Of a stretch of 43,105 nucleotides of DNA, positions 1 to 43,105 are shown one piece after another. The translations under genes and the position numbers were made by a program. Source of the stretch: Spirochaetota bacterium. Lineage in GTDB: Bacteria > Spirochaetota > Brachyspiria > Brachyspirales > JACRPF01. The stretch's first letter is position 1; every line of letters begins with the position of its first letter. Location: assembly GCA_038043445.1 (NCBI GenBank), contig JBBTBY010000065.1:1-43105 (forward strand), written 5' to 3'. Under the pieces are notes generated by a model that was not told where the DNA came from, made no database searches, and saw only the letters and a list, made by a program, of their open reading frames with translations.

Positions 1-1204
1 ACGGTATGCCCCCGATATCCTGCCAGGTATCGATGCCCGTCCATCGCGCGGTTTTCAACGCGTCGACGGAGTCCGCTGAGCGCAGATAAATATCGACCCT
101 TACGCCCGAGCCTCGATAGTGGTTGAGGTCTCCGGTACTCTGCATGAGGGCGTTCGATACGCCGTAGTCATGATTGGTATAACTGTTAATGCCGCCGATG
201 TATATACTTTTAAGGTTGGTGCATTTATACATCGTACCGGCGTTCAGCGTATACTGCGGTATCGCTATCGGGGACGATACGAGGTCCGCCCACGGGATAA
301 ACTCGTTCGCGAACACCACGCTGTCAAGCCATATCGAATTCGAAACAAGATTGAAGGCGCTCGCGGTGCTGTGCTCAAGATAATCGGTCACATTGAAGTG
401 CGGTATCATCACCGTGTTCGTCTCGATTATCCCGGTGGGGTTGTAGGTAGCATGGACCAGCTGCGTCCCCAACACACCGTCAGGGATATTGACAACGGTG
501 CTGTTGAACGTCCAGTTCCTCGTCGGGAAGGAAAAATTGCTCACATCCCACCTTTTCTCCCATGCCCCGCCGGACGCCTGTTTCAGCATGATGGAAAAGC
601 GGAACCGTTTCCCGTCCGAAGCGGATGGCGAGTCGTTTTTGGAATAGAAAAACAGGAACATATTCGTTATGCTCGTGACACGAGGATGATACGTATTGCT
701 CAAATATCTCATGTATGAAAAATTGCTCGCGAGAACACCGCCATTATTCGCGGTAAAGCCCACCTTGTAGGAGCCGAACCGCATTACCGGATAGCTTTGT
801 ACCGGATAAATTCCGAATACTACGAGTGGATTTTCGGGAGCCTTCCCCGGAACCCACGTCGTTGAGTCGATGTAATGCACCTGAACACCGCTTGCTGTAT
901 ATGGCGGCGACATATAACTGTACAGGAAATCGACGTATTCGTTGATATAGGGGAGTAATCTCGCGCTCGTATATGGTGCGAGGAAGATCGGTGCTATCCC
1001 TCGATAATCCATGCCTGGAAAAAAGAAGTCACCATCATTGTAGTTGAAATTCGTTCCGTCGGTAAGATCGGCAATGACGAAATTGGAATACCCGCTGTAC
1101 GTCCATGCACGCTGGCTCCACTCGACATCGATCGCATGTACGAGGGTCTGCGCAGACATGACGAACAGCGCTGAAAGAACAACAGTTCTGACATACGAAC
1201 GCAT
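1..1204 (-). CDS. Secreted protein of unknown function (3' end cut off by window edge)
   Basis: The reading frame is open from an ATG at 1204 to the left edge, giving 401 residues with no stop. The first 26 or so residues (MRSYVRTVVLSALFVMSAQT, then LVHA) form a typical signal peptide, so the product is exported. The mature part is rich in Tyr, Asn, Ser, Thr and aromatic residues, as in beta-rich extracellular or outer-membrane proteins, but I recognise no domain. The start is supported by an AAGGTAGG-type ribosome site just upstream and a good promoter at 1253-1282. It is not in an operon with coaX because its own promoter lies between them. No function is assigned. Confidence 0.7.
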   Translation of the reverse strand, partial: MRSYVRTVVLSALFVMSAQTLVHAIDVEWSQRAWTYSGYSNFVIADLTDGTNFNYNDGDFFFPGMDYRGIAPIFLAPYTSARLLPYINEYVDFLYSYMSPPYTASGVQVHYIDSTTWVPGKAPENPLVVFGIYPVQSYPVMRFGSYKVGFTANNGGVLASNFSYMRYLSNTYHPRVTSITNMFLFFYSKNDSPSASDGKRFRFSIMLKQASGGAWEKRWDVSNFSFPTRNWTFNSTVVNIPDGVLGTQLVHATYNPTGIIETNTVMIPHFNVTDYLEHSTASAFNLVSNSIWLDSVVFANEFIPWADLVSSPIAIPQYTLNAGTMYKCTNLKSIYIGGINSYTNHDYGVSNALMQSTGDLNHYRGSGVRVDIYLRSADSVDALKTARWTGIDTWQDIGGIP

Positions 1205-1252
1205 ACGAATACCTACCTTAGACCATGCGCCCAATCCGGGCAGCACTTAGGT

Positions 1253-1282
1253 AGTATAGTAAATCTTCATTAATCTTGTCAA
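1253..1282 (-). promoter_or_regulatory. Sigma-70 promoter for the secreted protein at 1-1204
   Basis: Read on the minus strand, TTGACA (1282-1277) is followed after 18 nt by TATACT (1258-1253). Transcription would begin near 1246, giving a leader of about 40 nt before the ATG at 1204. Confidence 0.65.
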
Positions 1283-1300
1283 GGGACGGCAATAGTACGA

Positions 1301-2086
1301 TCATGCCGTCCGCTGCTCATAAAGGGCTTTCAGGCCTTTGAGTGACAGGAAATCGTCGACTATCGATATTTCCTTTGTGCCCCTGGCTACGAAATTGGAT
1401 AGCCCGCCGGTAGCTATGACTTGGGCATTTGGCTCGCCCATCTCTTCCTTCATCCGCCGCACTATGCCGTCGACAGCATCCACGGTCTGATAGTATATCC
1501 CCGCCTGCATACCGCGGACGGTTTCCGTCTCTATGGCCTTCGCCGGGGCTCCGAGCTCGACCTTCGGGAGCTTGCTCGTCCTGTTGACCAGCGCCTCAAG
1601 CGATATGCTGATGCCGGGGATGATAAGACCGCCGAGATATTCATTCTTCCTCGAGAGGGCGCAGAACGTCGTTGCCGTGCCGAAATCGATGATAACAGCA
1701 GGCGCCGAATAGAGTTTTATGACGGCATACGCATTGACCAGGCGATCGGTGCCTATCTGACCCGCATCCTCGTAGCGTACCGGCATCTCCTTCTCAAAAT
1801 CCTTCGGCGTAATAAGCATGGGATTACAGCCGAAGTACTTGAATATCATCTTGTTGATCGAGTGATTGATGGGCGGCACAACGCTCGAGTAAATGCCTGT
1901 CTTTATCGAAGCAGGGCTTACGTTGTTATGGATGAGCATCTCCTTGAACAAAATACCGAGCTCATCGGTCGTTATCGACCTGTTCGTCCCGATGCGGAAC
2001 GATGCGACGAGATTATAGTCACCCGTATCGGCGGAGAATATGCCGGATTCTATATTGCTGTTGCCGACGTCTATTGTCAGGATCAT
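1301..2086 (-). CDS. coaX: Type III pantothenate kinase
   Basis: The enzyme phosphorylates pantothenate with ATP, the first step of coenzyme A synthesis, in the cytosol. The 261-residue product opens with MILTIDVGNSN, the phosphate-binding signature of the CoaX (ASKHA-fold) family. It also contains a GTDR segment, the DFGTATTF motif and GGLIIPGI, all typical of CoaX, and the length is normal. The open frame runs 35 codons further upstream, but the start at 2086 is preferred because DVGNSN must be near the N-terminus and an AGGAG ribosome site lies just before this ATG. Type III kinases are not inhibited by CoA and do not accept pantothenamide analogues. It is encoded alone. Confidence 0.93.
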   Translation of the reverse strand: MILTIDVGNSNIESGIFSADTGDYNLVASFRIGTNRSITTDELGILFKEMLIHNNVSPASIKTGIYSSVVPPINHSINKMIFKYFGCNPMLITPKDFEKEMPVRYEDAGQIGTDRLVNAYAVIKLYSAPAVIIDFGTATTFCALSRKNEYLGGLIIPGISISLEALVNRTSKLPKVELGAPAKAIETETVRGMQAGIYYQTVDAVDGIVRRMKEEMGEPNAQVIATGGLSNFVARGTKEISIVDDFLSLKGLKALYEQRTA

Positions 2087-2146
2087 GAACGCTCCTTGCG
2101 CAATAACTATATCAAATACTGGAAATAACGCCAGCGCACACAGACG

Positions 2147-2309
2147 CAGTGTGTGCCTTTCCATTGTGGTAACGCAGCGAAATAATTGCATGAGGCCGGG
2201 ATCAGCAGCCAGACACGAATTACACTAATTTCCACGAATTATTCGTGGTTATTCGTGCAATTCGTGTCTATCCCTCTTGATTTGGCGTCAATCGATCGGA
2301 GCATTTCAC
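2147..2309. repeat. Dispersed intergenic repeat R1, copy A (163 nt)
   Basis: This segment is repeated in the same orientation at 33025-33187. The copies have identical length, 8 mismatches by eye (about 95 percent identity) and no gaps. The core, 2211-2238 with 2242-2269, is an imperfect palindrome that folds into a 28-nt-arm hairpin (24 pairs) with a 3-nt loop, built of reiterated ACACGAATT-like words. It fills most of the 323-nt gap between coaX and the gene at 2410, and the rest of the gap holds only the 2346-2373 promoter. No transposase or clear target-site duplication is seen. Confidence 0.85.
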
Positions 2310-2345
2310 ATACAAATAAAATTCACTCACCAGACGCGCGAGCCC

Positions 2346-2373
2346 TTGACAATCCCCGGCCATTGACTATGAT
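2346..2373 (+). promoter_or_regulatory. Sigma-70 promoter for the DUF6935-like gene
   Basis: TTGACA (2346-2351), a 16-nt spacer and TATGAT (2368-2373). Predicted transcription start is near 2380, with a GGAGG ribosome site just before the ATG at 2410. Confidence 0.6.
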
Positions 2374-2409
2374 TCAGTCGTCAGCGATCAACGGACACAC
2401 GGAGGAACC

Positions 2410-3063
2410 ATGCGACTTACAGCAACACTTGTCCTTACGTTCACACTCGGCGTACTCACCGCAGCGGAAAAGCTGCCGTTCGATGCCGCCATGAAAAGCG
2501 ATGTCGGCGGGCGCTACCTCCTCGACAATGCGGAGATATCCATCCCGTCGATACCCTCTTCGGCGGAAGATTTCACCGCACTTCGCGAGAGCATCGCAAA
2601 GGACCCGCGCGGAGGATATGCCGCATTCATAACGGCGATGATCATCTACGGCAGGAATAAGGAGCTCGGCCTCCAGTGCATGACGCTCATGCTCGATCAG
2701 TCGCTCCTCACCAAGGGCGGCGCGAAACCGGTGTATAAAGGTTATTCGCCGGACGCCAACGCACAGTACCTTATCCGCCAGATCGATAAATATCCGTGGC
2801 TCGGCGCCGTCTATCTCGACGGCACAAGCGCCGATGCGGGTTACTCGCTCCCGGCAAAGGGGCCGTTCGTCATCCGATTCAATCAGCTCACCCGCGACCG
2901 CGATGATGAGGTGCGGCTCTATGCGTTCACAACATCGGGAAATCTCCCGCGGCCGATGACGCTCAAGAAGAACGACAAGGGAATATGGAAAGCCCTCAAT
3001 ATATCGAGTGTCGTCGTCGGCCCCTCGAGCCTCCCGAAAAAGGTGGTCAAGGACGATCTGTAG
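2410..3063 (+). CDS. Small secreted protein, DUF6935-like
   Basis: A 217-residue product with a short signal peptide (residues 1-18, ending LTAA). The body contains a GGYAAFITAMIIYGRNKELGL-type helical segment, a KPVYKGYSPDA stretch and a C-terminal half with FVIRFNQ and LPRPMTLKKNDKGIWK. This order matches what I remember of DUF6935 proteins (GGxAA helix, then a domain with a (S/G)xxxPRPITLR strand); the family number is from memory. No catalytic residues are evident. The start is fixed by a GGAGG ribosome site and a promoter. Its last 17 nt overlap the 3' end of the converging AraC gene. Function unknown. Confidence 0.75.
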   Translation: MRLTATLVLTFTLGVLTAAEKLPFDAAMKSDVGGRYLLDNAEISIPSIPSSAEDFTALRESIAKDPRGGYAAFITAMIIYGRNKELGLQCMTLMLDQSLLTKGGAKPVYKGYSPDANAQYLIRQIDKYPWLGAVYLDGTSADAGYSLPAKGPFVIRFNQLTRDRDDEVRLYAFTTSGNLPRPMTLKKNDKGIWKALNISSVVVGPSSLPKKVVKDDL

Positions 3064-3934
3064 ACGCATCCTCAGAAGAGCGTTCGCGGAATTCGGCCGG
3101 AGAGACGCCGGTACTCTTCTTGAACGCCTTGGAAAAATGAAATCGATCGAAGAAACCGAGTTGTTCAGCGATGGACGGGATATCGTCCCCGGTCTCGATA
3201 AGGAGCGCCTTGGCTGAACGGAGCTTTTCCGACAGGGCATACGCTTTCGCCGGCATGCCGAAATGGCGCTTGAATTCCTGGGAAAAATAATTCTTATGCA
3301 CGCCGAACTTCATCGCGATGTCCCCCATCGATATCGCTCGCAACGATGTGCGCCGCACATACTCGAAGAACGGCGCGAAGCGGTCATAGGCATCACGTTT
3401 CTTGAACGCTATCTCCTCTATGACCGGGCGTATCATCGAGAGCGCATCATAGAGCATCGCCTTCATCGCGAACACATCACCGGATGGTATCGAACCGACC
3501 GCGCGCTCCCACCACGCTGCGGCATCACCGGTGAACGGCAGTATCCGCGGGGCATCGTTGAGCAGGATATCGGCGCCGCCATAGGTGATGTTACACTGGA
3601 AGAACACCTTCTTTAAACCGGGGGCATTCCGTATCCGCGCCGTCTCGCTCAGCGGTATGATGCAGATGCTCGGTGCTTTGAGCGAGAAGGATCTCCCTCC
3701 CCGGACAAGCCCCCCCTCCCCCGCCAGTATTATCTGCAGCTCATTGTACGGCCCCTGCCTGAGCACCTCTTCATCACCGCTGTAGTGAGCGAAACCCGCA
3801 CGCTTGATATCGATGGATAGACGTCCGATGACGGCATCAAACTCCTGATGTGATTCCCCGCCGCGGACAAGGAGTTTGGTCTCATTTTGTAGCTTTTGCG
3901 GCATATAAGACAGTATACCGATAACCTGCCGCAT
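3047..3934 (-). CDS. AraC-family transcriptional regulator
   Basis: The C-terminal ~100 residues form the double helix-turn-helix DNA-binding domain of AraC/XylS proteins. Helix segments read SMGDIAMKFGVHKNYFSQEF and DIPSIAEQLGFFDRFHFSKA, followed by the STGVSPAEFR signature. The N-terminal half looks like a cupin ligand-binding domain (FAHYSGDEEVL, then a GxG-rich beta section). The start is uncertain. The frame opens at 4030, but that ATG lies 2 nt from the divergent gene at 4033. 3934 is given here, yet a promoter at 3939-3912 would instead favour the ATG at 3904, possibly leaderless. It probably controls the divergent beta-helix genes, perhaps in response to their sugar product. Confidence 0.88.
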   Translation of the reverse strand: MRQVIGILSYMPQKLQNETKLLVRGGESHQEFDAVIGRLSIDIKRAGFAHYSGDEEVLRQGPYNELQIILAGEGGLVRGGRSFSLKAPSICIIPLSETARIRNAPGLKKVFFQCNITYGGADILLNDAPRILPFTGDAAAWWERAVGSIPSGDVFAMKAMLYDALSMIRPVIEEIAFKKRDAYDRFAPFFEYVRRTSLRAISMGDIAMKFGVHKNYFSQEFKRHFGMPAKAYALSEKLRSAKALLIETGDDIPSIAEQLGFFDRFHFSKAFKKSTGVSPAEFRERSSEDASTDRP

Positions 3935-3939
3935 CGCAA
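3912..3939 (-). promoter_or_regulatory. Candidate promoter for the AraC regulator
   Basis: On the minus strand TTGCGA (3939-3934), a 16-nt spacer and TATACT (3917-3912). If used, transcription starts almost at the ATG at 3904, implying a leaderless message. It lies back to back with the promoter at 3978-4006. Confidence 0.4.
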
Positions 3940-3943
3940 GTTC

Positions 3944-3970
3944 TTTATTTCGTACATATCTGAATTTATT
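3944..3970 (+). promoter_or_regulatory. Candidate AraC-type operator (direct repeat spaced 21 bp)
   Basis: TTTATT followed by (C/T)C occurs at 3944-3949 and again at 3965-3970, exactly 21 bp apart, which is two helical turns. It sits 8 bp upstream of the -35 box of the beta-helix promoter. AraC proteins commonly bind such directly repeated half-sites next to -35 boxes. The assignment is inference from spacing and position. Confidence 0.35.
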
Positions 3971-3977
3971 CCTTCCA

Positions 3978-4006
3978 TTGACCTCGGTCATGCATCTGCA
4001 TATACT
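3978..4006 (+). promoter_or_regulatory. Sigma-70 promoter for the beta-helix gene pair
   Basis: TTGACC (3978-3983), a 17-nt spacer and TATACT (4001-4006). The predicted transcript starts near 4013, and an AAGGAG ribosome site at about 4018-4023 precedes the ATG at 4033. Confidence 0.6.
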
Positions 4007-4032
4007 GTTCCTGTTCGATAAGGAGCGCATGA

Positions 4033-6246
4033 ATGAGATCCTTTATCCTCATGATAACGGCGGCGGCATCGCTTTCTGCGTTCGATATCGAAACAGCCGT
4101 CTACGAAGCATATAACGCCGGTAAGAAAGAAGTGACGATACCCCCCGGCGTATACCGCATTTCCCCGCCCTCCTCGCACAGCTCTATCCATCTGTATCTC
4201 ACGAACATGAGCGACTTCACCGTGAACGCACCGGACGTAACGATGCTCTGCACCGAAACATGCCCATCCATTCGTCTTGATAATTGCTCGAATGTGCTCA
4301 TCCGCGGCATCACCGTCGATTACGATCCGCTCCCGTTCACGCAGGGGACGGTTCTATCCATTGGCACCAATGACAGGGATATCGAGATCGCATTGCATGA
4401 CGGATATCCGCTCCCGCCCGAAGGGGATCAGGGGCTTTACATCTACGACAGGATAACGCGTCATTGGAAGAAGAACATGTATACCTCGGGAACGAGCGCG
4501 AAGCTTACGGTAATCGGCCGCACAGTGCGCGGGACCACCGACGGGGTGAACGCCCGGCTCGGGATAGAAACAGGTGATCTTGTGGTCATAAAAAGAAAGA
4601 TACGTTCACCGCATGTGACATTTCTCAGCCGCTCGTTCTTCTGCACGTTCGACGGCGTAACGCTTCACACCGGGCCGACATTCGCCGTGCTCGATGTGAA
4701 CGGCGGGGGAAATCGTTATCTCGGCATGCGCATCACGCCCGGACCCGTGCCCCCCGGCGCGACCGAAGCGCGTCTCAAAGCGAATACCGCCGACGGCATA
4801 CACGTCATATCATCGATGCCCGGCCCGCACATAGAGAACTGCCTCATCGAGGGTCACAGTGATGACGGCATTGCGATACACGGCCACTACGCGCTCGTGC
4901 TCAGGGACAGCGGCACGCGCATCACGGTCATGCCGAAGAACGATGTACTCCCGTTCACAACGAACAGTATCGTGCGTTTCACGCGCACTGCTGACGGCAG
5001 TGTATTTGCGCAGGCAACGGTCGCAGGCATTACACCATCTGCAGCAGCGGATAGGCCGGGTTACGAGGCTGTCAAAGGCTCCTTGTCGATAGAGAACAAA
5101 GGGATACGCGACTCGATGAAGACATACTATGAGATCGATCTCGATACGGCAGTGAATGCCGCCCCCGGAGACGGCATCGACTGCCCGGCGAAGAACGGCG
5201 ACGGGTTCATCGTACGCGGGAATACGATACGCAATCACCGGGCGCGCGGGCTGCTCATTAAAGCATCGGACGGCATCATTGAGAACAATATCATCGATGG
5301 AAGCTCCATCGCCGGCATCGTCGTCGCTCCGGAGCTCATCTTCTGGCTGGAAGCGGGCAATTCCTGGAACCTTACGATACGGAGCAATGTCATCCGCAAC
5401 TCAGGCTACGAACGTTCTTCAACGGGGAGTTCGCAGGCGGGCATGATAAGCGTCATCGCGAACGGCGCATCGGGATATGCTGCGCCCGCGGCACAGCGGA
5501 ACATCGAGATAGCGGATAATATCGTCGAGCGCTGCTGCGGGGTGAATCTCCTTATCACCGCTGCGAGCAACGTCACGGTCAGGAACAATACGTTCAAAGA
5601 CACCCATGGCGTAGAATCGCGAACGGGGGAAAGCCGCGGCGTCGATACGAAGGCCGTCGTCTGGCTCGACCGTGTCCGCGATGTACGATTTTCTAACAAT
5701 AAGGTGGAACGCATGGGCCCGTTCGGCGGCACGTTCATAGGAGCGAGCGACGATATCGCCGGCGTAACCGGGGCCCCGGTGAAAAGCGTAAGGCGCATAC
5801 TCGCATCGAAGGAATTCGGCATCGAGCAGGGCGCGAACGGCTGGCATTATCTCTCGCTTACCGGCAGCGTGTTCACTGCAATGAAATATAATCCTGCGCG
5901 TAAGTCATGGGAGGGCCCTGAACAGTTCTGTCTCGTGGGAAATACCGGCATGCATCCGGGCAACAACTGCGACGCGGTGCGCCGCTGGACATCGACCATC
6001 ACCGGCACGGTACGCATTACCGGCAAGCCAGCGAGCGGCGGGAGCGACGGCGTGACCTGCAGCATAAGGAAGAACGATGAAACGATATGGACATCACCGA
6101 CCGTGGGCAAAGCAGGTGTATCGCATGCCGTAAGCACATCGGTTAAAGAAGGCGATATGATATACTTCATCGTCAATTGCGGGCCTGCGAAGGTGAACTC
6201 GGGCGACAGCACCGGCTGGGACCCTGTCATCGAGATAGGGAAATAA
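4033..6246 (+). CDS. Secreted right-handed beta-helix protein, GH110-like
   Basis: A 737-residue exported protein with a signal peptide at residues 1-16. Residues about 30-580 show beta-helix rungs (repeated NxIxNN/SNVxI strings). A TADGIH motif near residue 252 is followed 23-24 residues later by SDDGIAIHG. The Asp...Asp-Asp spacing equals that of the catalytic aspartates I recall for GH110 alpha-1,3-galactosidases (D321, D344, D345 in PdGH110B), so an exo-galactosidase or related glycosidase is likely. The last ~145 residues form a separate module (WHYLSLTG, then DPVIEIG) shared with the next gene and probably a beta-sandwich that binds sugar. A good ribosome site fixes the start. It forms an operon with 6274-8556 (27-nt gap). 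Confidence 0.8.
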   Translation: MRSFILMITAAASLSAFDIETAVYEAYNAGKKEVTIPPGVYRISPPSSHSSIHLYLTNMSDFTVNAPDVTMLCTETCPSIRLDNCSNVLIRGITVDYDPLPFTQGTVLSIGTNDRDIEIALHDGYPLPPEGDQGLYIYDRITRHWKKNMYTSGTSAKLTVIGRTVRGTTDGVNARLGIETGDLVVIKRKIRSPHVTFLSRSFFCTFDGVTLHTGPTFAVLDVNGGGNRYLGMRITPGPVPPGATEARLKANTADGIHVISSMPGPHIENCLIEGHSDDGIAIHGHYALVLRDSGTRITVMPKNDVLPFTTNSIVRFTRTADGSVFAQATVAGITPSAAADRPGYEAVKGSLSIENKGIRDSMKTYYEIDLDTAVNAAPGDGIDCPAKNGDGFIVRGNTIRNHRARGLLIKASDGIIENNIIDGSSIAGIVVAPELIFWLEAGNSWNLTIRSNVIRNSGYERSSTGSSQAGMISVIANGASGYAAPAAQRNIEIADNIVERCCGVNLLITAASNVTVRNNTFKDTHGVESRTGESRGVDTKAVVWLDRVRDVRFSNNKVERMGPFGGTFIGASDDIAGVTGAPVKSVRRILASKEFGIEQGANGWHYLSLTGSVFTAMKYNPARKSWEGPEQFCLVGNTGMHPGNNCDAVRRWTSTITGTVRITGKPASGGSDGVTCSIRKNDETIWTSPTVGKAGVSHAVSTSVKEGDMIYFIVNCGPAKVNSGDSTGWDPVIEIGK

Positions 6247-6273
6247 TATGTCAGCCCGAAGAAGGATACGGTC

Positions 6274-8556
6274 ATGAAAATACTGCGCAGCACGGTCCTA
6301 TTCATTGCGGCGTCACTGTCGCTGATCGGGATGCCCGATATTGGCAAAGCAGTGAGCAATGCCCCGCTGCCGTTCGAGCGGCCGTATCCCGTGACGAATA
6401 TCACCGCCGAAAAGTCGTTCTCCGTCATCGATCACGGTGCGAAACCTGACGACGGAAAAGACGATCTCCCCGCGATCCGCGCTGCCATTGCCGCAGCAAA
6501 AGCATCGGGTGCACCGTCTGTCGTCATATTCCCGAAGGGTGCGTATATCCTTGAGAACAGCACTACCAACAAAGGCGCTATGCTGCAGTTATCGGATGTC
6601 CGGTCGCTTTCCATCAACGGGAACGGCAGTACGGTCGTGATCAAAAATCCGGATATCGGTTTTGTCCGGCTTGATGGCTGCTCGAATGTCATCATACGTG
6701 ACTTCATCGTCGATTATGATCCATTGCCGTTCTCGCAGGGCATCGTCGAATCGGCGGATACGGCCGCAGGATCCTTCGTGCTTTCGCTGTCGAAGGGATT
6801 CCCCGAGCTTGATGAACCATATCTTGCGGCGAAACGCGGCTTCGGCATGCTCAAGCACCGCGAGATAGCCGGCAGGATGAAACCGGGGGCGCCGAATTTC
6901 TTTCGCATCGACGGCTACGAAAAAATAGCGGCCGGAAAGTACCGCCTCATGCTCAACAGCAAGAGCCAATCACGATATTTCGAACCCGGTGATCGCTATG
7001 TGCAGATCATCCGCTCCGAGGCGCTGGCAAGTTTCTGGAACACGACGCTTAACACCACTTTCTTCAACATCGTCAATCATGCCGCTCCCGGCTGCGATTA
7101 TATCGGCTCTTCCTGCGGGAACATCGCCATACTCGAGTGCAAGGTACTGCTGAAGGAAGGGCGATGGAACGTATCGGGGGCCGACGGCATACACTGCCAG
7201 CAATTCACCATCGGCCCCTGGGTGGAAGGATGTGTGCTCGAAGGAATGGCCGATGATGCGATCAATTTCTACACGATACCTCTCTATGTGCAGGAAAAGA
7301 AAAGCGAGACGGAATTCGTCGTCCGCGGCTGGCCGCTTGTCTTCCCCGGCAATATTCTCCGTGCCTTCGACCCGCGAGAGGGCCGTCTGATCGGCGAAGC
7401 GGCGGTGCTTGCCGTCGACACAGCATCCGGAAAAAAGACCATTACGCTCGACCGCGTGATCGGCATCGCTTCCAATGGCGTGCAGAAAGAATGCGATCAT
7501 TTCTTCAACGACAGCCGCATTTCATCGCATTTCGTCATACGCAACAATGTGTTCAGGAATTTCCGCCGCTATGGGTCGTATATCAAAACGCATCATGGCG
7601 TCATTGAGAACAATCTGTACGAGGGGAACAGCGGTTCCGCGATATGTGCGAAGAACGAGCCGGGGTGGCCGGAAGGGTTCGCACCGCGCGACCTTGCCAT
7701 CCGCAGGAACACGGTCCGCGATTCGAATTTCGAGCTCGGCGGCGACGGGGCCATTGTTGTCGCGGTGGATTCGCTCACGCATGAGGCCGCGTGGCGCGGG
7801 GCGGAACGCATCCTCATCGAGAGCAACAGGCTCCATAACACCGGCGCTCTCGCAATACAGCTCTTCTCCTGTGCCGATGTCACGATACGCGGCAACAGCA
7901 TCAGCGCCGATGCATCGAACTACGCACCGCGCGGCGACACGATGCCGTACGCGATACGCTGCGTGAACGTATCGAACCTCTCGCTCATCGATAATAGTCT
8001 GCGGGTACAGGCAGAAACCGTCATCGATCTGACACGCTCCGCCGCCGTTACGGCGGAACATAACGACCTCACCTCGATACCGCGCAAACGCTATGCCGCA
8101 GCGTCCGGCTTCGCCGATACACAGGGGAAATATCTCTGGCGCTTCGAGTCATACGACGGCACGGGATTCGCCGATCTTTCATGGGATGATATAAAAAGGC
8201 AGTGGCGCGGTACAAAACAGTGGACGATAGTCGGCTCCGATTCACAGCACCCCGATGACGGCGGCGACTCGGTGCGCACCTGGGTATCACCGCTGAACGG
8301 CACGGTAACGGTGAGCGGTACGGCGCGTCTTGGATCAACGGCGCCGGCGAATAAAGGCGACGGCATCATCGCCTCGATCCGGCATAACGACGCGATCGTT
8401 TTCGGACCGGTGGACGTAACACCGGGCAGCGCAACGGCAGCACATGACGTGAAGGTAACGGTACAGAAAGGGGACCGGATACGGTTCATCGTCAACATGA
8501 ACAAGAACAGCTCTTCGGATTCGACGTACTGGAATCCGGTCATAGCGATCGAATAG
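6274..8556 (+). CDS. Secreted right-handed beta-helix protein, GH110-like paralogue
   Basis: A 760-residue exported paralogue of the preceding gene, with a signal peptide at about residues 1-26. It carries the pectate-lyase-type N-terminal turn DHGAKPDDGKDD near residue 52, which leads the beta-helix in GH110 and related families. VDYDPLPFSQG near residue 145 is almost identical to VDYDPLPFTQG in the neighbour. GADGIH near residue 302 is followed 23-24 residues later by ADDAINF, preserving the Asp...Asp-Asp spacing. The C-terminal ~155 residues repeat the same module (HPDDGGDSVRTWVSP, then YWNPVIAIE). A GAAGGA ribosome site precedes the ATG. The substrate is probably a galactose-containing glycan, but linkage cannot be read from sequence. 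Confidence 0.8.
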   Translation: MKILRSTVLFIAASLSLIGMPDIGKAVSNAPLPFERPYPVTNITAEKSFSVIDHGAKPDDGKDDLPAIRAAIAAAKASGAPSVVIFPKGAYILENSTTNKGAMLQLSDVRSLSINGNGSTVVIKNPDIGFVRLDGCSNVIIRDFIVDYDPLPFSQGIVESADTAAGSFVLSLSKGFPELDEPYLAAKRGFGMLKHREIAGRMKPGAPNFFRIDGYEKIAAGKYRLMLNSKSQSRYFEPGDRYVQIIRSEALASFWNTTLNTTFFNIVNHAAPGCDYIGSSCGNIAILECKVLLKEGRWNVSGADGIHCQQFTIGPWVEGCVLEGMADDAINFYTIPLYVQEKKSETEFVVRGWPLVFPGNILRAFDPREGRLIGEAAVLAVDTASGKKTITLDRVIGIASNGVQKECDHFFNDSRISSHFVIRNNVFRNFRRYGSYIKTHHGVIENNLYEGNSGSAICAKNEPGWPEGFAPRDLAIRRNTVRDSNFELGGDGAIVVAVDSLTHEAAWRGAERILIESNRLHNTGALAIQLFSCADVTIRGNSISADASNYAPRGDTMPYAIRCVNVSNLSLIDNSLRVQAETVIDLTRSAAVTAEHNDLTSIPRKRYAAASGFADTQGKYLWRFESYDGTGFADLSWDDIKRQWRGTKQWTIVGSDSQHPDDGGDSVRTWVSPLNGTVTVSGTARLGSTAPANKGDGIIASIRHNDAIVFGPVDVTPGSATAAHDVKVTVQKGDRIRFIVNMNKNSSSDSTYWNPVIAIE

Positions 8557-8573
8557 GTCCGGACTGCGAAGTC

Positions 8574-9632
8574 TTATCGATAGATAACGGCTGCAAGACA
8601 GGTGACGGTGCCGGCTCCCTGCCGTTCTATCCATGTTATACCGCCGTCGGCGGAAGTATACAGGAATCCGCCGTTCACACCGGCAACAATGTTCATCCCA
8701 TCGAGCGTACACGCGATACCGCGCCAGCAGCGAAGTCCCGCGCTCGGACGCTGCGTCCACGTCGCGCCGCCGTCGTAGGATGTATAGATATATCCTGCCG
8801 TATAGTTCTGATTGTCAGCGGCGATGATACGCATGCCGTTCGAAGAACAGGCGAACGTGAACGCTCCTGCACCGGCACCCATGCTCTTTGTCCATGTGCC
8901 TCCACCGTCGGTCGAAATATAGATATAATCCATCTGCCCGCCGACGATTAATCTCTTCCCGTCAGATGAATACACCACACTATTGAATTGCTGCGGCGTT
9001 CCGCCGTCAAGATCACCGGAATTCGTCCATCCGCCGCCGTTATTGACCCAGATGTAGGCATAACTCAACCCAGGATCGACACCGGCGAGTTTATTCCCGT
9101 CAGCAGATGAAGCGACTTGTCCCCAATAATGCTGGCCAAGAGCGGTCTCCTGCACCCATGTCACACCGCTGTCCATCGAACGGTAGAGATAGCCGGACCC
9201 GGGCAATCCCGTCTGATAATCAGCAGCCAACAGCTTCGTTCCGTCCGCTGAACAGATGATGTGATTCCAATAATTCGTAGTCCCGGTAAAATCCCTGAGC
9301 ACCCAGGTCGCCCCGCTGTCCGTCGATGTATAGAGCTTTCCGACCTGCCACGCCGCCACGAGTTTTTTGCCGTCGGAAGACGCTGCGATGCACGACGCGC
9401 TGCAATCCGAACGCGCATAGTCGGCCGCCCGCGGCGACCACGTCGCGCCTCCGTCCAATGATTTGAAAAGCGAACCGTTGGCCGCGTAGTGTACTGTTAT
9501 GATCCTGCACTTGCCGGCATTCGCCAAGCTGTTCGGATCGAGTGCATTCGTCCGGTCGCTGATATCATGCAGACAGGATAGTGTGAGAAGCATAGCGAGC
9601 GCGGTGAAAACCGAGAAGATCGTTCTTCGCAT
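8574..9632 (-). CDS. Lipoprotein with Asp-box (BNR) beta-propeller repeats
   Basis: Counting from the ATG at 9632, the product has 352 residues. Its leader (MRRTIFSVFTALAMLLTLSC) ends in a lipobox, so the Cys should be lipidated. The rest is six clear Asp boxes of the form S-x-D-x-G-x-T-W (SLDGGATW, STDSGATW, SMDSGVTW, STDGGGTW, SYDGGATW, SADGGITW) plus a degenerate NNGGGWT. Each follows a SADGTKL or SSDGKRL strand. Such repeats build sialidase-like or Ycf48-like propellers, but sialidase catalytic residues are not evident, so binding is more likely than hydrolysis. The open frame extends to 9674, but that ATG lies upstream of the predicted transcript start. It converges with the beta-helix operon. 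Confidence 0.8.
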   Translation of the reverse strand: MRRTIFSVFTALAMLLTLSCLHDISDRTNALDPNSLANAGKCRIITVHYAANGSLFKSLDGGATWSPRAADYARSDCSASCIAASSDGKKLVAAWQVGKLYTSTDSGATWVLRDFTGTTNYWNHIICSADGTKLLAADYQTGLPGSGYLYRSMDSGVTWVQETALGQHYWGQVASSADGNKLAGVDPGLSYAYIWVNNGGGWTNSGDLDGGTPQQFNSVVYSSDGKRLIVGGQMDYIYISTDGGGTWTKSMGAGAGAFTFACSSNGMRIIAADNQNYTAGYIYTSYDGGATWTQRPSAGLRCWRGIACTLDGMNIVAGVNGGFLYTSADGGITWIERQGAGTVTCLAAVIYR

Positions 9633-9663
9633 TTTTCGTCCAGTAGAAAGCATCATCATACTC

Positions 9664-9691
9664 AGTATAATCACTTGCCGCTATATGTCAA
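9664..9691 (-). promoter_or_regulatory. Sigma-70 promoter for the Asp-box lipoprotein
   Basis: On the minus strand TTGACA (9691-9686), a 16-nt spacer and TATACT (9669-9664). It places the transcript start near 9657, which excludes the ATG at 9674 and supports the ATG at 9632. Confidence 0.65.
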
Positions 9692-9719
9692 ATCGAGCCC
9701 GTGCAGGAAACTGGAGCCC

Positions 9720-9908
9720 CGATTCATCACGTAAGAAAATAAAACCACGGAGGGCACAGAGAATATAAGTGAATGCAATGAAGAGCATGGAGGATAATGC
9801 GCAGCATGTATCATCTTTCGGGTGAAAACGCTTAATTTTCCATCTGCTCTTTTTCGGCCTTTTCTCCGTGATCTCCGTGGTTTCTCTTTATCCTTATGCG
9901 AGGATTTG
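9720..9908. repeat. Dispersed intergenic repeat R2, copy A (189 nt)
   Basis: This segment recurs in the same orientation and at identical length at 12550-12738, with 20 mismatches by eye (about 89 percent identity). Both ends are nearly identical and most differences fall in the middle. AAACCACGGAG at 9742-9752 is perfectly inverted at 9873-9883, with further CACnGAGA arms inside, so it can fold into a long stem with a loop of about 100 nt. It fills most of the 349-nt gap between the divergent lipoprotein and hisE genes. No coding capacity is credible. Confidence 0.85.
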
Positions 9909-9923
9909 TGTCATCGAGCACAT

Positions 9924-9952
9924 TTGCGGACACAGCCTCGACATGATATAAT
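9924..9952 (+). promoter_or_regulatory. Sigma-70 promoter for hisE-hisG
   Basis: TTGCGG (9924-9929), a 17-nt spacer and a perfect TATAAT (9947-9952) preceded by TGA, an extended -10. Transcription would begin near 9960, about 20 nt before the hisE ATG. Confidence 0.55.
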
Positions 9953-9981
9953 CCCGGTCACATAAACGGTCGGCAGGCACC

Positions 9982-10299
9982 ATGAACGCATTCGAACGAT
10001 TAGCATCGGTGATAGCGGAGCGAAAGACCGCCGATCCGTCGACATCCTATACGGCAAAGCTCATGCATACGGGTGTCGACAAGATGAACAAGAAAATAAT
10101 CGAAGAGGCGTATGAAACATGCATGGCGGCGAAGGAGAACGACAAGGCGCATCTCACCGCCGAGATATGCGATCTATTTTATCACACGCTTGTCCTCGCC
10201 GGTTACAAGGATATCACCATTGCCGATATAGCGTCGGAGCTTGAGCGGCGCGCCGGGACGAGCGGGCTTCTTGAAAAAGCATCGCGGGGAGAACAATGA
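9982..10299 (+). CDS. hisE: Phosphoribosyl-ATP pyrophosphatase
   Basis: This enzyme hydrolyses phosphoribosyl-ATP to phosphoribosyl-AMP, the second step of histidine synthesis. The 105-residue product matches the MazG-like HisE fold: SYTAKLMHTGVDKMNKKIIEEAYE near residues 22-45, then the metal-binding helix AEICDLFYHTLVLAGY. It is a stand-alone HisE rather than a HisI-HisE fusion. The stop overlaps the hisG start (ATGA), so translation of the two is coupled. The ribosome site is weak (a CAGG run). Confidence 0.93.
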   Translation: MNAFERLASVIAERKTADPSTSYTAKLMHTGVDKMNKKIIEEAYETCMAAKENDKAHLTAEICDLFYHTLVLAGYKDITIADIASELERRAGTSGLLEKASRGEQ

Positions 10300-11171
10300 C
10301 ACTGGGATCGAACGATACGATAAAATTCGCCATACCGAACAAGGGGCGGCTCTCCGAACCGACGATGGCGCTCATCAAGCGCGCGGGGTTCTCATTCCGC
10401 CAGAAGGAGCGCATGCTCTATGCGACCTCTGCATCGGCGGACATCACCTTCGTATTTCTACGCGCCGAGGACATACCGCTCCTCGTAGCGAACGGCGCCA
10501 TCGATGCGGGCATTACCGGCCAGGACCTCGTCATCGAGAAAGAGGCGGATGTCGCCGAGCTTCTGCCGCTCGATTACGGTAAATGCCGCCTGTGCGTCGC
10601 CGTCAGCCAGAATTTCCCGGGAGAGGAGGCATCGCTCCTTCGCGGGAAGACCATTACGACATCGTTCCCGGTCATAACGAAAAACTTCTTCGCCCGCGAG
10701 AAGGTGGATGTCAACTGCATCGAGATGAGCGGAGCGATAGAGATAACCATAGCGCTTAAGATCGCCGACGCCATTGTCGATATCGTGGAAACAGGAGACA
10801 GCCTCAAAGAAAACAATCTGAGGATATTCCGGGAGATCGGAAAATATCAAACGGTGCTCATCGCCAATAAAAAGATCGCAGCGGATGAACGCATCGCGCG
10901 TATCAAGCGGCGCATCGAAGGCATACTCATCGCCGACACGTACAGCATGCTCGAATACAATATCCGGGCTGAGAAGCTCAGGGATGCGGAAGCCATAACA
11001 CCGGGATACGAATCGCCCACGATATCCGAGCTTGACGAGAAGGGCTGGCTTGCGGTGAAGGTGATGGTACAGAAAAGCAAACTCGCCGAATCGATGGACA
11101 GACTGGAAGCGATAGGGGCGCTCGCGCTCATTGAGACCGAGATAAAGAACTGCCGCCTGGGCAAGAAGTAG
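10296..11171 (+). CDS. hisG: ATP phosphoribosyltransferase, long form
   Basis: HisG condenses ATP and PRPP in the first committed step of histidine synthesis. The 291-residue product is the long, single-subunit form. The catalytic domain has the IPNKGRLSE N-terminus, AGITGQDLV and the phosphate-binding DAIVDIVETGDSLKENNL region. The C-terminal ~75 residues (PTISELDEKGWLAVKVMVQ onward) form the ACT-like regulatory domain that mediates feedback inhibition by histidine. No HisZ partner is therefore expected. It overlaps hisE by 4 nt and is followed after 15 nt by the DUF4870-like gene. Confidence 0.95.
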   Translation: MTLGSNDTIKFAIPNKGRLSEPTMALIKRAGFSFRQKERMLYATSASADITFVFLRAEDIPLLVANGAIDAGITGQDLVIEKEADVAELLPLDYGKCRLCVAVSQNFPGEEASLLRGKTITTSFPVITKNFFAREKVDVNCIEMSGAIEITIALKIADAIVDIVETGDSLKENNLRIFREIGKYQTVLIANKKIAADERIARIKRRIEGILIADTYSMLEYNIRAEKLRDAEAITPGYESPTISELDEKGWLAVKVMVQKSKLAESMDRLEAIGALALIETEIKNCRLGKK

Positions 11172-11186
11172 AAAAGGGGTACGCGT

Positions 11187-11693
11187 ATGCCGCCGAAAAA
11201 GATGACCGAAAGCGTGGTCGACATCCCGCAGCCGAGGAACATCGGCGCCGATCAGAAGAATGCGGCGATGGGCGCGTACTTCATGATGTTCGCCTCGTGG
11301 GCCATCGGGCTCCCGCTCCCCTTCTTCGGCCTTATCGCATCGATAATATACTACTTCATCAACCGCGCACAGTCGCCATTCGTCCGCTTCCATGCACAGC
11401 AGGCGCTCCTCTTCCACATTCCGATATCGGTCATCAATGCGGCCCTCGTCATCTGGTTCTTCATCGCTTTATCATTCCCGAAAATGCTCGGCACCGTCCT
11501 CGCCGTCGGGGCGATATGCACTGCCGTGCTCAATATCGTCTATGTGATCCTTTCGATCATCGCCGCGCTGTATGCGAAACACGGCCGTTTCATCTACTTT
11601 CCCCTCATCGGACGCATGTCGTACCGGTCGAATTTCGTGAGGCCCGCGCGCGCGCGTACGCTCCCGAAGAATTCGCCCCCGGAAGGATTGTAG
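11187..11693 (+). CDS. DUF4870-like integral membrane protein
   Basis: A 168-residue protein with a hydrophilic N-terminus of about 25 residues and about four hydrophobic segments between residues 28 and 135. The arrangement resembles DUF4870/Tic20-like proteins: a first helix pair, then a YFINRAQSPFVRFHAQQALLFH loop, which is the family's hallmark Phe-His-Ala-(Gln/Lys)-Gln-Ala sequence, then two more helices. No catalytic function is known for the family. The start has an AAGGGG ribosome site. It lies between hisG and an M48 protease with gaps of 15 and 3 nt, so the four genes are probably one transcript. Confidence 0.8.
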   Translation: MPPKKMTESVVDIPQPRNIGADQKNAAMGAYFMMFASWAIGLPLPFFGLIASIIYYFINRAQSPFVRFHAQQALLFHIPISVINAALVIWFFIALSFPKMLGTVLAVGAICTAVLNIVYVILSIIAALYAKHGRFIYFPLIGRMSYRSNFVRPARARTLPKNSPPEGL

Positions 11694-11696
11694 ATC

Positions 11697-12536
11697 ATGT
11701 TCAGGAGCCGTGTCGTCATCCGCGATCTTGCGATAATTCTCGGCGTCATCCTTCTCAGCACCGGTGTCACCATCGGCCTCTATCACCTGTTGATACCGAA
11801 GGGTACGCCCGAGGTCGCGAACGATATGTCGCTTGACTGGGAAAAGAAGCTCAAGGCCCTCCTCAAGGACCAGGTGGCACGGGAATCGACGATCATTCGC
11901 AAAGCGCCGGTCACCCGCGCCATGTCCGTCATCATGGAGCGCCTGACCGCATACGACACGAATCTCCCCGCGCGCCCCGAGATCATCGTCATTGATTCAC
12001 CCATCGTGAACGCGTACACGTTCCCCGGCGGCATGATAGTCGTTACCAGCGCCCTCATCCGCGATGCGGCGAATGCCGAAGAGACGGCTGCGGTGCTCGC
12101 GCATGAGCTCGGCCACGTTGCACATCGCGATCCGCTCGCGCTCATCATTCGGCAGACCGGGCTCGCCGTGCTCATGGCCGTCGTTTCGGGCGGCAACACC
12201 ACGATAATACACGATATCGTCCGGCAGGCGGTCAACTCCCATTACTCGAAGCAGCAGGAGAACGCCGCCGACGAATACTCATGCGCGCTTCTCATCAAGG
12301 CGGGGATACACCCGAAGCACAGCGCCGCGTTCTTCCGGAAGCTGAAAAGCAGGTACAGCCGCACCGCGGAGAAGATACTCGAACCGCTCGCGACGCATCC
12401 TGCAACGGAGCGTCGCATCGCGAATGCGGAGCGCTGGGCGAAACAGTTCCGCGGGAGCGAACGAGCGCTTCCCATCGACTGGGAGGCCGTGAGAAAAAGC
12501 GTTCCATCGGCATTCGACGAGCGATCATCACGCTGA
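11697..12536 (+). CDS. M48-family membrane-anchored zinc metalloprotease
   Basis: A 279-residue protein with one N-terminal transmembrane helix (about residues 10-32) and a periplasmic M48 peptidase domain. The zinc site HELGH is at residues 136-140 and the third-ligand glutamate lies in the ENAADEYSC motif near residue 188. NAYTFPGGMIVVTSAL before the active site is typical of the LoiP/HtpX-like branch. It probably degrades damaged or misfolded envelope proteins. A GGAAGGA ribosome site precedes the ATG. Position directly after the DUF4870-like gene suggests the two act together at the membrane. Confidence 0.88.
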   Translation: MFRSRVVIRDLAIILGVILLSTGVTIGLYHLLIPKGTPEVANDMSLDWEKKLKALLKDQVARESTIIRKAPVTRAMSVIMERLTAYDTNLPARPEIIVIDSPIVNAYTFPGGMIVVTSALIRDAANAEETAAVLAHELGHVAHRDPLALIIRQTGLAVLMAVVSGGNTTIIHDIVRQAVNSHYSKQQENAADEYSCALLIKAGIHPKHSAAFFRKLKSRYSRTAEKILEPLATHPATERRIANAERWAKQFRGSERALPIDWEAVRKSVPSAFDERSSR

Positions 12537-12549
12537 GTTGCCAGCCGCC

Positions 12550-12738
12550 CGAATCATCACGTAAGAAAATAAAACCACGGAGGGCACAGAGAATGTATGA
12601 GAATGCAATGAAGCGTATGGAGGACAATGCGCAGCAGGTATCATCTTTCGGGTGAAAATGTTCAGCTGCCCTTCCGTTCTTTCTCGGCCTTTTCTCCGTG
12701 ATCTCCGTGGTTTCTCTTTATCCTTATGTGAGGATTTG
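12550..12738. repeat. Dispersed intergenic repeat R2, copy B (189 nt)
   Basis: Second copy of the segment at 9720-9908, same orientation and same length. It keeps the AAACCACGGAG terminal inverted pair and the central ATCATCTTTCGGGTGAAAA block. The copies flank the hisEG-DUF4870-M48 group, so this four-gene block sits between two direct repeats. The remaining part of the 283-nt gap holds only the promoter at 12754-12782. Confidence 0.85.
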
Positions 12739-12753
12739 GGAGCCGTTCTGATA

Positions 12754-12782
12754 TTGATATAAGCCGCAAGGCATGGTACAAT
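12754..12782 (+). promoter_or_regulatory. Sigma-70 promoter for the 509-residue protein
   Basis: TTGATA (12754-12759), a 17-nt spacer and TACAAT (12777-12782), giving a leader of about 30 nt. Confidence 0.55.
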
Positions 12783-12819
12783 CGCCATTATTTTCTGAGC
12801 GAGACATCCGGGATACTCA

Positions 12820-14349
12820 ATGGGTTTTATCAGCGATATTATCGATACGTTCCGCTTCCACGTGCTCAATGCGCGCGACAAGGAACTCGAGGAGCGGATG
12901 AAGCTCAAGGCCATGCGTGACCGCATACGGAAGAGCGGCCACGGCTTCATCGATTTCAAGATGAACGCCATCTCGGAGAAATTCGCGATATACATCTATC
13001 ATATCTACCGGTACTCGGACCAGTTCATGAAGGCATTGCGCAACGACTTCCTTGAAAAGGGCGGCACGGTATACGCCAAGCAGATAATAGAAGCGATGCT
13101 TACACAGGAGCAGCAGGAACTCCTCGCATCGTTCTCCTACGAGAACATCATGAACGCCATCGTCAAGGGCGGCGATGTGAACGCCGTGTTCGACGGCGTC
13201 AAACAGCGCTTCAAGACGTTGCAGACGATGATCGACCGCGAGAAAACGGAAGCCATCAACGGCACGTTCAATACGCTGAAGCTCCTCGCCGAGCTCAGCA
13301 AATTCGACATGTACATGTTCTTAAAGACCTTCGACACCACGCTCCCGGAAGGCGATTATAACTATAAGCCGGTGTTCACCAGCAAGGACAACCGCTACCT
13401 CATCGATGATATCGTCAAGCTCGACTGCGCGGTCAATTCCATGCCGTCGGCCAAGGAACTGCCGCGATACATCCATGAATTCGAGTCCTATCGCGGGCTC
13501 CCGCCGATGGGTGAAAAGAACGCGAAGCATCTCTCCTCTTCGATAGACAGTCTCCGTGACACCAAGGCATTGACCGATATGATAGCCTATCTCTCCGGCG
13601 ATCTCGCCTATACCCCGACCGCGGCGACCTCGACCGAGAACATCGTCTCCACGTACATCAACGATCTGGCGAAGGACATCAAGGCCACCGCCGACAAGAT
13701 AATCACCGCCCTGAAATCGGACCGCATCAACAAAGTGCTCTCGAAGGCGTTCGCCGGCATCGAGCTCGCGAAACTCACCAATTACAACGAGGAAAAGAAC
13801 AGCCTCCTCTCATCGTATCAGTGTCTGACATTCCGGTTCGTCGAGCCGCTCGTGTATCTCAAGACGTTCATCATCGAGCGTTATGAACAATACATCAAGG
13901 ACGCCGTCAATCAGGTGCTCCTTGAGGCCGAATTCGTACGGAAAGAGCGGCAGACGCTCCTTTCCGACGCGTTCTATGCGCTGAACGGCACGCGCGAGGC
14001 GATACTCGCCGTCGACAGCACTTTGTCGGACAACGGCGAAGAAGGCAAGCGCTTGAAGACGCTCCTCCTCGGCATGAAGAAATCGAAGACGAACCAGGAA
14101 GTGATCAATGCGCTCGTCGGCAAGGTCGATGCGCATGTGAACGATGTCGTCAAGAAATCGGTGCGGCACGTCATGTCGATATCCGAGGTGATGACCTCCG
14201 TGCTCCGCGACATCAAGGCCAGCACGAAGAAAGAGATATTCAATCCGGCGAAATTCGTCGGTGCCGGATCGAAAGCGATAGACCGCCTCGATAAAACGAT
14301 AGCCGACACCTCGGTGTTCCTCTCGCTCATGAATCATTTCATCAAATAG
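12820..14349 (+). CDS. Cytoplasmic protein of unknown function, spirochaete DUF5312-like
   Basis: A 509-residue, largely helical, highly charged protein without a signal peptide or membrane segment. It opens MGFISDIIDTFRFHVLNARD and continues with long amphipathic helices, for example KDIKATADKIITALKSDRIN. I know no enzyme with this sequence. Length and composition match a spirochaete-restricted family I remember as DUF5312; that link is from memory and unverified. It has its own promoter and a GGGA ribosome site. Its 3' end overlaps that of the converging histidine kinase by 8 nt. Function unknown. Confidence 0.75.
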   Translation: MGFISDIIDTFRFHVLNARDKELEERMKLKAMRDRIRKSGHGFIDFKMNAISEKFAIYIYHIYRYSDQFMKALRNDFLEKGGTVYAKQIIEAMLTQEQQELLASFSYENIMNAIVKGGDVNAVFDGVKQRFKTLQTMIDREKTEAINGTFNTLKLLAELSKFDMYMFLKTFDTTLPEGDYNYKPVFTSKDNRYLIDDIVKLDCAVNSMPSAKELPRYIHEFESYRGLPPMGEKNAKHLSSSIDSLRDTKALTDMIAYLSGDLAYTPTAATSTENIVSTYINDLAKDIKATADKIITALKSDRINKVLSKAFAGIELAKLTNYNEEKNSLLSSYQCLTFRFVEPLVYLKTFIIERYEQYIKDAVNQVLLEAEFVRKERQTLLSDAFYALNGTREAILAVDSTLSDNGEEGKRLKTLLLGMKKSKTNQEVINALVGKVDAHVNDVVKKSVRHVMSISEVMTSVLRDIKASTKKEIFNPAKFVGAGSKAIDRLDKTIADTSVFLSLMNHFIK

Positions 14350-16729
14350 CCCGCGTCGGCAGTGATATCGTGAACACGGTGGTCGGGAACTCCTCGCCCC
14401 GGAAACTCGCGACCGTGAGCTCGCCACCGTGCGCCTCGATGATGCGTTTGGTTATCGCAAGCCCCAGCCCTACCCCGCCGCTCTTCGATGTATAGAACGG
14501 ATCGAAGATACGCCCCTGCATCTCCGGCTCGATGAACGAATGCGTATTGGAGACCTCGAACACGACACAATCCGCCTTCGCCCCCGGCCCTATGCTGAAG
14601 CGTATCCGTGCGTTCTCGTTGGGGACGGCATCGATGGCATTGATGATGAGGTTCATGAGCGCATCGTTCATCTGCGAATAATCGCAGACCACCCTGCCGA
14701 TGCGCCCGTCCAGCGACGGCGTGAACTGTATCTTCTTGCCGCTCTGTTTGATATGCTCCCGCGTGAGCGTGGTGATACCGTCAACAATAGCGGACGCGGC
14801 CGTCTCCTCGGTCTTGAGCGTCACCTTCCGCGCAAAAGCAAGGTTCTTCCGGAGATACAGCTCAAGTTTCGTCACCTCATCGTGTATGATCGAGGTATAG
14901 AGGCGTGCTTTCTCATTGGGTAATTCCATGCGCTTCAACCGCGACGCAAAACCGCCGATGGGCACGATGGAATTTCTGAGGTCGTGCGCGATGCTCGCCG
15001 ACATCTCGCCGATGAGCGCAAGCCGCTGCGCCTCGGAGAGCCGTTCCTGCGTGGTCTTCAACTCGCGCTCGCGTTCGCCAAGGCGATTGTACAGGTACGC
15101 ATACTCAAGGGCAATGCCCGTCTGATTGGCGAACATCTGCAGATAGCTCACATCCTCATCGCCGATGGGCTGCTTTGTCATCGGATTATCGACGACAAGG
15201 ACGCCGAAAAGCTTATCCTGCATGATGACCGGGATGAGCGCATAGGGTCCCTCACCGAATATACCGCGGTACGGCGCATCGGCATCGCCGGCGAGCGATG
15301 GGTTCTTTATGTTCACCGGGCGGCGCTCATCGACGATCTTCTTGAACTGCGGTGCAATGCCGTTGAGGGGAATGGTGATATGCGATATCTTCATCGTCAA
15401 TTCGATATTGTCGTGCATCTCGCGTTCCGACATGCTCATGAATATCTTTTCCACGAGCGACACATCGCCCTTGTTCGCGGTAATGGCGTTCCACACCTTG
15501 AACCCTTCCGCCTCGGCGAGCGGCGCCACGCCCATTTTTCCCACGAACGCATTCTTCGCGTCATCGAAGAGGAACAGGAGCGCACGGCTGAACCCCGACG
15601 TATTGCCGATGGTGGCGGAGATGAGCAGGATGAAAAGGATGTCCTCAAGCTTGGAATGACCGAGCAGCGCGCTCGTCACCTCATACAGTATGTACAGCTT
15701 GCGGTTATTGCGCTCATTGCGCTCGACGAAGCTCGCAAGGAGCGTATGCATGTTCTCACGATAGATGCGCCCGGCGAGCTGGGAGCCGACATTGCGGAAG
15801 AGATTTGCGTCGTCCTCGGTGAAATCCCCCATGGGATTGATCGCCGATGGTACGCGGTCCACGACGGTCAGAAGCCCGAGCACCATGCCGGATACGCGCA
15901 GGAGCATCACCAGCACCGAATGCCGCGACAGCGTATTATCCATGACGATCTGATGCCGGAACACATCGTTCGTGGAAAAGAAACCGCTCGCGCGGGATAT
16001 CTCCTCTACGAACGGCGAAGTCATCGCGGCCTTCTGCGGGAGGAGCGCCCCCGAGATCCCGAAAAAAGACCGCAGGCTGAACTGTCCTTCCTTATCGATG
16101 ATGTAGAGCGCGCTGCCGCCCGCCTGAAAGATACGTGCTATTTCCGGGGCGAATTCCCGTATCGTCTCGTCCATGTTCTCATTCGTAAGAAGGTGAAGGC
16201 CGAGCTCCTTCAAGAGCGATATCTGTATATTGCGGTACTTCGAATGGAAGGTCTGGAACATATCGTTCACATGCACCGCAAAATGGCCGAGGAGGCTTAT
16301 GATGTCCTCGCGATTCTTATGGAATTCCGCAATGCCTTCATCATCGGTGCGTATGGTGAACACGCCGAAATTCTCGGAGAAAATACCCACCGGTATTATC
16401 GCCATATGCGTAAAGCCGCCGAAATCCGAGTACTGCGTATTGTTCACATTGGTGCCGACGATGATCTCTGAATTCTCGAGCACGCGCTTGTAGAGATCGT
16501 CCGCGATGAGATGCTCTATCTTGCAGACATAGTAACGGTCAAGCCCCGCGAGCCCGCGGAGTATGAGCTTCTCGCCGGAAACGAGATACACCTCGCAGCA
16601 GTCGAAATCGTAGTACTCCCGGAAGCGGTGCACGAAGCTGTCGACGACATTGTCTATCTCCTTGGTATAGCTTGCGTTCTTGAGCACCTCAAGGAGGTTG
16701 TTCTTGAAATCGGAGAATGTCTGTTCCAT
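14342..16729 (-). CDS. Soluble sensor histidine kinase with three GAF-like domains
   Basis: A 795-residue kinase with no transmembrane helix. GAF-like domains occupy roughly residues 15-155, 165-320 and 345-565. A coiled-coil linker (LGERERELKTTQERLSEAQ) leads to the dimerisation helix with the phosphoacceptor His in SIAHDLRNSIVP. The ATPase domain has the N box NLIINAIDAVPNENA and G boxes in FDPFYTSKSGGVGLGLAITK, all intact. It should sense a small cytosolic ligand or redox state. No response regulator is adjacent. It starts 3 nt after the GH13 stop with no clear ribosome site, so translational coupling is likely. Confidence 0.92.
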   Translation of the reverse strand: MEQTFSDFKNNLLEVLKNASYTKEIDNVVDSFVHRFREYYDFDCCEVYLVSGEKLILRGLAGLDRYYVCKIEHLIADDLYKRVLENSEIIVGTNVNNTQYSDFGGFTHMAIIPVGIFSENFGVFTIRTDDEGIAEFHKNREDIISLLGHFAVHVNDMFQTFHSKYRNIQISLLKELGLHLLTNENMDETIREFAPEIARIFQAGGSALYIIDKEGQFSLRSFFGISGALLPQKAAMTSPFVEEISRASGFFSTNDVFRHQIVMDNTLSRHSVLVMLLRVSGMVLGLLTVVDRVPSAINPMGDFTEDDANLFRNVGSQLAGRIYRENMHTLLASFVERNERNNRKLYILYEVTSALLGHSKLEDILFILLISATIGNTSGFSRALLFLFDDAKNAFVGKMGVAPLAEAEGFKVWNAITANKGDVSLVEKIFMSMSEREMHDNIELTMKISHITIPLNGIAPQFKKIVDERRPVNIKNPSLAGDADAPYRGIFGEGPYALIPVIMQDKLFGVLVVDNPMTKQPIGDEDVSYLQMFANQTGIALEYAYLYNRLGERERELKTTQERLSEAQRLALIGEMSASIAHDLRNSIVPIGGFASRLKRMELPNEKARLYTSIIHDEVTKLELYLRKNLAFARKVTLKTEETAASAIVDGITTLTREHIKQSGKKIQFTPSLDGRIGRVVCDYSQMNDALMNLIINAIDAVPNENARIRFSIGPGAKADCVVFEVSNTHSFIEPEMQGRIFDPFYTSKSGGVGLGLAITKRIIEAHGGELTVASFRGEEFPTTVFTISLPTRAI

Positions 16730-16732
16730 GGG

Positions 16733-18037
16733 CTAGAGGAGGAATATCCGCGCATCGCCGGGGGCGATGGTGATGCTTCCGCGAGGCACGGCTTTCAGCG
16801 CACCGTCAAGGGAGATATCCTTTCTGATGCTGAAGGCCGACACATCGACCGTCCGTTCCGTGTTCACATCGGTATTGAAAAAGATGAGCGCGGTGCTCTT
16901 CCCGTCACTGCTCTCTTTCGTGATGCCGAGCACACGATTCTTCTTGCCGTCGGCATCTGCAAGCGCTTTCATCCCGTTCGCATCATCTTTTTCAGGGGCA
17001 TCGATGGGGAGCACGACGCGCACGTCGCCTTCGGTGCGGAATACATCGTGTGAGTTCTTGAACGCATTGATGCGGCGGATATGATCGGAGATATCGTATT
17101 GTATCTGCTCGGCGTCTTCCGGCATGCCGTGCACGACGTCGCAGCGGCGGCGATACCCCCATTCGAAACCGGAGGTTATCATCCATCCCGCGGACAGGAG
17201 CGCGGTCAGGAGCATGACAAGACGCACGTGGTTTATATTCCCGCCGTACTCGGTTATCGTGCGCATCGTATCATGGTTCTCGGGGAACGAGACCGACGGG
17301 GCGTGCACGCGGGACTCATTGTACTGCGTAAGGCACCAGTCGTCATGGAAATTCCACCAGCGGGCGGAACTGGCGATGTAGTCGAAACCCGCACCGGCAA
17401 GTGCGATGACATCCTTCATGGGGCAGCCGAGCGTTTCCGCGAAGAAGACCATCGGTCCTTTCTTCTTTGCATGCGTTATGAGCTCTTTCCACATATCGGC
17501 CGGTACTTTATACGCCGCATCGCAGCGGAAGCCGGTGAACCCGAGCTCGATATGAGCGGTGATGAGCTTCTTCCAGTAGCTGACAAGGCCCTTCCTGTCC
17601 TCCGTCGCTTCATTATCTATCTCGATGAGATCGCCCCAGCTCACCCACTTCCCGTCATCCCACGCACCCGGCGATACGAATTTTCCGTCCTTGTCTTTCT
17701 TATACCATGCAGGATGCTCTTTCGCGAGCGCGGAATCGGATGCGGTGTGATTTATCACGAGGTCCATCATGACGGAAATGCCCTGCTTGCCACAGGCGGC
17801 AATGAACGCGGAAAGCTCCTTTTCGGCGACCGTTCGCTCCGTCGATGTGAAGAACATCGGATTGTACGCATAATGGTCTTTGATGGCATAGAGGCTCCCG
17901 GAGAAACCGGGATAGGAGAGCGGGTTGAGGTATATCGTATCAAAACCCATGGCGCGTATGCGGGGTATATGCATATGCCAATTGGAGATATGCCCGAGAA
18001 GCCGCGGAAAGATATTGTAAATGCGTATCGCGGCCAT
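16733..18037 (-). CDS. GH13 alpha-amylase-family glycosidase
   Basis: A 434-residue intracellular TIM-barrel enzyme without a signal peptide. The four GH13 regions are all present: DLVINHT (92-98), GFRCDAAY with the nucleophile Asp173, AETLG with acid/base Glu201, and FPENHD (251-256) with the third acid. The FRCDAAYKVP form resembles the GlgE or maltodextrin-acting side of GH13 rather than classical alpha-amylase, but specificity is not certain. A short C-terminal beta domain ends at residue 434. An AAGGAG ribosome site precedes the start. It lies between the PHP hydrolase (27 nt) and the histidine kinase (3 nt). Confidence 0.9.
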   Translation of the reverse strand: MAAIRIYNIFPRLLGHISNWHMHIPRIRAMGFDTIYLNPLSYPGFSGSLYAIKDHYAYNPMFFTSTERTVAEKELSAFIAACGKQGISVMMDLVINHTASDSALAKEHPAWYKKDKDGKFVSPGAWDDGKWVSWGDLIEIDNEATEDRKGLVSYWKKLITAHIELGFTGFRCDAAYKVPADMWKELITHAKKKGPMVFFAETLGCPMKDVIALAGAGFDYIASSARWWNFHDDWCLTQYNESRVHAPSVSFPENHDTMRTITEYGGNINHVRLVMLLTALLSAGWMITSGFEWGYRRRCDVVHGMPEDAEQIQYDISDHIRRINAFKNSHDVFRTEGDVRVVLPIDAPEKDDANGMKALADADGKKNRVLGITKESSDGKSTALIFFNTDVNTERTVDVSAFSIRKDISLDGALKAVPRGSITIAPGDARIFLL

Positions 18038-18063
18038 GTATGCTCCTTCATTCTACAGGCCGT

Positions 18064-18092
18064 ATTATACAAGGGGGTGAAAATTATGTAAA
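18064..18092 (-). promoter_or_regulatory. Internal promoter candidate for GH13 and histidine kinase
   Basis: On the minus strand TTTACA (18092-18087), a 17-nt spacer and a perfect TATAAT (18069-18064). The -10 overlaps the stop codon of the PHP gene, so the last two genes could be transcribed independently of the upstream operon. Confidence 0.5.
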
Positions 18093-18964
18093 CAGCACGC
18101 ATCATCGAACAGAGGCCATGTCAAAAAACGAATAGCTTCCGCCGTAACACCGATGGCCGAAAAGCAGTCATACGGTACATATGCACCGTGCCTGCCGATC
18201 CAAAAATCATGCTGATCGCTTCCCGGCACAAAGGAAGCACCATACTGTTTCATGATGAAATAGGCAGCCCACAAGAGAGTGAGCGGTGCAGGTAGATTGG
18301 TTACGCGGATGCGGTGATGCGTCTCCCCGTTGATCTCGAGAGGAATACCAAGCCGTGCTGATTCCTTTGCCAGTAGCACTATGTCCTGCAGGAAAAAGTC
18401 ACTTACCTCTTCCGCCCCATAGTCAGATATGCTTGCACGGGTTCTCATGCCGACAATAGCGGGCTCAATGGGGTTTTTCACGAGTCGCCTGTCAACGGCC
18501 GATCGGAACGGATGTGCGAGAAAAACCGGCTTTTCGGTACGCTTCGAAAATGCTGCGATCTGCGACAGCCGCTCAACGCGGCGTTCGGTATTCTCCTTCT
18601 TATCCGCCACCACTGCGGGTGGTTCGCAGATGAAATAATCGGATACCGCGTGTACCGCATCAGGAATATCGCTGAATCTGATGTCCGCTCCGATCTCCGG
18701 CGCAAAATATACCGCGAGTGATGGAAATTCGTTTTTCAGCGAACGAAGCTCAGCGGCATACGCGAGCAGGCCGTCAATGCTCCGCGGATATATAGTCTCC
18801 GCATTATCCTCGTTCCCCGGCAGATAGAGATCGTAATGATCGGTAACGCCGAGAATCTTTCTCCCGGTGCTGACCGCATGCGCAAGATGTTCACGCAGCG
18901 CCTTGTGTTGCCTCTCCTGGCCGGCATGATAGTGAAGATCTATCTCATGTATCTGCATCGCCAT
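18065..18964 (-). CDS. PHP-domain metal-dependent hydrolase
   Basis: A 299-residue PHP-fold protein, a family of phosphoesterases that includes histidinol phosphatase and polymerase-associated nucleases. The metal ligands fall in order: DLHYHAG near residue 9, GVTDHYDLY, the Glu of APEIGAD, AHPFRS, and GSDQHDFW near residue 245. The context is carbohydrate use, not histidine synthesis, so the substrate is probably a sugar phosphate or cyclic phosphodiester; this is inference. Two starts are possible, ATG at 18964 or 18958; an AAGGG ribosome site is better spaced for the second. It follows the metallo-beta-lactamase gene by 23 nt. Confidence 0.82.
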   Translation of the reverse strand: MAMQIHEIDLHYHAGQERQHKALREHLAHAVSTGRKILGVTDHYDLYLPGNEDNAETIYPRSIDGLLAYAAELRSLKNEFPSLAVYFAPEIGADIRFSDIPDAVHAVSDYFICEPPAVVADKKENTERRVERLSQIAAFSKRTEKPVFLAHPFRSAVDRRLVKNPIEPAIVGMRTRASISDYGAEEVSDFFLQDIVLLAKESARLGIPLEINGETHHRIRVTNLPAPLTLLWAAYFIMKQYGASFVPGSDQHDFWIGRHGAYVPYDCFSAIGVTAEAIRFLTWPLFDDACCLHNFHPLV

Positions 18965-18987
18965 GTCCCTTGCTATGATTGCCGCAC

Positions 18988-19785
18988 TTACAGGAGTACA
19001 CGGTCACCCGGTTTGGACAATCGCGTCTCCCTGAATACTGCTTTCGCCGCTTTTAATGCATCACTGCGGAGCCGTTTCTCGCAGTGGGTAAGTATGAGTC
19101 GTCGAACGCGTGCATGTACGGCACACGTTGCAGCGTCGACAGCCCCGGAGTGTCCGACGTGAGGCCCCACGGCTGCGCCGCATGATGCTTCATGAATAAG
19201 CAAGTCGATCCCCGCAAGCTCTTCGCTAAGCGTCTCACTATATCCGGTATCTCCGGTATAGGCAATTGTCCTGCCCGTCCCCCGTGATGTGAATCGGTAG
19301 CAGAGACTTGGGACAGCATGTTCCGTGCGACAGGGCATGACCGTGTACTCCGGAATATCGACCGCTGTTCCGGGTGAAACACCGATAAGGTCGAATTGCA
19401 TCGACCCCAGAACCCCCAAATCGATGTCCGCTTTAAGCAATATGCATATTCTCCGGTACACATCATCGATATCCTCTTTTGGGCCATAGATCCGTACCGG
19501 TGAGCGTTCTGCATACTTTTTTTTATTCATTGCGAAGTAGAAGATCAGATCGACAAGACCGAGATAATGATCCTGATGGAAATGAGTAATAAACACCGCT
19601 TCAATATCGAGCGGGGTTACGCCGAAACGGAGCATGTTGAGCGGGGCATACCATCCCGCGTCGATGAGATATTTCCTGTCGAGAAGAACACTTGCCGTGT
19701 CGTTCCCTGCTTCGGGCAGTACACTTGCCGTCCCCAGAAACAATATCTCCGAACGTATTTTTGATCCGCTGTTCCGCATTGGCAT
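18988..19785 (-). CDS. Metallo-beta-lactamase-fold hydrolase, RNase Z-like
   Basis: A 265-residue metallohydrolase. Zinc-binding motifs run in the RNase Z order: THFHQDHYLGL near residue 67, TEHAVPSLCYRF, TGDTGYSE, LLIHEASC, a GHSG histidine and ILTHC at the end. The RNase Z exosite arm for tRNA is not obvious, so a general phosphodiesterase such as a PhnP- or RNase BN-like enzyme is as likely as tRNA maturation. The start codon overlaps the stop of the 1022-residue glycan protein, so translation is coupled. That places it in carbohydrate metabolism rather than housekeeping RNA processing. Confidence 0.82.
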   Translation of the reverse strand: MPMRNSGSKIRSEILFLGTASVLPEAGNDTASVLLDRKYLIDAGWYAPLNMLRFGVTPLDIEAVFITHFHQDHYLGLVDLIFYFAMNKKKYAERSPVRIYGPKEDIDDVYRRICILLKADIDLGVLGSMQFDLIGVSPGTAVDIPEYTVMPCRTEHAVPSLCYRFTSRGTGRTIAYTGDTGYSETLSEELAGIDLLIHEASCGAAVGPHVGHSGAVDAATCAVHARVRRLILTHCEKRLRSDALKAAKAVFRETRLSKPGDRVLL

Positions 19786-22700
19786 CAGAACGACCGCGGC
19801 CCGATATAGTAGAGTGCCGTATGGACTTCAGGCATTATCGGCTGCCAATTATCGATGATGACCATCCTCCCGCTCATTCTGCCGCATATTTTTTTACGCG
19901 CCAGGTCCCAGACGGTGCCGGATAGTTCCGCGGGAAGCGTTATTTCTATCCGTCCGATACTGGCCTTGTCCGAATAATCGGAAAGCAGCAGCACTGTCTC
20001 TCTACCATTCGCTATTGCATTTACCGAGACCGATGGAATGCTTCCTTTCACATTTTCAAGAGGTTTGCTGTCATAGATAAGTTCAGAGACCGGATTTACC
20101 GCCTCCATTGCTTTTGCATAGTAATAAAGGTCCGAACCCTCGAACTTTTCGAACAGGAACCAGTAAATACCCCTGAGCCCGGAGCCGTATGTCTCAAGCA
20201 CATAATTGTACACCCACTCCGTCGGATACTCGATCGTCATGTCGAGCGTGTATCCTGCTGTAACCCACGGAATGATATCCCCGTCGGGAAGCATGGCGCG
20301 AAGCTCGCGCATTCTTTCACCGTAGAATTTCGCGTTCTGTGATTTATAATTCACCGGATGACAGAAATCAGCGGCTTTTTCACGGTAAAGCTTATCGAAA
20401 TTGAACGTATCCTGATACACGAAACCGCCCGGCTCGGTGTGGTACGTCCCGAGTCGGGGATACGGATATTTCCCCGAATCCGCCGCCGCGTTCAGGGCAA
20501 CCTTCACATGCCGCATGATATCGACCCCGAGATCGGTCATCGCCTCACCCGGTGCAACACCGCGGTTTTTGATGTATTCCGTGCATCGGCTGCACTGCTC
20601 GGTCTTGCCGGCGAAAGCACCTGCCTGATAGCACTCGATATCAAGGTTCACGATATCAGGGCGTATCTGAGCTGAAAGGTCGGCGACACGGCGGACTTCG
20701 TCCTGAAATAGCGCGCCGCGGTACACGGGACAGACATCGCGTTCGCTCTTCGGAGCTCCGTTCCTGTCAAGCGACCGTACTTCCGAAGGTGACTGTAAAT
20801 GCATACCAAGGAACGGTGAATCGACAAGCATAATGCTGAATCCTCTTTCACGCATCTGGTTCAGAAGCGTGATGCGCTGTTCCAAATCGACCTTGTTATC
20901 GTACAAACCATGCGTTCCAATGCAGTTAAAACCAAGAGACTCATATGCCGAAGGAAAATCAGGCCAGGCGAGATATTGCCAGGCATTCATCCAGGCGATC
21001 GGTGCAATAAGTTTTTTCGGCATCCCCGGTGACGGGAACGCTTTCGTTACCAGCGCGATCTTTTCCCGATCCTGTCTGCCGCCATCCCAGCGTGCGCTGA
21101 AGTACATATCCCTCAACACGCCGTCCGCCAGTGATGACCGCAAATAGAACGGTCCGATGACAGTGCAGCCGTGGTGAATAACGACAGGCGTAACGGTGTA
21201 CGGAGTGAACAGCTTCCCGTCAATTGAAACCGGCGTGTTTTTTACAGTAGCATATTCAGCACCGCCTCCGCGTATGGTGAGATTCGAGATCGATCCCGTC
21301 CAGATGAGTTCAACACCCTCTGGGAGAAGTATATCATAGGACGTCTTAGTCGCTTGTATGTCCTTCCCCGGAGCAAGAGAGACGAACCAGTTAGGCACGA
21401 CGCAGTTATTCCCGACCATCCAGAAGTCACGGATCTTTACCAATGCAGTTCTTTCAGCCGAAGGCTTGACATCAAGCTGCCATTTTTTACGATCTGCTGC
21501 GACGCGTGCCGTTGCCGCAGTGCTGTACAACGGAGGAGAAAACCCGGTTACGATTCGGAACAATTTAAAGCTATGGAACCCTTTGTTGGGCTCGCCTTTC
21601 GCATACGTACCCCAGGTGCTGTAAGCCTGTTTTTTCTCACCTGTTTTACAGTCCCGGCACACATTGAAATGCCAATCCTCGGAACCGTGTGACTTGACCA
21701 GTATCTCAGAAAGAGGAATAGCTATCTCAGCGGTCCACCCGCTGCTGCCGATCTGTACCGCTGAACGCCAGTCGGCATTAAAGTCAACATTTTGCTGCAT
21801 CCCATAGCGTGTAATAAGGGCATCATACTGAACATTGCCGGCACTGATCGCAAAGTGAAAATAATGGTCACCGCTCGCATCAGGGTCCAGAAAGATCTCA
21901 ACGACATCGTCATCCCACATTTGTGTATTATCACGTTCACGCGGCCTCTTAAGGATCTTCTCCGGCGACTGATCGTTACATCGCATGGCAAGATAAAGGT
22001 TCGTTCCGTCGGTATTCACAGCGAATTCGGTTTGAGGGTCCGCGGGCTTGTCCTTGTAAAAATGTACGAACTGCGACTGGAACTGTGCATTCTGCCAGCA
22101 TGCATCATCAATCGTACCGTCGATCGTAGGTACACCGGTACGCTGAACGGACGGGATATCGCTCACCCCTGCCGCACTGAGCTTTGTGAGAGAAACATTA
22201 CGGATGCTGCCACCGAAACTCTCACCGAGGTTATTGAAATACCCCCCGATAAGCAGGGGGTACTGACTTTCCGCAAGACGGCATCCGGAAAGTTCGATAT
22301 CCTTTACCTTAACATCGTCAATGAATAGCGTAAGAACAGCACCGTCATATCGTATCATGACCTTCTGCCAGCGATCCGCGGCAAGTTGCTTCTGCAGTTC
22401 GAACGCCGATTTGAATATCATATTTCCGTCGGAAAAATCGACATTCATCTTCCGAATGCGTCCGTCATAAAAAATCAAAAAACCTCCGGTCTTTGTGCTG
22501 GCGTGTTTCGATGTCAACATGTACCCGCTATCCGCCGGCTCGGCGACCCGGACCTCAAGACTGACCTCGAATGTCTTTCCGGAAAGAATCTTTCCCCCGG
22601 ATTCTATCTTAACATGCGCCCCTCCCTTGCCTCCGGGAAAAAACAGCTCCGATCCGTCACGCCATGACATCTCCGTCCCTGCCTGCACAGAGAAGAAAAC

Positions 22701-22853
22701 ACCGTTCTTTTCCGATATCTTTTCGCGGAGCAATGTCCCCTCTCCCTCGTTGAGCGGCCAGAACGCGATCGCTCCTGCGTACATGTTGTGCACGAGGAAG
22801 GTCATGAGCATACCGAACACGGCGCATACCTGCGATCGCTTTATTCTTATCAT
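19785..22853 (-). CDS. Large secreted LamG/CBM9/TIM-barrel protein, putative glycosidase
   Basis: A 1022-residue protein with a signal peptide of about 26 residues. Residues 27-226 look like a LamG/concanavalin-type sandwich (AIAFWPLNEGEG onward). Residues 240-440 resemble a CBM9/DOMON-type domain (VPTIDGTIDDACW, DDDVVEIFLDP, GWTAEIAIPLSEI). From about 600 to 910 there is a probable TIM barrel (GFNCIGTHGLYD, GFSIMLVDSP, PDIVNLDIECYQ, GIYWFLFEKFEG); DIE and the later Glu are candidate catalytic acids. A C-terminal beta domain follows. I cannot match the barrel to a numbered GH family. The GAGGAG ribosome site is 11 nt from the ATG, rather far. Confidence 0.75.
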   Translation of the reverse strand: MIRIKRSQVCAVFGMLMTFLVHNMYAGAIAFWPLNEGEGTLLREKISEKNGVFFSVQAGTEMSWRDGSELFFPGGKGGAHVKIESGGKILSGKTFEVSLEVRVAEPADSGYMLTSKHASTKTGGFLIFYDGRIRKMNVDFSDGNMIFKSAFELQKQLAADRWQKVMIRYDGAVLTLFIDDVKVKDIELSGCRLAESQYPLLIGGYFNNLGESFGGSIRNVSLTKLSAAGVSDIPSVQRTGVPTIDGTIDDACWQNAQFQSQFVHFYKDKPADPQTEFAVNTDGTNLYLAMRCNDQSPEKILKRPRERDNTQMWDDDVVEIFLDPDASGDHYFHFAISAGNVQYDALITRYGMQQNVDFNADWRSAVQIGSSGWTAEIAIPLSEILVKSHGSEDWHFNVCRDCKTGEKKQAYSTWGTYAKGEPNKGFHSFKLFRIVTGFSPPLYSTAATARVAADRKKWQLDVKPSAERTALVKIRDFWMVGNNCVVPNWFVSLAPGKDIQATKTSYDILLPEGVELIWTGSISNLTIRGGGAEYATVKNTPVSIDGKLFTPYTVTPVVIHHGCTVIGPFYLRSSLADGVLRDMYFSARWDGGRQDREKIALVTKAFPSPGMPKKLIAPIAWMNAWQYLAWPDFPSAYESLGFNCIGTHGLYDNKVDLEQRITLLNQMRERGFSIMLVDSPFLGMHLQSPSEVRSLDRNGAPKSERDVCPVYRGALFQDEVRRVADLSAQIRPDIVNLDIECYQAGAFAGKTEQCSRCTEYIKNRGVAPGEAMTDLGVDIMRHVKVALNAAADSGKYPYPRLGTYHTEPGGFVYQDTFNFDKLYREKAADFCHPVNYKSQNAKFYGERMRELRAMLPDGDIIPWVTAGYTLDMTIEYPTEWVYNYVLETYGSGLRGIYWFLFEKFEGSDLYYYAKAMEAVNPVSELIYDSKPLENVKGSIPSVSVNAIANGRETVLLLSDYSDKASIGRIEITLPAELSGTVWDLARKKICGRMSGRMVIIDNWQPIMPEVHTALYYIGPRSF

Positions 22854-22881
22854 GATTTAAATATCTCCTCGCGGTGAACCA

Positions 22882-24243
22882 TTACTGGATCAACACATGC
22901 GACTCTATTTCATTGCGCTTGTGCACGATCATATCGATATCGTCCTTCAATCGTATGCATGCTTCTTCCAGATCACCTTCACTGGCATGGAATATAGCAC
23001 GGAGAGCAGGTAAAGCGCAGTGTGCTATTTCGCGGTCGGTCCAGAGCGATATCACCGAACTGCATGCAACCTCCTTCTGAACGTCAGGCACACCCGGAAA
23101 AAATACATTTTTTCCTGTGACCGGCATCAGGATCCGTTCACGAAAAAGCAACGCACGTGCATATTCTCCTGAAAGTTCAGCGAGCAGTGCGGATGCATCC
23201 TCGAGGCGGCCTGCATACTTGGTAAGGCAATAGCATTCACCGGTCAGGATATTCGCTTTTCTGCGTCCTCGGGGCAGCGGCAGTATACCGTACCCGTCCG
23301 GAAGCTGTTCATCCGGGAAATTGAGAAGAAATGTGAGCGTGGAGAACACTATTGCAGCACGCCCGCTCATGAGACGTTCAAAACCAGTGCGCCAAGTGAT
23401 GTTCGCATGGTCAATATCGGACATGGAACAGAGCTTCGCGTAGAACGAGAACGCCTGCATGGTCCGACTGTCATGCGGATCGAATAGCGAAGTTTCAGAA
23501 ATTGATCCTTCATTCTGAAGAATCAATGGAAAAAGGTCGTAGAAATTTGGATCGGCAAAATAGCCGTATGCCCGTTCCGGCTCGTACAGCCGTTCAACGG
23601 CGGCGAGGAATTCATCCCATGTCCAGTCCGCCGACGGTATCGGTATCCCTTTCTCTTTGAACCGTTTCAGATCGCAGAAAAGATAGAACGGGGAATATTT
23701 TCTCGGCAGACCGAAACAGGTACCCTGCACACGGAACAGGTCGAGCACCTTCTGCGGATACACGTCCGGGCAATTCGTTTGAATGAACGTATCAAGCGGC
23801 ATGAAATACGCTGCATTGCGCTTCGCATAGTCCATCGACAACTGAATGATATCCGTACTGCTGAGGTTCTCTACTGTATACGGCATCCGGTCAGGCCACG
23901 TAACAGTTACCCCATCGTTGTTCATCTGAAATCGTCGAATAATCTCTTCGTGGAATCTCCGGTCGGCAGGATAATGCCGTGCCAGAGACACTCTCACCGT
24001 CCGCGCTCGGATCATCTCGGTGCGTATGAACGATCCGATGCCGTGCTGCTTTACAAGCAGGTTCTTTCTAACGAGATGCTGCAGTGCCTTACGTACGGTC
24101 GTGATCGAAAGACCGTATTGCTTCATGAGCTTCAGTTCACTGGGCAGCCGGAATGTGCGCTCCCCTGACATATGTGCCTCAAGCAACAGCGCGTCGGCAA
24201 GTGTGATATATCTCGGTTTGTCCATTTTTTCCATTGAATTCAT
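22882..24243 (-). CDS. GntR regulator fused to a solute-binding-protein domain
   Basis: A 453-residue cytosolic protein without a signal peptide. Residues about 8-77 form a GntR winged helix: RLPSELKLMKQYGLSITTVRK, ALQHLVRKNLLV and the wing HGIGSFI. Residues about 85-430 do not resemble UTRA, FCD or LacI effector domains. They match an ABC-type family 1 solute-binding protein: CDLKRFKEKGIPIPSADWTWDEF, SGRAAIVFSTLTFLLNFP, GYGILPLPRGRRKANILTGECYCLTK. It probably binds an oligosaccharide inside the cell and controls the glycan genes that follow. Starts at 24243, 24234 or 24225 are possible; none has a strong ribosome site. A palindrome at 24251-24261 may be its own operator. Confidence 0.85.
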   Translation of the reverse strand: MNSMEKMDKPRYITLADALLLEAHMSGERTFRLPSELKLMKQYGLSITTVRKALQHLVRKNLLVKQHGIGSFIRTEMIRARTVRVSLARHYPADRRFHEEIIRRFQMNNDGVTVTWPDRMPYTVENLSSTDIIQLSMDYAKRNAAYFMPLDTFIQTNCPDVYPQKVLDLFRVQGTCFGLPRKYSPFYLFCDLKRFKEKGIPIPSADWTWDEFLAAVERLYEPERAYGYFADPNFYDLFPLILQNEGSISETSLFDPHDSRTMQAFSFYAKLCSMSDIDHANITWRTGFERLMSGRAAIVFSTLTFLLNFPDEQLPDGYGILPLPRGRRKANILTGECYCLTKYAGRLEDASALLAELSGEYARALLFRERILMPVTGKNVFFPGVPDVQKEVACSSVISLWTDREIAHCALPALRAIFHASEGDLEEACIRLKDDIDMIVHKRNEIESHVLIQ

Positions 24244-24250
24244 AAAGATG

Positions 24251-24261
24251 GCACTCAGTGC
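24251..24261. promoter_or_regulatory. Candidate operator palindrome before the GntR gene
   Basis: GCACTCAGTGC is a perfect 11-nt palindrome; the 8-nt palindrome AGTGCACT overlaps it at 24257-24264. It lies between the predicted -10 (24275-24280) and the start codon, where binding would repress transcription. It is weak evidence on its own. Confidence 0.3.
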
Positions 24262-24274
24262 ACTCTCTTAATAT

Positions 24275-24302
24275 ATAATAGTCAAATATCAAATAAAGTC
24301 AA
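24275..24302 (-). promoter_or_regulatory. Sigma-70 promoter for the GntR-led operon
   Basis: On the minus strand TTGACT (24302-24297), a 16-nt spacer and TATTAT (24280-24275), in AT-rich DNA. The rest of the 280-nt gap up to hisF holds only the hisF promoter; I see no other feature in it. Confidence 0.5.
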
Positions 24303-24460
24303 ATTTTAAGATACTGAGTACTAAATCACACACGACCCGATGCAAGAATATTCATACTATTTTCATGCATTCAAGTCATTTCCAGCGAAAGCTATGCGCT
24401 AAATCCTGGCTTTCCCATTGATACTCGCGGTCTGGTACCGATTTGTTAAATCGCCACAGC

Positions 24461-24490
24461 TTGACAAAACCCCCGTAGTATCGTTAAGTA
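24461..24490 (+). promoter_or_regulatory. Promoter candidate for hisF and the polysaccharide genes
   Basis: A perfect TTGACA (24461-24466) is followed by a weak -10, TTAAGT at 24484-24489 (17-nt spacer) or TAAGTA one base later. A GAAGGAG ribosome site precedes the hisF ATG. Confidence 0.4.
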
Positions 24491-24523
24491 GCATATGCCC
24501 GGCGAACGGGTGAAGGAGCGCGC

Positions 24524-25330
24524 ATGCTTGCCAAGCGTGTCATACCCTGCCTTGACATCAGGAACGGACGCGTCGTAAAAGGCGTCAATTTCGTCAATAT
24601 CCAGGACGCCGGCGACGCGGTGGAGAACGCCATATTCTACGACCGCGAATGCGCCGATGAGATAATATTCCTTGACATTACCGCCACCCATGAGAACAGA
24701 AAGACCGTGGACCTTGCCAGACGCGTGGCCGAATCGATATTCATCCCGTTCACCATCGGCGGCGGCATAAGCACGGTCGATGACATGCGCGGGCTTCTCG
24801 TGGCAGGTGCGGACAAGATATCGATAAACTCGGCTGCGGTGAAAAACCCGTCGCTTATCGATGAAGGCGCGCGCGCGTTCGGATCGCAATGCATCGTGGT
24901 AGCCTGCGACGCCAAGCGTAACGGCAACGGCGGATGGGAAGTCTATGTATCCGGCGGCCGCATACCGACCGGCATTGATGCGCTCCAATGGATAATCGAG
25001 GCGGAAAAGCGCGGCGCGGGCGAGATACTTCTCACGAGCATGGATGCCGACGGCACGAAGAACGGCTATGACAATGAGCTCAATTACGCCGTATCATCGA
25101 AGGTGAAAATACCGGTGATAGCCTCGGGCGGCGCCGGCACGGTAGAACACATGGTCGATGCCGTCAAGACAGGGAATGCCGATGCCGTCCTTGCAGCGAG
25201 CATTTTCCACTACCGCGAGTTATCGGTCCGCGATGTCAAGAACGCCCTTGCCGCCGCGGGCATACCGGTGCGGCTGACCGGGGGCTACTCGAACGCCTCT
25301 CTCAGTGAGAATGCCAGCGGCAACGGGTGA
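24524..25330 (+). CDS. hisF: Imidazole glycerol phosphate synthase, cyclase subunit
   Basis: HisF is the (beta/alpha)8 cyclase that, with ammonia from HisH, turns PRFAR into imidazole glycerol phosphate and AICAR. The product starts [20 protein letters not shown], with catalytic Asp11, and has the second catalytic Asp129 in [10 protein letters not shown]. Phosphate-binding loops FTIGGGI and VIASGGAGT are intact. At 268 residues it carries a C-terminal tail of about 15 Ser/Asn/Gly-rich residues beyond the usual end. HisH is not adjacent and hisE-hisG lie 13 kb away, so histidine genes are dispersed. The next gene starts 9 nt later. Confidence 0.95.
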
Positions 25331-25339
25331 CGTCCATCG

Positions 25340-26200
25340 ATGAAAAAAGAAAAATACGATGTAACACTTTCCATCGTCACGTATAATCATGCGCGGACGA
25401 TAAACGACATCCTTCGCAAGGCCGAAGCTGCGCTGAAAAAGGACCGCCTGCGTCATCGCATCATCGTCGTCGACAGCGCTTCTACCGACGGCACGGCGGA
25501 CCTCATACGCAGGGAATTCCCCCGTATATTGGTCATCGTGAGCGCGAACAGGGGCTACGGCGCCGGGCAGAACATCGCCATGCGCCTGTCGATGAAGGAT
25601 TCACGCTATCACGCGGCGATAAATCCCGATATTACATTCCCGCCGGGGACGATACGCGGGCTTTTTGAATATCTCGAGAAGAACACTGATGTATCGCTCG
25701 TTACACCGAAGATTGTGTACCCCGACGGACGGCTCCAGTATCTCTGCAAACTCCTCCCGACACCGCTCGATTTTTTCGTGCGCAGGCTCTTACCCCTGCC
25801 CATCCTGCTTTCATGGATAAACGAACGCTTCGAGATGCGTGCGTCCGGCTACCGCGCGATCATGCCCGTCCCGTTCATTTCCGGCTGCTTCATGATGATG
25901 CGCACGAGCGCCCTTCAACGGTCCGGACTTTTCGATGAGAACTACTTCCTCTTCTGCGAGGATATCGATCTCACGCGCAGACTTCACCAGTTCGGCACAA
26001 CGATGTTCCATCCGTCACTCCGCGCAACGCATGACCATATGCGCAAGTCATTTCTCGATCTGAAGATGTTCTTCATTTACCTCCGATCAACGCTCTATTA
26101 TTTCAATAAGTGGGGATGGTTCTTCGACAAGGAGCGAAAGAGAACGAATCGCGAGGCGATGGACTTTCTTAAAAAGATGAAAAACGGCACGGCACGATGA
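25340..26200 (+). CDS. Family 2 glycosyltransferase (surface polysaccharide)
   Basis: A 286-residue GT-A-fold transferase. The N-terminus has LSIVTYNHARTI, the nucleotide-binding VVDSASTDGTADLI and the INPDI metal-binding segment. ISGCFMMMRTSALQRSGLFDENYFLFCEDIDL is the acceptor region typical of rhamnosyltransferase-like GT2 enzymes (WbbL/RfbN type), with a probable catalytic base in the ED pair. The C-terminal part is basic and aromatic, suggesting membrane association. It probably adds a sugar to a lipid-linked surface glycan. Its stop overlaps the next gene by 4 nt. Confidence 0.88.
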   Translation: MKKEKYDVTLSIVTYNHARTINDILRKAEAALKKDRLRHRIIVVDSASTDGTADLIRREFPRILVIVSANRGYGAGQNIAMRLSMKDSRYHAAINPDITFPPGTIRGLFEYLEKNTDVSLVTPKIVYPDGRLQYLCKLLPTPLDFFVRRLLPLPILLSWINERFEMRASGYRAIMPVPFISGCFMMMRTSALQRSGLFDENYFLFCEDIDLTRRLHQFGTTMFHPSLRATHDHMRKSFLDLKMFFIYLRSTLYYFNKWGWFFDKERKRTNREAMDFLKKMKNGTAR

Positions 26201-27162
26201 TAAAGAGCGGAAGGACAGTACTGATCACCGGCGTGAACGGATATATCGGCTCCACATTGGCCGGGCAGCTGAAAAAGAAATATTCCGTCATCGGTATTGA
26301 CAGACAGGAGAATGCGAACGCTGAACTTGCCGGCATCACGTATCACAAAGCGGATATTACCGATAGAAGCAGCATACCGACAGCCGTCGAGAAGGCATCC
26401 ATTCTTATCCACTGCGCAGCGCTCGTGCACAACAGGTCGAAGGACCTCTCGCGTGAGAACTATTTTCGCGTGAACGTAACGGGTACGGAGAACATTCTCT
26501 CCTGCGTGAAGCGATCGTTACGCCGCATCATCTTCCTCAGCACGATATCCGTGTACGGCACGCAGAACGGAGCGCTCGACGAAGGCGCACCGCTCATCCC
26601 CGAAGAACCCTATGCCGAGAGTAAGATCGCCGCCGAGAACGCCATTCTCACCTTCTCGAAAAAGCATGCCGTACCGGCGACGATATTCCGTCTCGCACCG
26701 GTATACGGCGCGGATTTTCTGCTGAACCTTTCCAAACGCATCTATCTCCCCGGGAAACGCGCGTTCTACCGCATCGGCTCGGGCGAACAGCGCGTGTCGC
26801 TCTGCTCCGTGCACAACGCCGTCGATATCATCATCCGAGGCATCGAGGACAGGAAATTCAACGGCCGCACCTTCAATTGCGCCGATGCGAGTGCGTACTC
26901 CATCAACGATATTATCCGCGCTTTTCAGAAGCGATACCACACACGGAGAATGCCGATACTCACGATACCGCCCGCCCTGCCGCTTGCGTTGTTGCATATC
27001 TTCGGTATAGTTGTACCCGCCAAGGCGAAATTCTACCGGCGGCAGCTCATGAAGATAGCGGACGATGCGCTCTACGATACGGGCGCGCTCGCCAAAACAC
27101 GCGCCGTGCGGCAATGGGATATCACGCGGACGCTCGCGAACACTCCGGGAAAGGACGGCTGA
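26197..27162 (+). CDS. NAD-dependent sugar epimerase/dehydratase (extended SDR)
   Basis: A 321-residue extended short-chain dehydrogenase. The Rossmann motif VLITGVNGYIGSTLA is at the N-terminus, the active-site Ser lies in IIFLSTISVYG, and YAESK gives the YxxxK pair. It resembles the epimerases paired with WecA/WbpL-like sugar transferases that make UDP-QuiNAc- or UDP-FucNAc-type sugars, but GalE-like epimerase activity is also possible. It sits within a run of four overlapping surface-polysaccharide genes, which supports nucleotide-sugar synthesis as its role. Confidence 0.85.
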   Translation: MIKSGRTVLITGVNGYIGSTLAGQLKKKYSVIGIDRQENANAELAGITYHKADITDRSSIPTAVEKASILIHCAALVHNRSKDLSRENYFRVNVTGTENILSCVKRSLRRIIFLSTISVYGTQNGALDEGAPLIPEEPYAESKIAAENAILTFSKKHAVPATIFRLAPVYGADFLLNLSKRIYLPGKRAFYRIGSGEQRVSLCSVHNAVDIIIRGIEDRKFNGRTFNCADASAYSINDIIRAFQKRYHTRRMPILTIPPALPLALLHIFGIVVPAKAKFYRRQLMKIADDALYDTGALAKTRAVRQWDITRTLANTPGKDG

Positions 27163-27163
27163 C

Positions 27164-27862
27164 ATGTACGCATTGATCAAGCGCATCATCGACATCACCC
27201 TTTCGCTCATCGCCCTTATCTGCGTATCACCGCTCTTCATCGTGATAGTCCCGATACTGCGCTTTACCGGCGAGGGCGAAATATTCTTCCTGCAGCCGCG
27301 CGTAGGCATGCATAAGAAAATATTCGGCCTCATGAAATTCGCCACCATGCTTAAGAACAGCCCCGCCTCCGGCACAGTCACGACGAAGGATGATCCTCGC
27401 GTGCTCCCCCTGGGGAAATTCCTCAGAAAAACGAAAATGAACGAGCTGCCGCAGATACTCAATGTATTCAAGGGCGACATGTCCCTTGTCGGCCCGCGCC
27501 CGCTCACCGAGGAAGTGTTCCGCTATTATCCGAAACACGCACAGAAGTGCATTGCATCCGTACGCCCCGGCGTCACGGGCCTGGGCTCGATATTCTTCCG
27601 CGATGAAGAAAGCATACTTGCCGCATCGAAAAAGAACACCATGAAATGCTACCGCGAGGACATACTGCCGCTCAAGGGCTCGCTCGAGGAATGGTATGCC
27701 GACAACCGAAGCATACGTACCGACATGAAGATAATCATCGCAACAGCCATAGTGATACTGTTCCCGCGCTCGAACATACCGCTCGCCTGGTTCGCGGTAC
27801 GCGACCGCATCGAGGCATCTTCCCTGCGAAGCTATTTCATCCGTAATAAGGAACGCGCATGA
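27164..27862 (+). CDS. Initiating sugar-phosphate transferase (bacterial sugar transferase family)
   Basis: From the ATG at 27164 the product has 232 residues. A hydrophobic reentrant or transmembrane segment at about residues 8-33 is followed by the catalytic core of the WcaJ/PglC family: FFLQPRVGMHKKIFGLMKFATM, TKMNELPQILNVFKGDMSLVGPRP, then RPGVTGLGS. These enzymes attach the first sugar phosphate to undecaprenyl phosphate. The frame is open 99 nt further upstream, but that extension overlaps the epimerase gene and the transmembrane start is the natural N-terminus. It overlaps the next gene by 4 nt. Confidence 0.9.
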   Translation: MYALIKRIIDITLSLIALICVSPLFIVIVPILRFTGEGEIFFLQPRVGMHKKIFGLMKFATMLKNSPASGTVTTKDDPRVLPLGKFLRKTKMNELPQILNVFKGDMSLVGPRPLTEEVFRYYPKHAQKCIASVRPGVTGLGSIFFRDEESILAASKKNTMKCYREDILPLKGSLEEWYADNRSIRTDMKIIIATAIVILFPRSNIPLAWFAVRDRIEASSLRSYFIRNKERA

Positions 27863-29055
27863 ACGATGCATTGCTGAAAAAGGTGCTCAGGCGAGACGGT
27901 TCGCTCTTTACAGCGGATATCGCGCGGCATCGCACCGAGATTTCCAATGCGGTAGAGAACGCTCGCGTGCTCGTTATCGGCGCGGCTGGCTCCATCGGCG
28001 CGAGCTTCGTCAGGCAGATACTCCCGTTCGCCCCGCGCGCGCTCCATCTCGTCGATATCAGCGAGAACAATCTCGTCGAAGTGGTCCGCGATGTGCGCTC
28101 ATCATCGACACCCGTCCCCGATGATCTTAAGACATTCGCGGTAGCGATGGGGTCGGATGAATTCCATCATCTCCTTCGTTCCGAAAAGCCCTACGATTAC
28201 ACGGTCAATTTCTCGGCGCTCAAACATGTCCGTTCCGAGAAGGACCCATTCACGCTCATGCGTATGTACAACACGAACGTGCTCGCGGTGAAAAGGCTCC
28301 TCGATGCCGTGCCGAAAAGGAGCATGCGCAAACATTTCTCGGTATCGTCCGACAAAGCGGCGAACCCGGCAAGCGTCATGGGCGCCACTAAGGTGTTCAT
28401 GGAGCGTCTTCTCCTTTCCTATGCGGACCGCATCCCGTTCTCGACCGCGCGTTTTGCCAATGTCGCGTTCTCCGACGGCAGCCTTCTTCACGGTTTTCTT
28501 GTGCGCCTCCGGAAAATGCAGCCCCTCTCGGCGCCGTTCGATGTAAAACGCTATTTCATTTCCGAGCAGGAAGCCGGTGAGCTGTGCCTCCTCTCCTGCT
28601 TTCTGGGGAAGAACCGCGAGATATTCTTCCCGAAATTGAGCGAGCATGATGACATGTACACCTTCTCGCAGATAGCGGCGGAAGTGCTTGCGTTTCACGG
28701 GTACACGCCGCTCGCGTGTTCTTCCGAGGTGGAGGCGCGCTCGCGCATGACAGAGCGCTCCCCTTCGGACAAGAGATGGCCCTGCTATTTCTTCGAAAGC
28801 GATACGATGGGCGAAAAGCCCTTTGAGGAATTTCACACCGCCGACGACATCATCGACATGGACCGGTTTACGAGTACCGGCATCATCGTACGTGCGGAGC
28901 ACAGGGACGATGGTGTAAAAAAGGCAATGGACTCTTTCGAACGGATACGAAAGAAAAACTTATGGTCTCTTGACGAGATGATAACTGCGATAAGGATAGC
29001 CGTACCGGAACTATCACGCGAAGAGAAGCGTATGAACCTCGATCAGAAGATGTAG
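27859..29055 (+). CDS. WbpM/CapD-like nucleotide-sugar 4,6-dehydratase, soluble form
   Basis: A 398-residue Polysacc_synt_2-type SDR without the four N-terminal membrane helices of full WbpM or CapD. NAD binding is seen in VLVIGAAGSIGASFVRQI and the active site in SSDKAANPASVMGATK, where Met replaces the usual SDR tyrosine, as in WbpM. It likely makes a UDP-4-keto-6-deoxy-HexNAc for the surface glycan. The region after residue 300 is more divergent than usual (HTADDIIDMDRF). It ends the four-gene polysaccharide run and converges with the small gene at 29066. Confidence 0.85.
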   Translation: MNDALLKKVLRRDGSLFTADIARHRTEISNAVENARVLVIGAAGSIGASFVRQILPFAPRALHLVDISENNLVEVVRDVRSSSTPVPDDLKTFAVAMGSDEFHHLLRSEKPYDYTVNFSALKHVRSEKDPFTLMRMYNTNVLAVKRLLDAVPKRSMRKHFSVSSDKAANPASVMGATKVFMERLLLSYADRIPFSTARFANVAFSDGSLLHGFLVRLRKMQPLSAPFDVKRYFISEQEAGELCLLSCFLGKNREIFFPKLSEHDDMYTFSQIAAEVLAFHGYTPLACSSEVEARSRMTERSPSDKRWPCYFFESDTMGEKPFEEFHTADDIIDMDRFTSTGIIVRAEHRDDGVKKAMDSFERIRKKNLWSLDEMITAIRIAVPELSREEKRMNLDQKM

Positions 29056-29065
29056 CTCGGCGAAT

Positions 29066-29269
29066 CTACGCCTTGGTCTGCTGCTTTTCCGCGGTTATCT
29101 GGGCTTTTATCGCATTTGCCTCGAGTCGGCCTTCTTTGCATGCCCGCGAAATTTCCTGAAGTGCCTTGCGAACCTTCGTTGTTGCCGCCTTGATGCGTTT
29201 AACCTCAAGCCGTGTTACTTCTTCATCAAGCCCGGTAATGAGCATTTTGATCTTTTCAACTGCCTGCAT
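29066..29269 (-). CDS. Small basic helical protein, possibly histone H1-like (Hc1)
   Basis: A 67-residue, Lys/Arg/Glu/Ala-rich helical protein (MQAVEKIKMLITGLDEEV onward) with TKVRKALQEISRACKE in the middle. This resembles the (V/A)RKxxxEI(S/E)K segment of the short Hc1-type bacterial H1 proteins found in Chlamydiae, Bacteroidetes and some spirochaetes. The likeness is weak at this length. A perfect consensus promoter upstream fits an abundant protein such as a nucleoid component. A GAGGG ribosome site supports the start. Confidence 0.6.
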   Translation of the reverse strand: MQAVEKIKMLITGLDEEVTRLEVKRIKAATTKVRKALQEISRACKEGRLEANAIKAQITAEKQQTKA

Positions 29270-29297
29270 GTCGTCACCCTCAAGTGAATTTTATCGT

Positions 29298-29325
29298 ATT
29301 ATACAGGAATCCCGTATTATGTCAA
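29298..29325 (-). promoter_or_regulatory. Perfect-consensus sigma-70 promoter for the H1-like gene
   Basis: On the minus strand TTGACA (29325-29320), a 16-nt spacer and TATAAT (29303-29298). Both hexamers match consensus in full. Transcription would begin near 29291. Confidence 0.75.
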
Positions 29326-29344
29326 CTAGAGCCCCCGCCGGACA

Positions 29345-29980
29345 CTATGTCCAGACCACCGGCGCTGTACCACCGGAATGTTCATCAAGTGATTTTTTCC
29401 AATACTCCCGTTCCGCACGTTCAACACGCACGGTAGTGCTTCGTTTTATCCTCCGCATATAGACCGAATGATCGTTCGTGTCGAAATGGATGACTCGTCC
29501 TTCAAGCCCGCCGAGGTCCGACGCAACAAGGGGTATCCTTTCCGTCCGGAGGAATTCGATGATGAAGCGGCAGTTCACATCGCCGACCGCCATGAAGGAA
29601 TCGCGTTTCCGTTCGGCGTCCTCCACCGTATCGAGCACCGCACCTCCGCCGAACGCCTTTGCACGAAGCCGCGAACGATCGGCCCCGCGTTTCATAAGGG
29701 CGTTGATGAGCAGTTCCATCGCATGCACACCGTAGCGGCCCGCTTCGGTCATGCATACGGGTGTCTCAAGGGCGTAGCGGTAATTCGCAAGAAGAAAATG
29801 GTTCATGCCCGCGACGCGCGCCGTCTCATCGTACAGACAGGCAGCGACGCAGGAGCCGAGCAAGGTCGCTATCTCAATGCTCCCATTCGTGACGTAATGT
29901 TCACCGGAGAAGAGCGTTACACGGTGCCGCATCGTCCCGTCATGCGATGGGATCACGTGTTCATGCATGCCTGCATCCAT
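29345..29980 (-). CDS. cheD: Chemoreceptor glutamine deamidase CheD
   Basis: CheD deamidates selected glutamines on methyl-accepting chemotaxis proteins and is often regulated by CheC. The 211-residue product has the catalytic Cys44 in TLLGSCVAACLYD, His61 in GMNHFLL, and FGGGAVL in the middle, the family's diagnostic motifs in order. The N-terminus is uncertain; starts at 29980, 29968 or 29932 are possible and none has a strong ribosome site. It follows nuoF by 45 nt on the same strand, so it may ride on the nuo transcript. No cheC or other che gene is nearby. Confidence 0.9.
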   Translation of the reverse strand: MDAGMHEHVIPSHDGTMRHRVTLFSGEHYVTNGSIEIATLLGSCVAACLYDETARVAGMNHFLLANYRYALETPVCMTEAGRYGVHAMELLINALMKRGADRSRLRAKAFGGGAVLDTVEDAERKRDSFMAVGDVNCRFIIEFLRTERIPLVASDLGGLEGRVIHFDTNDHSVYMRRIKRSTTVRVERAEREYWKKSLDEHSGGTAPVVWT

Positions 29981-30025
29981 TCAGTGCGTATGCGCATACC
30001 GATACGCCCGGGCCGGGTATCGATA

Positions 30026-31306
30026 TCATTCAGCAAGGAATTGATACTTGAGCCGTTTGTTCTCCACAGCATATTTGAACTCGTCGGGGAATTTCTTCAG
30101 CGCGCTCTTGATCGGCGTTATGCCCGCATCCGCGAGCGCACAGACGGTATTGCCCTCGATCCCGCGGATGATATCCTCCATGAGCGATATTTCATTGCCG
30201 ACGGACGTTCCGAGCACGATACTTCCCAAGATCTTCGAGAGCCATGCGATGCCCTCGCGGCACGGCGTGCAGAAACCGCACGACTCGTGTTCATAGAATT
30301 TCAGCAATCGCCACACGGTCCGCACCATGCACGTCTCATGCGCGATGACGATGACAGCCCCGCTGCCGAGCATGCTCCCTTTCGACGATATCGATTCGTA
30401 ATCGAGCGTCATATCCTCCACCTCGGAGGGCAGAAGCATGGGCGTCGATGAACCGCCGGGGATAATGCATTTCAATTCGCGGCCGCCGAGTATGCCGCCG
30501 CAATGCTCACTGATGAATTCCATGAACGGCGTACCGAGGGGTATCTCATAGACGCCGGGCTTGTTCACATGGCCGGATACGCAGAAAAGCTTTGTCCCCG
30601 GTGAGCGTTCAGTGCCCACCGAGCGGAACCATGTCGTACCGTAATTGATGATACCGCCGACATTGGCATAGGTCTCGACATTATTGACGACGGTCGGTTT
30701 TCCGTAAAAGCCCTTTATTGCCGGGAACGGCGGGCGAAGGAGCGGATGACCGCGCAACCCCGACAATGACGATATGAGCGCTGTTTCCTCACCGCAGATA
30801 TACGCCCCGGCACCGCGATAGACGAACAGATCGAACGAAAAATTCGTTCCCTGAATGTTCTTTCCGAGATGACCGCCCTTGTACGCTTCGGCCACCGCAG
30901 ATTCGAAGATCTTCCGCTCTCGTTCGAATTCGCCGCGTATATAGAAATATCCGCGGGATGCGTTCACCGCTTTTCCCGCGATCGCCATTCCTTCGATCAC
31001 CGCATGCGGATTATGGGAGATGATCTCCCTGTCCTTGAACGTGCCCGGCTCCCCCTCGTCCGCATTGCAGAGGACGAAATGTTCCTGCCCGTCCGTAGGG
31101 ATAAAACCCCATTTCTCACCGGTGGGGAAACCCGCGCCGCCGCGTCCGCGGAGCCCCGACTCTTTCACCGTGGTGATGATATCGGCGCTCGTCATCGCAA
31201 GCGCTTTGGCAAGCCCGCGATATCCGTCGGCACGGTTCTGATAGAACGCGAGCTTCTCGCTTCCCGGTTCGTTCCTGTATTTCAATATGCGTTCATGTTC
31301 CGCCAT
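30026..31306 (-). CDS. nuoF: NADH-quinone oxidoreductase subunit F (NADH-binding)
   Basis: NuoF carries FMN, the NADH site and one 4Fe-4S cluster of respiratory complex I. The product has GLRGRGGAGFPTGEKWGF (FMN/NADH loop), CNADEGEPGTFKDR, ICGEETALI, and the cluster cysteines in SCGFCTPCREG with the fourth Cys in NTVCALAD. The ATG at 31306 is chosen because a TAGGAC ribosome site precedes it; the frame opens at 31330 inside nuoE. It follows nuoE by 7 nt. NuoG, which normally comes next, is absent. Confidence 0.95.
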   Translation of the reverse strand: MAEHERILKYRNEPGSEKLAFYQNRADGYRGLAKALAMTSADIITTVKESGLRGRGGAGFPTGEKWGFIPTDGQEHFVLCNADEGEPGTFKDREIISHNPHAVIEGMAIAGKAVNASRGYFYIRGEFERERKIFESAVAEAYKGGHLGKNIQGTNFSFDLFVYRGAGAYICGEETALISSLSGLRGHPLLRPPFPAIKGFYGKPTVVNNVETYANVGGIINYGTTWFRSVGTERSPGTKLFCVSGHVNKPGVYEIPLGTPFMEFISEHCGGILGGRELKCIIPGGSSTPMLLPSEVEDMTLDYESISSKGSMLGSGAVIVIAHETCMVRTVWRLLKFYEHESCGFCTPCREGIAWLSKILGSIVLGTSVGNEISLMEDIIRGIEGNTVCALADAGITPIKSALKKFPDEFKYAVENKRLKYQFLAE

Positions 31307-31313
31307 GGGTGTC

Positions 31314-31781
31314 CTACGTGAGCCTTGCAATTATTTCATCGACCGTATCCGTGGTAAGGTTCTCATGGTAATCATCGTTTATCTGCATGGCGGGAGCGCC
31401 GCCGCAGGCGCCGAGACACTCCACCTCGATGAGCGTATAGCGCAGGTCCGGTGTCGTTGCGCCGATCTTTACATTGAGCTTCTTCTCGAGATGCGTGAGT
31501 ATCGCGTAGCTTCCGCGAAGTGAACAGGAGATGTTCGTGCACACCTGAACGAGATACTTCCCCACCGGCTGCTGGTTATACATCGTATAGAACGTAGCCA
31601 CACCCCAGACACGTACCGCCGTTACCCCTACCGCGGCGGCTATCGCCTCAACCGCTTCCGGTGTGATATGGCCATCCGTACTGTTCGCATGATGGAGCGC
31701 TGCGAGCACTGCGGGCTGCTTGTCGGGGAATTTGCCCGCATATTCCCGTGCGATCGCTTCTATCGCTGCTGCATCAGCCAT
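31314..31781 (-). CDS. nuoE: NADH-quinone oxidoreductase subunit E (2Fe-2S)
   Basis: NuoE is the thioredoxin-like 2Fe-2S subunit of the complex I NADH module. Cluster cysteines are in CTNISC and CLGAC, spaced as usual. WGVATFYTMYNQQPVGKY is the typical pre-cluster helix. The start at 31781 (155 residues) is preferred to the upstream ATG at 31802: a GGGAG ribosome site lies at the right distance, and the overlap with nuoD is only 8 nt. Confidence 0.94.
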   Translation of the reverse strand: MADAAAIEAIAREYAGKFPDKQPAVLAALHHANSTDGHITPEAVEAIAAAVGVTAVRVWGVATFYTMYNQQPVGKYLVQVCTNISCSLRGSYAILTHLEKKLNVKIGATTPDLRYTLIEVECLGACGGAPAMQINDDYHENLTTDTVDEIIARLT

Positions 31782-32970
31782 CGAGCTCTCCCACGATGAC
31801 ATTGAGCGAGCTCATGGCGACGACGACATCGGAAAGAAGGCGTCCCTTTATCAGTTCGCTGAATGATTGATAATACCAGAAACAGGGCCGGCGGACAGCT
31901 ACGCGCCAGGGAAATTTCTCTCCGGTCGACACGATATAAAAACCCATCTCCCCATTGGCTATTTCATACGAAGACCAGTACTCGCCGACGGGCAATACTA
32001 CACCTTCGGTCATTATCTTGAAATGATCGATAAGCGACCCCATATCGGTATAGACATCGGCTTTCGGGGGAAGCCCGACCTTGTGTTCCGTGGTCATGAC
32101 CGGACCGACGGGGAGATCGTTTATTGCCTGTTCAACGATGCGAAGCGATTCCCATATTTCGGCACAGCGCATGAGGAAGCGGTCATACGCGTCGCCGTTG
32201 ACGCCGACGGGGATATCGAACGAGAAGCGTTCATAGCCGAGATAGGGTTTCGCTTTCCGGATATCATAATCGACACCGCATGCCCTGAGATTCGGGCCGG
32301 TGTATCCATATTCCACGGCACGGTCCCTGTCTATCGGTGCTACACCGATGGTCCGCTCCATGAATATCCTGTTCTTCGCAAGCAATGTCTCGAATTCCTT
32401 CTGCGTCTTCCGATGGGATCTGATGAGCGCTTTGATATCGGCGATAAAACCGTCATAAGCATCGCATTGCAGGCCGCCGATGCGTCCGAACGATGTCGTA
32501 AGCCGCGCGCCGACGAATTTCTCAAGCACCTGCATGAACTTTTCCCGCTCGCGGTACACCCAAGTGAAACCGGTGAGCGCGCCTACGTCCACGCCCATGA
32601 CGCCGAGGAAAACGAAGTGGTCGGAAACGCGCGACATCTCATTTATGATGATGCGGAGATATTTCGCCCGTTCGGGTATCTCGATGCCGAGCGCCTTCTC
32701 GACCGCACAAAGCCAGGCGATATTGTTCATCGGTGACGAGACGTAGTTCATCCGATCGGTGCAGGTGAGGAATTGATTATAGGTGTATTTTTCCGCGAGT
32801 TTCTCGAACGATCGGTGCACATAGCCGATGATCTGTTCGCTCTTGACGACGCGTTCACCGTCCAGTTCGAGGATATTATGCATGACGCCGTGCGTCGCCG
32901 GATGCGACGGACCGAGGTTTATCTTTACATGCCCGGGGGCTGGTCTTTCTTTATTGATGACGTTTTGCAT
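31774..32970 (-). CDS. nuoD: NADH-quinone oxidoreductase subunit D (49 kDa)
   Basis: NuoD lines the quinone pocket of complex I. The 398-residue product has the NLGPSHPATHGVMHN quinone-binding loop near residue 18, GYVHRSFEKLAE and MNYVSSPMNN, all expected. The C-terminus reads LNVIVGELDG, where NuoD proteins normally end with a D-x-V-x-G-E-x-D-R pattern; the Asp and the final Arg are replaced here. NuoA, B and C, which usually precede it, are not present, and repeat R1 lies just upstream. The predicted message has almost no leader and no ribosome site before the ATG. Confidence 0.94.
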   Translation of the reverse strand: MQNVINKERPAPGHVKINLGPSHPATHGVMHNILELDGERVVKSEQIIGYVHRSFEKLAEKYTYNQFLTCTDRMNYVSSPMNNIAWLCAVEKALGIEIPERAKYLRIIINEMSRVSDHFVFLGVMGVDVGALTGFTWVYREREKFMQVLEKFVGARLTTSFGRIGGLQCDAYDGFIADIKALIRSHRKTQKEFETLLAKNRIFMERTIGVAPIDRDRAVEYGYTGPNLRACGVDYDIRKAKPYLGYERFSFDIPVGVNGDAYDRFLMRCAEIWESLRIVEQAINDLPVGPVMTTEHKVGLPPKADVYTDMGSLIDHFKIMTEGVVLPVGEYWSSYEIANGEMGFYIVSTGEKFPWRVAVRRPCFWYYQSFSELIKGRLLSDVVVAMSSLNVIVGELDG

Positions 32971-32982
32971 AGGGCGAAGCCG

Positions 32983-33010
32983 ATTATATTCGATGGGCCT
33001 GTTTTGTCAA
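32983..33010 (-). promoter_or_regulatory. Perfect-consensus sigma-70 promoter for nuoDEF
   Basis: On the minus strand TTGACA (33010-33005), a 16-nt spacer and TATAAT (32988-32983). The start point would be near 32976, only about 5-6 nt before the nuoD ATG. Confidence 0.75.
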
Positions 33011-33024
33011 CGACATGGGGAAAA

Positions 33025-33187
33025 CAGTGTGTGACTTTCCATTGTAGTAACGCAGCGAAATAATTGCATGAGGCTGGAATCAGCAGCCAGACACGAATTA
33101 CACTAATTTCCACGAATTATTCGTGGGTATCCGTGCAATTCGTGTCTATCCCTCTTAATTTGGCGTCAATCGATCAGAGCATTTCAC
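33025..33187. repeat. Dispersed intergenic repeat R1, copy B (163 nt)
   Basis: Second copy of the repeat at 2147-2309, same orientation and length, 8 mismatches. The hairpin arms keep 23 of 28 pairs. It lies in the 273-nt gap between znuA and nuoD, immediately upstream of the nuoD promoter. About 55 nt between the repeat and the znuA stop hold nothing I recognise. A reading frame starting MHEAGISSQTRI inside the repeat occurs at both copies and is not a gene. Confidence 0.85.
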
Positions 33188-33243
33188 CATCAAAAAAAAC
33201 ACTCGCGGGAAAACGAATATATTCCGGCGTCTTTGCGGTCGTA

Positions 33244-34140
33244 TCATTTTTGGCCGCGCATCGCCTCGGTTATGACAGCCGCATTCCTTTGCATCACGGC
33301 TTCGTAATAGCCGGGGGAAGCGTTCTTTCCGCTCGCAACAGGATCGAGTATCAGTATCCGTGCATTCGCTTCTGCGGCAACGGCCCGTGCCACCGCGTCG
33401 GGATATTGCACTTCGGCGAATATGGTTCGGACGCCGTGCCGCCTGGCAAGCGCTGCTATCCCCATGATATGCTTCGCGGACGGGGATGTTCCCGGATCGA
33501 GCTCGACGACACCGACGACGGAAAGTCCGAGATCACGCGCGAAATAGGCGAATGCATCGTGGAATGTAATGATGTCGCGTGACGGCAGCGCGGCGAACGA
33601 CGATCTCATCTCGGCGGCAAGCAGATCGAGCCGTTTCGCATACCTGTCGGCATTGGCGTAAAGGAGTGCGGCTTTCTCCGGATAGAGCACCGCAAGTGAG
33701 CGTCCCATCGCCCTCACCTGCCCCGCCGCAATACGCGGCGATACCCAGGTATGCGGATTATAGCCGCCCGCATGCCCTTCATGCGCATCGCCGTCATCAC
33801 GGAGAAGCGTTACGTCTTTCGAAACATCGATGATGCGAAGCAGCGGATTGACGGCCTTCATCTTTTCCGGTGTGATGAAACTTTCCATTGTCCCGTTGAT
33901 GATAACGGCTTTTGCAGTGGATAATCGCTCGACATCGCCGGGGGTAAGCGCATAATCATGCGGACAACCTAGTTCCGGCGGCAGGAGCAGCAAGGGCAAT
34001 ATATCGGTCCCTGCAGTAACGTTCAGCGCGAATATCTGCATGGGAAAGAACGATGTCAGGATATCGGCATGCGCGTTCCTTTTCATGTCGCAGGAACAGC
34101 ATATGATGGCGAACGCAGCCGCAGCGATCTTTTTCACCAT
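33244..34140 (-). CDS. znuA: Zinc ABC transporter, substrate-binding lipoprotein
   Basis: ZnuA captures zinc outside the inner membrane and hands it to ZnuB. From the ATG at 34140 (298 residues, AGGGAGGG ribosome site) the leader ends in a lipobox-like CCSC, with Cys17 probably lipidated. Metal ligands are likely His61 (CPHDY), His130 (NPHTW), His194 (FHDAF) and Asp266 (ILDPV), the order seen in cluster A-I binding proteins. A short acidic, His-containing loop, DDGDAHEGHAGG, precedes the NPHTW site, as in zinc-specific members. It is the last gene of zur-znuC-znuB-znuA. Confidence 0.92.
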   Translation of the reverse strand: MVKKIAAAAFAIICCSCDMKRNAHADILTSFFPMQIFALNVTAGTDILPLLLLPPELGCPHDYALTPGDVERLSTAKAVIINGTMESFITPEKMKAVNPLLRIIDVSKDVTLLRDDGDAHEGHAGGYNPHTWVSPRIAAGQVRAMGRSLAVLYPEKAALLYANADRYAKRLDLLAAEMRSSFAALPSRDIITFHDAFAYFARDLGLSVVGVVELDPGTSPSAKHIMGIAALARRHGVRTIFAEVQYPDAVARAVAAEANARILILDPVASGKNASPGYYEAVMQRNAAVITEAMRGQK

Positions 34141-34163
34141 GCTGCCCTCCCTATGAGTGCTGA

Positions 34164-35030
34164 TCATACCGTACGCCGCTGCGTGCGCATGATGAGCGCA
34201 GCCGCATACGCTATCGCAAAGATCATCGATAATATGATGATTATCGCCGGCCCGGTCGCGATATCCAGATAATAGGAAACGATAAGACCTGCTATCGATG
34301 CGGTCATCGATGCCATCATCCCGAACCAAACGGTAGAAACGATATTCCGTGCGATGAGCCGCGCTGCGGTCACCGGTATGATAAGGAGCGAGGTGATGAG
34401 CAGCATGCCGATAACTTTTATGCAGAGGGCGACCACCACCGCGGTGAGGAGCGAAAAGACCAGTTTGCTTATGGCGACGTTCGGATATCGTTTGACCGCG
34501 ATATGCTCATTGAGCGAAAGGAGCGTGAGCCGATTGAACGTTGCCGTGATGAATGCGACGCAGACGGCACAGGCGACAGCGAGCATGAGAATGTCCGTCC
34601 CGGAAACGGTCAATATATCGCCGAAGAGATATTTCGTGAGATCACGCATGAATGTCTTGCGATAGCTCGCAACGGCAAGCCCGACAGCGATGCCGGCGCT
34701 CATGATGACGCTTATCACGCTGTCCGGCGCCAGGGGTGATGTCCGTTCTATCCGGATTATCATGAACGCAACGAGCACGGCGAATATCGCCGTCGCAATG
34801 ACAGGGTCGACCATGAAAATGAAGCCGAGGGCTATGCCGGTGAACGCCGAATGCGATATCGCGTCGGCGAAGAACGCCATGCGGAACGCGGTAAGATGGA
34901 CGCCGATAAGCGCGGTCATGGGTGAGACGAGTATGATCGCGAGGAACGCGTTCTTCATGAAGAGCGGCTTTATCCAGGTGAACGGAAGCATGCCGGCAAT
35001 GCCGTACCAGATGTTCATGAGCGTGTCCAT
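34164..35030 (-). CDS. znuB: Zinc ABC transporter, permease
   Basis: A 288-residue ABC-3-family permease with eight or so hydrophobic segments (FLAIILVSPMTALIGVHL onward). FRMAFFADAISHSAFTGIALG is the conserved loop of the ZnuB/MntB family. It forms the membrane channel for zinc. Its start overlaps the znuC stop by one base (TGATG), so expression is coupled. znuA follows after 23 nt. Confidence 0.92.
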   Translation of the reverse strand: MDTLMNIWYGIAGMLPFTWIKPLFMKNAFLAIILVSPMTALIGVHLTAFRMAFFADAISHSAFTGIALGFIFMVDPVIATAIFAVLVAFMIIRIERTSPLAPDSVISVIMSAGIAVGLAVASYRKTFMRDLTKYLFGDILTVSGTDILMLAVACAVCVAFITATFNRLTLLSLNEHIAVKRYPNVAISKLVFSLLTAVVVALCIKVIGMLLITSLLIIPVTAARLIARNIVSTVWFGMMASMTASIAGLIVSYYLDIATGPAIIIILSMIFAIAYAAALIMRTQRRTV

Positions 35031-35764
35031 CAGTGCTCCTTGTGCTCATGGCGATGCGGATACAGCGCCGGCGTATTGAACAGGAGCCCGATCGACTCGG
35101 GATTCAGTGCATGCTCCGGTGTCCCTTCGCAGACAATGCCGTGATTGAGGCAGAGCACATGGTCGGAGCAGCGGCGCACGGTGGCGATATCATGCGATAT
35201 CATGATTATCGTCATGCCGAAACGACGGTGTACGTTCGTGATCACCTCTTCGAACAGTTTCTCCCCGGCCATGTCGACACCCGCCACCGGCTCATCGAGG
35301 ATGAGGATGTCGGGCTTTTGCGCAAGGCTTGCCGCGAGCATGATGCGTTCCAGCTCCCCGCCGGAGAGCGAGCGTATCTTCCTGTTCGCCTTTGTCGGGT
35401 CGAAACCGACGAGGGACAGATGTTCATCGACAACCGCTTTCAGTGTGCGTTCATATCCATAGAATACCGGTCTGGTTTGCAGGAGCACGGCAAAAAGATC
35501 GGAAACGGTCACCGTCGCATCGACGGGGAGATCGAGATTCTGCGGTGCATAGGCGAATCGTATCCTTTTTCGTTCTGTGTAGAAGGAGATCCGGCCTGTA
35601 TACACGGTAAGCCCGAGTATCGCGAGGATAAGCGTCGTCTTACCCGCACCGTTGGGGCCGATGATGGAGGTTATCTTTCCCTTCGGCACTGTCGCCGAAA
35701 GTCCGGAGAACACTGTGACATCACGATAGCGTACCGTGCAGTTCTCTATCGTTATGGCATTCAC
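35030..35764 (-). CDS. znuC: Zinc ABC transporter, ATP-binding protein (GTG start)
   Basis: The cytosolic ATPase of the zinc transporter. Walker A is GPNGAGKTT, the Q loop is in YAPQNLDLP, the signature is LSGGELERI, Walker B is ILILDEPVAGVD and the switch His is in MISHDIATV. A GTG at 35764 is chosen because GGAG stands 6 nt before it and the protein then begins VNAITIENCTV, the usual N-terminus (244 residues). The open frame extends to 35914 but would run into zur. It lies 28 nt after the zur stop. Confidence 0.93.
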   Translation of the reverse strand: MNAITIENCTVRYRDVTVFSGLSATVPKGKITSIIGPNGAGKTTLILAILGLTVYTGRISFYTERKRIRFAYAPQNLDLPVDATVTVSDLFAVLLQTRPVFYGYERTLKAVVDEHLSLVGFDPTKANRKIRSLSGGELERIMLAASLAQKPDILILDEPVAGVDMAGEKLFEEVITNVHRRFGMTIIMISHDIATVRRCSDHVLCLNHGIVCEGTPEHALNPESIGLLFNTPALYPHRHEHKEH

Positions 35765-35792
35765 AGCATGCTCCGATGGTTCGGTGCGCTTC

Positions 35793-36197
35793 TCATGCGT
35801 CACCGGTATTGCATGCAGCGCAAAGTCCGGAAAGCGAAAGTGCATGTGTGCGTACGGCGCATCCGCTCTCACGCTCGAACTTCGACAGCGAGTCCGAAAC
35901 ACTGCATCCGTCATAGGGGATGAATCGATGGCATGATGTGCAGTGAAAAAAATGCAGATGCGGCTCGCGGAGGGGGTAATAATATCGTACGATGCCTTCT
36001 TCAGAACAGTCGACGACGAATTCGGTTATGCGCCTCGTTTGCGCAAGGAAATACAGCGCACGGTATACGGTGGCAAGATCGACGTTCTTCAATGCGCGAT
36101 GGACCAGCTCGGCGGTGATCGGTGCCCGTGATCGCTCCACGACCCGTAGAATGCTCTCGCGATGCGCGGTGAGCGGATTTTTTGCGGATGTTCTCAT
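35793..36197 (-). CDS. zur: Fur-family zinc regulator
   Basis: A 134-residue Fur-family repressor. The winged-helix half has ITAELVHRALKNVDLATVYRALYFL; the dimer half has HLHFFHC (regulatory metal), with structural-zinc cysteines in CTSC and CAAC near the C-terminus. Zur rather than Fur is inferred from its position as first gene of the zinc uptake operon. The start at 36197 is set by the promoter at 36257-36230; the longer frame from 36257 begins inside the -35 box. It is probably autoregulated. Confidence 0.87.
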   Translation of the reverse strand: MRTSAKNPLTAHRESILRVVERSRAPITAELVHRALKNVDLATVYRALYFLAQTRRITEFVVDCSEEGIVRYYYPLREPHLHFFHCTSCHRFIPYDGCSVSDSLSKFERESGCAVRTHALSLSGLCAACNTGDA

Positions 36198-36229
36198 GTC
36201 TTCTATTATGCGAATGGTTTGCAGATAAA

Positions 36230-36257
36230 AGTATACGATTACGCCGGCATTTGTCAA
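36230..36257 (-). promoter_or_regulatory. Sigma-70 promoter for the zur-znuCBA operon
   Basis: On the minus strand TTGACA (36257-36252), a 16-nt spacer and TATACT (36235-36230). A GTATAC palindrome straddles the -10. I see no clear Zur box of the B. subtilis type. Confidence 0.65.
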
Positions 36258-36287
36258 GTGATTTTACCCACTGCCGACAATGTATCC

Positions 36288-37553
36288 ATGATGCGCCGAA
36301 TTACTGCATACCTTGTGATCACATGCCTGGCGATCAATCTTTTCCCTCATAATGTGTTCGAACATCTGGGGCAGCAGGGGGAGATATCGATAACCGTACA
36401 TCAATCAACAAGTATCGATATCACCGAGGGTATACCGCGAACGTCATTCCAGATACGGACCGGTACGAATGCCTACATCGCGCTCATTACGGATGAGGCT
36501 TCATATTTCCTCGGTGAGAACACCGTGTTCAACTATGCGAAAGGAGTTCATCGCCTCGATGCCGGAATACTTATCATACGATCCGAGGGGAAAGCGGCAC
36601 ATGAGTTCCAATTCTCTGTAGATAAACGATATACCTATACGATACGCGGACGCAGTTTTATCCTGGTAAAAGGAACAAAATCGCATCTCGTGACGCTGCG
36701 TAATGGCGTCTATGTGAGCAAAAAAGGCGATCTCCCCCTTGACTACATTTTGGAAACCTATCAGCGTTCGAGCATGTCGGATGGGCTTACCATTCCGGAG
36801 TCGATCGATGCGCGAACGCATACGGTGCTTTCTGCCATGGAGATCATCCTCGAACAGAAACGAGCCGACTATCTCAGCAGGAACATACGCCGGTACACCT
36901 ATACCATATTCAAAGGGACGCAGTACGAAACACCGGTATACCGTGTCGTCCATCGCACCCCGGGCACGAATGTATTCGTGATGGCACCCCATGCTGACGA
37001 GCGCGCGGCAAGTATCGTAGCCGCCGATATCGGGAATATCGTCATTCGCTCCGGCAGTATCACTACGATCCCCAGCCCGGTGGCGCCGGCGGCAAAGATC
37101 GGTGAACGATACGTTATCGAGGACCTTAACCGCAAATTCTACGATAGAAAGATACGCATGCTCGAGAATGAGATAGACAAGATAGCGATAAAATATCAGG
37201 ACATGCTCAATGAATATCAGATACATCTTGTCCTCAATCTGCATGAGGGATTCGGCTGGCATATCGCCGACAAGGACAAGGAAAAGTACGGGCAGACCAT
37301 TGTCTATGATTTCGAGCGTTTCACGCCGACGGTAGCGCGCGTGCTGGAGCATATCAACCGCCGCATCGAGGTGAGCGACCTGCAGTTCTCGCCCCTCCTG
37401 AAACCGATGCCCAATACGCTCACGTATTATGCCGCGCAGAAGAACATCGATGCCTACGGTATCGAGCTTCATCGCGATATCACCCTTGAGAAAAAGATCA
37501 TCATGATGCGGGCCATCGTCGAGGAATTCCTCGAGGTATACGGGCTCTATTGA
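36288..37553 (+). CDS. Exported FecR-like domain fused to an aspartoacylase/M14-like hydrolase
   Basis: A 421-residue protein with an N-terminal signal sequence (about residues 1-23). Residues 30-145 resemble a FecR-type beta domain (TSFQIRTGTNAYIALITDE, LGENTVFNYAKGVHRLDAGIL). Residues 215-421 form a zinc hydrolase of the AstE/aspartoacylase and M14 clan: PHADE (His235, Glu238), DLNRKFY (279-285), LNLHEG (His319) and a late YGIELHRD as candidate catalytic Glu. It likely cleaves an amide outside the cytosol, perhaps in peptidoglycan or a glycan; the substrate is unknown. The ribosome site is poor. The start could also be at 36291. It is divergent from zur. Confidence 0.75.
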   Translation: MMRRITAYLVITCLAINLFPHNVFEHLGQQGEISITVHQSTSIDITEGIPRTSFQIRTGTNAYIALITDEASYFLGENTVFNYAKGVHRLDAGILIIRSEGKAAHEFQFSVDKRYTYTIRGRSFILVKGTKSHLVTLRNGVYVSKKGDLPLDYILETYQRSSMSDGLTIPESIDARTHTVLSAMEIILEQKRADYLSRNIRRYTYTIFKGTQYETPVYRVVHRTPGTNVFVMAPHADERAASIVAADIGNIVIRSGSITTIPSPVAPAAKIGERYVIEDLNRKFYDRKIRMLENEIDKIAIKYQDMLNEYQIHLVLNLHEGFGWHIADKDKEKYGQTIVYDFERFTPTVARVLEHINRRIEVSDLQFSPLLKPMPNTLTYYAAQKNIDAYGIELHRDITLEKKIIMMRAIVEEFLEVYGLY

Positions 37554-37577
37554 TCCCAGCCGGCGCAAAAAAAAGTG

Positions 37578-37604
37578 TAAAGCAAATTCGCCGTTTCCCG
37601 ACAT
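37578..37604 (+). promoter_or_regulatory. Sigma-28 (FliA)-type promoter for flaB
   Basis: TAAA (37578-37581), a 15-nt spacer and CCCGACAT (37597-37604), close to the flagellar consensus TAAA-N15-GCCGATAA. It predicts a leader of about 105 nt before the flaB ATG. Confidence 0.6.
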
Positions 37605-37671
37605 TCATAACAGTACGCTTGTGGACTGTGCCCTCGCCACATACTCAGGGACGGAACATCGGCGTACGAAT

Positions 37672-37693
37672 TATCCGGAACGGAAGCCGGATA
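37672..37693 (+). promoter_or_regulatory. Leader hairpin with GGA loop before flaB, candidate CsrA site
   Basis: TATCCGG (37672-37678) pairs with CCGGATA (37687-37693), leaving the loop AACGGAAG. The loop contains a GGA of the kind CsrA binds, and the flaB ribosome site AAGGAGG (37706-37712) supplies a second. In B. subtilis CsrA represses flagellin translation in this way; the link here is inference. Confidence 0.4.
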
Positions 37694-37717
37694 TGACCTA
37701 CCACCAAGGAGGATGCT

Positions 37718-38590
37718 ATGATCATCAACCACAACATGAGCGCCATAAACGCTCATCGCACGCTCAAGTTCCGCCAGACCGATCTGCAGAAGGATGTCGA
37801 GAAGCTCGGCTCCGGTATGCGTATCAATCGGGCGGGAGATGATGCGTCGGGCCTCGCCGTATCGGAAAAGATGCGCGCGCAGATCCGCGGACTCAGGCAG
37901 GCGGAACGGAACACCGAGGACGGTATTTCGTTCATACAGACGAGCGAGGGATACCTCGATTCGATCTCCGCAATACTGCACAGGCTCCGCGAGCTCGCCA
38001 TCCAGTCCTCGAACGGTATCTACAGCGATGAAGATCGCATGCAGATACAGGTCGAGGTGTCGCAGCTCATCGACGAGATAGACCGCGTAGCGTCGCATGC
38101 AGAGTTCAATAAAATGAACATGCTGACCGGCCGCTTCGCCGCCTTCCAGGGGCAGAACACCCCGACCGCGTCGATATGGCTGCACATCGGCCCGAACATG
38201 GAACAGCGCGTGCGCTTGTACATCGGCACGATGAACTCGCAGGGACTCGGCCTCAAGAACGCTACGAACATGGCCGAAGCCGCGACATTCATCAGTGTGT
38301 CCACCCCGCAGAAGGCCAACGCGGTCATCGGCATGGTGGATGAAGCGATGAAGAAAGTGTTCAAACAGCGTGCGGACCTCGGGGCGTATCAGAACCGCCT
38401 TGAATTCACCGCACAAGGTTTGATGGTCGGATATGAGAACCTGCAGGCGTCGGAAAGCCGCATCCGTGATACGGATATGGCCGAGGTCATGGCGAACTTC
38501 ACCAAGAACCAGATCCTCAATCAGGCGAACACTGCAATGCTTGCCCAGGCGAACACGCTCTCCCAGAACGTGCTCAGACTGCTGCAGTAA
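37718..38590 (+). CDS. flaB: Flagellin core protein FlaB
   Basis: A 290-residue flagellin. The N-terminal D0/D1 region reads [18 protein letters not shown], with [23 protein letters not shown] and the typical [11 protein letters not shown]. The C-terminal region has [24 protein letters not shown] and ends NVLRLLQ. The short central part means no variable outer domains, as in spirochaete periplasmic filaments. The MIINHN start and DMA(E)xMxxFTKNQIL are close to Treponema and Leptospira FlaB. The ribosome site is a strong AAGGAGG. It is monocistronic, with its own promoter and terminator; further flagellins are probably encoded elsewhere. Confidence 0.95.
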
Positions 38591-38612
38591 CCGAAAGGAC
38601 ATCATATCGGGT

Positions 38613-38642
38613 AACGGACGCCTTCGGGCGTCCGTTTTTTTT
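38613..38642 (+). terminator. Rho-independent terminator of flaB
   Basis: ACGGACGCC (38613-38621) pairs with GGCGTCCGT (38626-38634) around a TTCG tetraloop, followed by a run of T to 38642. It is a very stable structure and works only in the plus direction. Confidence 0.93.
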
Positions 38643-38698
38643 GCAGTGCGGAACCGAGGGATACCAGTGCCCCTCGACTCCGCTCGGAGCACGCATGC

Positions 38699-40207
38699 TT
38701 AAGGCGCTTTCTTTAATCCGGTGACCGACCAATCTGCAGCATAATATCCGCTGCCGCTCCTGTATCGAGCATGGATCCTGTCGACAAGATCGCGGCGCCC
38801 CATCTTCTCATAGTGTTCGATGGTCTTGTCCAATCGCCCTCGCAGATGATACGGCCCGCCCTCTTCGATGACCTTCATGAACGGATCTTCCTTACGGTCG
38901 GCGCTCAACATCTGCTCATCGAGCCATTGCTGAAGCAGTGCAAGCCCCTCGTTCACTTTTTCAGGCATTGCCGCGGAAAGATCGTTCGTCTCATGCGGGT
39001 CATGTTTCCAATTGAACAGCATCAATTCCGGGTATTCGCGCACCGGATCGCGATACGTCCTGATGAGGATATGATCACCGAAGATGACGGCGCGCATCGA
39101 GCTCCACGCAGAGTTGCTGATGACAAGGTGATCCCTTCCCCGCTCTTTGCCGGCGATGAACGCATCCTTGAACCCGAGCGCATCCCATTTCGAAGGCACG
39201 TTCTTTCCGACCAATTCCACTATCGTTGCAGCGATATCGAATTGATAGTGAAAGCCATTATTGACGCCGGGCTGCACCCCTGGCCATTTCACTATCATCG
39301 GTACGCGATTGGTGATATAGTCAGCGGTCTGATGATCACCGTAGATATTGAGCTCGCCCTGGTTCTCGCCATGGTCGGAGGAGATGATGATCGCCGTTTC
39401 ATCGTATATCCCCTGCGCTTTCAGTTCCTGTACGATACGTCCTACCGCTTCGTCGGCAAAACGAATGCCGACATCATAGCCGTCGACATGCTTCTTGAAA
39501 TCGGCGGTGGTCTTTATCTCACGCGGTTCACGCGGGTACTTCTTATAGAAGTCCTCGCTTGCACCTTCCCGAAGATGGTTCGCGGCACAATGCTGACCGA
39601 ATGTCATATTGTGAGTATCGATGATCTTCTGCGTCAGCCATGACGGCGGCGGATCATCCTTGAACGGATTATCGTAGTCCTCCGGTGTACGGTACGGAGT
39701 ATGCGGGTCCCAGATGTTGAAATGCAGATACCAATTATCCTTTCCCTTGAGCGCATCGAGTTTCTCAAGTGCCGTATCGGTGACCTCGGTCTGGATCTCC
39801 ATCCCTCCCTTGCCGCAATCGTATATCTCATTGAATCCCGCATAGAACCACCATGCATCGTGGCGTCCCGCGAATGAGCTGACGAGACAATTATAGAATC
39901 CTGCGGTCCTGAGTACCTGCACGAATTTTTTATACGGATAGGTGTTGCTGAAACTGCGCGTGATCCCTTCCGGATAGGGGTCAGCATAGGTGCCGCCATG
40001 ACACAATGCCCCATTATGGATACCGAATCTGCCGTGATGAAGTGCCGAACGCGATGGAAGACACGGCGCATCAGGGACAAAACACGAATTGAACATGACC
40101 GCATCCTTCGCAACGCTGTCAATATTCGGGGATGTGTCCCTTTCATAACCATAGCAGCCAAGATGGTCCGGACGTAAGGTATCGATGTCGATGTAAATGA
40201 TACGCAT
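38699..40207 (-). CDS. Type I sulfatase (formylglycine-dependent)
   Basis: A 502-residue sulfatase without a signal peptide, so it may act in the cytosol. The N-terminus YIDIDTLRPDHLGCYGY gives the calcium-binding acids. The maturation motif CLPSR (Cys49 to Arg53) lies in APCLPSRSALHHGR; Cys49 must be converted to formylglycine by a cysteine-type maturase or FGE, neither seen here. HFNIWDPHTPY and IISSDHGENQG supply further active-site residues. The C-terminal part, with KHDPHETNDLS, is normal for the family. It probably desulfates a sugar or glycan, but substrate cannot be read. It converges on flaB and has its own promoter. Confidence 0.92.
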   Translation of the reverse strand: MRIIYIDIDTLRPDHLGCYGYERDTSPNIDSVAKDAVMFNSCFVPDAPCLPSRSALHHGRFGIHNGALCHGGTYADPYPEGITRSFSNTYPYKKFVQVLRTAGFYNCLVSSFAGRHDAWWFYAGFNEIYDCGKGGMEIQTEVTDTALEKLDALKGKDNWYLHFNIWDPHTPYRTPEDYDNPFKDDPPPSWLTQKIIDTHNMTFGQHCAANHLREGASEDFYKKYPREPREIKTTADFKKHVDGYDVGIRFADEAVGRIVQELKAQGIYDETAIIISSDHGENQGELNIYGDHQTADYITNRVPMIVKWPGVQPGVNNGFHYQFDIAATIVELVGKNVPSKWDALGFKDAFIAGKERGRDHLVISNSAWSSMRAVIFGDHILIRTYRDPVREYPELMLFNWKHDPHETNDLSAAMPEKVNEGLALLQQWLDEQMLSADRKEDPFMKVIEEGGPYHLRGRLDKTIEHYEKMGRRDLVDRIHARYRSGSGYYAADWSVTGLKKAP

Positions 40208-40249
40208 AAATACTCCAATATCATATATGAAATCTAACTTTCCATATAT

Positions 40250-40277
40250 AATATAATGCGTTTTTTGATTCTGTCAA
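40250..40277 (-). promoter_or_regulatory. Sigma-70 promoter for the sulfatase
   Basis: On the minus strand TTGACA (40277-40272), a 16-nt spacer and TATATT (40255-40250) in AT-rich DNA. The leader is about 36 nt. Confidence 0.6.
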
Positions 40278-40364
40278 ATTCCGGCACTTAAGAATAAAAA
40301 AGCAATATTTGGCCGAAAAAATTCAAAAAAAGCCTAAAAAATCGCTGTTTTCATGAAAAAATGC

Positions 40365-40393
40365 TTGTAAAATTCGAACAGGTAGTATATACT
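40365..40393 (+). promoter_or_regulatory. Sigma-70 promoter for the HU gene
   Basis: TTGTAA (40365-40370), a 17-nt spacer and TATACT (40388-40393), just downstream of a strongly A-rich stretch (40291-40360) that could act as an UP-like element. Confidence 0.55.
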
Positions 40394-40448
40394 TATGTTA
40401 ACTCGATTTTGATATATCGGGGAAAAATATCATGTAAGGAGAAAATGC

Positions 40449-40820
40449 ATGGCAGCTGCAAAGAAAAAGAAAGAGGAAAAGAAGGGGAATCCGAACGCGG
40501 CATACCCGACAAAGTACACCGCAAGCGCTCTTGTCGCATACGTTTCCGAGAAAAGCGGCATATCGCGCAAGGACATGAAGCAGATCTTCGAAGATGTATT
40601 CGAAGTTATTCGCCGCGGCGCGATGAAAGGAGCACGGGTGCCTGTCGGAACGCTCGGTAAATTGTTCGTCCGTGTAAAACCTGCGCAACCGGAACGCCAG
40701 GGACGCAACCCGCTCACCGGCGAGACGATAACCATCAAAGCAAAGCCGGAGACGGCGGTGCCGAAGTTCTCGTTCAACAAAGCGTTCAAGGGCATTGTCA
40801 AGGCAGAATTCAAGAAATAA
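40449..40820 (+). CDS. HU/IHF-family nucleoid protein with lysine-rich N-terminus
   Basis: A 123-residue DNA-binding protein. Residues about 21-115 form the HU fold: YTASALVAYVSEKSGISRKD, the dimer helix, and the DNA-clasping arm ERQGRNPLTGETITIKAKPE. The first 20 residues (MAAAKKKKEEKKGNPNAAYP) are an extra charged tail absent from standard 90-residue HU, which may add nonspecific DNA contacts. An AAGGAG ribosome site and a strong promoter support abundant expression. It is flanked by its own terminator. Confidence 0.92.
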   Translation: MAAAKKKKEEKKGNPNAAYPTKYTASALVAYVSEKSGISRKDMKQIFEDVFEVIRRGAMKGARVPVGTLGKLFVRVKPAQPERQGRNPLTGETITIKAKPETAVPKFSFNKAFKGIVKAEFKK

Positions 40821-40833
40821 GATCAGTATCGAT

Positions 40834-40875
40834 GAACGCCGTATTCGCTCTGCGGGTACGGCGTTCTTATTTGTT
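40834..40875 (+). terminator. Rho-independent terminator of the HU gene
   Basis: GAACGCCGTA (40834-40843) pairs perfectly with TACGGCGTTC (40857-40866) around a 13-nt loop, followed by TTATTTGTT. Confidence 0.85.
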
Positions 40876-40896
40876 GCACGAACGCCCCGCAAATGA

Positions 40897-40924
40897 TTGC
40901 GTTTTACGATTTTTGCTGTATAGT
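40897..40924 (+). promoter_or_regulatory. Sigma-70 promoter for ugd-uxs
   Basis: TTGCGT (40897-40902), a 16-nt spacer and TATAGT (40919-40924), placing the start near 40931 and confirming the ATG at 40953 rather than the earlier one at 40893. Confidence 0.5.
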
Positions 40925-40952
40925 TGCCGCACGAACTCAGGAGATGCTTTCC

Positions 40953-42269
40953 ATGGATATCGCTGTCATCGGTACCGGTTATGTCGGCCTCGTGACCGGT
41001 GCATGTTTTGCTGATACGGGGAATAATGTATTTTGCGTCGACATCGATAAAAAAAAGATAGATATACTCAACAGCGGCGGAGTGCCGATCTATGAGCCGG
41101 GACTTGAAGACCTTATGAAGCGGAGCATAGAGGAAAAGCGGCTGTCCTTCACCACCGACCTCGCGGACGCGGTGCGGCGCTCATCGATAATCTTTCTCGC
41201 CGTAGGCACGCCTATGAAGGATAATGGCGAGGCGAACCTTTCGTTCGTGCATACGGCGGCACGGGATATCGGACGAGCCATTGACGGTTATAAGGTCATC
41301 GTCGATAAGTCCACAGTGCCCGTCGGTACTGCGGATGATGTCCGGGGCATCATCGCGAAGGAGACAAAGCATCCGTTCGATGTGGTCTCAAACCCTGAAT
41401 TCCTCAAGGAAGGGAGCGCGATAAACGATTTCATGTTCCCCGATCGCGTCGTTATCGGGAGCAGTTCCGCAAAGGCCACTGAGCTCATGAAAGAGCTTTA
41501 TGAACCGTTCGTCCGCACGTTCCACCCCATCATTGTCATGGATATAAAAAGCGCGGAAATGACCAAGTATGCCGCGAATTGCTTCCTCGCGGCGAAGATA
41601 TCGTTCGTCAATGAGATATCGAATCTCTGTGAGCGAACCGGCGCGGATATCGCCGCAGTGCGGGAAGGGATAGGTGCCGACCGGCGCATCGGCTATGAAT
41701 TCCTTTTTCCCGGTGTCGGTTACGGGGGTTCCTGTTTCCCGAAGGATGTCCTCGCTCTTATCCATACAGGAACAAAATACGGCATCGATATGCATCTCAT
41801 GAAAGCCGTCGATGAGGTCAATGATCACCAAAAGGGCATTCTCATAGGAACGATACTTGACCATTTTAAAGCGGCGGACAAGCCGGGTGCGCTTTCCGGG
41901 AGAACATTCGCCCTGCTGGGACTGAGCTTCAAGCCGAAGACCGATGATATGCGTGAGGCCCCATCCGTTGTCATTATCGAACGGCTCATCTCGCTCGGCG
42001 CATCGGTGCGAGCCTATGACCCGGAAGCGATGGATGAAGCGCGCAAACAGCTCGGGGAGAGAATTTCCTACGCAAAGGACATGTATGATGCTGCGCACGG
42101 TACGGATGGTCTGATACTTGTCACGGAATGGAATGAATTCCGGCGGCCATCATGGCTGCGTCTCAGGAACGAGCTCAAGGGGCATGTCATATTCGATGGA
42201 CGCAATATCTACGACCCCAAACGGGTAAAACAGGAAGGATTTTCCTATTACGGCATGGGACGACGATAA
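40953..42269 (+). CDS. ugd: UDP-glucose 6-dehydrogenase
   Basis: Ugd oxidises UDP-glucose twice to UDP-glucuronate using two NAD. The 438-residue product begins MDIAVIGTGYVGLVTGACFA (NAD-binding) and has VGTPMKDNGEANLSFV, SNPEFLKEGSA, the NCFLAAKISFVNEI helix and the catalytic Cys in GVGYGGSCFPKDV. The C-terminal domain has LGLSFKPKTDDMREAPS. A CAGGAG ribosome site precedes the ATG at 40953. The stop overlaps the next start by one base (TAATG), coupling it to UDP-glucuronate decarboxylase. Confidence 0.95.
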   Translation: MDIAVIGTGYVGLVTGACFADTGNNVFCVDIDKKKIDILNSGGVPIYEPGLEDLMKRSIEEKRLSFTTDLADAVRRSSIIFLAVGTPMKDNGEANLSFVHTAARDIGRAIDGYKVIVDKSTVPVGTADDVRGIIAKETKHPFDVVSNPEFLKEGSAINDFMFPDRVVIGSSSAKATELMKELYEPFVRTFHPIIVMDIKSAEMTKYAANCFLAAKISFVNEISNLCERTGADIAAVREGIGADRRIGYEFLFPGVGYGGSCFPKDVLALIHTGTKYGIDMHLMKAVDEVNDHQKGILIGTILDHFKAADKPGALSGRTFALLGLSFKPKTDDMREAPSVVIIERLISLGASVRAYDPEAMDEARKQLGERISYAKDMYDAAHGTDGLILVTEWNEFRRPSWLRLRNELKGHVIFDGRNIYDPKRVKQEGFSYYGMGRR

Positions 42270-43105
42270 TGGGACGTGCACTGGTGACCGGCGCCGCCGG
42301 TTTTCTCGGATCGCATCTGTGCGATCGGCTGCTGAAGGATGGATGGGACGTTGTCGGCATCGATAATCTGTATACCGGGATGAGCCGGAATCTCGCGCAC
42401 CTTTCGAACGAAAAACGTTTCCGGTTCATCAGGCATGATGTCACAAAGCCGTTCAATCCGGGGTATATCGAACGCATTTACAATCTTGCATGTCCGGCAT
42501 CACCGCCGCATTATCAGAAAGATCCGCTCTTTACGCTCGATACGAATTATCTCGGCGTAAAGAACCTGCTTGAGCTCGCGGCAAAGCACGGGGCCCGCAT
42601 GCTGCAGGCTTCTACGAGCGAGGTCTATGGAGATCCTGCGGTGCACCCGCAGAAGGAAACGTACTGGGGCAATGTGAATTCCTTCGGTATACGCAGCTGC
42701 TATGATGAAGGCAAGCGCGTAGCCGAAACGCTCATGCTTGAGTACCATCGGAACCGCAACGTGAATATCCGCGTGATCCGTATCTTCAATACCTACGGAC
42801 CCCGCATGGACCCGAATGATGGGCGTGTCGTATCGAATTTCATCGTGCAGGCGCTCCGTAATGAGCCGCTTACCGTATATGGTTCCGGCAGGCAGACACG
42901 ATCCATTTGCTACGTCGATGACCTCATCGAAGGTATGGTGCGGATGATGGAGAACCCCGGATTCATCGGCCCGGTGAATCTCGGCAATCCGACCGAGATG
43001 ACCGTTCTCGATATAGCGAAGAAGATCAAACGCCTTCTGCGTTCTCATGCGCCCATCGAGTGCAAGCCGCTGCCGAAGGATGATCCGACCAAGCGCAAAC
43101 CGGAT
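42269..43105 (+). CDS. uxs: UDP-glucuronate decarboxylase (3' end cut off by window edge)
   Basis: The frame is open from the ATG at 42269 to the right edge (279 codons, no stop). The Rossmann motif ALVTGAAGFLGSHLCDRL is followed by a CPASPPHYQKDP segment, STSEVYGDP, the CYDEGKRVAE active site (YxxxK) and RIFNTYGPRMDPNDGRVVSN, all diagnostic of UXS decarboxylases. It converts UDP-glucuronate, made by the upstream gene, into UDP-xylose. About 30 residues are probably missing. The pair feeds xylose or glucuronate into a surface glycan. Confidence 0.93.
   Translation, partial: MGRALVTGAAGFLGSHLCDRLLKDGWDVVGIDNLYTGMSRNLAHLSNEKRFRFIRHDVTKPFNPGYIERIYNLACPASPPHYQKDPLFTLDTNYLGVKNLLELAAKHGARMLQASTSEVYGDPAVHPQKETYWGNVNSFGIRSCYDEGKRVAETLMLEYHRNRNVNIRVIRIFNTYGPRMDPNDGRVVSNFIVQALRNEPLTVYGSGRQTRSICYVDDLIEGMVRMMENPGFIGPVNLGNPTEMTVLDIAKKIKRLLRSHAPIECKPLPKDDPTKRKPD

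Follow-up and report, generated by a model that had tools for sequence, protein, structure and literature searches.

Transposon Tn7 inserts at a fixed distance from a recognised landmark, in one orientation and with a 5-bp target duplication, and its ends are TGT...ACA. The yeast elements Ty1 and Ty3 integrate upstream of RNA polymerase III genes by way of the transcription machinery, and REP/BIME sequences are short palindromic intergenic repeats with RAYT transposases. IS5 reportedly activates E. coli fucAO by insertion upstream of the promoter region. The element described here, R2, was found in a window of 43,105 nucleotides (the whole stretch of DNA analysed, from a Spirochaetota bacterium) and was followed through its own genome, a fragmented assembly of 5.13 Mb in 178 contigs. 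R2 is like Tn7 in its fixed distance from a landmark, its single orientation and its 5-bp duplication, and by analogy it would work like a targeted transposon; it differs in using many promoters instead of one site and in its CCC...GGG ends, by which a Tn7-like assignment was excluded, the Tn7 ends being taken as above. A fixed place upstream of transcription starts is shared with Ty1 and Ty3, although these are eukaryotic retroelements and R2 is a short bacterial DNA element. R2 departs from REP/BIME in its target duplications, in inverted repeats that are long and asymmetric, and in the lack of a Y1_Tnp protein in its genome; IS5 at fucAO is one insertion at one operon, whereas the spacing of R2 is fixed genome-wide.

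The passages of PMC10969869 that deal with bacterial MITEs describe a preference for intergenic DNA and promoters carried within some elements; where insertion preference is treated, a constant distance from a host promoter is not mentioned, and Tn7 targeting of attTn7 is touched on. Correia, RUP, ERIC, BrickBuilt and MITEAba12 are like R2 in being short, non-coding, intergenic and multi-copy with terminal inverted repeats and target duplications; R2 is unlike the MITEs of the passages in PMC10969869 in that it keeps a constant position with respect to promoters of the target itself. No fixed MITE-to-promoter distance was found in the literature searched, in which subscription journals were thinly covered and from which absence is unproven.

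Extent, ends and interior of R2

A repeat search of the window placed the R2 pair at 9718-9908 and 12548-12738 with 90% identity; with the terminal GGG or GTG counted, the units occupy 9718-9910 and 12548-12740 and are 193 bp each, which confirms the earlier note's description of a pair of equal length and about 89% identity. The features of this part of the window are as follows.

9718..9910, plus strand: R2 MITE copy 1, 193 bp, CCC...GTG, right end towards the promoter
9924..9929, plus strand: -35 box TTGCGG, 13 bp past the right end of R2 copy 1
9947..9952, plus strand: -10 box TATAAT, spacer 17, predicted hisE promoter
9982..10299, plus strand: hisE, ATG at 9982, PF01503, first gene of the hisE-hisG-DUF4870-M48 block
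10296..11171, plus strand: hisG, PF01634 and PF08029
11187..11693, plus strand: DUF4870 protein, PF09685
11697..12536, plus strand: M48 peptidase, PF01435
12543..12547, plus strand: AGCCG target duplication, left, of R2 copy 2
12548..12740, plus strand: R2 MITE copy 2, 193 bp, CCC...GGG
12741..12745, plus strand: AGCCG target duplication, right, of R2 copy 2
12754..12759, plus strand: -35 box TTGATA, 13 bp past the right end of R2 copy 2
12777..12782, plus strand: -10 box TACAAT, spacer 17, predicted promoter of the DUF5312 gene (ATG 12820)

The true ends are marked by an outer inverted repeat (CCCGAATYATCACGTAAGAAAA / CCCAAATCCTCACATAAGGATA; left end CCCGAATYATCACGTAAGAAAA, right end as reverse complement CCCAAATCCTCACATAAGGATAAAGAGAAA) together with the target duplications; both of these, and the fixed promoter spacing described below, had escaped the earlier note. 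Inward of the outer ends lie CCACGGAGGGCACAGAGA...TTTTCTCCGTGATCTCCGTGG, and the inverted arms around a loop that had been proposed are present as CCACGGAG...CTCCGTGG, as is the conserved central block, a small inverted repeat (TCAYCTTTCGGGTGAAAA) of pattern TCAYC-TTTC-GGGTGA. The interior takes several forms across the genome, namely R2 proper, units whose arms are GCAACCACAGAG and whose centre is CACCCAACRGGTGATT, units that contain CACGAAA words, and units of 64 and 80 bp with next to no interior.

The arms had also suggested a structured RNA or RNA regulator, and the predicted hairpin is strong, 150-nt stretches that hold both arms folding at z = -3.3 to -5.5 relative to shuffles. However, the covariation of the stem by which the earlier note proposed to judge this was not borne out: a compensatory change was seen in 1 of 18 predicted pairs in an alignment of 14 copies, the covariation term was unfavourable (+0.75) and the window gave 0 Rfam matches, and thus an RNA function lacks support. 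Inverted repeats yield such a hairpin as a by-product, and the copies lie upstream of promoters, outside their transcripts. An RNA role for R2 is accordingly very improbable, and of the alternatives "MITE-like or structured RNA" it is the former that stood, on the terminal inverted repeats, 5-bp duplications and many dispersed copies.

Copy number, target duplications and the search for a partner

Chance as the source of the repeat was ruled out by a genome-wide copy count of the kind the earlier note had proposed, which gave 46 blastn matches at E<=0.01 in the genome of origin. A 20-base pattern of the R2 end, with <=3 mismatches allowed, matched 69 sites in the same genome against 2 for the reversed control. 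Inverted ends were paired mechanically in the fetched loci with terminal repeats as the sole criterion, yielding 33 distinct elements (35 prior to removal of duplicates), mostly 160-197 bp long with paired units spanning 64-245 bp and a variable interior. An exact 5-bp target duplication flanks 10 of the 33 and a 6-bp duplication one (L026); exact duplications of 7 to 11 bp were found in 0 of 33 at each length. R2 thus shows terminal inverted repeats, short target duplications and short, dispersed, multi-copy units that carry no coding gene of their own, and it is a MITE, a non-autonomous DNA element.

No autonomous partner with R2 ends was recognised among the inspected end sites of the 178-contig assembly. 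Contigs break in or at R2 copies (L006, L015, L016, L018, L024 and L025), so further copies and any autonomous partner may be absent from the assembly. Profiles of the IS1380-type (PF13701) and Y1 (PF01797) transposases gave 0 matches each in the genome of origin, PF01797 being present in 5 of 14 control genomes; the former result speaks against derivation from IS1380, and the lack of a Y1 (TnpA-REP) transposase in this genome against a REP/RAYT assignment. The same genome has 6 matches to PF13366 (GxxExxY). At L031:1501-1845 (contig C35) a PDDEXK_3/GxxExxY gene lies between CCACCGAGGACACAGAGG and CCTCTGTGCTCTCCGTGG, words as in the inner arms of R2. This bracket reads CCACCGAGG...CTCCGTGG and is without the outer R2 ends, leaving a derivation of R2 from a GxxExxY cargo unit unsupported.

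Two further repeat types were observed. Near position 12614 of contig C66 lies a palindrome of about 42 bp (CCCAAATCCTCACAGAATGGATCACGTACGTGAGGTTTTGGG, L183) with a promoter-like TTGCAA 13 bp past one end, which is perhaps the smallest R2 member. Other dispersed word-like repeats of the genome (L189-L195 and L061; CTCCGTGAGCTCCGTGGACTCCGTGA, TTCGCGTCTTCGCG and similar) are without R2 ends.

Spacing between R2 and promoters

In 22 of the 33 elements a TTG lies exactly 13 bp outward of the right end, while every other right-end offset from 0 to 59 has a TTG in 0-2 elements; given a background of 0.0133 TTG per position, the binomial P is 9e-34. At the left end, offset 13 carries a TTG in 2 of 33, both of the CACGAAA type (L071, L093). 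A TAnnnT follows 16-18 bp after the -35 hexamer in 22/22 of these cases, compared with 7/128 for background TTGs of the distant flank. The hexamers include TTGACA, TTGACC, TTGATA, TTGCGG and TTGCAT, with TATAAT, TATACT or TACAAT as the -10 box; the promoters are sequence predictions for which the joint -35/-10 statistics are strong.

The rule extends to 9 of the 10 elements with an exact 5-bp duplication, and the sole copy with a 6-bp duplication (L026) has a spacing of 14. Beyond the 33, R2 ends at L006, L018, L024, L047 and L113 are also at 13 bp, and so are L183 and L087 when read in the opposite of their listed orientations; those at L102 and L109 are not. The 64-bp copy L103 has almost no interior and keeps the 13-bp spacing, which indicates that the R2 ends suffice. 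The 11 of 33 copies without a right-end TTG at 13 comprise L009 and L013 (spacing 11), L026 (spacing 14), L071 and L093 (TTG at 13 on the other end), L012 (TTG at 12, or at 13 with the end read one base earlier), and L021, L027, L100, L182 and L185, which have no TTG near the expected right-end place. L021 (contig C134) has a clean 5-bp duplication, and a TTGACA is seen at 35 bp, 22 bp or about two helical turns past the usual place.

Both copies in the window follow the 13-bp rule, copy 1 before the hisE promoter and copy 2 before that of the DUF5312 gene. Two direct repeats of 90% identity flanking the his block could be taken as the frame of a 2.6-kb unit moved by recombination, as the earlier note had suggested, or as a composite transposon. 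However, copy 2 has its own AGCCG duplication on both sides and is for this reason an independent insertion, each copy goes with a promoter of its own, R2 copies genome-wide sit singly at unrelated loci, and no sign of block movement was seen; a mobile his block is hardly credible. The flanks of copy 1 differ (GGAGC and TCATC), and hence no target duplication survives there. The "bracketed block" is two independent insertions ahead of two neighbouring promoters, and hisE-hisG-DUF4870-M48 is an ordinary gene set with one R2 insertion before it and another after; the copies share an orientation because both promoters point the same way.

The second family D2

The other repeat family of the window, D2, was first searched as a control.

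2149..2330, plus strand: D2 copy 1, ends GTGTGTG.../...CACTCAC, left end on the promoter side (minus strand), weak -35
33027..33199, plus strand: D2 copy 2, left end exact, right boundary the blastn limit
33005..33010, minus strand: -35 box TTGACA, 16 bp from the left end of D2 copy 2
32983..32988, minus strand: -10 box TATAAT, for D2 copy 2

The D2 ends (GTGTGTGACTTT / GTGAGTGAATTT) are unrelated to those of R2, and the target duplication is 9 bp; comparison of 14 left/right pairs showed it to be exact in 8. The same geometry is seen: of 23 copies, 16 have a TTG at a distance of 16 bp from their left end (P = 2e-25) and 7 do not, and TAnnnT is present in all 16 of the former. At the right end a TTG at 16 bp occurs in 1 of the 19 rows listed, among which the loci L200, L202 and L216 are double-listed. 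Since R2 and D2 share the rule with different duplications, it need not belong to one transposase.

Relatives in other genomes

A search with R2 DNA in 150 genomes returned the copies of the genome of origin, one 32-nt match to the core and nothing else, and plasmids and phages gave no match. The end pattern with <=2 mismatches was found at 52 sites of the genome of origin and at a background level of 0-2 sites in each of the 391 others among 392 genomes of the phylum. End matches in a viral contig (L196) and in Izimaplasma/Mollicutes, archaeal, Chloroflexi and Hydrogenedentota sequences had no paired element on inspection and were assigned to chance.

Three exact matches to the end pattern were found in one Elusimicrobia assembly. 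The elements there are about 100 bp long, with R2-like ends and a central TCACC...GGTGAAAA; their right end GTTACCTGATCTTTTGGG is near to TTACGTGATCTTTTGGG, in which copy L017 of the genome of origin ends. Their target duplications are 7 bp, exact for AGTTGAC and TCTCATT and matching at 6 of 7 positions in one further case. Among 9 elements in three Elusimicrobia genomes, the TTG lies at 15 in L159-L162, at 14 in L163, L170 and L173, and at neither 14 nor 15 in L164 and L171. A clear -10 box is present in only about 2 of the 7 elements with a TTG at 14-15, which makes the promoter reading weaker there, and some of these copies may face no gene start. The single flank tried for an empty site, that of L170, had no counterpart in the sister genome G392. 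In G392 the L161 element is nested in a second repeat (gctttacaac...ttgtaaagaagcgttagg), and an element-free copy of a similar repeat beside L160 resembles an empty site.

Proposed targeting mechanism

The spacing between element and -35 box is 13 bp for duplications of 5 bp, 14 for 6 bp, 14-15 for 7 bp and 16 for 9 bp, and, measured from the middle of the duplication, the first T of the -35 box is computed to lie 10.5, 11, 11.5 and 11.5 bp away for duplication/spacing pairs of 5/13, 6/14, 7/15 and 9/16. A spacing that rises with the duplication length points to a strike at a constant position with respect to the promoter, not to selection for a fixed final spacing. R2 is therefore likely to have been inserted by docking on sigma-70-type promoters, as a non-autonomous MITE with its transposase acting in trans. 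This transposase would cut and join the CCC...GGG ends, leaving 5-bp target duplications; the transposition complex would dock on the promoter, with RNA polymerase holoenzyme as the most probable contact and the -35/-10 DNA itself as the alternative; and the strike would fall roughly a helical turn upstream of the -35 box, the element turning the same end to the promoter in nearly every case. We infer that the spacing is set at insertion, by the transposase, with RNA polymerase or a sigma-like protein as the landmark, which would be presented by RNA polymerase holoenzyme, by a sigma-like domain of the transposase or by bent DNA.

Insertion could instead be random, with survival only where the element end acts as an upstream regulatory site (an UP element or activator site) in the right helical phase. 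The orientation bias of both R2 and D2 would fit this, and a precise distance from the -35 box is typical of activator sites. However, copies 60-200 bp upstream should do no harm and yet are rare, with the 0-2 elements per TTG offset other than 13 given above; the spacing follows the duplication length, as a fixed strike point predicts; the ends of R2 bear no sequence relation to those of D2; and the near-identical R2 copies L002-L005 already follow the rule. Survival of random insertions is thus a quite improbable account. Somewhat unlikely, too, is direct reading of the -35/-10 DNA by the transposase without RNA polymerase, for instance through a helix-turn-helix like that of sigma region 4. 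Of the whole flank the TTG varies least, and few Elusimicrobia TTG copies have a clear -10 box, as such reading would have it, but in R2 and D2 both boxes occur with a normal spacer of 16-18 bp in 22/22 and 16/16 cases, and a rule held in common by two families with different ends and duplications argues for a common host landmark.

With docking on promoter-bound RNA polymerase as the preferred reading, it may tentatively be proposed, at slightly less than even prospects, that transposition systems unrelated to one another use a common landing pad at promoters, both in this bacterium and in one or more further phyla. RNA polymerase bound to a promoter would present the DNA roughly one turn upstream of the -35 box, this DNA would capture transposition complexes in a fixed orientation, and the MITEs that gather there would mark active sigma-70 promoters to the single base.

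Significance

The spacing of R2 suggests that promoters can be targeted by bacterial mobile DNA to within a single base. The usual description of bacterial MITEs goes no further than an intergenic location; insertion at one exact position relative to the promoter, by one family or perhaps several, would if true be a new mode of target choice and a bacterial counterpart of integration guided by the transcription machinery. It makes the docking of a transposase on RNA polymerase or sigma a testable proposition, and DNA delivery just upstream of promoters is a possible tool. For the organism itself, which belongs to an uncultured lineage, R2 sites would, if this is true, amount to a naturally made map of the promoters at work.
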